Position numbers and translations under genes: made by a program. From an uncultured Ruminococcus sp. (GTDB taxonomy: Bacteria; Bacillota; Clostridia; Oscillospirales; SIG627), in contig CADBPF010000010.1 in assembly GCA_902796545.1 (NCBI GenBank), forward strand, positions 1-39,105: DNA of 39,105 nt, read 5' to 3'. The notes below the pieces were generated by a model, which was not told the origin of the DNA, did not search any database, and saw nothing but the letters and a program-made list of their open reading frames with translations. Positions 1 through 39,105 of this stretch are shown piece by piece; the first letter of the stretch is position 1; each line of letters starts with the position of its first letter.

Positions 1-1419
1 ATCAACGGCTATCAGTCCTGGACCGAAACGCGCGAATTCTACGCCGACGCCCGCGAGCGCGACGTGACCGCCCTGCCCCGGGCGCTGGTGCGCAGCTTCG
101 CGCTGGACCGGTACGGCGACGCGACCTTTTACGAATACGACAAGCGCGTTCTGCACGGATACGACGTGTTCTACGTGAAAGGCAAGACCGGCGCGTTTAT
201 CTGCAACTTGAACGCGAAAAACGCCTATCTGATCGTGGAGGTCGTGCGGCGCATCGGCGCGGTCACGCTCATTTCCGATATTCGCGGCAAAAAGCTCTGT
301 GCGGGCGAAAGCTTCGTGATCTGCGATTATTTCTATCGCGGCAGCTTTGAGGACGGCATCCGCGCGTTTTCCGAGATCTTCCCGGAAAAGCCCGTTTCCG
401 GAATCTTCGGCTATTCCTCCTGGTACAACTATTATCAGAACATTTCCGAAGAGATCCTCCTGCGCGATCTGGACGCGCTTGACGAGCGCTTCAATCTCTT
501 TCAGATCGACGACGGCTACGAGACCTTCGTCGGCGACTGGCTGGACGTGGATCCGCAGAAGTTCCCGAACGGATTAAAGCCCGTACTCGACAAGATCCTG
601 TCGCGCGGGTATCGGGCGGGCATCTGGCTTGCGCCCTTCGTGGCGGAGGAAAAGAGCAGGCTCTATCACGAGCACCGCGACTGGTTCAAGAAAGGCCCGG
701 ACGGTGAATGTGTGAAGTGCGGCTCGAACTGGAGCGGCTTTTACGCGCTGGATCTGGAAAACAAAGACGCGCTCGACTATATCGCAAAATGCTTGAAGCA
801 CTACGCGGATATGGGATTTACTTTCTTCAAGCTTGATTTTCTCTACGCCGCGAATCTTCCCGATTACGACGGAAAAACGCGCAGCGAGGCGGCGGAGTAT
901 GCCTATCGCTTCCTGCGGGAGACGCTCGGCGAGCATCTGATCCTCGGCTGCGGCGCGACCGTGTTCAACGCGCTCGGTAAATTCGACTATCTGCGCGTCG
1001 GTCCGGACGTGTCCTTGAAATTCGACGACGCCTGGTTCATGCGCTTCATGCACCGCGAACGCATCTCCACCAAGGTGACGCTGCAGAACACGATCTACCG
1101 CTCTTTTTTAGACGCGCGTTTCTTCGGCAACGATCCGGACGTGTTTTTACTGCGCGACGAGAACCTCGCTTTGAGTTTCGAGCAAAGACGCGCGCTTGTC
1201 ACGATCAACGCGCTGTTCGGCAGCGTGATGATGACCTCCGACAACCTGTCCGGTTACGACGCGCCGAAACGCGCCCTGCTCGATCAGGCGCTGGAGCTCT
1301 TTAATTCGGCGCGCGTGACGGACTTTTCCAGACGCGGCGATGAGATCACCGTTCACTACACGCTCTCCGGCGCCGAACACACCTTGATCTACGACACCGA
1401 AAAGGGGGTCTTGAAATGA
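1..1419 (+). CDS. Alpha-galactosidase (melibiase, GH36/GH27 clan), 5'-truncated by the window edge
   Basis: Hydrolyses terminal alpha-1,6-galactosides such as melibiose and raffinose, releasing galactose; no signal peptide can be judged because the N-terminus is missing. The frame is open from base 1 and begins with residues NGYQSWTET, a family landmark that lies well inside GH36 enzymes, so the GTG at 64 is not the true start. The (beta/alpha)8 barrel shows FQIDDGYE, then GIWLAPFVAE, then FFKLDFLYAA whose Asp is the expected nucleophile, then RVGPDV whose Asp is the expected acid/base. The TGA stop overlaps the next ATG by 4 bases, which indicates translational coupling. A galactokinase lies 3.2 kb downstream on the other strand, consistent with a galactoside pathway. 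Family assignment is strong; exact substrate is inferred. Confidence 0.93.
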   Translation: MNGYQSWTETREFYADARERDVTALPRALVRSFALDRYGDATFYEYDKRVLHGYDVFYVKGKTGAFICNLNAKNAYLIVEVVRRIGAVTLISDIRGKKLCAGESFVICDYFYRGSFEDGIRAFSEIFPEKPVSGIFGYSSWYNYYQNISEEILLRDLDALDERFNLFQIDDGYETFVGDWLDVDPQKFPNGLKPVLDKILSRGYRAGIWLAPFVAEEKSRLYHEHRDWFKKGPDGECVKCGSNWSGFYALDLENKDALDYIAKCLKHYADMGFTFFKLDFLYAANLPDYDGKTRSEAAEYAYRFLRETLGEHLILGCGATVFNALGKFDYLRVGPDVSLKFDDAWFMRFMHRERISTKVTLQNTIYRSFLDARFFGNDPDVFLLRDENLALSFEQRRALVTINALFGSVMMTSDNLSGYDAPKRALLDQALELFNSARVTDFSRRGDEITVHYTLSGAEHTLIYDTEKGVLK

Positions 1420-2858
1420 CCGATAAAACCCGCGTGATCTTCCAAAACCCGATCGACCCGAAAACGATCGCCGCCGCGGAAAGATCCCGCGCGAAATACT
1501 TGAAAAAATACGGCGACGACACGAACGCCGACTACAAAATCAGTTTTATGCCGATCGAAACGCTGTCCCACATCGGCGCGCAGAATATCGTGTTCGGCGA
1601 AACCAACGCCGCTTTCGGCGAAAAGCCGCTGATCGTCGGCAATATCCGCATGGGCTTCGGGCATTACCGCATTTCGATCGCGATGGCGAGCGCGGCGCGG
1701 GCTTTGGGCTTTACGCCCTATTGGCTCGACCTTGCCTCGTTTGACGCGACCGGCAGTAAAATGATCCGCGAGCAAAACGACCTGTATTCCCTCGCCTCGC
1801 GCATTTCGCAGAAATCGCGGCTCTTCAACAAGCTTTTCTGGGAGCCCTTGAACAGCGAGGGCTTCAAAAAGCTCACCTACAACGCAAAGGATCAGAAAAA
1901 CAGCGAGCTGCTCGTGCCGATCTTTCGCAATATCGACCGTTCGATCCCCTATATCGCGACGCACGTCTGGCCGAGTCAGGCGGCGATCCACGCGGGCATG
2001 ACCCGCGTGGTCAACGCGATCCCCGACAACTGGCCGATGGGTCTGCACCTTTCCGAGGGCGCGATCCACACCGTGCAGACGCCGTTTGCGTATCTCGGCT
2101 ACAAGACCTTGAACGGCTTTGCGAAAACGCCCCTGCGCGGCATTCCGGAATCAGACCTCAAAATGGTCGGCTGTTACGTGGATCACGAGCTGCTCGCAAA
2201 CCTTGCCGAGGACAACCGTCTGCGCAAAGAGCGCGCCGCAAACGGCGAGCCTGTGCGGATCATGATGAACGTGGGCGGCGCGGGCGCCGGCGGCGATCTG
2301 TTCACCGCGATGATCGACCACCTGCTCCCCTACGTGGACCGGCACAAGGCCGCGCTCTTTGTAAACGTCGGCGATCACAAGGGCGTGCTCGACAAGATCC
2401 GCGCGCATTTGGGAGATCGCGCGGATCTGAAGGTTTTTTCCGACGACTACGACGCGTTCTGCAAGCACGTTGCAGAAATCCGCGGCGCGGCGGCAAGCGG
2501 TATTACGCTCGTGCATCACGAGTCGATCTTCCCCGCCGTGTATTCCACCAACCTGTTGATGCCGGTCTGCGATCTTCTCGTGACCAAGCCGAGCGAGCTT
2601 GCCTACTATCCGATCCCGAAGCTCTTTATGAAGCACATCGGCGGCCACGAGGTTTACGGCGCGATCTACGGCAGAGAGATCGGCGACGCGACCGACGAAT
2701 ACCCCGGAAAAGACGGGATCTGCGCGGCGCTGGATCGCCTGATCGGCGATCCGGAGATCCTTTGCCACCTCTGCGACCGGATCGACGTTTTGCACGCAAA
2801 CGGCACCTACGACGGCGCGTATCGCTGCGTGAAGCTCGCTTCCGGCATGGAAAGATAA
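1416..2858 (+). CDS. Predicted GT-B-fold glycosyltransferase-like protein
   Basis: A soluble 480-residue protein of uncertain function. Two stretches resemble the MurG/diacylglycerol glycosyltransferase (GT28-like) fold. One is a Gly-rich N-domain loop near residues 74-82 (GNIRMGFGH) leading into a helix and a beta strand. The other is a C-domain segment KPSELAYYPIPKLFMKHIGG near residues 389-408, in the place where such enzymes grip the nucleotide sugar. A second Gly-rich motif, MMNVGGAGAGGD near 284-295, could open the C-domain. There are no membrane segments. It overlaps the alpha-galactosidase by 4 bases (ATGA) and so is made from the same mRNA, pointing to a role with the released galactose or a galactosylated substrate. 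It could equally be a glycoside phosphorylase-like or regulatory relative. The fold call is from motif appearance only. Confidence 0.6.
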   Translation: MTDKTRVIFQNPIDPKTIAAAERSRAKYLKKYGDDTNADYKISFMPIETLSHIGAQNIVFGETNAAFGEKPLIVGNIRMGFGHYRISIAMASAARALGFTPYWLDLASFDATGSKMIREQNDLYSLASRISQKSRLFNKLFWEPLNSEGFKKLTYNAKDQKNSELLVPIFRNIDRSIPYIATHVWPSQAAIHAGMTRVVNAIPDNWPMGLHLSEGAIHTVQTPFAYLGYKTLNGFAKTPLRGIPESDLKMVGCYVDHELLANLAEDNRLRKERAANGEPVRIMMNVGGAGAGGDLFTAMIDHLLPYVDRHKAALFVNVGDHKGVLDKIRAHLGDRADLKVFSDDYDAFCKHVAEIRGAAASGITLVHHESIFPAVYSTNLLMPVCDLLVTKPSELAYYPIPKLFMKHIGGHEVYGAIYGREIGDATDEYPGKDGICAALDRLIGDPEILCHLCDRIDVLHANGTYDGAYRCVKLASGMER

Positions 2859-2869
2859 GCGCAAAAACG

Positions 2870-2899
2870 AAAAGCGCAGCACCTTTATGCCGCGCTTTT
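2870..2899. terminator. Bidirectional intrinsic terminator
   Basis: AAAAGCGC at 2870-2877 pairs perfectly with GCGCTTTT at 2892-2899 across a 14-nt loop that can pair a further GC. A-tract and T-tract flank the stem, so it can stop both the alpha-galactosidase operon on + and the galK-ABC operon on -, which converge here. Confidence 0.8.
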
Positions 2900-2910
2900 G
2901 TTTACCCGGT

Positions 2911-4629
2911 TTATCCCGCCTCCGTAACGGATCGCCAGAGATCGGCGTAAACGCCGTTTTGTTGAAGCAGGCTTTCGTGGTCGCCGCGCTCGGCGATGCC
3001 CTCGTCGGTGACGACCAGGATCTCGTGCGCGCCTTTCACGGTGGTGAGCCGGTGCGCGACGACGATCGTCGTGCGGCCGCGGCACAATTCGTCCAGACTT
3101 TGCTGGATCAAGGCTTCGGTCGCGTTGTCGAGCGCGCTCGTCGCCTCGTCCAGAATCAGAATCGGCGGGTTTTTCAGAAAGACCCGGGCGATCGAGATGC
3201 GCTGCTTCTGCCCGCCGGAAAGCTTCACGCCGCGCTCCCCGGTCACGGTATCGAATCCGTCCGGCAGGCTCATGATGAACTCGTAGATATTCGCTTTTTT
3301 CGCCGCCTCCACGACCTCGTCGAAGCTCGCGTCCGGATTTCCGTAGGCGATATTCTCATAGATCGAGGAATTGAACAAAAACACGTCCTGCGCGACGATG
3401 CCCACGTTGCGCCGCAGGGACGCGCGCGTCATGGTGCGGATATCCCGCCCGTCGATCCGGATCACGCCGGCGTTGATCTCGTAAAAGCGCGGGATCAGAT
3501 GGCAGATCGTGGTCTTGCCGCCGCCCGTCGGCCCGACGAGCGCCAGCGTGCGCCCCGGCTCGACGGAAAACGACACGTCGCGCAGGATCTCGTGCGTGCG
3601 CTCCCCGTAAGAAAACGAGACCGCGTCAAACTCGATCTTCCCTTCTAACGTGCCGACCGCGATCGCGTCCGGCGCGTCCGCTTCCGGCGCGCAGTCCATG
3701 ATCTCGCAAAAACGCGCAAAGCCCGTGATGCCGTTCTGGTACTGCTCCACGAAATTGACAAGCTTCCTGACCGGATTCATAAAGACGCTGATGAACATGA
3801 TAAAGGCGGTCAGATCGGCAAGGTCGATCTTGCCGGAAATGCAGAAAAGCCCGCCGGCGACGTACAGGATCACCTGCAGAATATCGCCGATGAAGCCCGT
3901 GGTGCTGATAAACTGCGCCATGACCCGATACGCGTGCGAGCGCGCCTTTACGAACCTGCGGTTGCCCTCGCCGAAGCGGGCGTTTTCGTACCCGGTCGCG
4001 TCGTAGGCTTTTGCCACGCGGATGCCGGAAATGCTGTTTTCCAGCCCCGCGTTCACTTCCCCGATCTCCACGCGGGTCCGCTTGAACGCCTCCGACATCG
4101 AAACGCGCTTTTTGGCGGCGAACAGCACCATGACGGGAAGCGACAAAAACACGATCAGCGCAAGCGGCAGATAGATGCTCGCCATGATGACAAAGGCGCC
4201 GACAAGCATGATGATCGACAAAAACAGATCCTCCGGCCCGTGGTGCGCGAGCTCCGAAATATCCATCAGATCGTTGATGATCCGGGACATGATCGTGCCG
4301 GTCTTGTTGTCGTCGAAATACTTTAAGGGCAAGGTTTGCAGGTGGGCGAACACCTCTTTGCGCATATCCGCCTGGATCCGCACGCCGACGATGTGCCCGT
4401 AATAGGCGACGAAATAATTGAGCCCGTATTTGATAAGATAGATCCCCGCGAGCATCGCGCCGAAGACCAATAACAGCCGGATCTGCCCGTTGGGGATAAA
4501 CTCGCGCAGCATGGTGCGGGTAATCACGGGATACACGAGATCGCACAAGGCGAGCACGAAAGCGCAGATCATATCCGCGCAAAACAGTTTCACGTGGGGA
4601 CGGTAATATTTTGCAAAGCGGCGGATCAT
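2911..4629 (-). CDS. ABC transporter, fused permease and ATPase half-transporter (MsbA/LmrA-like exporter)
   Basis: 572 residues. The first ~310 form a type I exporter membrane domain with six predicted segments, beginning at FCADMICAFVLALCDLVYPV. The remainder is the ATPase: Walker A GPTGGGKTT, signature LSGGQKQR, Walker B ILILDEATSALD and the switch His in VVAHRLTT. All catalytic motifs are intact. As a half-transporter it should homodimerise and export a lipid, peptide or drug; the sequence does not show which. Its ATG lies one base after the galK stop, with GGGGAG about 8 nt upstream inside galK, so the two are co-transcribed and probably coupled. A link with galactose is positional only, since exporters of this type do not import sugars. 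Confidence 0.93.
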   Translation of the reverse strand: MIRRFAKYYRPHVKLFCADMICAFVLALCDLVYPVITRTMLREFIPNGQIRLLLVFGAMLAGIYLIKYGLNYFVAYYGHIVGVRIQADMRKEVFAHLQTLPLKYFDDNKTGTIMSRIINDLMDISELAHHGPEDLFLSIIMLVGAFVIMASIYLPLALIVFLSLPVMVLFAAKKRVSMSEAFKRTRVEIGEVNAGLENSISGIRVAKAYDATGYENARFGEGNRRFVKARSHAYRVMAQFISTTGFIGDILQVILYVAGGLFCISGKIDLADLTAFIMFISVFMNPVRKLVNFVEQYQNGITGFARFCEIMDCAPEADAPDAIAVGTLEGKIEFDAVSFSYGERTHEILRDVSFSVEPGRTLALVGPTGGGKTTICHLIPRFYEINAGVIRIDGRDIRTMTRASLRRNVGIVAQDVFLFNSSIYENIAYGNPDASFDEVVEAAKKANIYEFIMSLPDGFDTVTGERGVKLSGGQKQRISIARVFLKNPPILILDEATSALDNATEALIQQSLDELCRGRTTIVVAHRLTTVKGAHEILVVTDEGIAERGDHESLLQQNGVYADLWRSVTEAG

Positions 4630-4630
4630 A

Positions 4631-5788
4631 TCAAAACTCCCCGATCGTCCGCGCGCCGGCGGAAAGCCGGACGGGATAGATCCGCGCGTCCAGCCCGAAG
4701 GACTGCCGATAGGCGTCTTTCACCGAGCGGCAAAACGCTTCCTGCGCGTCAAAGCGCACGAGATTCACGGTGCAGCCGCCGAAGCCGCCGCCCGTCATGC
4801 GCGCGCCGTACACGCCGGGCGTGCGGGCGGCAAGATCCACGAGAAAATCGATCTGATCGCAGGATACTTCAAAATCGTCCCGCAGGGAACGGTGGGAGGC
4901 GAACATCAGTTCGCCGAAATCCCCGGCGTTTCCGGCTTCCAGCGCTTCTACCGCGCGTTTCACGCGCGCGTTCTCACTTACCGCGTGGCGGGCGCGGCGG
5001 TACGAAAGATCGTCCAATACCGCTTTGTGCGCTTCTAATTGCGCCTCGGTAAGCGAGCAGAGCGCCAAAGTCGGGATCACGGCGTCCAGCGCCGCCCGCG
5101 CCGCCTCGCACTCGGCGCGGCGCGCGTTATACCCGCCGGAGGAAAGCTTGTGTCTGACCCCGGAATTGACCGCTAAAAAGCCGCAATCGGGAAACTGCGC
5201 GCGAACGTATCGCACCTCTTTGTGAAAAGTATCGAGCAAGAGCGCATGATCCTTTTTGGAAAGCGCCGACGCGAATTGATCCATGATGCCGCAGTTCACG
5301 CCGAGCAGTTCGTTTTCCGCGCTCCAGGCGATTTCTGCAAGCTCAACGCGCCCGGGATCCAACTGAAAAAGCGCGCTGATCGCAAAGGCGCAGGCGACTT
5401 CCAGCGCCGCGGACGAGGAAAGCCCCGCGCCGTAGTCGAGATCGCCGTAAAAATATAATTTCGCGCCCTGCGAAAAGCGGTAACCCGCGCGCAAAAACGC
5501 CAAAACCACGCAGACCGGATAATCCGCCCAGCCTCCGCTCAAAGTCAGCTTGTCCGCCGCAAGCGAAACGGGAGCGGACGGAAAACTCTCGGAATAAAAC
5601 GAAAACCCGCCCTCCGGATCGGGCGCGGCAAGACAAACGACGCCCTGCTCTATGGCGCAGGGCAGCACGTATCCGCCGTTATAATCCGTGTGCTCGCCGA
5701 TCAGATTGACTCTGCCCGGCGCAAAGGCGCATACCTCGGGCAGACGCCGGAAAACGCGCTGAAACGCCTCTTTTTTCGATCCTGTCAT
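4631..5788 (-). CDS. galK: Galactokinase
   Basis: Phosphorylates alpha-D-galactose to galactose-1-phosphate with ATP, the first step of the Leloir pathway, in the cytoplasm. The GHMP-kinase signature is complete: PGRVNLIGEHTDYNGG (substrate-binding N-terminal motif), GAGLSSSAALEVA (phosphate-binding loop) and MTGGGFGGCTVNLV (C-terminal motif). The length of 385 residues is normal. An in-frame GTG at 5794 would overlap the GAGGTG ribosome-binding site (5797-5792), so the ATG at 5788 is preferred. First gene of a two-gene operon with the ABC exporter. No galT or galE is visible in the window. Confidence 0.97.
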   Translation of the reverse strand: MTGSKKEAFQRVFRRLPEVCAFAPGRVNLIGEHTDYNGGYVLPCAIEQGVVCLAAPDPEGGFSFYSESFPSAPVSLAADKLTLSGGWADYPVCVVLAFLRAGYRFSQGAKLYFYGDLDYGAGLSSSAALEVACAFAISALFQLDPGRVELAEIAWSAENELLGVNCGIMDQFASALSKKDHALLLDTFHKEVRYVRAQFPDCGFLAVNSGVRHKLSSGGYNARRAECEAARAALDAVIPTLALCSLTEAQLEAHKAVLDDLSYRRARHAVSENARVKRAVEALEAGNAGDFGELMFASHRSLRDDFEVSCDQIDFLVDLAARTPGVYGARMTGGGFGGCTVNLVRFDAQEAFCRSVKDAYRQSFGLDARIYPVRLSAGARTIGEF

Positions 5789-5812
5789 AAACACCTCGTA
5801 AAACGCAGGATC

Positions 5813-5841
5813 ATTATACCAAAACGACCGGGATCTGACAA
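5813..5841 (-). promoter_or_regulatory. Sigma-A promoter for galK
   Basis: On the minus strand TTGTCA (5841-5836), a 17-nt spacer and TATAAT (5818-5813), near-consensus. The transcript would start close to 5806, leaving a leader of about 18 nt and no room for a riboswitch. It is back to back with the promoter of the cyclase gene. Confidence 0.85.
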
Positions 5842-5870
5842 GAGTTCCCGAAGAATCTCCGCTTTTCCTC

Positions 5871-5899
5871 TTGATTTTTGGTATAAACTATGTTATATT
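5871..5899 (+). promoter_or_regulatory. Sigma-A promoter, extended -10, for the GGDEF gene
   Basis: TTGATT (5871-5876), 17 nt, TATATT (5894-5899), with TG at 5891-5892 giving an extended -10. AGGAG at 5928-5931 sits ahead of the ATG at 5937. Confidence 0.8.
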
Positions 5900-5936
5900 T
5901 ATTATTTAGAAATTCTTCACCTTATCAGGAGCTGCC

Positions 5937-7292
5937 ATGAAAGAACGGACTGCGGCGGAAAAACGGGGCGTGCGTTTGCGCACGACCAATTTCGTTATGG
6001 TCGCGATCGCCCTGATCCTCAGCGTGGCGCTCTTTCTTTCGGTCTATCAGACCAACGACAGTTACGAAAAGACCAGAGAAGCCGCGGAGAACTATATCAC
6101 GCTGCAAAAGTGCGCGCAAAGCATGCAGGATTCTTCGGATTATCTGACCGAACAGGTGCGCGGCTTTATCATGACCGGCGCCTCCGAATATCTCGACAAT
6201 TACTTTCACGAAGCAAACGTTTCCAGACGCCGCGACCAGGCTTTGGCGACCTTAAAAGAACACCTCGGCGAAACCGAAACCTATTTTGCCCTGGAAGCCG
6301 CGATGAACGGTTCCGTGGATCTGATGCAGGTCGAATGCTACGCCATGCGGCTCGCAGTCGACGCCTACGGATATCGCCTCGCCGACGCCCCGGTCGAGAT
6401 CCAAAGCGTCGTTCTGAGCGAGAACGATCTGACGCTGGATTCGCAGGAGCTGCAAACCCTTGCCCGCGAGCTTGTGTTCAACGACGCGTACCGCGAACAA
6501 AAAGAGAAGATCAGTTCCAACACCCGCCGGTGTCTTGTGGGACTGGAAGAAGAGGCGGAAACCAATCAGACCACCGAGGCGGATCACCTGCGCGATCTTC
6601 TGCTCCAACAGCAGGTGCTGATCGCCGCGCTGATCGCAACGATCTTGGGCTATGCGCTGATCGTCTCCGTCCAGGTCGTTGCTCCCCTGTTGCGCGCGAT
6701 CCCGCGCATCCGCGAGGGCAAGTCCATCCCCGTGCGCGGCGCAAAGGAATTCCGCTTTCTTGCCCGCACCTATAACCGGATGTCGGAAGCCAACCGCAAG
6801 AGCAAAAAGCGCCTGATCTACGAGGCGCGCCACGACCAGCTCACCGACTTGCTCAACCGCAACGGCTACGAGTCCCTCACCCAGTCGATCGATCCCTCCA
6901 ACTCCGTGCTGCTGCTCATCGATATCGACCACTTCAAGAGCATCAACGACACCTACGGACACGACGTGGGCGATAAGGTGCTGGAACTGGTCGCGGACAC
7001 GCTGAAAGCAAACTTCCGCGAAAACGATTATATCTTCCGTTTCGGCGGCGACGAATTTGCCGTCATTATGCAGGACGCGGACAAAAACTGCCGCGAACTG
7101 ATCGTAAACAAGGCGGCACGGATCAACGAGTCGCTGTCCGAAAAGCGCGAGGGCGTTCCCGTGGTGAGCGTTTCCGTGGGCGTTGCCTTCGGCAAGGAAG
7201 AAAGCGAGTCGCAAAACCTGTTCAAGGAAGCGGATATCGCACTCTACCGCGTGAAGGAAAATAAGCGCGGCGGCGTGGAATTTTTCGCGTAA
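5937..7292 (+). CDS. Membrane-bound diguanylate cyclase with an extracytoplasmic four-helix sensor
   Basis: 451 residues. Membrane segment at about 19-37; a helical extracytoplasmic region at about 38-218 that looks like a CHASE3 or four-helix-bundle sensor; a second membrane segment near 220-243; a HAMP-like linker; then a GGDEF domain with an intact GGDEF at 370-374. An RxxD product-inhibition site (REND) lies five residues before it. It should therefore make cyclic di-GMP from two GTP and be feedback inhibited. It is monocistronic, with its own promoter before it and a terminator behind it. The sensed signal cannot be told. The window also holds a cyclic di-AMP phosphodiesterase, which is a separate nucleotide system. 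Confidence 0.93.
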   Translation: MKERTAAEKRGVRLRTTNFVMVAIALILSVALFLSVYQTNDSYEKTREAAENYITLQKCAQSMQDSSDYLTEQVRGFIMTGASEYLDNYFHEANVSRRRDQALATLKEHLGETETYFALEAAMNGSVDLMQVECYAMRLAVDAYGYRLADAPVEIQSVVLSENDLTLDSQELQTLARELVFNDAYREQKEKISSNTRRCLVGLEEEAETNQTTEADHLRDLLLQQQVLIAALIATILGYALIVSVQVVAPLLRAIPRIREGKSIPVRGAKEFRFLARTYNRMSEANRKSKKRLIYEARHDQLTDLLNRNGYESLTQSIDPSNSVLLLIDIDHFKSINDTYGHDVGDKVLELVADTLKANFRENDYIFRFGGDEFAVIMQDADKNCRELIVNKAARINESLSEKREGVPVVSVSVGVAFGKEESESQNLFKEADIALYRVKENKRGGVEFFA

Positions 7293-7307
7293 AGATCCCG
7301 TGTTTTG

Positions 7308-7339
7308 GCGCCGGAAGGATCCCTTTCGGCGCTTTTTTC
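7308..7339 (+). terminator. Intrinsic terminator of the GGDEF gene
   Basis: An 11-bp stem (7308-7318 with 7322-7332, one G-T wobble) followed by TTTTTT. The -35 of the next promoter starts right after it. Confidence 0.85.
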
Positions 7340-7368
7340 TTGAAAAACGGCGGAAAAAATGCTATACT
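7340..7368 (+). promoter_or_regulatory. Sigma-A promoter for the flavodiiron protein gene
   Basis: TTGAAA (7340-7345), 17 nt, TATACT (7363-7368). The leader to the ATG at 7401 is short. A start at 7359 would lie inside the promoter and is rejected. Confidence 0.83.
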
Positions 7369-7400
7369 TTTTCCAACATACGAAGGAGGGTTTTCCGTTT

Positions 7401-8591
7401 ATGAAACGACCGATCAAAGCAAACGTGAGCTGGGTGGGCTATCTCGACTGGGAGCTTGAGAGCTTTCACGGCGACGATTATTCCATTTTCAACGGCTCCA
7501 GCCAGAACGCCTATCTGATCGAAGAGGAAAAGACCGTTCTGATCGATACCGTCTGGATCCCCCACCGTTTTGATTTCGTGGAAAATTTAGAAAAAGAGAT
7601 CGATCTTGACAAGATCGACTTTATCGTTGCAAACCACGGCGAATGCGACCATTCCGGCGCTTTGACCGCGCTGATGGAGAAGATCCCGAACACGCCGATC
7701 TACTGCACGCAGAGCGCCGTGCAGAGCCTGAAAGGTCAATACGGCGACCGCGGCTGGGATCTGCGCGTGGTCAAGACCGGGGACACCCTCGATATCGGGC
7801 ACGGCAAACAACTCGTGTTTCTCGAGATGAAGATGCTCCATTGGCCGGATTCGATGGCGACCTATCTGACCGGCGACAATATCCTTTTCTCCAACGACGC
7901 CTTCGGTCAGCATTTCGCGGTGGAAGAGCTCTTCAACGACAAAGCCGATCAGTGCCTCTTATACAAAGAAGCGATCAAGTATTACGTGAATATCTTGAAC
8001 CCCTTCTCCCCGCTCGTGAAACGCAAGATCGAGGAGATCAAGGGGCTCGATCTGCCGATCGACGTGATCGCGCCCTCCCACGGGGCGATCTGGAGAGAAA
8101 ACCCGATGCAGATCGTGGAGCAGTACGCGATCTGGGCAGACGCCTATCAGGAAAATCAGATCACCGTTTGCTACGACACCATGTGGGAAGGCACCTCGAA
8201 ACTCGCGCACGCGATCGCAAACGAGATCCACAACCAAAGCCCGGAGACCGTGGTCAAGGTCTTCAACGTGGCGAAATCGGACAAAAACGAAGTGATGACG
8301 GAGATCTTCAAATCCCGCGCGATCGCGCTCGGCAGTCCGACGGTATCCAACAGCATCCTTTCGAGCGTGGCGGGCTTTTTGGAATTTGCCAAGCAGTTGA
8401 AATTCAAAAACAAGCGCGCCGCGGCGTTCGGCTGTTACGGCTGGAGCGGTGAGAGCGTGAAGATCCTAAAAGAAAAACTGGCGGAAGCGGGCTTTACGGT
8501 CACAGAAGAGGAGATCCGCTCTCAATGGAACCCGGGGAAAGCCGATTTTGCGCAGGTCCCCGCGCTGGTAAAAGAACTGATCGCAAAATGA
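7401..8591 (+). CDS. Flavodiiron protein (class A FprA-type flavoprotein)
   Basis: 396 residues. Reduces O2 to water and/or NO to N2O at a non-haem diiron site and protects anaerobes from oxygen or nitrosative stress. The N-terminal metallo-beta-lactamase-like domain carries every diiron ligand at the classical numbers: H79, E81, D83, H84 (HGECDH), H147, D166 and H227. From about residue 253 a flavodoxin domain follows, with an FMN phosphate loop at DTMWEGTS. No rubredoxin or NAD(P)H domain is fused, so a separate rubredoxin or reductase must supply electrons; none is in the window. The start at 7401 is set by GGAGGG at 7385-7390 and by the promoter. Monocistronic. Confidence 0.97.
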   Translation: MKRPIKANVSWVGYLDWELESFHGDDYSIFNGSSQNAYLIEEEKTVLIDTVWIPHRFDFVENLEKEIDLDKIDFIVANHGECDHSGALTALMEKIPNTPIYCTQSAVQSLKGQYGDRGWDLRVVKTGDTLDIGHGKQLVFLEMKMLHWPDSMATYLTGDNILFSNDAFGQHFAVEELFNDKADQCLLYKEAIKYYVNILNPFSPLVKRKIEEIKGLDLPIDVIAPSHGAIWRENPMQIVEQYAIWADAYQENQITVCYDTMWEGTSKLAHAIANEIHNQSPETVVKVFNVAKSDKNEVMTEIFKSRAIALGSPTVSNSILSSVAGFLEFAKQLKFKNKRAAAFGCYGWSGESVKILKEKLAEAGFTVTEEEIRSQWNPGKADFAQVPALVKELIAK

Positions 8592-8606
8592 TCCCGCAAA
8601 ACTACA

Positions 8607-8634
8607 AAAGGCGACGGCAAATGCCGTCGCCTTT
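8607..8634. terminator. Bidirectional intrinsic terminator
   Basis: AAAGGCGACGGC (8607-8618) and GCCGTCGCCTTT (8623-8634) form a perfect 12-bp stem with a 4-nt loop. It serves the flavodiiron gene on + and the three-gene surface operon on -. Confidence 0.9.
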
Positions 8635-8645
8635 CGTTTTACTTT

Positions 8646-10379
8646 TTACGCGCTTGGTTCGTTTCTGCCGCCGGGAGGATCGCCGCCCATTCCGCTCTGC
8701 TCGCCCATATCGCCGGGGCTTGCGCCCATGCCTTGATCGCCCATACCGCCGAAAGCGGAGCCGCTTGCGGCGCTTCCGACAGTATTGAGCGTATCGGAAA
8801 GCGTGATCTCGTATTCGGTCTGACCGATCGTGACGGTATAGCTTTCGCCGAGCGTAAACTCCGGGATACTGACGATCGCCGAAGAAAAGCCGTAGGGGAT
8901 CGTTTCTTCCAAAAGCGTGTTGCCTTGCGCGTCGGCGATGCGTAAGGTACTCTGATCGCCCGTTGCCTCAACCCCGAGTAAGACCGAGGCTTGCGCGGAG
9001 CCGGAGGTGAAGTTTTCCGCCATGGAGCCGTTGCAGCAGCCGACGACCGTGCCGCCCGAGATCTCGCAGACCCCGCCGGACTCGCTTGCGTAATCGAAGG
9101 CGTTGTTGCCGGCATTGTTTGCCGCGCTCACGAGCACCTTGCCGCCGGTGATGAAAATATCGCCGTTGGAGTCGATGCAGTCCGCGTCCTGCCCCGTGGG
9201 GTTATAGATGCGCGTGGTGCCGCCGGAGATCAGAACGTAGATCCCGTTTGCGGAGGTTTCGGCAGTGCTCGTTTCAAAATCCCCCGTGCTCCCGGCGCTT
9301 GCCGGCGCATTGCCGGGCGCGCCTCCGTTCCCGACTCCGCCCGTCCCGCCGGGCGCAGAGCTGCCGGACCCGTCGGACGCGTTGATCCCGTCGTCGCTGC
9401 AATAGATCGTAAGGTCGCCGCCTGAAATCGTGACGGTCACGCCCTCCAGACCCTCGTAGCAGTTTTCGATCAACAGCGTGCCGTTTTCCCAAAGAAGGTC
9501 GGTGTCCGAATGGATCCCGTCGTCGCCGGCGGTGATCGTGAAGGTCCCGCCCGAGACCGTGATCGCGCCCACGGCGTTCACGCCGTCGTCGCCGGCGGTG
9601 ATCGCAAAGGTGCCGGACTCGATATAGAGATAGCCGTTCTCCCCCGCGACGCTGATCCCCTCGTCTGAAGCGTTCACGGTGAGATTCGCGCTTGTAACGC
9701 GGATACTGTCGTTTGCGCGGATCCCGTCGCCCGCGGACGCGTTTACCGTGATCGTACCGCCCGTGATGACCAGATCGTCGTTTGCGGAGATTCCGTGCTT
9801 GTAAGACGCGCTGACGGATAAGGCGCCCGAGCCGTTGATCGTGAGATCGTCGTGGGAAAAGATCGCGCCGTCCGCGCCGTCTGAAATCGCCGCGCTGGAA
9901 TACGTATCGCCGGAAACGAAGGTGTTTTCGGTGTTTTCCGCCAAGGTCAGGAACACTTTGTCCGCGTTTGCGACCCGAAACGCCGCGTTGTCCGAGCAGG
10001 TGATCGAGACGCCGTTTAAGAGGATATGCACCTTTGCGGTGTTCTCGGCGTCCACCACGAGCGCGCCGTCGGAAAGCGTTCCCGTGACCTCGTAATAGCC
10101 GTCGGAGGCGATGACCACGGTGTTTTGATACTGATACGTCCCCTTGCCCGTGAATGTGGAGCCAGAATCGGACAGGACGATCGTGTTTGCGTTTTCCCTG
10201 TCCCAGGTGCCGTTCAGATCCGCGTTGGTGAAATATTTCGCGTCGGAACCAGCTTCCGAATCCTCGTCCACGACAAGCGTGATCCCGAGCGCCTCGCCGT
10301 TCATGAACAAAACGGTGAGGATCAGCGCAAAGATCATCACGATCACGCAGATAAGATCGATCCGTTTGTGGGATGACAT
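8646..10379 (-). CDS. Membrane-anchored beta-helix carbohydrate-binding protein (Cthe_2159-like family)
   Basis: 577 residues. One membrane segment at about 8-27 works as an uncleaved signal anchor, with the rest outside the cell. From about residue 85 to 320 the protein is built of ~20-residue repeats centred on a G-D/E-G turn (AGDGIRAND, SDEGISVAG, AGDDGVNAVG, AGDDGIHSD, SDDGINASDG), the rungs of a right-handed parallel beta-helix. A Gly/Ala/Ser-rich linker interrupts the helix, more rungs follow, and the tail is Gly/Met-rich and low in complexity. The family is known from the Clostridium thermocellum protein Cthe_2159, which binds acidic sugars and calcium and has a pectate-lyase-like fold. 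No lyase active site can be recognised and there is no LPXTG motif. AAGGAG precedes the ATG. Last gene of the VTC-DUF4956 operon. Confidence 0.85.
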   Translation of the reverse strand: MSSHKRIDLICVIVMIFALILTVLFMNGEALGITLVVDEDSEAGSDAKYFTNADLNGTWDRENANTIVLSDSGSTFTGKGTYQYQNTVVIASDGYYEVTGTLSDGALVVDAENTAKVHILLNGVSITCSDNAAFRVANADKVFLTLAENTENTFVSGDTYSSAAISDGADGAIFSHDDLTINGSGALSVSASYKHGISANDDLVITGGTITVNASAGDGIRANDSIRVTSANLTVNASDEGISVAGENGYLYIESGTFAITAGDDGVNAVGAITVSGGTFTITAGDDGIHSDTDLLWENGTLLIENCYEGLEGVTVTISGGDLTIYCSDDGINASDGSGSSAPGGTGGVGNGGAPGNAPASAGSTGDFETSTAETSANGIYVLISGGTTRIYNPTGQDADCIDSNGDIFITGGKVLVSAANNAGNNAFDYASESGGVCEISGGTVVGCCNGSMAENFTSGSAQASVLLGVEATGDQSTLRIADAQGNTLLEETIPYGFSSAIVSIPEFTLGESYTVTIGQTEYEITLSDTLNTVGSAASGSAFGGMGDQGMGASPGDMGEQSGMGGDPPGGRNEPSA

Positions 10380-10419
10380 CGGGTTTACTCCTTATCGAAC
10401 ATCGGTTTTTTTGCGTGCG

Positions 10420-11091
10420 TCAGCCCATATAATCGCCGTTGTAGCTGACGAGCACCGCGCTTTTCACGCCGGGCAGCTCGGAGAGCCGGTTGATAAAGCC
10501 GGTATCGGAATCCTTCATGCGCACCTCGGCGTTGACCTCCACCATACCCTTCTGCACGGTCTTGGATTTGACGGAGAATTTCGTGACCTGCTTCTGCAAA
10601 AAGTCCAAAGCCGCCTGCTCGCTTGCCTGATCCTCCGTGCGCAAAACCACGATATAGGGGTTGATATGGCTTTTGCGGTTGGCAAAGATCAGAAGCACGA
10701 CGCCGATGATCACGCTGCCGAAGACCGCCAGGGGGATCATCCCCGCCGCAAGCACGATGCCCGCCGCGATCGCCCAGAACAAAAACGCGATGTCGATCGG
10801 TTCTTTGATCGCGCTTCTGAAACGGACGATGGACAGGGCGCCGACCATACCGAGGGACAGCACCACGTTGGAGGTGACTGCCAAGATCACGAAGGTGGAG
10901 ACCATGGTGAGCGCGACCAGCGTGACGCCGAAGCTTGCCGAATACATAACGCCGGCGAAGGTCTTTTTATAGATGAAGAAGATAAACAGTCCGATCGCAA
11001 AGGACAATACCAGGGCGATCACCATATCCAGAATGGAGACCGCGGTCACGTTTTCTAAAAAACTGGATTTGAAAATGTCGGAAAAACTCAT
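10420..11091 (-). CDS. DUF4956 family integral membrane protein
   Basis: 223 residues. A membrane-rich N-terminal half of about four segments between residues 20 and 140 contains the family landmark GALSIVRFRSAIKEP near 85-99, in a loop between segments. A soluble C-terminal domain of about 80 residues follows (VVLRTEDQ ... AEVRMKD), possibly a small ferredoxin-like fold. Function is unknown. From general knowledge, DUF4956 genes in Bacillota often sit beside VTC-domain polyphosphate polymerase-like genes and CotH or beta-helix surface proteins, as here. The spacing of about 50 nt to the VTC gene and 40 nt to the beta-helix gene, and good ribosome-binding sites, support one operon. Confidence 0.85.
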   Translation of the reverse strand: MSFSDIFKSSFLENVTAVSILDMVIALVLSFAIGLFIFFIYKKTFAGVMYSASFGVTLVALTMVSTFVILAVTSNVVLSLGMVGALSIVRFRSAIKEPIDIAFLFWAIAAGIVLAAGMIPLAVFGSVIIGVVLLIFANRKSHINPYIVVLRTEDQASEQAALDFLQKQVTKFSVKSKTVQKGMVEVNAEVRMKDSDTGFINRLSELPGVKSAVLVSYNGDYMG

Positions 11092-11140
11092 AATCTGACT
11101 CCTTTTTTACAAATGGTTTTGTGGATAAGCGTTTCTGCGT

Positions 11141-11812
11141 TCAGTCGTAAAGCCGACAGGATGCGTATTTGGAAAAGGCGCTCGTTTGGGTCGTGGGGGT
11201 CTGGACCAGATCGTGCACGAGCGAGGGCAAAAACCCGTCCCATTTGACTTCCAAAATATTCGGGTCGCCCGGGATCGGGATCGTGACGCAGTCCCAGACC
11301 AGCAGATCCGTGCAGGAAAGCCCGGTGCGGATGTGGTAATCGAGCGTGACGCGCACGTTGCCCGGCGCGTATAAAAAGGCTTCACGCGTGTAGTCCACTA
11401 TCGTGCGCGGGCGCAACAGATTCCCTTGCAGCTTGCGGTAAAACTCCCGCATGATCGGCTCGTCCCGCATCCGGATCGCCTCAAACTCGCCGTGTGCGAG
11501 CGCGTCCGCTTCCTCATACGAGAGCTTTGCCGACTCTTTTTTTCCGAGTCCCGCAAGTTTACTCTTCTTTTCCAGGCGGATAAACGAGGTGTCGCCGTTA
11601 TAATACCGGATACGGAACTTTTCCCTGCGGCTGATCCCGCTTAAACTCTCTTTGAGCGCCGTGTCGTAGAGATCGTCGAAATATAAGCTCCGGATCTCGT
11701 ACTTGCCGTCGATCGCGTGGGGATCTTTTTGAAGCACGGCGCAGAATTTCGCGCGAAGAGCGAGCAGATCGGCAAAACTGATCTCATGCTTTTTCTCATG
11801 GCGATAATCCAT
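11141..11812 (-). CDS. VTC-domain polyphosphate polymerase-like protein
   Basis: 223 residues, the size of a bare VTC catalytic domain (triphosphate-tunnel fold) without the SPX or membrane parts of the yeast enzyme. Tunnel-type basic and acidic positions are recognisable: RHEKKHEI at the N-terminus, REKFRIRYY in the middle, RLEKKSK, and LEVKWDGFLP near the C-terminus. The expected activity is transfer of ATP gamma-phosphate to a growing polyphosphate chain, but bacterial members of this family are little characterised, so another nucleotide- or phosphate-linked role is open. A GTG at 11821 overlaps the AAGGAG, so the ATG at 11812 (8 nt spacing) is chosen. First gene of the operon; its promoter carries the direct-repeat box described below. 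Confidence 0.85.
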   Translation of the reverse strand: MDYRHEKKHEISFADLLALRAKFCAVLQKDPHAIDGKYEIRSLYFDDLYDTALKESLSGISRREKFRIRYYNGDTSFIRLEKKSKLAGLGKKESAKLSYEEADALAHGEFEAIRMRDEPIMREFYRKLQGNLLRPRTIVDYTREAFLYAPGNVRVTLDYHIRTGLSCTDLLVWDCVTIPIPGDPNILEVKWDGFLPSLVHDLVQTPTTQTSAFSKYASCRLYD

Positions 11813-11845
11813 CTTGCACACTCCTTTCTCAACGTTTCCGCGTAC

Positions 11846-11878
11846 AGGATAGCAGGCAAACCTTAAAGCAATCTTAAA
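11846..11878 (-). promoter_or_regulatory. Response-regulator box and promoter of the VTC operon
   Basis: Minus strand: TTTAAG (11878-11873), 5 nt, TTTAAGG (11867-11861), 9 nt, TATCCT (11851-11846) as a weak -10. The half-sites repeat directly with an 11-bp period, as for OmpR/PhoB-type regulators, and the second occupies the -35 position. The promoter of the adjacent response regulator has the same elements with identical spacing. Confidence 0.65.
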
Positions 11879-11920
11879 AAAAGAAACCGTTTCGAAAAAA
11901 TTTCGAAACGGTTTCTTTTT
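11876..11920 (-). terminator. Intrinsic terminator of the two-component operon
   Basis: A perfect 20-bp inverted repeat (11878-11897 with 11901-11920), 3-nt loop, followed on the minus strand by a T-tract. It abuts and partly overlaps the operator of the VTC operon. Confidence 0.9.
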
Positions 11921-11933
11921 CCTCGGTCTTGTT

Positions 11934-13214
11934 TCAGAAGATCACGGTAAACCGGATGCGATCCGGCGCAAGATAGTCGGCATAGATCCCCTTGCCCGCC
12001 TTTTCGGCGATCGTTTTTGCCACGGAAAGCCCGACCCCGAAGCCGCCGGAAGAGCCCTGCGTGCGGGCGCCGTCCGCGCGATAAAAGCGATCGAACAGGC
12101 GCTCCGGCGCGCAGTCCGGCAGATCACGACAGGTGTTTTCGATATCAAAGCGGATATGCTTGCCCTCCCGCGCAAGAGATACCCGGATCTCGCCGTCCTC
12201 GTCGGAGTACTTGACGGCGTTTTCAAAGAGGATGGAAAACAGCTCCTCGATGCGCGCCTTGTCCGCGAAAGCGTCGATCCCCGGCGCGATCTCTTTAGAA
12301 AAGGAGATCCGCTTTTGCCCGATCGGCTCCGAAAACGCCTCCGAAAAGCTTTCGCACAGATCGCTCAACGAGAATCTTTCCGGCGTCCAGGTCTGCGCTT
12401 CCTCCATGCGCGACAGCTTCAAAAGCCGATCCGTCAAGCCGGACAGGCGGGTCGTTTGTTCTTTGATATTGCGGCTGTACTTGCTCTCGCCGCTATACAG
12501 CTCCATCGCCTCCGTATTGGACCGGATGATGGCAAGCGGCGTTTTGAGTTCGTGTCCCGCGTTGGTCACGAATTGCTTCTGGCGCTCCATATTCTCCGCG
12601 ATCGGGCGGATCACGCGCCGCGAGAGCGCGATCACGAACACGAGCATCAAAGCCCAGGCGACGATCCCGCCGCCGATCGAGATCAAAAGCACGTTGAAAA
12701 ACGCGCCGTATTCGTCCGTTACGTCCAAAAAGACCACGCACTTGCCGTCTTCTTCCCGCAAGTCCGCCACGCGGTAATGAAATCTGCCGAAGACGCCCGT
12801 TTCCTTTGCGCCCGCAAGCGCGCTTTCGGCAAGCTCGATCGCATCCTCCTCGTCCACGGCGCTCGTGCGCTCGCAATCGACGCGGGTCACTTCCCCGTCC
12901 TCGTCAAAGCAAACGAGAAAGAAGTTCGAGGACATCAAAACGTCGTAATCGTTTTTGCGGCCCTCGGGAAACTCACTGTCGCGCCACGGCGCCCGATGAT
13001 CGTCGTCCCGCTTTGCGTCTTCCCCGGCAAACTCCGGCGGGATGAGCCGCTGCGGCTCGCCGAGCGTTTCGGCGAGCATCGACAAGGTCTCGCCCACGCG
13101 GTTTTCCGTGAATACGAGATCGAAAACGTTGATCGCGGCAAGCAAGACCACAAGCAGCACCGTCACGGCAAGCTGCGCCGTGAGGATGAACTTTTTCTGT
13201 AAGGTACGGATCAC
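11934..13214 (-). CDS. Sensor histidine kinase of an OmpR-type two-component system
   Basis: 426 residues from a GTG that overlaps the regulator's TGA by 4 bases (GTGA). Membrane segments at about 9-30 and 175-198 bound a 140-residue extracytoplasmic domain that I do not recognise and that is rich in Asp and Glu. Then HisKA with H221 in the H-box (NAGHELKTPL), an N-box at ILFENAVKYSDEDG (329-342) and a G-box at GFGVGLSVAK (391-400). The D-box is not obvious (ENTCRD in that region), as in several small kinases of this class. A longer open frame upstream lies inside the regulator gene and is not coding. It should autophosphorylate in response to an envelope signal and pass phosphate to D51 of the regulator. 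Confidence 0.93.
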   Translation of the reverse strand: MIRTLQKKFILTAQLAVTVLLVVLLAAINVFDLVFTENRVGETLSMLAETLGEPQRLIPPEFAGEDAKRDDDHRAPWRDSEFPEGRKNDYDVLMSSNFFLVCFDEDGEVTRVDCERTSAVDEEDAIELAESALAGAKETGVFGRFHYRVADLREEDGKCVVFLDVTDEYGAFFNVLLISIGGGIVAWALMLVFVIALSRRVIRPIAENMERQKQFVTNAGHELKTPLAIIRSNTEAMELYSGESKYSRNIKEQTTRLSGLTDRLLKLSRMEEAQTWTPERFSLSDLCESFSEAFSEPIGQKRISFSKEIAPGIDAFADKARIEELFSILFENAVKYSDEDGEIRVSLAREGKHIRFDIENTCRDLPDCAPERLFDRFYRADGARTQGSSGGFGVGLSVAKTIAEKAGKGIYADYLAPDRIRFTVIF

Positions 13215-13885
13215 AAGCCTTCCTCCAGAGTATAACCGAGATTGCGCTTCGCGCTGATGACGGCGCGGCTTCCGACCGACCGGATGCGCTTGCGCAGATA
13301 GGACAGATAGACCCAGACCGTGTTCGCCTCGGCTTCGGAATCGTAGCCCCAGGCGCGCTCGATCAGCTGATCGGTGGACAGGCAGGCGCCCTGATTCAAC
13401 ATCAGCACCTCCATCAGGCGGTACTCCGCTTTCGGGAGTGTGACGCGCTTGTCGCCGCAGGACAGCTCGAAGGTCCTCTGATCCAAATTCAAGTCGCCGC
13501 AGCAAAGAACGCTCGGCGTGAAGGTCTCCTTACGGCGCAGCATGGCGCGGATCCGGGCAAGCAAAAGCTCCATGGAAAAGGGTTTGGGCAAATAATCGTC
13601 CGCCCCGAGATCCAACCCCGCGATCTGATCCTCCACCTCGCTTTTGGCGGTGAGCAGCAAGATCGGTGTTTTGACCCCTTGCGCGCGCAGGGTCTTCAAA
13701 ACGGTAAGTCCGTCCATACGCGGCATCATGATATCCAGAATGATCCCGTCGTAGGAATCGGCGCGGGCGTAATCCAGCGCATCGGCGCCGTCATAGACCG
13801 CGTCAACGAGATACTTGTGATAGGTTAAAATATCGACGACCGCGTCGGATAAGGCGCGCTCGTCTTCCGCGTACAAGAGTTTCAT
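13211..13885 (-). CDS. OmpR/PhoB-family response regulator
   Basis: 224 residues. Receiver domain at 1-115 with the acidic pair E7/D8, phospho-acceptor D51 (ILDIMMPRMDG), T79 and K101 (LPKPF); winged-helix DNA-binding domain from about 127 to the end. All switch residues are intact. GGAGG lies 8-10 nt before the ATG. It is coupled to its kinase by a 4-base overlap. Proteins of this family bind direct repeats of about 11 bp, and such a repeat stands ahead of this gene and ahead of the VTC operon, so autoregulation and control of that operon are likely. Confidence 0.95.
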   Translation of the reverse strand: MKLLYAEDERALSDAVVDILTYHKYLVDAVYDGADALDYARADSYDGIILDIMMPRMDGLTVLKTLRAQGVKTPILLLTAKSEVEDQIAGLDLGADDYLPKPFSMELLLARIRAMLRRKETFTPSVLCCGDLNLDQRTFELSCGDKRVTLPKAEYRLMEVLMLNQGACLSTDQLIERAWGYDSEAEANTVWVYLSYLRKRIRSVGSRAVISAKRNLGYTLEEGL

Positions 13886-13905
13886 TTTTCATCCCTCCGG
13901 GATCT

Positions 13906-13938
13906 AATCTACCAAAACGACCTTAAGGATACCTTAAA
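13906..13938 (-). promoter_or_regulatory. Response-regulator box and promoter of the two-component operon
   Basis: Minus strand: TTTAAG (13938-13933), 5 nt, CTTAAGG (13927-13921), 9 nt, TAGATT (13911-13906). Geometry matches the VTC operon box base for base in spacing. No TTGACA-like -35 is present at the proper distance, typical of an activator-dependent promoter. Confidence 0.65.
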
Positions 13939-13941
13939 AAG

Positions 13942-13969
13942 AAAAAGCGTCGGAGTCAGGACGCTTTTT
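13942..13969 (-). terminator. Intrinsic terminator of the yybS-to-PQ-loop operon
   Basis: AAAAAGCGTC (13942-13951) pairs with GACGCTTTTT (13960-13969). The loop and one arm include the last codons and stop of the PQ-loop gene. The trailing T-tract runs into the regulator's operator. Confidence 0.8.
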
Positions 13970-14237
13970 TGAAATTTTCTTTTCTGCGGTAGTGGAAATA
14001 GAGGACGATATCCGCGGTGACCATACAGAAATTGAGGATATAAAAGAACAGAACGTACCAGGCAAAGGATGCGCTTAAAAGCTTTGCCGCGATCCCGCAG
14101 AGATAGCCGAAATCAATGAGCAGTAAAAAGGCGAGGCTTTTCCCTTTGGTGCTTTTGTTTTTGTAGGTCGTGAGGATATTGTTCGGCCAGGAAAAGCCGA
14201 ACGCGATGAGCATGGCGATCTCGAAAATCTGTGACAT
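13956..14237 (-). CDS. Small PQ-loop/SemiSWEET-like membrane protein
   Basis: 93 residues, three predicted membrane helices (about 4-20, 33-54, 58-80), the size of a single triple-helix SemiSWEET unit that dimerises to move sugars. After the first helix comes WPNNILTTYKNKSTKGKS, which matches the PQ-loop pattern (PQ, then K-x-K-S-x-x-G-x-S) but with PN in place of PQ. The C-terminus is basic. Transport activity is inferred from shape and motif; it may also be a non-transport relative. It is the last gene of the long operon, 13 nt after the HAD gene, with the terminator overlapping its stop. Confidence 0.65.
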   Translation of the reverse strand: MSQIFEIAMLIAFGFSWPNNILTTYKNKSTKGKSLAFLLLIDFGYLCGIAAKLLSASFAWYVLFFYILNFCMVTADIVLYFHYRRKENFKKAS

Positions 14238-14250
14238 GATACCGTTCCTT

Positions 14251-14916
14251 TCAAAGCTGATCGGAAAGCAATCTTTCCGTAAGTTCGGCTACGCTGCGGC
14301 AGATATAGTCCGCGCCCGCGGACAGAAGCTCCGCCTCGTCCCCGTAACCGTAGGTCACGCCCAAAGACGCAAGCCCGACTTCCTTTGCGCCGAGGATATC
14401 GTATTTCCGATCCCCGATCATCAAAGCGCCGCGTTGATCCTTGACCGAAAGCGCGCTGAGGCAGGCGCGGATCACGTCCGCCTTTTCGGCGCGGGTCTTT
14501 TCGTTCAGATCGCTTCCGACGATCGCGTCGAACGTCTCCGCCAGTCCCTCGCGGCGCAGGATCTGCTCGGCAAAGGGCTGGGGCTTGGAGGTGGCAAGCG
14601 CTAACTCGTATCCCGCGCGCTTCAAGGCGCGGATCGCCTGCGGGATACCGTCGTACACGCGGTAAAGCAGCATGGCGCCCCGATCGCGGTAAAACTCGCG
14701 GTAATAGGCGACGGCTTTGCCGCAATCTTCTTCCGGCACGCCGGCGAAATGATGAAAGGAATACGGCAGCGGCGGCCCCAAAAAGGGATCGAGCAGATCC
14801 CACGCGATCGGCTCGTATCCGAGGCGGGAGAGCGCGTACAAGACGCTTTTCTTCACGCCCTCTCCGGAATCGATCACGGTGCCGTCTAAATCAAATAAGA
14901 GATACGGATAGTTCAT
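14251..14916 (-). CDS. HAD-superfamily phosphatase (phosphoglycolate phosphatase-like, subfamily IA)
   Basis: 221 residues. Motif I DLDGTVID with nucleophile D9 and acid D11; a helical cap at about 15-85; motif II ATSKPQ near 110; a lysine near 145; motif IV IGDRKYDILGAKEVG near 167-181 with both metal-binding acids. All catalytic groups are present. The likely substrate is a small phosphate ester; the family includes phosphoglycolate, pyrophosphate and nucleotide phosphatases, and sequence does not separate them. It lies 42 nt after ftsH, across a GC-rich hairpin, and has no clear Shine-Dalgarno sequence. Confidence 0.88.
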   Translation of the reverse strand: MNYPYLLFDLDGTVIDSGEGVKKSVLYALSRLGYEPIAWDLLDPFLGPPLPYSFHHFAGVPEEDCGKAVAYYREFYRDRGAMLLYRVYDGIPQAIRALKRAGYELALATSKPQPFAEQILRREGLAETFDAIVGSDLNEKTRAEKADVIRACLSALSVKDQRGALMIGDRKYDILGAKEVGLASLGVTYGYGDEAELLSAGADYICRSVAELTERLLSDQL

Positions 14917-14929
14917 ATTTTCGGAAAGT

Positions 14930-14953
14930 GCGGCGCACGTGTCCGTGCGCCGC
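14930..14953 (-). other. GC-rich hairpin between ftsH and the HAD gene
   Basis: GCGGCGCACG (14930-14939) pairs perfectly with CGTGCGCCGC (14944-14953), loop 4 nt. There is no T-tract, so it is more likely a processing or mRNA-stability element, or a weak attenuator, than a full terminator. Confidence 0.55.
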
Positions 14954-14958
14954 GTTCG

Positions 14959-16971
<2,013 letters not shown>

Positions 16972-16998
16972 AAAAACCGTACTCCTTGTTTCAGGGGC

Positions 16999-17580
16999 TT
17001 ATCCCTCGTAAACCTCCGGCTTCAAAACGCCGACGTATTTGAGATTGCGGTATTTTTCGCCGTAATCGAGCCCATATCCGATCACGAACAGATCGGGCGC
17101 CTCCTTGCCGGAAAAGTCCGCCTTGATCGGCGCCTGTCTGCGGCTCGGTTTATCGAGAAGCGTGCAGAGGCGCACGCTTTTGGTGCCTTTGTCGGCAAGC
17201 ACGGACTGCACTTTGTGCATCGTGTGGCCGGTATCCAGGATATCCTCGATGATCAAAACGTGCGCGTCTTTCAATTGCGCGTCGGTCGGGGCGAGGCGGA
17301 TCTCCACGACGCCGCCGGAAACGGTGCTTTTGCCGTAGGAGGACGCCTGCATGAACGACAATTCCAAGGGCAGATCGATCTCGCGCACGAGATCGGAGAA
17401 AAAGATCACGCTGCCCTTCAGAACGCAGACCACCATCAGCCGTTCGCCCGCTTCGACCGCGGCGCGATAGGCATTCGTGATCTCCCGCCCGAGCCGCGCG
17501 ACGATCAGGCGCAGTTCTTCCTCGTTGATGAGCACTTCGGACACGTCTTCGTCCATGGGCGTATAACGCATATCACTCAT
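16999..17580 (-). CDS. hpt: Hypoxanthine phosphoribosyltransferase
   Basis: 193 residues. Converts hypoxanthine or guanine plus PRPP to IMP or GMP (purine salvage). The PRPP loop VLIIEDILDTGHTM and the flexible-loop region SFMQASSYGKSTVSGG are present, as is the C-terminal base-binding segment PDLFVIGYGLDYGEKYRNL. An upstream in-frame start at 17610 would put the AAAAAAGGAGAC ribosome-binding site inside the gene, so the ATG at 17580 is used. It overlaps the end of tilS by 8 bases, indicating coupling. Confidence 0.97.
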   Translation of the reverse strand: MSDMRYTPMDEDVSEVLINEEELRLIVARLGREITNAYRAAVEAGERLMVVCVLKGSVIFFSDLVREIDLPLELSFMQASSYGKSTVSGGVVEIRLAPTDAQLKDAHVLIIEDILDTGHTMHKVQSVLADKGTKSVRLCTLLDKPSRRQAPIKADFSGKEAPDLFVIGYGLDYGEKYRNLKYVGVLKPEVYEG

Positions 17581-19042
17581 ATTGTCTCCTTTTTTGAAGC
17601 AGGATCTCATAGATCCCGCCGGAAATCAGCCGGATGGTCAATTCTTCCCCGCCGTCGGAGCGCACGCGGTCGTCGCACAGTTCGCCGGGGACCCACAAAA
17701 CGCCCTGCTCGTCCGCGATCACGGGAAAAGCCTTGCGCAGCGCCGGCGGGTATTTGCGCGAAGCCAAGAGATCTTTGACGCGCCGCGATCTGCCGCCGAC
17801 GCAAAGCCGATCGTCTGAAAGCGCGTATCGCACGCAAAGATTCCCGAAGATTTTAGCACGATCGAGCGTGCAAAATGTGTGGAATTTGTAAACATTTTCC
17901 GCTTTTTCCGAAACGCTCGGCGAAAAACAAAACTCGTGGCCCGAAAAATAAACGCTGACCGAGCGCTCTAAAAGCGCGTTCCGATCGACGATACGCGCCT
18001 CCTCCGGAGGGATCAGAGCCGGATCTTTGCCGGCAAAAAGCGCTGCAGAGTCGAAAAAGAACGAAAACCCGCCGCCGACTTCCACGCGGCGGTCGGAGGC
18101 GCCGGAGCCGATCAGGCGGCGCACCGCCTCGAAGCGTTCGCCGGACAAGGGCTCGTCGCACCCTGCGGCGGACAGAAAACCGGAAAGAAGATCGTATAAA
18201 AACGCGTGCGTCGCGCGCCTCTCCGCAAGCGGCTTCAAAACGGATAAAGGCGCGCCGGTATCGGCGTTTTCGATCGACAGGCGGCGGCGGTATTCCAGAA
18301 ACGCGGCTTCCAGCGCGCGCCTTTGCGCGTTCAAGGTCGCGGTCATGCTCAAAACGGTCCGGTCGAGCGCGGGATTTTGTTCCTTGAGCCGCGGCACGAT
18401 CGCGCGTCTGACGAAATTGCGCGGGATCTTGAGATCGCGGTTGGTTTCGTCCCGGACAAAGGGGACGCCGTTTTGTTTGCAGAAGCGCTCGGTCTGCCCG
18501 GCGGTAAGCCGGATCAGCGGGCGGATCACGCCGTCCGGCCGGCACGGGTCAATGCCGGAAAGCGCCTTGATCCCGCCGCCGCGGATCAGCGCGAGCAGGA
18601 CGGTTTCGGTATTATCGGAGGCGGTGTGCGCGGTGGCGATCTTGGATAAATTCTGTTTTTCCGCCACTTCCTTCAACGCGGCGTAGCGCAGCTTGCGCGC
18701 CGCGTGCTCCAAAGACAGCCCGTGCGCGCGCGCGTAGTCCGAAGCGTTGACGCGGCGCAGATAATACGGCACGCCGTTTTCTTGACAAAGCTTGCGGCAG
18801 AGCGCCTCGTCCCGATCCGCGCTTTTGCGGATCCCGTGATGCACGTGGCACGCCGCCACGCTGATCCCAAAATCCTTGCGGTGGGCGCACAATAGAGAAA
18901 GCAGACAGACGGAATCCTTGCCGCCGGACAGGGCGACGAGGACCCGGTCGCCCTCCTGCAGCATCCCGTAGTCCCGGATCGTTTCCGAGAAGATCCGGTC
19001 GGTCGGATCAGCCGTTTTCCGGCGGGACCTGTTCGTCGTCAT
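17573..19042 (-). CDS. tilS: tRNA(Ile)-lysidine synthetase
   Basis: 489 residues. Attaches lysine to C34 of tRNA-Ile(CAU) so that it reads AUA; essential in most bacteria. PP-loop ATP pyrophosphatase motif SGGKDS at 39-44; conserved HHGIR and HTASDNTET stretches follow; TilS-type C-terminal substrate-binding domain from about 370. The ATG lies 35 bases inside the end of dnaB and no alternative start codon exists between it and the conserved N-terminal helix, so this long overlap appears real. There is no strong ribosome-binding site; translation is probably coupled to dnaB. Confidence 0.95.
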   Translation of the reverse strand: MTTNRSRRKTADPTDRIFSETIRDYGMLQEGDRVLVALSGGKDSVCLLSLLCAHRKDFGISVAACHVHHGIRKSADRDEALCRKLCQENGVPYYLRRVNASDYARAHGLSLEHAARKLRYAALKEVAEKQNLSKIATAHTASDNTETVLLALIRGGGIKALSGIDPCRPDGVIRPLIRLTAGQTERFCKQNGVPFVRDETNRDLKIPRNFVRRAIVPRLKEQNPALDRTVLSMTATLNAQRRALEAAFLEYRRRLSIENADTGAPLSVLKPLAERRATHAFLYDLLSGFLSAAGCDEPLSGERFEAVRRLIGSGASDRRVEVGGGFSFFFDSAALFAGKDPALIPPEEARIVDRNALLERSVSVYFSGHEFCFSPSVSEKAENVYKFHTFCTLDRAKIFGNLCVRYALSDDRLCVGGRSRRVKDLLASRKYPPALRKAFPVIADEQGVLWVPGELCDDRVRSDGGEELTIRLISGGIYEILLQKRRQYE

Positions 19043-20390
19043 AATGCTTTTCTACCGTGGAAAACCGCGTGTAGGCGCTTTCCCAGTATAATTCGACCTT
19101 GCCGGTCGCGCCGTGACGGTTTTTCTCCAAAAGACACTCGACGGTGTATGCCGGCGGGCGGTTGGCAAAATCATAATACTCGTCGCTGTGCAGGAAAATG
19201 ACTGCGTCCGCGTCCTGCTCGATCGCGCCGGAATCGCGCAGATCGGAAAGCTGGGGGCGTTTGTCGCCGCCGGAACGCTTGGTGTTGGCGCGGGACAACT
19301 GCGAGCACAGAATGATCGGGACCTGCAGCTGGCTCGCCATGATCTTCAAGGAACGCGTGATCTCCGCGACCTCGACCGCTTTGTTTTCGTTTTTGCGGCT
19401 GGCGTCGCTGTCCATCAACTGCAGATAGTCGATCACGACCAGCCCCAGATCCTTGACCCTGCGTAATTTCGCGAACATTTCCGAGGGGCGGATCGAGGTG
19501 GTCTCATCCAATAACAGGTTCTGATTCTGGCACAGCGCGGTCACGCTTTCCGCCAGTTTATCGAAATCGCTCTGGCTTAAATCGCCCGTGCGCAGTTTCG
19601 AGGAATCGATCCGCGCTTCGCTTGCCGCAAGACGCGCCGCAAGCTGGGTCGGGCTCATTTCGATCGAGAAGATCGCGACCTTGCGCGGGTCGTTGCGGGC
19701 GACGGCGGCGGCGATATTCATGGCAAAACTCGTTTTGCCCATGCCGGGTCGGGCGCCGATCAGGATCAGATCGCCCGGCTCCATGCCGTTGAGCAGGCGG
19801 TCGAGATCGGAAAAATGGGTCATGATCCCCAAAGCGCCGTGCTTTTTCTTCAAAAGATCCAGGCGCGCGTAGAGCGCGTTGAACGCGTGGTAGATCGGGC
19901 TCAAGCCCGCGCGATCCCTGCCGTTGTTCAGATCGTAGATGAGCTGTTCGGAGCTGTCCAGGATCTTTTGCGCTTCCTCGCCCTGCTCGTACGCCGCCTC
20001 GCGGATCTGCTCCGATACGGCGATCAGCTTGCGCAGCATCGACTTATCCCGGATGATCTGCGCGTAGTCCTTCACGTTGGCGCTGGCGGGCGACAGTTCC
20101 GCGATCTGTTTGAGATACTCGCGCCCCGCGGCTTCCTGATAGACGCCGTTTTTCACGAGCTCGTCGAGCAAGATCACCGCGTCCACGTTGGAGCGGGTCT
20201 GCCGCAAGGTCATCGCGGTGGCAAAGATCGCCTGATGGACCTCCAGATAGAAGTCCTCCGGGCGCAAGAGTTCCGCCGCTTCGTCCAAATTGCGGATGTC
20301 TAAAACGATCGCGCCCAAAAGCGCCTGCTCCGCATCGACGGAAGCGGGGATCTGCCGGATCAGACCGGCGTCGGAAAAGCTGCGGTCCAT
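19008..20390 (-). CDS. dnaB: Replicative DNA helicase DnaB (DnaC in Bacillus naming)
   Basis: 460 residues. The N-terminal helical collar (SVDAEQALLGAIVLD to about 110) and linker lead to a RecA-like motor with Walker A GARPGMGKTS near 205-214, Walker B LVVIDYLQLM, and DLRDSGAIEQDADAV near the C-terminus. No intein or insertion is seen. It unwinds DNA at the replication fork as a hexamer. rplI-dnaB neighbourhood is conserved in Bacillota. It starts 8 nt after rplI. Confidence 0.98.
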   Translation of the reverse strand: MDRSFSDAGLIRQIPASVDAEQALLGAIVLDIRNLDEAAELLRPEDFYLEVHQAIFATAMTLRQTRSNVDAVILLDELVKNGVYQEAAGREYLKQIAELSPASANVKDYAQIIRDKSMLRKLIAVSEQIREAAYEQGEEAQKILDSSEQLIYDLNNGRDRAGLSPIYHAFNALYARLDLLKKKHGALGIMTHFSDLDRLLNGMEPGDLILIGARPGMGKTSFAMNIAAAVARNDPRKVAIFSIEMSPTQLAARLAASEARIDSSKLRTGDLSQSDFDKLAESVTALCQNQNLLLDETTSIRPSEMFAKLRRVKDLGLVVIDYLQLMDSDASRKNENKAVEVAEITRSLKIMASQLQVPIILCSQLSRANTKRSGGDKRPQLSDLRDSGAIEQDADAVIFLHSDEYYDFANRPPAYTVECLLEKNRHGATGKVELYWESAYTRFSTVEKHYDDEQVPPENG

Positions 20391-20398
20391 GTTCGCTC

Positions 20399-20845
20399 CT
20401 ACTCTTTGCTTACGGTCACTTTCAGATCCGCCGTCACGCCCGGATACAGGCGCACGGTGAGCGGGTATTCGCCGATCGCCCGGATCGGCGCGGACAATTC
20501 GATCTTGCGTTTGTCAAGCTCGATGCCGGATACTTTTTGCAATTCCTCCGCGATATGCGCCGCGGTGATGCTGCCGTACAGTTTCCCGTCCGCCCCGGAG
20601 GACGCGGTCAGCCGCAAATCGATCCGTTCGAGTTTTTCTTTGAGTTCCTTTGCCCCCGCAAGCTCCACGGAGCGTTTGAAGGCTTCCGCGCTCTGCTTAT
20701 TCTTTGCCTGCGCTTCCGCGTTGCGGTCCGCTTCCACGGCAAGCCCGCGCGCGATCAGATAGTTTCTGGCGTATCCGTCCGACACTTCCGCGATGGTCCC
20801 CGCCAAGCCGACGTTGCGCACGTCTTTTTTCAAAAATACTTTCAT
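20399..20845 (-). CDS. rplI: 50S ribosomal protein L9
   Basis: 148 residues, full length. N-terminal RNA-binding domain MKVFLKKDVRNVGLAGTIAE with the conserved GYARNYLIARGLA, a long connecting helix rich in Ala, Lys and Glu, and a C-terminal domain ending near TVRLYPGVTADLKV. GGGAGG-like ribosome-binding site before the ATG. It lies between gdpP and dnaB as in Bacillus. Confidence 0.98.
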   Translation of the reverse strand: MKVFLKKDVRNVGLAGTIAEVSDGYARNYLIARGLAVEADRNAEAQAKNKQSAEAFKRSVELAGAKELKEKLERIDLRLTASSGADGKLYGSITAAHIAEELQKVSGIELDKRKIELSAPIRAIGEYPLTVRLYPGVTADLKVTVSKE

Positions 20846-20863
20846 AGCGATCCTCCCGATCCT

Positions 20864-22849
20864 TTACAGTTGATCGTCCAAATAAGCGTCGATCGATTGT
20901 TTCAAGAGTTCCAGCGCGCCGGTGAAGTCAAAGCCGCGCAGCTGCGCGCCCGCCGCGTCGAAATAGCCGCCGCCGTGCAGACGCTCCAAAATGAGCTGCA
21001 CGTTGACTTTTCCCGCGCTGCGCGCGGAGATATGGATGCAATCGTCGATCATGCACAAGGCAAAGCTCGCCTGTACGTGTTTTAAGTTCAAAAGCCGGTC
21101 CGCGGCGCGGCTTGCCGCGATCTTATCGCGCGCGGTCCCCTTTTTGTCGCTCGCGGCGATCGCGATCACGTCGCGGTACAGGACCACGTTCTGCTCGAAT
21201 TCCAACTCGGAGAGCATGGTATCGAGATCCGTCTTGAAAAGGCGCATGGTCTGCGCGGGGTTGGCTTCCATTTCCCTTAAATACAGGGCGGCGGCAAAGG
21301 TGCGGGTGCCGGTGTTGCGCGTGAATTGTTTGGTATCAAGCATGATGCCCGCAAACAAGAGCTCCGCTTCCTCGCGGTGCAGTTTGCCGCGCTCCAGCCC
21401 CTGCTCCAATATTTCGCTTACCATTTCGCAGGCGCTGGAAGAAACGGGATCGATATAGGTGATCTTCGGGGCGACGATGAATTCGTCGGTCTTGCGGTGG
21501 TGGTCGATGATGACCACCGTGGGCGAATTTTCATACAACTCCGGCGACTCGAAGGTGCGCGGGTTGTTCGTATCCACCACGATGAGCAGCGTATCCGGAC
21601 CGACCAGATCCTGCGCGCTTGCCGGATCCAAAAACACGCCGGCGTATTCGGGGATGCCGGACAGCGTTTCCATCAGCGGCGAAAGATTCGGATCCTGACG
21701 GCGCAGAACGATATTCACCTTGGCGCCGAGTTCCATGCAGAACCGCGCGACGCCGACGCTCGCGCCGAAGGAATCGTGGTCGCCCATGGCGTGTCCCATG
21801 ATTAAGACACGCTCGGACTTGCGCACGAGGTTGGAAAGCTCGTTTGCCACCACGCGGCTGCGGATGCGGTTGCGGCGCTGGACGGTCTTGGTCCTGCCGC
21901 CGAAATACTCCACCGTGCCGCCCGGACGCCGCACGACCGCCTGGTCGCCACCGCGCTGCAGGGCGGTATCGAGCGCCTGATACGAGGCAAGCTCCTTTTC
22001 GTGCAGGGTGCCCGCGGAAACGGCGACGCCCGCCGAGATCGTGACCGGGATCTCCACCACGCCGGCGGACAGGGCGCGCACCTGATCCAGAATATCAAAT
22101 CGCGCGGCGCAGACTTCCTCCAGGCGCGCTTCCTCGATCACACACAGATACCGGTCGCGTCCGACCTCGCGCAGAACGCCGTCCAGCCCCTGCGCCCATT
22201 CTTCCAGAAGCGGCGCGATGCGGGCGAGCACGCCGCGGTACGCGGCGTCGGACATCGCCGGATCGTCGGACACGTTATCGACCGCGAAAAACACGATCAG
22301 CGGATTGCGCATTTTCAGTTCCTGGCGCAGTTTCTTTTCTTCGCTCAAATCGATCAGCACGCAGACGTACGATCCCTCGCGCTCGCCGGACACGCAGTAC
22401 GGCAAAAGCTTATAATCGCAGTCGGCGATTCTAAGCTCGATCGGTGCTTGCTCTTTTAAGCGCTCGTAGCCCAAGGGCTCGTCCAGAAACGCGTCCAGTT
22501 CCTCATCCGAAAGTTCGCTTGCGTTTTTTCCGACGAGATCGCCGAAAGCGTCGTTCGTCCACAGGATCTCGCCGTGCTCCGACAAGAACAGGACGGGCAG
22601 ACTCACACCCGATAAAAACTCCATACTGACGCTCTGCGTCCAGTCCTCGCTCACCCGGCGTTTTTTGGCTCTGGCGTAGGCGGCGAAGGTGAAGATCAGA
22701 AACAAAACGATCTCCAACGCGATCAGCGCGGCGCAGGGTAAAACGAAACTCTTTTCAAACAACGCGCCATAGACCAAAGCCGCGCTTGTAAGAAACAACA
22801 GCACGGAAAACAGGACCGCAAGCACGGGGGACCCGAAACGACGTTTCAT
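20864..22849 (-). CDS. gdpP: Cyclic di-AMP phosphodiesterase GdpP (YybT)
   Basis: 661 residues. Two membrane helices (about 8-30 and 36-58), a PAS domain (about 75-165), a degenerate GGDEF domain (about 175-300, with GRDRYL where GGDEF would be), and DHH/DHHA1 phosphodiesterase domains. The DHH metal motifs are GHAMGDHDS (352-360) and IDHH (448-451). Residue 629 is Tyr in HGGGYFDAAGAQ, where the DHHA1 motif normally has His (GGGH). The enzyme linearises c-di-AMP and so affects potassium balance, osmotic and cell-wall stress. Neighbours yybS and rplI match the standard locus. The effect of the Tyr is unknown. Confidence 0.95.
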   Translation of the reverse strand: MKRRFGSPVLAVLFSVLLFLTSAALVYGALFEKSFVLPCAALIALEIVLFLIFTFAAYARAKKRRVSEDWTQSVSMEFLSGVSLPVLFLSEHGEILWTNDAFGDLVGKNASELSDEELDAFLDEPLGYERLKEQAPIELRIADCDYKLLPYCVSGEREGSYVCVLIDLSEEKKLRQELKMRNPLIVFFAVDNVSDDPAMSDAAYRGVLARIAPLLEEWAQGLDGVLREVGRDRYLCVIEEARLEEVCAARFDILDQVRALSAGVVEIPVTISAGVAVSAGTLHEKELASYQALDTALQRGGDQAVVRRPGGTVEYFGGRTKTVQRRNRIRSRVVANELSNLVRKSERVLIMGHAMGDHDSFGASVGVARFCMELGAKVNIVLRRQDPNLSPLMETLSGIPEYAGVFLDPASAQDLVGPDTLLIVVDTNNPRTFESPELYENSPTVVIIDHHRKTDEFIVAPKITYIDPVSSSACEMVSEILEQGLERGKLHREEAELLFAGIMLDTKQFTRNTGTRTFAAALYLREMEANPAQTMRLFKTDLDTMLSELEFEQNVVLYRDVIAIAASDKKGTARDKIAASRAADRLLNLKHVQASFALCMIDDCIHISARSAGKVNVQLILERLHGGGYFDAAGAQLRGFDFTGALELLKQSIDAYLDDQL

Positions 22850-22865
22850 GGATCGTTCTCCTTAT

Positions 22866-23987
22866 TCAGCGGCTCTCGCGGCGTTTCCGGAACGCCTGCC
22901 GGACGACCGAAAACAGCCCGAGAAAATAAAGTACCGGATACAAGATGCCGGAAACGAACAGCGCAAAAGAGGCGACAAACGCGGGAAACGCGCCCGTGCG
23001 GATCCCCGCGCCGCCGAACCACAGAATAAACGCAAGGATCAAAAGCACGCTCGTGAAAAACGGCGAGCGGCGAGCCGAATAGCGGCGGCATAGCGCGCCG
23101 ATCCCCGTCATGGCAAAGACAAAGGACATGGGCGCCGAGAGGTTTGCCACGGTAAACGCGGCAACGCTCACGGAATCGCCGATCAACGCGCCCAAAATCA
23201 GACAAAGCGCGAAGACCACGGCGCTCACGATACCGGGGGTCGCGTAAAAACCGTCCGGATAAAGCGCCTGCAATACGCGCGCGCGTTTCAGAATCAGTCG
23301 CAGCACGAAGGTGGAAACGTAGGAGAAAAACAGACATAAAACGGCAAAAATGCCCGGAAGCGAAACAACAAGGGCGCCGATCAGCCGATCGACGGTCTGC
23401 TCGCTCAGATCCAAAACCGCAAGCTGCGCGGCGGAGGAATCCTCCGCTAAAATCGCCTCGTACTCTTTGGAAAAGTCCGCAAAAAAGCGATGGATCTCGC
23501 TTCTTGCGTCCGAAAGGTAGTCGCCGATGCGCGCAAACCCCTCCGAGCCGATCGTCTCGTAGGCGCAAAGCGCCGCGATCGCGGCAAGAAAAACGAGCAC
23601 GACCGCCGCGCCGCAGGTCGCGGTAATAAGGCGGCTTTTTCGCCTGCGGACGCACGCGGCAAGCACGACCGCCAGGATCGCGCCGAAAAAGAACAGCGCA
23701 AGACCGGCAAAACTGCGGGAAACGATCACGCAGGCGGCGGCGGTCAAAAACGGCGCGATAAACCAATACGGATTCATCCGGCACAAGAGATAGAACGCCG
23801 CGACCGCGGCAAACAGTACCGTGACGAAGATCGAGGCAAGCGCATAGCCGCCGCCCTCCAAAAAACTGACGGAAAAGGGGGCGGACTTCATCAGAAAGCA
23901 GGCGCCGAACAGGATCCCCGCGAGCAACAGCTCCGCGAGTACGTAAAACGCGATCGGCCGGTGCGCGCGCTTTTCGGTCTCCGCCAT
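22866..23987 (-). CDS. yybS: DUF2232 (YybS-like) integral membrane protein
   Basis: 373 residues with about eight hydrophobic helices and a soluble segment of about 70 residues near 150-220. It matches the YybS/DUF2232 family in size, topology and position directly before gdpP. Function is not established; the fold has been likened to the membrane parts of energy-coupling transporters. An upstream TTG-initiated frame is rejected because GAGGGGG sits 6 nt before the ATG at 23987. First gene of the long operon, 16 nt before gdpP. Confidence 0.88.
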   Translation of the reverse strand: MAETEKRAHRPIAFYVLAELLLAGILFGACFLMKSAPFSVSFLEGGGYALASIFVTVLFAAVAAFYLLCRMNPYWFIAPFLTAAACVIVSRSFAGLALFFFGAILAVVLAACVRRRKSRLITATCGAAVVLVFLAAIAALCAYETIGSEGFARIGDYLSDARSEIHRFFADFSKEYEAILAEDSSAAQLAVLDLSEQTVDRLIGALVVSLPGIFAVLCLFFSYVSTFVLRLILKRARVLQALYPDGFYATPGIVSAVVFALCLILGALIGDSVSVAAFTVANLSAPMSFVFAMTGIGALCRRYSARRSPFFTSVLLILAFILWFGGAGIRTGAFPAFVASFALFVSGILYPVLYFLGLFSVVRQAFRKRRESR

Positions 23988-24013
23988 GTGATCCCCCTCG
24001 ATTTTCGTCGATA

Positions 24014-24060
24014 ACAAAGCGTATCGGAATTTATATTATATCAATTATTATACGCTTTGT
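24014..24060. repeat. 11-bp inverted repeat flanking the yybS promoter
   Basis: ACAAAGCGTAT (24014-24024) and ATACGCTTTGT (24050-24060) are perfect inverted copies 36 bp centre to centre. The far arm overlaps the -35/spacer, the near arm begins just after the predicted start site. This may be a bipartite operator. It could also form a long-loop hairpin behind the topoisomerase A gene, but no T-tract follows. Confidence 0.7.
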
Positions 24061-24063
24061 AAA
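24035..24063 (-). promoter_or_regulatory. Sigma-A promoter, extended -10, for the yybS-gdpP-rplI-dnaB-tilS-hpt-ftsH operon
   Basis: Minus strand TTTACA (24063-24058), 17 nt, TATAAT (24040-24035) preceded by TGA. Near-consensus and set inside the inverted repeat above. Confidence 0.85.
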
Positions 24064-24064
24064 G

Positions 24065-26290
24065 TCAAAGTTCCAATTTCGTCTGCTCTTCCTCCACGTC
24101 GATCGGGTTGAAGATCACCCCCGCGGTGGGCAATTTGATCTTGCGGCATTTACTATAACGGTGATCCTCCGGATCCACGGCGACAAGCGTTTTCAGACTG
24201 TCGCCGCGCTTCAAGGACAGACAGGTGATGCCGGAACTCGTGCGCGTGGCTTTTTCGCTCACAAGTCCGGATTTAATCAGCGCGCATTTGCCGAGCGCGC
24301 TTATTAAGAACAGATCTTTGTTTTCGCCCGCGGCGAGTCTGACGAAGCCGACCGCAGGCGACGCCGCCGAAAAAGCGGGAGAAAGCTTTTTGCGGTTGGA
24401 TTTCGTCTGATAGGCTTCCAGATTGAAGCGCACGCATTTGCCGTTGGCAAAGCCGATCACGATCTGCCCCGTAAACTCCGAAACAGGCAGGAACCACAAG
24501 ACTTTTTCGCCTTCGTCGAATCCTAATTTCGCCGGGACGTAATCACCCAAAGCGCTCGCCTTGGTCGATTCAAAATCACCTAATCTCGCCTTATAGACCT
24601 GCGCGCGGTCGGTGAAGAACAAAAGCTCCGCAAAGCTCGAAACCTCGCCGGAGAAGACGATCTCGTCGCCCTCTTTCAATTTCTGCTCGTCGTTTCCGCG
24701 GATCGAGAGGCGGGTGATCTTCTTGAAATAGCCCTCGCGGGTCATCACGACAAAGAAGAACTCCTCTTTTTCCGGCTCGGCGGACAGATCCGCGGTATCA
24801 GGCGCGTCGTACAAGATCTCGGTCTTGCGGTCGATGCCGTACGTTTTGCTGATCTCGTTTAGTTCCTTCACGATCAGCGTGTCCTGGCGGCGCTTGGAAT
24901 CGAGCGTGGCTTCGATCTCCGCGATCGCCTGCTTCAAGCTCTCCGTTTCGGAAACGCGGTTCAGGATATATTCGCGGTTCAAGTGCCGCAATTTGATCTC
25001 CGCGATATACTCCGCCTGGGTGCGGTCGATCTCAAAGCCCTCCATCAGATTCGGGATTACGCGGGCTTCCTCGTCGGTCGAGCGGATGATGCGGATCGCG
25101 CGGTCGATATCGACTAAAATCTTAGCAAGACCGAGCAAGAGATGGAGGCGATCCCGCTTCTGGCGGAGCTCAAAATTGAGTTCGCGTTTCAGGCATTCGC
25201 GGCGAAACGCGTGCCACTCGTCTAAAATCTCGCGCACGCCCAAAAGGCGCGGCGTGCCGCCGACGAGCACGTTGAAATTGCAGGAAAAGCCGCAGGCAAG
25301 CGAGGTATCGTGCATGAGCCGCGCCATCAAGCGTTCCGGATCCGCGGACTTGTATTTTAAGTCGATCACGAGCTTCAGCCCGGACAAGTCCGTTTCGTCG
25401 CGCACGTCGGAGATCTCTTTATACTTGCCGTCTTTGACCAGCTTCACGATCTGATCCAAGATCGTTTCCACGTCCGTGGAATACGGGATCTCATAGACCT
25501 CGATGCAGGATTCCTCTTTGAGATAGCGCCATTTCGAGCGCAGTTTCACGGTGCCGCGCCCGGTCTGATAGATCTGCTCGAGCGCTTCTTTATCGTAAAC
25601 AAGCTCGCCGCCCGTGGAAAAATCGGGCGCTTTGAGCGTTTCGAACAGATCGGCGTTCGGGTCGCGGATCAGCGCGATCGCGGTATCGCAGACCTCGCGC
25701 AGATTAAACGAGCAAATCGAGCTGGCAAGCCCGACGGCGATGCCGGAATTGGGGCTTACGAGGATATTGGGAAATCTCGTCGGCAACAGCACCGGCTCTT
25801 TGAGTTCGCCGTCGTAATTATCGACCATATCCACGGCGTCGGACTTGATGCCGGAAAAGATCTCGTTGCAGATCGGGTCGAGCTTGACCTCGGTGTAACG
25901 CGCGGCGGCGTATGCCATTTTGGAATATTTCCGGCCGAAGCTGCCCTTGGAATCGACGAAGGGATGCAAGAGCGCGCCGTTGCCGCGCGTGAGTCGCACC
26001 ATCGTTTCGTAGATCGCGGCGTCGCCGTGCGGATTGAGTTTCATCGTTGCGCCGACGACGTTCGCGCTTTTCGTGCGCGGACCGTCCAAAAGCCCCATCT
26101 GATACATGGTATAGAGCAGTTTGCGGTGCGCGGGCTTGAAGCCGTCGATCTCGGGGATTGCGCGGGAAACGATCACGCTCATACTGTAAGGCATATAGTT
26201 GTTGCGCAAGGTATCGGTGATCTGTTCGTCGCGGATCGGCGCGTCCGGTAAACGCTCTTTGGTTTCCGGGGTTTTTCTTGCTTTTCCCAT
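24065..26290 (-). CDS. Divergent type IIA DNA topoisomerase subunit A (ParC/GyrA-like)
   Basis: 741 residues. Breaks and rejoins DNA; the catalytic pair is R131-Y132 (AAARYTE). The winged-helix region reads NPHGDAAIYETMVR: Ala91 and Glu95 stand where quinolone-sensitive GyrA has Ser83 and Asp87 (E. coli numbering). VDSKGSFGRKYSK replaces the usual VDGQGNFGS. A coiled tower/coil region spans about 340-480, and the C-terminal half has beta-pinwheel repeats without a GyrA box (QRRGGKG), so it is topoisomerase IV-like rather than gyrase-like. The matching B subunit is 7 kb away, not adjacent. GAGG precedes the ATG; the gene starts 11 nt after hflX. Whether it replaces or supplements canonical ParC/GyrA cannot be told from the window. 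Confidence 0.88.
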   Translation of the reverse strand: MGKARKTPETKERLPDAPIRDEQITDTLRNNYMPYSMSVIVSRAIPEIDGFKPAHRKLLYTMYQMGLLDGPRTKSANVVGATMKLNPHGDAAIYETMVRLTRGNGALLHPFVDSKGSFGRKYSKMAYAAARYTEVKLDPICNEIFSGIKSDAVDMVDNYDGELKEPVLLPTRFPNILVSPNSGIAVGLASSICSFNLREVCDTAIALIRDPNADLFETLKAPDFSTGGELVYDKEALEQIYQTGRGTVKLRSKWRYLKEESCIEVYEIPYSTDVETILDQIVKLVKDGKYKEISDVRDETDLSGLKLVIDLKYKSADPERLMARLMHDTSLACGFSCNFNVLVGGTPRLLGVREILDEWHAFRRECLKRELNFELRQKRDRLHLLLGLAKILVDIDRAIRIIRSTDEEARVIPNLMEGFEIDRTQAEYIAEIKLRHLNREYILNRVSETESLKQAIAEIEATLDSKRRQDTLIVKELNEISKTYGIDRKTEILYDAPDTADLSAEPEKEEFFFVVMTREGYFKKITRLSIRGNDEQKLKEGDEIVFSGEVSSFAELLFFTDRAQVYKARLGDFESTKASALGDYVPAKLGFDEGEKVLWFLPVSEFTGQIVIGFANGKCVRFNLEAYQTKSNRKKLSPAFSAASPAVGFVRLAAGENKDLFLISALGKCALIKSGLVSEKATRTSSGITCLSLKRGDSLKTLVAVDPEDHRYSKCRKIKLPTAGVIFNPIDVEEEQTKLEL

Positions 26291-26301
26291 AACGTCCTCT
26301 T

Positions 26302-27591
26302 TTATCCGATGATATGATCGGCAAATCTGCCGGTAAGCGCGGGCTCTAAATACGCGTGCAGGGTGACGCCGTTTTCATCGTGACGCGCGTCGATCACGCT
26401 CGCTTTGCGGTACAACAGATCCACGCTTGACTCTTCCGAAAGCGCAAAACGCAAGGTGCAAAGCCGCAAATCCTCACGCAACACCGCTTCCATGCGTTGG
26501 AGCAGTTCCCCGATCCCGAAACCCGTTACGGCGGAGATCTGCACGCTGTTTTGCCGGTCCTGCGGCGCAAGGATCAGTTCCCCGGACAGTTTGTCACACT
26601 TATTATACACGAAAATCGTTTTCGGGGAAAGTACTTTTCTCGTTTTTCCGAGTTCATATACCAGATTGCGCGTTACGGAAAGCTGACGCTCCAGATTCGG
26701 ATCGGACGCGTCGAGCACCACAAGTAAAAGATCCGCGTAGGCGACCTCGTCGAGCGTGGAGGCGAACGCCTCGATCAGATGGTGCGGCAAACGATCGATA
26801 AAGCCGACGGTATCGGTCAGAAGCACCTCGGTCTTATGCGGCAGCACAAGTTTGCGCGTCGTGGGGTCGAGCGTGGCAAACAACTGATCGCGCGCGAGAA
26901 TATCCGCGTTGGTCAGCGTGTTCAAGAGCGTGGATTTGCCCGCGTTCGTATAGCCCGCGATCGTGACCTGTTTTTTCCCGCCCGCTTTTCGGGCGCCGCG
27001 GCGCAGATCGCGGCTCGCGGCAAGGGCTTCCAGTTTTTGCTCCAGGGCGGCGATCCTGCGCTTGACGTGGCGTTTATCCGTTTCGAGTTTGCTCTCGCCG
27101 GGGCCGCGCGTGCCGATGCCGCCGCCCAAGCGCGAGAGTTCCTTGCCCCGCCCGGTGAGGCGCGGCACGCTGTATTTGAGTTGGGCGATCTCCACCTGGA
27201 GCATCCCCTCCGCGGTATGCGCGTTGTTTGCGAAAATGTCCAAGATCAGCACGCTGCGGTCGATCACGCGCACTTCCTTGGGCAGTTCCTTTTCCAGATG
27301 CACGACCTGCGCGGGGCTCAATTCCTCGTCGAAGATCACAAGACCGGCTTGCAGATTCTCGCAAAGCTCGTATAGTTCGCGCAGTTTGCCCGAGCCGATC
27401 ACGGTGGACGGATCGGCGCTGCGGCGCACCTGCGTGAGCGCGGCGAGCACCTTCACCCCCGCCGTATCGCACAGGGCTTCCAGCTCCGATAAGGCGCTTT
27501 CGGCGTCTTCATATTTTTCGGCGTCCGATACGACGCCGACGAGGATCGCGCCCTCGGCGCCGGACGAAGTGTTGAATTCCTGATAGTCCAT
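26302..27591 (-). CDS. hflX: Ribosome-associated GTPase HflX
   Basis: 429 residues. An N-terminal HflX domain includes the glycine-rich GRGKELSRLGGGIGTRGPGE region, followed by a helical linker and a G domain with G1 GYTNAGKST, G3 DTVGF, G4 NKCD and a short C-terminal domain. It splits or rescues stalled ribosomes. The open frame extends upstream to 27837, but GGAGGAGGGA before the ATG at 27591 and a terminator hairpin just upstream set the start here. Only about 24 nt separate that terminator from the start, with no room for a separate promoter. Confidence 0.96.
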   Translation of the reverse strand: MDYQEFNTSSGAEGAILVGVVSDAEKYEDAESALSELEALCDTAGVKVLAALTQVRRSADPSTVIGSGKLRELYELCENLQAGLVIFDEELSPAQVVHLEKELPKEVRVIDRSVLILDIFANNAHTAEGMLQVEIAQLKYSVPRLTGRGKELSRLGGGIGTRGPGESKLETDKRHVKRRIAALEQKLEALAASRDLRRGARKAGGKKQVTIAGYTNAGKSTLLNTLTNADILARDQLFATLDPTTRKLVLPHKTEVLLTDTVGFIDRLPHHLIEAFASTLDEVAYADLLLVVLDASDPNLERQLSVTRNLVYELGKTRKVLSPKTIFVYNKCDKLSGELILAPQDRQNSVQISAVTGFGIGELLQRMEAVLREDLRLCTLRFALSEESSVDLLYRKASVIDARHDENGVTLHAYLEPALTGRFADHIIG

Positions 27592-27623
27592 AACAGTCCC
27601 TCCTCCCGGGGGTCTAAAAAAAG

Positions 27624-27647
27624 AGAACGGCACAACCGTGCCGTTCT
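27624..27647 (-). terminator. Intrinsic terminator between rpmE and hflX
   Basis: AGAACGGCAC-type arms form a 9-10 bp stem (27624-27633 with 27638-27647) with a 4-nt loop, followed on the minus strand by TTTTTT. Because hflX starts right behind it without its own promoter, it may work as a partial (readthrough) terminator. Confidence 0.85.
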
Positions 27648-27682
27648 TCCGTTCGTTTGAAAAGCAAGCCGACCTTGCCCGA

Positions 27683-27883
27683 TCAGGTGCGGTCGTAACG
27701 CTTCTTGAACTTGTCCACTCTGCCGCCCGCGTCCACGAACTTCTGTTTGCCCGTGTAGAAGGGATGGCACTTCGCGCAGATATCCACGTGCAGATCCGAT
27801 TTGGTGGAACGGGTGGGATATTCCGCACCGCAAGCACAGACGATCACGGTGTCTTTATATTCGGGATGAATGCCTTTTTTCAT
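27683..27883 (-). CDS. rpmE: 50S ribosomal protein L31 (zinc-binding type)
   Basis: 66 residues, starting MKKGIHPEY. Four cysteines in the pairs CAC and CAKC (about 16, 18, 37, 40) mark the zinc-ribbon (C+) form. The C-terminus [20 protein letters not shown] is typical. GAGG ahead of the ATG at 27883 decides against an upstream start that would lie inside the promoter. It has its own promoter and terminator. Confidence 0.97.
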
Positions 27884-27918
27884 GATCTTTTCCTCACAGC
27901 TTTTTTCGATACCCGAAA

Positions 27919-27947
27919 AGTATAGCATAAGAAATGCGGAAATGCAA
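27919..27947 (-). promoter_or_regulatory. Sigma-A promoter for rpmE
   Basis: Minus strand TTGCAT (27947-27942), 17 nt, TATACT (27924-27919). Confidence 0.85.
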
Positions 27948-27966
27948 GGGGTTTTGAAAAAATTTT

Positions 27967-27986
27967 CGCGTTTTCAAAAAAACGCG
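27967..27986. repeat. 8-bp dyad between the divergent rpmE and citrate synthase promoters
   Basis: CGCGTTTT (27967-27974) and AAAACGCG (27979-27986) with a 4-nt loop. It lies upstream of both promoters and lacks a T-tract on either strand, so an operator is more likely than a terminator. Confidence 0.4.
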
Positions 27987-28014
27987 CAAAATTCAAGCAT
28001 TCTTCACAAATTTC

Positions 28015-28023
28015 TGTTATACT
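28015..28023 (+). promoter_or_regulatory. Extended -10 of the citrate synthase promoter
   Basis: TGT followed by TATACT (28018-28023). No good -35 lies 16-18 nt upstream, so the extended -10 or an activator must compensate. Confidence 0.6.
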
Positions 28024-28061
28024 GAACGCCAACCCCGACGAACCCCTTTTTGAGGTGCAGT

Positions 28062-29414
28062 ATGGCTGAATCGTATCAAATCGAACTTCCGGAGCTTTTG
28101 CCGCTTGCCGAAAAAGTTTTGGCAAACGACCGCATCCCGCAGGAATTATACACGCGCTACGACGTGAAGCGCGGTCTGCGCGATTTAAGCGGAAAAGGCG
28201 TGCTCGCCGGACTGACCGAGATCTCCGAGATCGTTTCCGCCACCCCCGACGGCAAGCCCTGCGAGGGCAGGCTCTTTTACCGCGGCATCGAGATCCAAAA
28301 GATCGTGGACGGGTTTTTGAAAGAAAACCGCTTCGGTTTCGAGGAGGTCGTATATCTTTTGCTCTTCGGCGAATTGCCGACGAGGACGGAGCTTGACACC
28401 TTTACGGCTGTGCTCGGGCATTACCGCAGCCTGCCGACGAGTTTCGTGCGCGACGTGATCATGAAAGCGCCGAGCCCCGACATGATGAACGCGCTTGCCC
28501 GCAGCGTTTTGACGCTGTATTCCTACGATCCGAAGCCGGACGACACGGACATTGCGAACGTGCTGCGCCAATGCCTGCAGCTGATCGCGCAGTTTGCGCT
28601 GCTTTCGGTGTACGGCTATCAGTCGGCGCGGCACTATCACGGCGGCGAGAGCCTGTTCATCCACGCGCCGCGCGCCGATCTTTCCACCGCGGAGAATATT
28701 TTGTATCTTTTGCGCGCGGACAACCGCTATACCGAGCTGGAGGCGCGGGTGCTCGATCTGTGCCTCGTATTGCACGCGGAGCACGGCGGCGGCAACAATT
28801 CCACCTTCACGACCCACGTGGTCACCTCGTCCGGCACGGACACCTATTCGTCGATGGCATCGTCGCTCGGCTCGCTGAAGGGCCCGCGCCACGGCGGCGC
28901 GAACTGCAAGGTGGACGCGATGTTTTCCGATCTGCGCGCGCATTTACAGAACCCGGAGGACGAGGACGAGATCCGCGCTTACTTAAACGATCTCTTGGAT
29001 AAAAAAGCCTTTGACCGCACGGGACTCATTTACGGGATGGGGCACGCGGTCTATTCCCTCTCCGATCCGCGCGCGACGATTTTGCGCCGTTTCGTGCAGC
29101 AGCTTTCCGCCGAAAAAGGGCGCGAGGAGGAATACCGGCTCTACGAGCGCGTGGAGCGCCTGGCGCCGCAGGTGATCGCCAAAAAACGACATATCTACAA
29201 GGGCGTGAGCGCCAACGTGGACTTTTATTCGGGATTCGTGTATCACTTGCTCGGATTGCCGAGAGAGCTCTACACGCCGGTCTTTGCCGTGGCGCGGATC
29301 GCCGGCTGGAGCGCGCACCGATTGGAAGAGCTTGCCGGCGGCGGCAAGATCATCCGCCCGGCGTACCGCTGCGTCGCCGAGGAGCGCGAATACGTGCCGC
29401 TGGACCAGCGGTGA
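28062..29414 (+). CDS. Citrate synthase (citrate/2-methylcitrate synthase family, long clostridial type)
   Basis: 450 residues. Condenses acetyl-CoA with oxaloacetate to citrate. Active-site segments: LHAEHGGGNNSTFT, KGPRHGGANCKV (substrate His), GMGHAVYSLSDPRA (second His), and NVDFYSG with the catalytic Asp. The start at 28062 is set by GAGGT 5 nt upstream; an in-frame TTG at 28050 is less likely. It is monocistronic, with a strong terminator behind it and no aconitase or isocitrate dehydrogenase nearby, which fits a partial TCA pathway used for glutamate synthesis. Methylcitrate activity cannot be excluded. Confidence 0.94.
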   Translation: MAESYQIELPELLPLAEKVLANDRIPQELYTRYDVKRGLRDLSGKGVLAGLTEISEIVSATPDGKPCEGRLFYRGIEIQKIVDGFLKENRFGFEEVVYLLLFGELPTRTELDTFTAVLGHYRSLPTSFVRDVIMKAPSPDMMNALARSVLTLYSYDPKPDDTDIANVLRQCLQLIAQFALLSVYGYQSARHYHGGESLFIHAPRADLSTAENILYLLRADNRYTELEARVLDLCLVLHAEHGGGNNSTFTTHVVTSSGTDTYSSMASSLGSLKGPRHGGANCKVDAMFSDLRAHLQNPEDEDEIRAYLNDLLDKKAFDRTGLIYGMGHAVYSLSDPRATILRRFVQQLSAEKGREEEYRLYERVERLAPQVIAKKRHIYKGVSANVDFYSGFVYHLLGLPRELYTPVFAVARIAGWSAHRLEELAGGGKIIRPAYRCVAEEREYVPLDQR

Positions 29415-29427
29415 ACAGAATTATTAT

Positions 29428-29458
29428 AAAGACCCCCCGGCAAAGCCGGGGGGTCTTT
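29428..29458 (+). terminator. Intrinsic terminator of citrate synthase
   Basis: A 14-bp perfect stem (29428-29441 with 29445-29458), loop AAA, followed by GTTTCGGTTTTG. It also faces the end of the convergent gene at 29483. Confidence 0.9.
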
Positions 29459-29482
29459 GTTTCGGTTTGGTTTTACGATCGC

Positions 29483-30118
29483 TCAACGTTTTTTCTCATT
29501 CAAATTCTCACAGCGGGTGCGGATATAGTCGAGCACGAAGAAAAAATGCTCGTCATCGACGTAAACCTCGTTGTGCTCGAGGCCCGCGCTCAATCGGATC
29601 AGGTGTCGGCGGGGATACGCTTTGATCTTCCTTACTCTTTCAAATTCCGTATAAAGCTCCGTTTTCTGTGCGCTTCTCCCGGCGCCGGCGGCGCCAAAGC
29701 TGCCCGAGGCGGCGCCGACGGATGCGGTCAGGGCCCCGAGTTTTCGCGCCTTTTTTGCCTGCGCCGCGGTCTGGCGGTGATCGATCCCTTTTTCATCCAT
29801 CGTAAACTCAACGATATATTCCCCGCCCATGTTCAGCGCGTAGATCAGATACCCGAGGATCACGAGTACCGTCATTCCGGCAAAAACATAAGCACACACC
29901 CGGAAAAAGTCCGAAACGCGCCGGGCGTCCAGGCTTCCGCCCGTCAGATCGAGCAAAAACACGAACGCGAAAACGGCAAGGAAAATAAAGAAAAAGATCT
30001 TCCAGACCAGAAATGCGATATGGAGATCCCGAAACAAATTCACGGAAAAGGTCCAACGGTATTTCCCGTCGTAATCCGCGCGGTACGCGCCCTGTTTTGC
30101 CGGTTCAATCCGTTTCAT
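29483..30118 (-). CDS. Hypothetical membrane protein with two helices and a basic C-terminal domain
   Basis: 211 residues, not recognised. Two strong membrane helices (about 37-58 and 75-98) lie close together; the C-terminal 110 residues are soluble and contain YIVEFTMDEKGIDHRQ, then a basic and Ala/Gly-rich stretch (TAAQAKKARKLGALTAS), then beta-rich sequence ending YVDDEHFFFVLDYI. The layout resembles small bacterial proteins with a PH-like domain behind two membrane helices, but this is only an impression. A start at 30187 would lie inside the promoter -10, so the ATG at 30118 is preferred. Monocistronic. Confidence 0.7.
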   Translation of the reverse strand: MKRIEPAKQGAYRADYDGKYRWTFSVNLFRDLHIAFLVWKIFFFIFLAVFAFVFLLDLTGGSLDARRVSDFFRVCAYVFAGMTVLVILGYLIYALNMGGEYIVEFTMDEKGIDHRQTAAQAKKARKLGALTASVGAASGSFGAAGAGRSAQKTELYTEFERVRKIKAYPRRHLIRLSAGLEHNEVYVDDEHFFFVLDYIRTRCENLNEKKR

Positions 30119-30171
30119 ACGCTTTTTTCGTCCGGAGATCCTTTCGCGAAAACGATACTTATGGTAAGACC

Positions 30172-30201
30172 AGTATAAGAAACCCAAGGCGTTTTTGTCA
30201 A
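30172..30201 (-). promoter_or_regulatory. Sigma-A promoter of the hypothetical membrane protein
   Basis: Minus strand TTGACA (30201-30196), 18 nt, TATACT (30177-30172). The perfect -35 begins just after the T-tract of the asnA terminator. Confidence 0.8.
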
Positions 30202-30202
30202 G

Positions 30203-30232
30203 AAAAATCCGCCCTGCCGTGCGGCAGGGCGG
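30203..30232 (-). terminator. Intrinsic terminator of asnA
   Basis: A 10-bp stem (30209-30218 with 30223-30232), 4-nt loop, then ATTTTT on the minus strand. Confidence 0.88.
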
Positions 30233-30240
30233 GTCTTGTC

Positions 30241-31254
30241 TTATAAGAGCTTGACGCCGGCGCCCTCACAGGCACGGATCGTTTCCTCGTCCCAGACGGA
30301 GGACTGCACCTCGCCGACGTGCGCCTTGGCGAGCAGGAGCATACACAGTCTGCTTTGCCCGATGCCGCCGCCGATCGTGTCCGGCAAGGTCCCCGACAGC
30401 ACGAGTTTGTGGAAGTCCAGCGCCTCGCGCCTGGTTTTGCCCGACGCCGCAAGCTGGGACCGCATGGACGAAGCGTTGACGCGGATCCCCATGCTGGAGA
30501 TCTCCAGCGCGCAGCCAAGCGGCTCGAACCAGTACAACAGATCGCCGTTTAAGCTCCAATCGTCGTAATCCGGGGCGCGGCCGTCGTGCGGCTTGCCGTC
30601 GGAAAGATTTGCGCCCACGCCGATCAAAAACACGGTGCCGTATTCCTTTGCCGCGGCGTTTTCGCGCTCTTTTGCGGAAAGACCGGGATAGCGGTCAAGC
30701 AGCGTTTGCGTATCCACGAAGGTCACGGTGCGCGAAAGATTCGTCGGGATCACCGGATACGCCGCCTTCAAGGCGTCCAGCGTGTCGGCGATGCACCCCG
30801 CGATGCGGCGCACGGTATCTTTGAGCGTATCGAGCGTGCGCGTGCCGGGCGTTAAGATCTTTTCCCAGTCCCATTGGTCCACGTACACGGAGTGCAGGTT
30901 GTCCAATTCCTCGTCGCGGCGGATGGCGTTCATATCGGTATAAAGCCCTTTTCCCGCCGGAAAGCCGTATTTCCACAAGGCGAGCCGTTTCCATTTGGCA
31001 AGCGAATGGACGACTTCCGCGTCTTTTTTCGCGTCGCGGATGTCAAAGCGCACGGCGCGTTCCACGCCGTTCAAGTCGTCGTTGATCCCCGTGCCGCACT
31101 CCACGAACAAGGGGGCGGAAACGCGCGTCAGATCCAGTTCTTCGCACAGGCGCGTTTCAAAGGTCTTTTTCACCAGACTGATCGCCGCCTGCGTTTCAAA
31201 CAGACTTAGTCCCGCGTTTGCCCGATACCCCGCCGGGAAAGCCGTTTTCGACAT
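30241..31254 (-). CDS. asnA: Aspartate-ammonia ligase (asparagine synthetase A)
   Basis: 337 residues. Makes asparagine from aspartate, ammonia and ATP; class II aminoacyl-tRNA synthetase fold. Family segments visible: ISLVKKTFE near the N-terminus, GTGINDDLNGVERAV, the active-site stretch SVYVDQWDWE, and DTIGGGIGQSRLCMLLL near the C-terminus. GGAGGTGG ahead of the ATG at 31254 rules out the upstream start at 31284, which lies inside the -10 region. Monocistronic. No T-box or other leader structure is possible in the short 5' region. Confidence 0.97.
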   Translation of the reverse strand: MSKTAFPAGYRANAGLSLFETQAAISLVKKTFETRLCEELDLTRVSAPLFVECGTGINDDLNGVERAVRFDIRDAKKDAEVVHSLAKWKRLALWKYGFPAGKGLYTDMNAIRRDEELDNLHSVYVDQWDWEKILTPGTRTLDTLKDTVRRIAGCIADTLDALKAAYPVIPTNLSRTVTFVDTQTLLDRYPGLSAKERENAAAKEYGTVFLIGVGANLSDGKPHDGRAPDYDDWSLNGDLLYWFEPLGCALEISSMGIRVNASSMRSQLAASGKTRREALDFHKLVLSGTLPDTIGGGIGQSRLCMLLLAKAHVGEVQSSVWDEETIRACEGAGVKLL

Positions 31255-31282
31255 CCTGCCACCTCCGAAAAAATTTTTTGCC

Positions 31283-31311
31283 ATTATAGCACTTTTCTTC
31301 CGTCCTGTAAA
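31283..31311 (-). promoter_or_regulatory. Sigma-A promoter of asnA
   Basis: Minus strand TTTACA (31311-31306), 17 nt, TATAAT (31288-31283). Confidence 0.88.
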
Positions 31312-31369
31312 GACTTTTTTTCGTTTTGCATATCCTGTTTATCAGGACGTGTAAGGGAAAGGAGAAACC

Positions 31370-31567
31370 ATGAAAAAACCGTGTTTTGATCCGAAAAAGA
31401 CCGTATATCTGCGCGCGAGTGCGCGCTATTGCGACGGTTTTCCCGTCCCCGGGCGCTTTCATCGCGCGCCGCAGCGGATCCTGTCGGTCACAAACCGGCG
31501 CGCGCTCTTATATCCCCTGATGCGGACCGTGCCGCTATCCGCTCTTTGCAAAACGAAAGATCTGTGA
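31370..31567 (+). CDS. Small basic hypothetical protein
   Basis: 65 residues, unrecognised. It is Arg-, Lys- and Pro-rich with three Cys and no membrane segment. Supporting evidence is a good ribosome-binding site (AAAGGAG ending 7 nt before the ATG), a third-codon-position GC bias like its neighbours, and a position divergent from asnA. Against it: only a weak promoter (TTGCAT with a poor -10) is visible and its stop codon is embedded in the -10 region of the next gene's promoter. It may be expressed at a low level or be chance. Confidence 0.4.
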   Translation: MKKPCFDPKKTVYLRASARYCDGFPVPGRFHRAPQRILSVTNRRALLYPLMRTVPLSALCKTKDL

Positions 31568-31573
31568 TATACT
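31546..31573 (+). promoter_or_regulatory. Promoter of the YihY-type gene
   Basis: TTGCAA (31546-31551), 16 nt, TATACT (31568-31573) with TGA directly before it (extended -10). The same TGA is the stop codon of the small upstream ORF. Confidence 0.65.
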
Positions 31574-31594
31574 CTTAAGAAAAAGGAGGCGGAC

Positions 31595-32431
31595 ATGGGT
31601 TTGAAAAACACGCGGTTTTACCGCTTTGTTTCCAGGGCTTTCGCGCGGATGCGCGAAGAGCGGATCGATCTGTATTCCGCGCACGCCGCCTTTTTCCTCG
31701 TGATCAGTATGATCCCGCTTCTGATGCTCCTGATCACGCTGTTCCAGATCTTCTTCCCCGCCACGGAGGAAACGCTCACCGTAGAGGTATTAGGCGCGCT
31801 GCCGGAGAGCTTCCGCAACTTTTTTCAGATCATTTTAAGCGAGCTTTTTTCCAAAAAGACCGTGCCGATCATCTCCGTTTCGGCGCTGATCCTCTTGTGG
31901 TCCGCCTCGCGCGGGGTCTTGTCCGTGATGCGGGGGCTCAGGCACATCTATCGCGCAAAGTCCTTACAGTTTTACCGCGAGCGGGTGCGCGCGCTGGTCT
32001 ATACCGTGGCGCTCGTGCTCACGCTGTTATTTGCGCTGGTGGTGCTCGTGTTCGGCGATACGGTGCTCAATTTCATTTTATCCAACGTGCCCTGGCTGGA
32101 AAGCTCGTCGGCGCTCATCATCGCGGCGAAATTCCTCGTTTCCGCGCTTTTAATCTCGCTGTTTTCGATCCTGATCTACACCTCCATGGCGCCGAAGCCC
32201 TACAATACCCTGCGCGTGCAGTTTCCCGGAGCGCTCTTCACCGCGGCGGGCTGGATCCTCTTTTCCACGGGCTTTTCTTTATATATCAACAACTTTTCCA
32301 ATTACTCCTATATCTACGGCTCGCTTGCCGCGATCATTCTGTTGATGCTCTGGCTTTATATCTGTATGTGGCTCTTGTTTTTGGGCGCCGTTATCAACAG
32401 CATCCTCTACCGGCGAAAAAACGGAAACTGA
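31595..32431 (+). CDS. YihY/virulence-factor BrkB family membrane protein
   Basis: 278 residues with six predicted membrane helices (first at about 31-50), typical of the family once wrongly called ribonuclease BN. The landmark AHAAFFLVISMIPLLMLLI at the N-terminus, the segment LLWSASRGVLSVMRGLRHIY in the middle and the final helix ILLMLWLYICMWLLFLGAV are present. Function is unknown; a transport or lipid-related role has been proposed for relatives. AAGGAGG precedes the ATG. Monocistronic, with its own promoter and terminator. Confidence 0.92.
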   Translation: MGLKNTRFYRFVSRAFARMREERIDLYSAHAAFFLVISMIPLLMLLITLFQIFFPATEETLTVEVLGALPESFRNFFQIILSELFSKKTVPIISVSALILLWSASRGVLSVMRGLRHIYRAKSLQFYRERVRALVYTVALVLTLLFALVVLVFGDTVLNFILSNVPWLESSSALIIAAKFLVSALLISLFSILIYTSMAPKPYNTLRVQFPGALFTAAGWILFSTGFSLYINNFSNYSYIYGSLAAIILLMLWLYICMWLLFLGAVINSILYRRKNGN

Positions 32432-32435
32432 ATTC

Positions 32436-32463
32436 AAAACGCTCTGCAAAAGCAGAGCGTTTT
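32436..32463. terminator. Bidirectional intrinsic terminator
   Basis: AAAACGCTCTGC (32436-32447) and GCAGAGCGTTTT (32452-32463) with loop AAAA, between the convergent YihY-type and YigZ-type genes. Confidence 0.9.
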
Positions 32464-32470
32464 TTGATCG

Positions 32471-33106
32471 TTACGGTATCGATTCTCCGGTGGGCAAAAA
32501 GCGTTGTTCCAACAGTTCCGGTACCAGTTCCCCGGCGGACAATTCGCCAAGCGAGGCGATCAGATCCGGCGCGTCGGCAAGACGGACGGAAAACGTGTGC
32601 GTGACGCGCTCGGCAAAAACGCTGTCCAGCACCTTTGCGCCGCGCTTTTTGAGTTCCTGCTCCACGCGGCTTTGGCGCGCGTAAGGCAGGGTGATCCGAT
32701 ACACGCCGCACGATTCGCAGCGCACCGTACCCGCGTTTTCGATCGCCGAAAGCGCCGCCGCGGAATAGGCGCGCGCAAGCGGCCCCGCGCCGAGCAGCGT
32801 GCCGCCGAAATAGCGCACGATCACCACACACACGTTGGATAACCCGGCCTGTTTGATCGCGGTAAGCACGCGCGCGCCGCCCGTGCCCTGGGGCTCGCCG
32901 TCGTCGCTCATACGCTCCTTTGCGCCGAAATCGACCGTATAGGCGTAAACGTGGTGCCGCGCATCCGGGTGGAGCCTGCGCAAATCTTCCACGAACCCGA
33001 TCGCGTCCGCTTCCGAAAAAACGGGGCGCGCAAATCCCAAAAAACGGGATCTTTTTTCCTCGTAAACCCCCTCGCCCTCGCGGGCGACGGTGTAAAACGC
33101 ATCCAT
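32471..33106 (-). CDS. YigZ/IMPACT (UPF0029) family protein
   Basis: 211 residues. The N-terminal IMPACT domain shows EEKRSRFLGFA, HHVYAYTVDF, SDDGEPQGTGGARVL and VVIVRYFGGTLLGAGPLARAY, all family landmarks. The C-terminal ~70 residues form the small ferredoxin-like UPF0029 domain. Relatives of the eukaryotic IMPACT regulator of Gcn2; the bacterial role is not established. Its ATG shares one base with the TGA of the topoisomerase B gene (TGATG), so the two are translationally coupled. A longer upstream frame lies inside that gene and is rejected. Confidence 0.93.
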   Translation of the reverse strand: MDAFYTVAREGEGVYEEKRSRFLGFARPVFSEADAIGFVEDLRRLHPDARHHVYAYTVDFGAKERMSDDGEPQGTGGARVLTAIKQAGLSNVCVVIVRYFGGTLLGAGPLARAYSAAALSAIENAGTVRCESCGVYRITLPYARQSRVEQELKKRGAKVLDSVFAERVTHTFSVRLADAPDLIASLGELSAGELVPELLEQRFLPTGESIP

Positions 33107-35223
33107 CAGATATCCGCCAGGGCGAGATATTCGTGCCCGTGCTCCTCGATATACTTTTTGCGGCCGATCAGATCGTCCCCGAGCAGGATATTGAACAGCT
33201 CGTAGGTCTTCCGCTCGTCCTCCGGCAGGATGCGCACGAGTCTGCGCGTGGCGGGGTTCATCGTGGTGCGCCACATCATATCCGGCTCGTTTTCGCCCAG
33301 CCCCTTGGAGCGCTGGATCGTATATTTCTGGTCCTCGAGCGTTTCCAGGATCTCCGCTTTTTCGCTTTCGTTATAGGCAAACAGCGTGTCGGTCTTGGTG
33401 TTGATCTCGTAAAGCGGGCTTTCCGCGATATACACGCGCCCCTCGCGGATCAGGCTCGGGAGCAGGCGGTAGAACATAGTCAAGATCAGCGTGCGGATCT
33501 GGAAGCCGTCCACGTCCGCGTCGGTGCAGAGGATGATCTTGCTCCATTTCAGATCCTCCGGCTTGAAATCGGTAAACTCGCGATTGGATTTGGTATGGAT
33601 CTCCACGCCGCAGCCGATCACGCGCAAGAGATCCACGATGATCTCGCTTTTGAAGATCTTGTCGTAGCCGGTTTTCAGGCAGTTGAGCGTTTTGCCGCGC
33701 ACGGGGATGATCGCCTGGAATTCCGCGTCGCGCCCGAGTTTGCAGCTGGTGAGCGCGCTGTCGCCCTCGACGATGAAGAGCTCCCTTCTCTGCGGGTCGC
33801 GCGAGCGGCAGCCGGCGAATTTTTCCACGCGGTTGGAAATATCCAGCGTGGCGCTCAATTTTTTCTTGATATTGATGCGCGCGTTTTCGGCGCTCTCGCG
33901 GCTGCGCTTATTGACCATGACCTGCGTTGCGATGCGCTCCGCGTCCGCCGGGTGCTCGGCAAAATAGACCTCTAAATTGTGCAAAAAGAACTCGGTCATC
34001 GCCTCGGCGATGAAGGGGTTGGTCACGCTCTTTTTGGTCTGATGCTCAAAGGAAATATAGGTGGAAAAACAGTTCGTGACCAAAATCAGGCAGTCTTCCA
34101 CGTCCTGATAGGTGATCTTCTGCTCGGTCTTATTATATTTATTGTTCGATTTGAGATAATTGTCGATCGCGCGGGTAAAGGCGCTCTTGACCGCCTTTTC
34201 CGGCGCGCCGCCGTGCTCCAGGTTCGACGAATTGTGATAGTATTCAACAAAGCTCTTCGCGTTGGAAAAACACAGAGCGGAAGAGATATAAAGCTCGTAT
34301 TCCGGCTGATCCTCGCGGTCGCGGCCGCGGCGCTCCGTTTCCCAGAACACGGGTAAGGTAAGCGTTTTGCCCGCGCGTTTTTTCTTCTTTTTGCCTTTTT
34401 CGCCATCGAACTCGTCGTCTTCCTCGCCCGATTCCGCGGCGATCTGCTCATCCAGTTCCGCCTCTTCCTGCGCGGCTTTTTCGGCTTCCTCGTCCTCTGC
34501 GTCAAGATCGCCCGCGATCTCTTTGACGTAATCCAAAATGCCGTTCTGGTAAAAGAAGCTCGCCGTTTCGTTCTTCGATCCGACCACTTCCCATTCCAGA
34601 TTCAAGGTCAGCCCCGCGTTCACGACCGCCTGGCGCTTCAAGATCTCGAGATAGTATTCTTTTGGGATCGCGATATCGGTAAAGACCTCTAAATCCGGTT
34701 TCCAGCGGATCACGGTGCCGGTGCGGCGGTGCGGGAAGGGCTTGACGGAAAGCTTCGACGCCGGATTGCCCTTTTTGAACTCGATATGCGACTCGTTGCC
34801 GCCGGAATAGACGGTCACGTTCATATATTCCGAGCTGTACTGCGTGGCGCAGGCGCCGAGCCCGTTGAGCCCGAGCGAAAAGCGATAGGTGCCGCCGGAG
34901 CGGTTATCGTACTTACTGCCCGCGTACAATTCGCAGAATACGAGCTCCCAGTTATAGCGTTTTTCCTTTTCGTTATAACCGAGCGGGATGCCGCGCCCGA
35001 AATCCTCCACCTCGATCGAGTGATCCGCGAACACGCGCACGTTGATCACCTTGCCGAAGCCCTCGCGGGATTCGTCGATGGAGTTGGACAAGATCTCGAA
35101 AAACGCCTGCTCGCAGCCCTCCAGCCCGTCGGACCCGAGCATGACGCCCGGACGCTTGCGGACCCGGTCCGCGCCCTTTAATTGCTGGATGCTTTGCTCG
35201 TTATACGCCGCACGTTCTGCCAT
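33106..35223 (-). CDS. Divergent type IIA DNA topoisomerase subunit B (ParE/GyrB-like)
   Basis: 705 residues. ATP-driven strand passage partner of the A subunit. GHKL ATPase: NSIDES (with the general-base Glu region one helix earlier), DFGRGIPLG, and LGLNGLGACATQ in place of the usual GGLHGVGxSVVN. QTK loop: FEHQTKKS. TOPRIM: VEGDSALTSCK instead of EGDSAGGSAK, and TDADVDGFQIRT instead of TDADVDGAHIRT; the metal acids are kept. QRSKGLGE is near the C-terminus. An acidic-then-basic insert occupies about residues 238-286. The ATG at 35223 is chosen over a TTG at 35262, which lies inside the upstream terminator. It has no visible promoter of its own and is coupled to the YigZ-type gene. Confidence 0.88.
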   Translation of the reverse strand: MAERAAYNEQSIQQLKGADRVRKRPGVMLGSDGLEGCEQAFFEILSNSIDESREGFGKVINVRVFADHSIEVEDFGRGIPLGYNEKEKRYNWELVFCELYAGSKYDNRSGGTYRFSLGLNGLGACATQYSSEYMNVTVYSGGNESHIEFKKGNPASKLSVKPFPHRRTGTVIRWKPDLEVFTDIAIPKEYYLEILKRQAVVNAGLTLNLEWEVVGSKNETASFFYQNGILDYVKEIAGDLDAEDEEAEKAAQEEAELDEQIAAESGEEDDEFDGEKGKKKKKRAGKTLTLPVFWETERRGRDREDQPEYELYISSALCFSNAKSFVEYYHNSSNLEHGGAPEKAVKSAFTRAIDNYLKSNNKYNKTEQKITYQDVEDCLILVTNCFSTYISFEHQTKKSVTNPFIAEAMTEFFLHNLEVYFAEHPADAERIATQVMVNKRSRESAENARINIKKKLSATLDISNRVEKFAGCRSRDPQRRELFIVEGDSALTSCKLGRDAEFQAIIPVRGKTLNCLKTGYDKIFKSEIIVDLLRVIGCGVEIHTKSNREFTDFKPEDLKWSKIILCTDADVDGFQIRTLILTMFYRLLPSLIREGRVYIAESPLYEINTKTDTLFAYNESEKAEILETLEDQKYTIQRSKGLGENEPDMMWRTTMNPATRRLVRILPEDERKTYELFNILLGDDLIGRKKYIEEHGHEYLALADI

Positions 35224-35251
35224 GAGATACGGTTTCTCCTTCGTGTTTTCA

Positions 35252-35279
35252 AAAAAAGGCAACTTGCGTTGCCTTTTTT
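35252..35279 (-). terminator. Intrinsic terminator of serC-serA-fba, just ahead of the topoisomerase B gene
   Basis: A perfect 12-bp stem (35252-35263 with 35268-35279), 4-nt loop, T-rich arm on the minus strand. It ends about 28 nt before the next ATG. Confidence 0.88.
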
Positions 35280-35286
35280 CTTTCCG

Positions 35287-36216
35287 TTACGCTTTGTTTT
35301 CGCTGCCCAATACCGTGGTGATCTTATGCTTCACAAGGTCGCGCACGTTATTGCGCGCTTCGGCAAGATAGGTGCGCGGATCGAATACGGAAGGATCGTC
35401 GGTCAACACCTTGCGCACGCCCGCGGTGAATGCCAAGCGGATATCGGAATCGATATTGATCTTGCAGACCGCCATGGTCGCCGCTTTTCTTAACATATCC
35501 TCCGGAACGCCCATCGCGCCGCCCAAGGCGCCGCCGTTTGCGTTGATGATATCGACGTATTCCTTGGAAACGCTGGACGCGCCGTGGAGCACGATCGGGA
35601 ATTCCGGCAGTCTGCGGCCGACTTCTTCCAGAATATCGAAACGCAGTTTCGGCTCGGATTTGAACTTATAGGCGCCGTGGCTCGTGCCGATGGCGATGGC
35701 AAGCGAATCCACGCCCGTGCGGGTCACGAATTCCTCGACCTCGTTGGGATCAGTGTAAAGCGCGTCTTCGGCGGAAACTTTCACGTCGTCCTCCACGCCC
35801 GCGAGCTTGCCGAGTTCGCCTTCCACGGTGATGCCGCGCTCGTGCGCGTATTCACAGACCTTTTTGGTCACGGCGATATTGTCCTCGAAGGAAAAACGGC
35901 TGCCGTCGATCATCACGGAGGTGAACCCGTCGTCGATGCAGGCTTTGCAGATCTCGAAATCCGCGCCGTGGTCGAGATGCAGGGCAAATTCGATCTTGGA
36001 ATCCAGTTCCGCCGCGCGGGCAAGCGCTTTCAGATATTCGCTTTTCGCGTATTTTCTCGCGCCCGCGGAGACCTGCAGGATCACCGGGCTGTTGAGTTCG
36101 CCCGCTGCTTCCGCGATCGCCTGGATGATCTCCATGTTATTGATGTTGAAGGCGCCGATGGCGTATCCGCCGGCGTAGGCTTTTTTGAACATTTCTTTGG
36201 TGTTGACAAGTGCCAT
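35287..36216 (-). CDS. fba: Class II fructose-1,6-bisphosphate aldolase
   Basis: 309 residues. Zinc-dependent cleavage of fructose-1,6-bisphosphate in glycolysis and its reverse in gluconeogenesis. ALHLDHGAD gives catalytic D82 and zinc ligand H83; further zinc or phosphate-loop segments are SHGAYKF, LHGASSV and NIDSDIRLAFT. Full length. GGGGAA precedes the ATG. Third gene after serC and serA (30 nt gap), so glycolysis and serine synthesis share a transcript here. A tagatose-bisphosphate aldolase role is possible but less likely. Confidence 0.94.
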   Translation of the reverse strand: MALVNTKEMFKKAYAGGYAIGAFNINNMEIIQAIAEAAGELNSPVILQVSAGARKYAKSEYLKALARAAELDSKIEFALHLDHGADFEICKACIDDGFTSVMIDGSRFSFEDNIAVTKKVCEYAHERGITVEGELGKLAGVEDDVKVSAEDALYTDPNEVEEFVTRTGVDSLAIAIGTSHGAYKFKSEPKLRFDILEEVGRRLPEFPIVLHGASSVSKEYVDIINANGGALGGAMGVPEDMLRKAATMAVCKINIDSDIRLAFTAGVRKVLTDDPSVFDPRTYLAEARNNVRDLVKHKITTVLGSENKA

Positions 36217-36246
36217 AATCGTTCCCCTTTTTATCCTTGAATATTT

Positions 36247-37377
36247 TTACAAGCAAATCACGCGTTTGATCGCGCTGTCGGCAAATTTGAGTTCCACGGC
36301 GCTTTCCAGGTCCGCAAGATAATACGCGACGCCTTTTTTCTGCGCCTGCTTCGACTGGAGCACTTTCGCGCCCGCGTTGGACAAAAGCGCGTCGAAATCG
36401 AGTGCTTCGGTTGCAATGATCGCCACGCGCGCGTTTCCTTGGCGCTCCATGGACAGATTCGGCAGATTGACGGAATTTTTCACGTTGCCGTTTTCGAGAT
36501 AATCCTTGAGTTCGCGCGCCGCCATGACCGCGCAGTTATCCTCGCTTTCCGGAGTGGAGGCGCCCAGATGCGGGATCGCGATCACGCCGGGCTTGCCCAA
36601 AACGGCCGCGGTCGGAAAATCGGTCACGTAAGCGGCGACCTTGCCGCTTTCCAGCGCCGGGATCAGCTCCTCGGCACACGCGAGATCCGCGCGGGAAAGA
36701 TTCAAGATGCGCACGCCGTCGCGCATTTTGGCGATATTTGCCTTGCCGATGATGCCGCGGTTTTCCGGCGTGGACGGAATGTGATAGGTGATATAGTCGC
36801 ACAAGGGATACAATTCGTCGAGCGTGTCCGCGCGGCACACGTTTTCATCAAATTCCTTTGCCGCTTCGTCGGACAAAAACGGATCGTAGCCGACGACCTT
36901 CATGCCGAGCGCGACGGCGGCTTTGGTGACTTTTCTGCCGATCGCGCCGCCGAAGCCGACCACGCCCAAGGTCTTGCCCGCGATCTCCGGGCCGACGAAG
37001 GCGCTCTTGCCTTTTTCCACGGCGGCGGGCACGTCGTCGGAAAGCGTGTTCGCCCAAAGGATCCCGTCCACGATCTTGCGCGAGGCAAGCAGCAGCGCGC
37101 AGACGGCGAGCTCCTTGACCGCGTTCGCGTTCGCGCCCGGGGTGTTGAACACGCACACTCCCTCTTCGGTGCAACGGTCGATCGGGATATTGTTCACGCC
37201 GGCGCCCGCGCGAGCGATGGCGCGCAGCGAGGCCGGAAAGACCTCGTCGTGCAAAGCGGCGCTGCGCACGAGGATCGCGTCGTAATCCGCGACCTGCTCG
37301 GACGCCTGATACCGTTCGGCGGGCAGTTCCCTCAAGCCCACCTTGGCGATCTTATTATACAATTTGACCTGATACAT
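36247..37377 (-). CDS. serA: D-3-phosphoglycerate dehydrogenase
   Basis: 376 residues. Oxidises 3-phosphoglycerate with NAD+ in the first step of serine synthesis. The N-terminal substrate domain is followed by a Rossmann domain with GVVGFGGAIGRKV and the acid at the end of the second strand (GYDPF). Catalytic Arg is in LNLSRADL and the His in IPHLGASTPES. The C-terminal ~70 residues look like a reduced ACT domain (RVAIIATEALDFDALL onward), so serine feedback is possible but not sure. GAGGGATC lies ahead of the ATG. It starts 17 nt after serC. Confidence 0.95.
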   Translation of the reverse strand: MYQVKLYNKIAKVGLRELPAERYQASEQVADYDAILVRSAALHDEVFPASLRAIARAGAGVNNIPIDRCTEEGVCVFNTPGANANAVKELAVCALLLASRKIVDGILWANTLSDDVPAAVEKGKSAFVGPEIAGKTLGVVGFGGAIGRKVTKAAVALGMKVVGYDPFLSDEAAKEFDENVCRADTLDELYPLCDYITYHIPSTPENRGIIGKANIAKMRDGVRILNLSRADLACAEELIPALESGKVAAYVTDFPTAAVLGKPGVIAIPHLGASTPESEDNCAVMAARELKDYLENGNVKNSVNLPNLSMERQGNARVAIIATEALDFDALLSNAGAKVLQSKQAQKKGVAYYLADLESAVELKFADSAIKRVICL

Positions 37378-37394
37378 GATGATCCCTCAAACGT

Positions 37395-38477
37395 TTACGC
37401 GTTTTCTTTGGCGAATTTTTGCATGAAGTCCACGAGCTTCTCCACGCCCTCGATCGGCATGGCGTTGTAGATCGAGGCGCGCATCCCGCCGACGGAGCGG
37501 TGGCCTTTCAGGCTCAAAAGCCCTTCCTTTGCCGCCTCGGCGCAGAAAAGCTTGTCCTTTTCCTCGTCGCCGGTGACGAAGGTCACGTTCATCATGGAGC
37601 GGCAGGACTTGTCCGCTTTCGCTTTGTAAAAGCTCTGGCTGTCGAGATAATCGTACAAAAGCGCGGCTTTTTTCTCGTTGATCGCTTTGCGCGCCGAAAG
37701 CCCGCCGGTCGATAAGAGCCAGTCGAACACGAGCCCCGCGATATAGATCGCGTAGCACGGCGGCGTGTTATACATGGAATTATTATCCGCCATGGTCTGA
37801 TAGTCGAGCATCACGGGCGTGCAGGGCAGCGACGCGCCGAGAAGATCCTCGCGCACGATCACGACGGTCAGCCCCGCGGGCGCCATGTTCTTCTGCGCGC
37901 CGGCGTAGATCACGCCGAATTTCGATACGTCCACCGGCTCGGACAGGATGCAGGACGACAGATCCGCGACGAGCGGAACGTCGCCCGTGTCCGGGATATA
38001 CGGGTATTTCGTGCCGAAGATCGTATTGTTGAAGCAGATATGCGCGTACGACGCGTCGGCGCTGAAATCCCCGCGCTTGACCTCGGGGATCTTGGAAAAG
38101 CCGTTATCCTCCCCCGACGCGACCAAGCGGATATCGCCGTACTTCTGCGCTTCTTTATAGGCTTTTTTGGAAAACTGACCGGAAACGATATAATCCGCTT
38201 TGCCGGTCTTGCCGATCAGATTCAGCGGCACCGCCGCAAACTGGGTGGAGGCGCCGCCCTGCAAAAACAGGATCTTATAGTTGTCCGGGATCTGCATGAG
38301 TTCGCGCAAGGACGCAAACGCGGCGGTGATGATCGCGTCGTACTGCTTGCTGCGATGGCTCATCTCCATCACGGACATCCCGGAGCCCTGATAATCCGTC
38401 ATCTCGCGCGCCGCCTGCTCGAGGACGGGCAGAGGCAGCATGGACGGACCGGCGGAAAAATTATAAACGCGTGCCAA
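37395..38477 (-). CDS. serC: Phosphoserine aminotransferase
   Basis: 360 residues. Converts 3-phosphohydroxypyruvate and glutamate to phosphoserine; PLP-dependent. Landmarks: YNFSAGPSMLP at the N-terminus, SHRSKQYD, FLQGGASTQFA, and YAGAQKNMAPAG with the PLP lysine. The initiator is TTG at 38477 with AAGGAG about 10 nt upstream; no ATG or GTG fits the conserved N-terminus. A different-frame ATG right behind the AAGGAG opens only an 8-codon frame. First gene of serC-serA-fba. Phosphoserine phosphatase is not in the window. Confidence 0.96.
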   Translation of the reverse strand: MARVYNFSAGPSMLPLPVLEQAAREMTDYQGSGMSVMEMSHRSKQYDAIITAAFASLRELMQIPDNYKILFLQGGASTQFAAVPLNLIGKTGKADYIVSGQFSKKAYKEAQKYGDIRLVASGEDNGFSKIPEVKRGDFSADASYAHICFNNTIFGTKYPYIPDTGDVPLVADLSSCILSEPVDVSKFGVIYAGAQKNMAPAGLTVVIVREDLLGASLPCTPVMLDYQTMADNNSMYNTPPCYAIYIAGLVFDWLLSTGGLSARKAINEKKAALLYDYLDSQSFYKAKADKSCRSMMNVTFVTGDEEKDKLFCAEAAKEGLLSLKGHRSVGGMRASIYNAMPIEGVEKLVDFMQKFAKENA

Positions 38478-38514
38478 AAAAGAACATCTCCTTATTGTAA
38501 ATTCAATTTGTTAT

Positions 38515-38543
38515 ATCTTATACTTTTTTTCGGATTTCGTCAA
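38515..38543 (-). promoter_or_regulatory. Sigma-A promoter of serC-serA-fba
   Basis: Minus strand TTGACG (38543-38538), 17 nt, TAAGAT (38520-38515). A second TATAAC-like hexamer lies just downstream, so the exact -10 is uncertain. Confidence 0.65.
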
Positions 38544-38566
38544 GTCCAAAGCCGAAGAAACGTCGA

Positions 38567-38618
38567 TTTGCCACAAAAGAAAAACGGCAAACCGGATTTC
38601 TTTGCCGAATGTGGCGAA
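38567..38618. repeat. Nested dyad between the serC and tRNA promoters
   Basis: Inner arms CGGCAAA (38585-38591) and TTTGCCG (38601-38607); outer arms TTTGCCAC (38567-38574) and GTGGCGAA (38611-38618, one mismatch). It lies upstream of both divergent promoters and is not transcribed from either. Confidence 0.4.
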
Positions 38619-38634
38619 GATCAGCGGAAAACAC

Positions 38635-38663
38635 TTGATTTTTTCGCCCGCCGTCCGTATAAT
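38635..38663 (+). promoter_or_regulatory. Sigma-A promoter of the tRNA-Arg gene
   Basis: TTGATT (38635-38640), 17 nt, TATAAT (38658-38663). The start would be about 6 nt before the mature tRNA 5' end, so almost no leader. Confidence 0.88.
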
Positions 38664-38675
38664 GAGACCGTACCC

Positions 38676-38752
38676 GCCCTCGTAGCCCAGCTGTATAGAG
38701 CGACCGCCTCCTAAGCGGTAGGCCGGCGGTTAGAATCCGCCCGGGGGCGCCA
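38676..38752 (+). tRNA. tRNA-Arg(CCU) with encoded CCA and an altered elbow pair
   Basis: A full cloverleaf: acceptor 38676-38682 with 38742-38748 (one G-T pair), D arm 38685-38701, anticodon stem 38703-38707 with 38715-38719, loop CTCCTAA with anticodon CCT at 38710-38712 (reads AGG), variable loop AGGCC, T stem 38725-38729 with 38737-38741, discriminator G38749, CCA 38750-38752. Odd points: the D loop has G18-T19 instead of G18-G19, the T loop is TTAGAAT instead of TTCGAAT (A56), and C12 faces A23 as a mismatch in the D stem. T19 and A56 restore a Watson-Crick elbow pair. The strong promoter and terminator argue that it is functional. Confidence 0.92.
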
Positions 38753-38793
38753 TGAAAGAACCCTGATTTGTCTATCAAATCAGGGTTCTTTCA
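38753..38793 (+). terminator. Terminator hairpin of the tRNA-Arg gene
   Basis: A perfect 18-bp stem (38753-38770 with 38776-38793), 5-nt loop, starting on the base after CCA. Only a short T-run ends the stem, so it may also be the 3' processing hairpin. Confidence 0.8.
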
Positions 38794-38966
38794 GTTCTAT
38801 TCGCCTGCGGCGAGTGATATTGGGCTTCGCCCAGTTATATTCGCTTCGCGAGTGATATTGCGCTTCGCGCAGTTAAAAGGAGAATAGAATATCACTTCTC
38901 GCGTCAGCGAGAAATATAACTGTCCCGAAGGGACAATATAACTGCCGCCATAGCGGCAATATAACT
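38793..38966. repeat. 'Fishbone' element: seven unrelated small hairpins joined by complementary 9-nt linkers
   Basis: Left-half linkers: AGTTCTATT (38793), AGTGATATT (38813), AGTTATATT (38833), AGTGATATT (38851). Right-half linkers: AATATCACT (38888), AATATAACT (38913), AATATAACT (38935), AATATAACT (38958). Hairpins between them are at 38802-38812, 38822-38832, 38842-38850, 38860-38870, 38897-38912, 38922-38934 and 38944-38957, each with a different stem sequence. Right linkers are reverse complements of left ones in nested order, two pairs perfect and two with one mismatch. The centre (38871-38887) is A/G-rich. There is no coding potential. This stretch and what follows it make up the window's only gene-free region over 300 bases. 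Confidence 0.85.
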
Positions 38967-38993
38967 TGAAAAAACACATTTATATGTTAAAAT
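38966..38993 (+). promoter_or_regulatory. Putative promoter reading out of the window
   Basis: TTGAAA (38966-38971), 16 nt, TAAAAT (38988-38993). It starts on the last base of the fishbone element. No complete gene is visible behind it before the window ends; an ATG at 39100 has AAAGGAG 16 nt upstream, which is too far for a normal start. Confidence 0.5.
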
Positions 38994-39010
38994 GAATTGT
39001 GAAAAGATCT

Positions 39011-39076
39011 CAACAAATCGGGATTTGTCTTGTGGGGAGTAACTTTGAAGTTTCCGAAGCAACATATCGGGATTTG
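39011..39076. repeat. 17-bp direct repeat, 49-nt period
   Basis: CAACAAATCGGGATTTG (39011-39027) and CAACATATCGGGATTTG (39060-39076) differ at one base. A GGAGTA and a TGAA follow each copy at similar but not equal distances. The copies are transcribed from the promoter above. The rest is cut off by the window end. Confidence 0.7.
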
Positions 39077-39105
39077 AAAGGAGTACTGAAACTTTTAACA
39101 TGAAA

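Follow-up and report, generated by a model that had tools for sequence, protein, structure and literature searches.

The seven-hairpin palindrome behind a tRNA-Arg gene of an uncultured Ruminococcus sp. is probably one copy of a mobile DNA palindrome selected for its shape. It would belong to an element family in which a hairpin array is followed by a promoter and the gene of a four-helix-bundle protein (PF05635). We regard the feature as a palindromic repeat with a partner protein, and as one that has a real chance of forming a class of its own. The window, i.e., the whole stretch of 39,105 nucleotides that was analysed, ends with its contig at position 39105, shortly after the promoter-like site adjoining the array.

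Structure of the array

Base-by-base reading of the region 38801-38958 bore out the seven stem-loops with unrelated stems described in a first-pass annotation, and both the tRNA terminator and the promoter said to adjoin them were found (Table 1). The linker length had to be corrected: the 9 nt given earlier had counted in the outer A-T pair of the adjoining stems, and the real unpaired linker is 7 nt. The left linkers read, in order, GTTCTAT, GTGATAT, GTTATAT and GTGATAT, and the right linkers ATATCAC, ATATAAC, ATATAAC and ATATAAC, all of 7 nt. They are complementary in nested left-right order as claimed, with two pairs perfect and two carrying one mismatch. Right-half loops in this copy are for the most part of the GNA/GNNA type. 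In a relation absent from the first-pass annotation, positions 38795-38805 are complementary to 38879-38889 with one mismatch, the match being perfect in a second copy (L002), so that hairpin h1 would compete with a start-centre stem.

Table 1. Features of the array in the window and its immediate surroundings.
Feature	Position	Strand	Stem-loop-stem	Basis and remarks
tRNA-Arg(CCT), 3' end is CCA	38676..38752	+		ARAGORN and Rfam tRNA; the element sits behind it
H0, perfect 18-bp terminator-like hairpin directly after CCA	38753..38793	+		Terminator scan
Left half: 4 linkers, a hairpin (h1-h4, TNC loop) after each	38794..38871	+		Sequence; Rfam Gut-1 match
5' strand of start-centre stem, TTCTATTCGCC, overlapping h1	38795..38805	+		Sequence; same layout in relatives
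h1	38801-38813		TCGCC-TGC-GGCGA	
h2	38821-38833		TGGGC-TTC-GCCCA	
h3	38841-38851		TCGC-TTC-GCGA	
h4	38859-38871		TGCGC-TTC-GCGCA	
Centre; 3' strand of start-centre stem, GGAGAATAGAA, at 38879-38889	38872..38888	+		Sequence; L002 alignment
Right half: h5-h7 with 4 linkers between and after, reverse-complement counterpart of left half	38889..38965	+		Sequence
h5	38896-38913		TTCTCGC-GTCA-GCGAGAA	
h6	38921-38935		TGTCCC-GAA-GGGACA	
h7	38943-38958		TGCCGC-CATA-GCGGCA	
Promoter-like site TTGAAA-16-TAAAAT directly after last linker	38966..38993	+		Computed scan; such a site precedes the four-helix-bundle gene in fuller copies

The structure is not expected by chance, as had been argued, and the proposed folding as RNA and as DNA gave z = -6.5 and z = -6.8, respectively; none of 200 shuffles folded as low as the real sequence in either form. 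Seven stem-loops within 200 bp were reached by 4 of 2000 Markov shuffles. Exact repetition of one linker alone was unexceptional: of 774 windows of the contig, 32 attained its score of 4 and 1 surpassed it. Counts of exact linker 6-mers within the window, taken by themselves, lacked significance and do not enter the argument. What makes the linkers convincing is the comparison between copies, not their repetition inside the window.

Relation to Gut-1 and distribution

The left half matches the Rfam covariance model of Gut-1 (RF01706) at 38792-38863 with 58.0 bits against a gathering threshold of 50 (E = 1.2e-10), and a weak minus-strand match lies at 38944-38850. By sequence, the window element is a member of Gut-1, a motif reported in 2010 from human-gut sequences only and considered a probable non-coding RNA (Weinberg et al. 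2010, PMC2864571). The window's left half has the same three-hairpin layout with GUGAAAU-type linkers. The model, however, spans one arm, whereas the full element is a two-arm palindrome with H0 and a centre, extended by a protein gene in fuller copies, and its context favours DNA over a dedicated RNA. A literature search, with most subscription journals outside its reach, found no other paper naming the accession RF01706 and no published account linking Gut-1, PF05635 and repeats at helix-bundle genes.

Similar elements proved abundant when the genome itself and its relatives were searched, as the first-pass annotation had proposed. The family is common among gut Clostridia. Copies occupy about 8 dispersed places in the window's own genome (G000, blastn). 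Among near relatives, Gut-1 was present in 37 of 58 genomes, with up to 48 matches per genome, and in an evenly drawn phylum-wide sample it was present in 3 of 299. The family pattern occurs, among the matches listed, in metagenome-assembled genomes from sheep, goat, roe deer, cattle, yak, chicken-type and other sources. Gut-1 is not confined to the human gut; this limits the old range claim and leaves the sequence family untouched.

Insertion sites and boundaries

The window copy (L001) and its closest copy, L002, each follow a tRNA-Arg gene, but not the same one, and the tRNA sequences and flanks are unlike. In the alignment their near-identity starts at the CCA, includes H0 and runs to the last ATATAAC that both have. 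The last stem has been swapped and is self-complementary in both: one copy has GCCGC/GCGGC, the other GCCTC/GAGGC. Because near-identity begins at the CCA, H0 appears to have travelled with the element in this case; alternatively, gene conversion could be the source of the H0 identity. Homology in other copy pairs begins only after H0, and H0 would therefore be either exchanged or the target.

The strain comparison suggested earlier was carried out at tRNA-Arg(CCT). The site is empty in two congeners (G001 and G002), where the tRNA is followed by an ordinary terminator and no array; tRNA-Val(GAC) is likewise occupied in the window's genome and empty in G002. Dispersed copies, near-identical copies in unrelated flanks and empty sites support the earlier proposal of a mobile repeat. 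Of the 68 non-redundant copies whose upstream sequence was long enough, 59 have a hairpin of at least 9 bp directly in front of the array, preceded by CCA in 40 of these 59. Some copies come after the end of a tmRNA, after a protein stop codon or after another unit's tail, and H0 and the tRNA are absent from some. The boundaries resolved from copy pairs contained no clean short target-site duplication. The two halves are inverted relative to each other, and in a comparison with MITEs of DDE transposases the ends are unlike classic terminal inverted repeats.

At the protein stop codons occupied by L293 and L294, the gene end and the following bases together build the H0 hairpin. In L293 one and the same junction follows both the host gene and the helix-bundle gene.

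Conservation of shape

The first-pass annotation had suggested selection on shape, with stems that vary while remaining self-complementary, and the comparison between copies supports both points. Across 73 non-redundant copies, the five readable stem slots hold 27-63 different sequences each (40-63 in the well-sampled slots), and every outer stem position shows three or four Watson-Crick types. The outer four stem positions are nevertheless paired in 93-98% of cells, against 47-62% (maximum 72%) when the arms were re-dealt between copies; the stem parser demanded at least 3 paired positions, which builds in some of the pairing but neither the excess over re-dealt arms nor the sequence variety. 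When similar copies were compared, 279 changed stems were still paired and 23 were not, which indicates that the stems covary. A count of '37 compensated, 0 other' stems was discarded as true by construction. The linkers change in concert as well, the dominant left and right linkers being of the same type in 69 of the 73 copies.

The loops differ between the halves. TN(N)C accounts for 127 of 165 left loops and GN(N)A for 94 of 154 right loops, the opposite type occurring 0 and 1 times. Most loops are closed by C-G, and the left loops read as GN(N)A on the other strand. GNA and GNNA loops on G-C stems form exceptionally stable, nuclease-resistant DNA mini-hairpins (PMC4686876). Mainly because the loops are of this type, on one strand per half, we infer DNA as the working form. 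The folding substrate considered in the first-pass annotation is a candidate role that these DNA-type loops and the layout favour. An RNA scaffold, also considered there, finds no support in the context, as the terminator usually stands in front of the array and the promoter behind it.

The start-centre stem was compared with 100 re-pairings, the copies being oriented by the helix-bundle gene and the linkers excluded; orientation by start-centre complementarity itself would have been circular. Complementarity reached 7 nt in 15 of 39 copies; the re-pairings averaged 4.4 such copies and never gave more than 10, which lends the stem moderate support across families.

The four-helix-bundle gene and its linkers

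Downstream of many complete arrays lies a promoter and then a small gene encoding a four-helix-bundle protein (PF05635/TIGR02436), with 2rld and 2gsc as solved relatives. To our knowledge, no catalytic activity has been described for PF05635 proteins. An unbiased score placed a palindromic array in front of 66 of the 102 helix-bundle genes whose upstream sequence was long enough, compared with 1 of 54 control windows. The linkers at these genes include GTGAAAT, GTGATAT, GTTATAT, GTGATGT, GTGAAGT, GCTAAAT, ATGAATT, GCGATAT, TCGATAT and others, each time with the left and right sides matched as a set.

On the protein tree, linker class required 16 changes against a shuffled mean of 36.7. Host genome label required 67 changes (67.2 when shuffled), and host family 34 (36.2). 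By these counts, protein and linker travel together irrespective of host, a congruence that could arise from simple linkage within one element rather than from recognition. Gut-1 and PF05635 also co-occur across the 58 genomes (31/6/5/16, odds ratio 16.5, p 1e-5), although the genomes are related and the p-values overstate independence. No PF05635 gene was found in the window's own genome, which is 97% complete. We therefore regard the window copy as non-autonomous, probably a relic or a passenger, and it cannot by itself attest the partnership.

In pairs of gene-bearing copies, homology often stops at the helix-bundle stop codon. In L150, L270, L279, L300, L304, L315, L354 and others, a different gene follows downstream, its start overlapping this codon (ATGA). 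The cargo includes nucleotidyltransferase, GNAT and Exo_endo_phos domains. Since the cargo genes vary, an integron attC site, with paired core sites recognised by an integrase, was also considered as a known kind. L279 and L300 carry homologous cargo and arrays of different linker class.

A seven-nucleotide unit

Hairpin spacing, as measured by an automatic hairpin caller, has its mode at 7 nt, with some families peaking at 5, 6 or 8. The same period recurs at helix-bundle genes that have no array: tandem repeats of period 7 or 14 lie upstream of 22 of 37 such genes and in 0 of 48 controls, and 18 of 35 have an 11-mer inverted between their upstream and downstream sides. This suggests that helix-bundle proteins read 7-nt units, of which the hairpin arrays would be a spaced version. 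PF05635 genes flanked by short tandem repeats are also present on plasmids of Treponema, Nostoc, Bernardetia and Monoglobus (L358, L359, L360 and L361), the Nostoc gene having the inverted heptamers AATTCGT/ACGAATT.

Alternative explanations

We consider it unlikely that Gut-1 is a functional non-coding RNA, its hairpins perhaps forming a trailer that is transcribed from the tRNA promoter and binds protein. In its favour are a strong RNA fold and a covariance-model score above the cut-off; the DNA fold, however, is as extreme. Several right-hand loops (GTAA, GCAA) are GNRA tetraloops, and GNNA loops such as GCAA and GTAA are stable in RNA too, but the left TNC loops are not stable RNA loops on the plus strand and become GNA on the other. 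The family was classed as a probable non-coding RNA at its first description (Weinberg et al. 2010, PMC2864571), yet a terminator-like hairpin separates the array from the upstream gene in 59 of 68 copies and a promoter lies downstream of it, while up to 48 copies per genome at scattered sites fit a mobile repeat.

Two further readings take the array for a repeat moved by a known enzyme or for a device kept by the host. In the first, a Y1 transposase (IS200/IS605 or RAYT) recognising hairpins in single-stranded DNA would move a REP/BIME-like repeat. The short palindromes, the conserved foot sequence and the intergenic, multicopy and partly non-autonomous occurrence fit this, and the window's genome does encode one Y1 (IS200-type) transposase (G000:C59:13387-13743), which is not near the arrays found. 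We nevertheless hold this to be very unlikely: Y1_Tnp (PF01797) is unassociated with Gut-1 across the 58 genomes (15/22/10/11, p 0.78) and is missing from copy-rich genomes such as G018 (44 copies), G044 (48), G024 (33) and G009 (30), and no Y1 gene was noted beside an array in the loci read, where neighbours were not systematically annotated. Equally little weight falls on a regulatory or insulating device that would lie between the tRNA and the next gene, terminate transcription in both directions or stabilise mRNA, and have spread through host benefit. The position between terminator and promoter would suit it, and hairpin plus T-rich linker scores terminator-like on the minus strand, but this reading does not account for the congruence of linker and protein, for the presence of a helix-bundle gene, for the unequal copy numbers of congeners or for tandem units such as L174. 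A reverse transcriptase was also considered as the mover and rejected, RVT_1 not being found in the window's own genome and being unassociated with Gut-1 across the 58 genomes.

Proposed mechanism and relation to known elements

For a shape-selected mobile DNA palindrome with a partner protein, we propose that the four-helix-bundle protein would recognise the 7-nt linkers, which the hairpins keep at a distance from one another. The strand-specific GNA/GNNA loops suggest that folded DNA, either extruded or single-stranded, would be the active form. The protein-palindrome complex may then serve as the substrate for copying or transfer to other terminator hairpins, mobilisation being helped by a putative host or trans-acting enzyme. 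Many copies, including that of the window, would have lost the helix-bundle gene or never had it.

More tentatively, mobile elements that have no recognised transposase may form a class here, defined by the pairing of a four-helix-bundle protein with a code of 7-nt units. One branch of such a class (the Gut-1 type) would have its units spaced by DNA mini-hairpins into a seven-hairpin palindrome, and others would have plain tandem repeats around the gene; the unit sequence would drift as a matched set, with the protein drifting along.

One of the closest known parallels, by its protein, is the intervening sequence of 23S rRNA genes, e.g., in Coxiella burnetii, which carries an S23p/IVP (PF05635) gene inside rRNA genes and is excised by RNase III (PMC4990558). 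Both would be selfish elements with complementary sequences and no known mobilising enzyme, and a PF05635 gene lies downstream of many arrays in relatives, though not in the window's own genome. The present family, in contrast, lies behind tRNAs or tmRNA, terminators or protein genes, with none inside rRNA in the loci read, and its gene is preceded by a seven-hairpin palindrome. REP/BIME sequences with their RAYT proteins (REPtrons) likewise combine intergenic palindromes and a conserved foot with a partner protein in some copies, many copies being non-autonomous. Here, however, the partner is a four-helix bundle and not a Y1 transposase, the 7-nt spacer changes as a set and seven hairpins are arranged in a two-arm palindrome. 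PF05635 also resembles Avd, the accessory protein of diversity-generating retroelements (PMC10053308), from which the present case differs in the lack of a reverse transcriptase (RVT_1) in the window's genome.

Gut-1, an Rfam family of obscure function, thereby gains a probable identity as one arm of a mobile DNA palindrome. The widespread PF05635 proteins, known from 23S rRNA intervening sequences, gain a candidate target in the 7-nt units by their own gene. Two old questions become testable, namely the target bound by PF05635 proteins and the way in which rRNA intervening sequences and related elements spread. In the array, selection would further act on DNA shape while almost any base of the structure is free to change, which is unusual in nature.

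Other arrangements and occurrences

Behind one tRNA-Trp, L174:6300-7400 holds four tandem units of two linker classes, one new unit starting exactly after TTTTTC in the tail of the previous one. Another palindrome class, with ATCCAAGCCGCAGGCTTGG followed by TATATCATCA-type linkers, occurs in G001 (L364, L387 and L391) behind the terminators of tRNA-His, tRNA-Arg(CCG) and tRNA-Leu(GAG); two of these isoacceptor sites carry a window-type element in G000.

The right flanks of L012, L103, L106, L117, L157, L174 and L185 have in common a tail, GAGAGTTCGAATTCATACGCAAAACTGCCGAAAATATCTTTTTCGTAGCCCATAG, with a T-loop-like motif and a mini-terminator. With its T-loop-like GTTCGAAT, this motif was considered as a tRNA-derived target duplication; the same tail occurs at different tRNAs, and because copies at different tRNAs have it in common, it apparently travels with some of them.

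The exact pattern had zero matches among IMG/VR viral contigs. Two unannotated human-faecal phage clones that are marked unverified, L356 (MT835590.1) and L357 (MT835815.1), carry an array together with the helix-bundle gene. In L357 the array lies behind a tRNA-Arg, and because of this neighbouring tRNA and the unverified status of the records a bacterial origin of the clones is possible.
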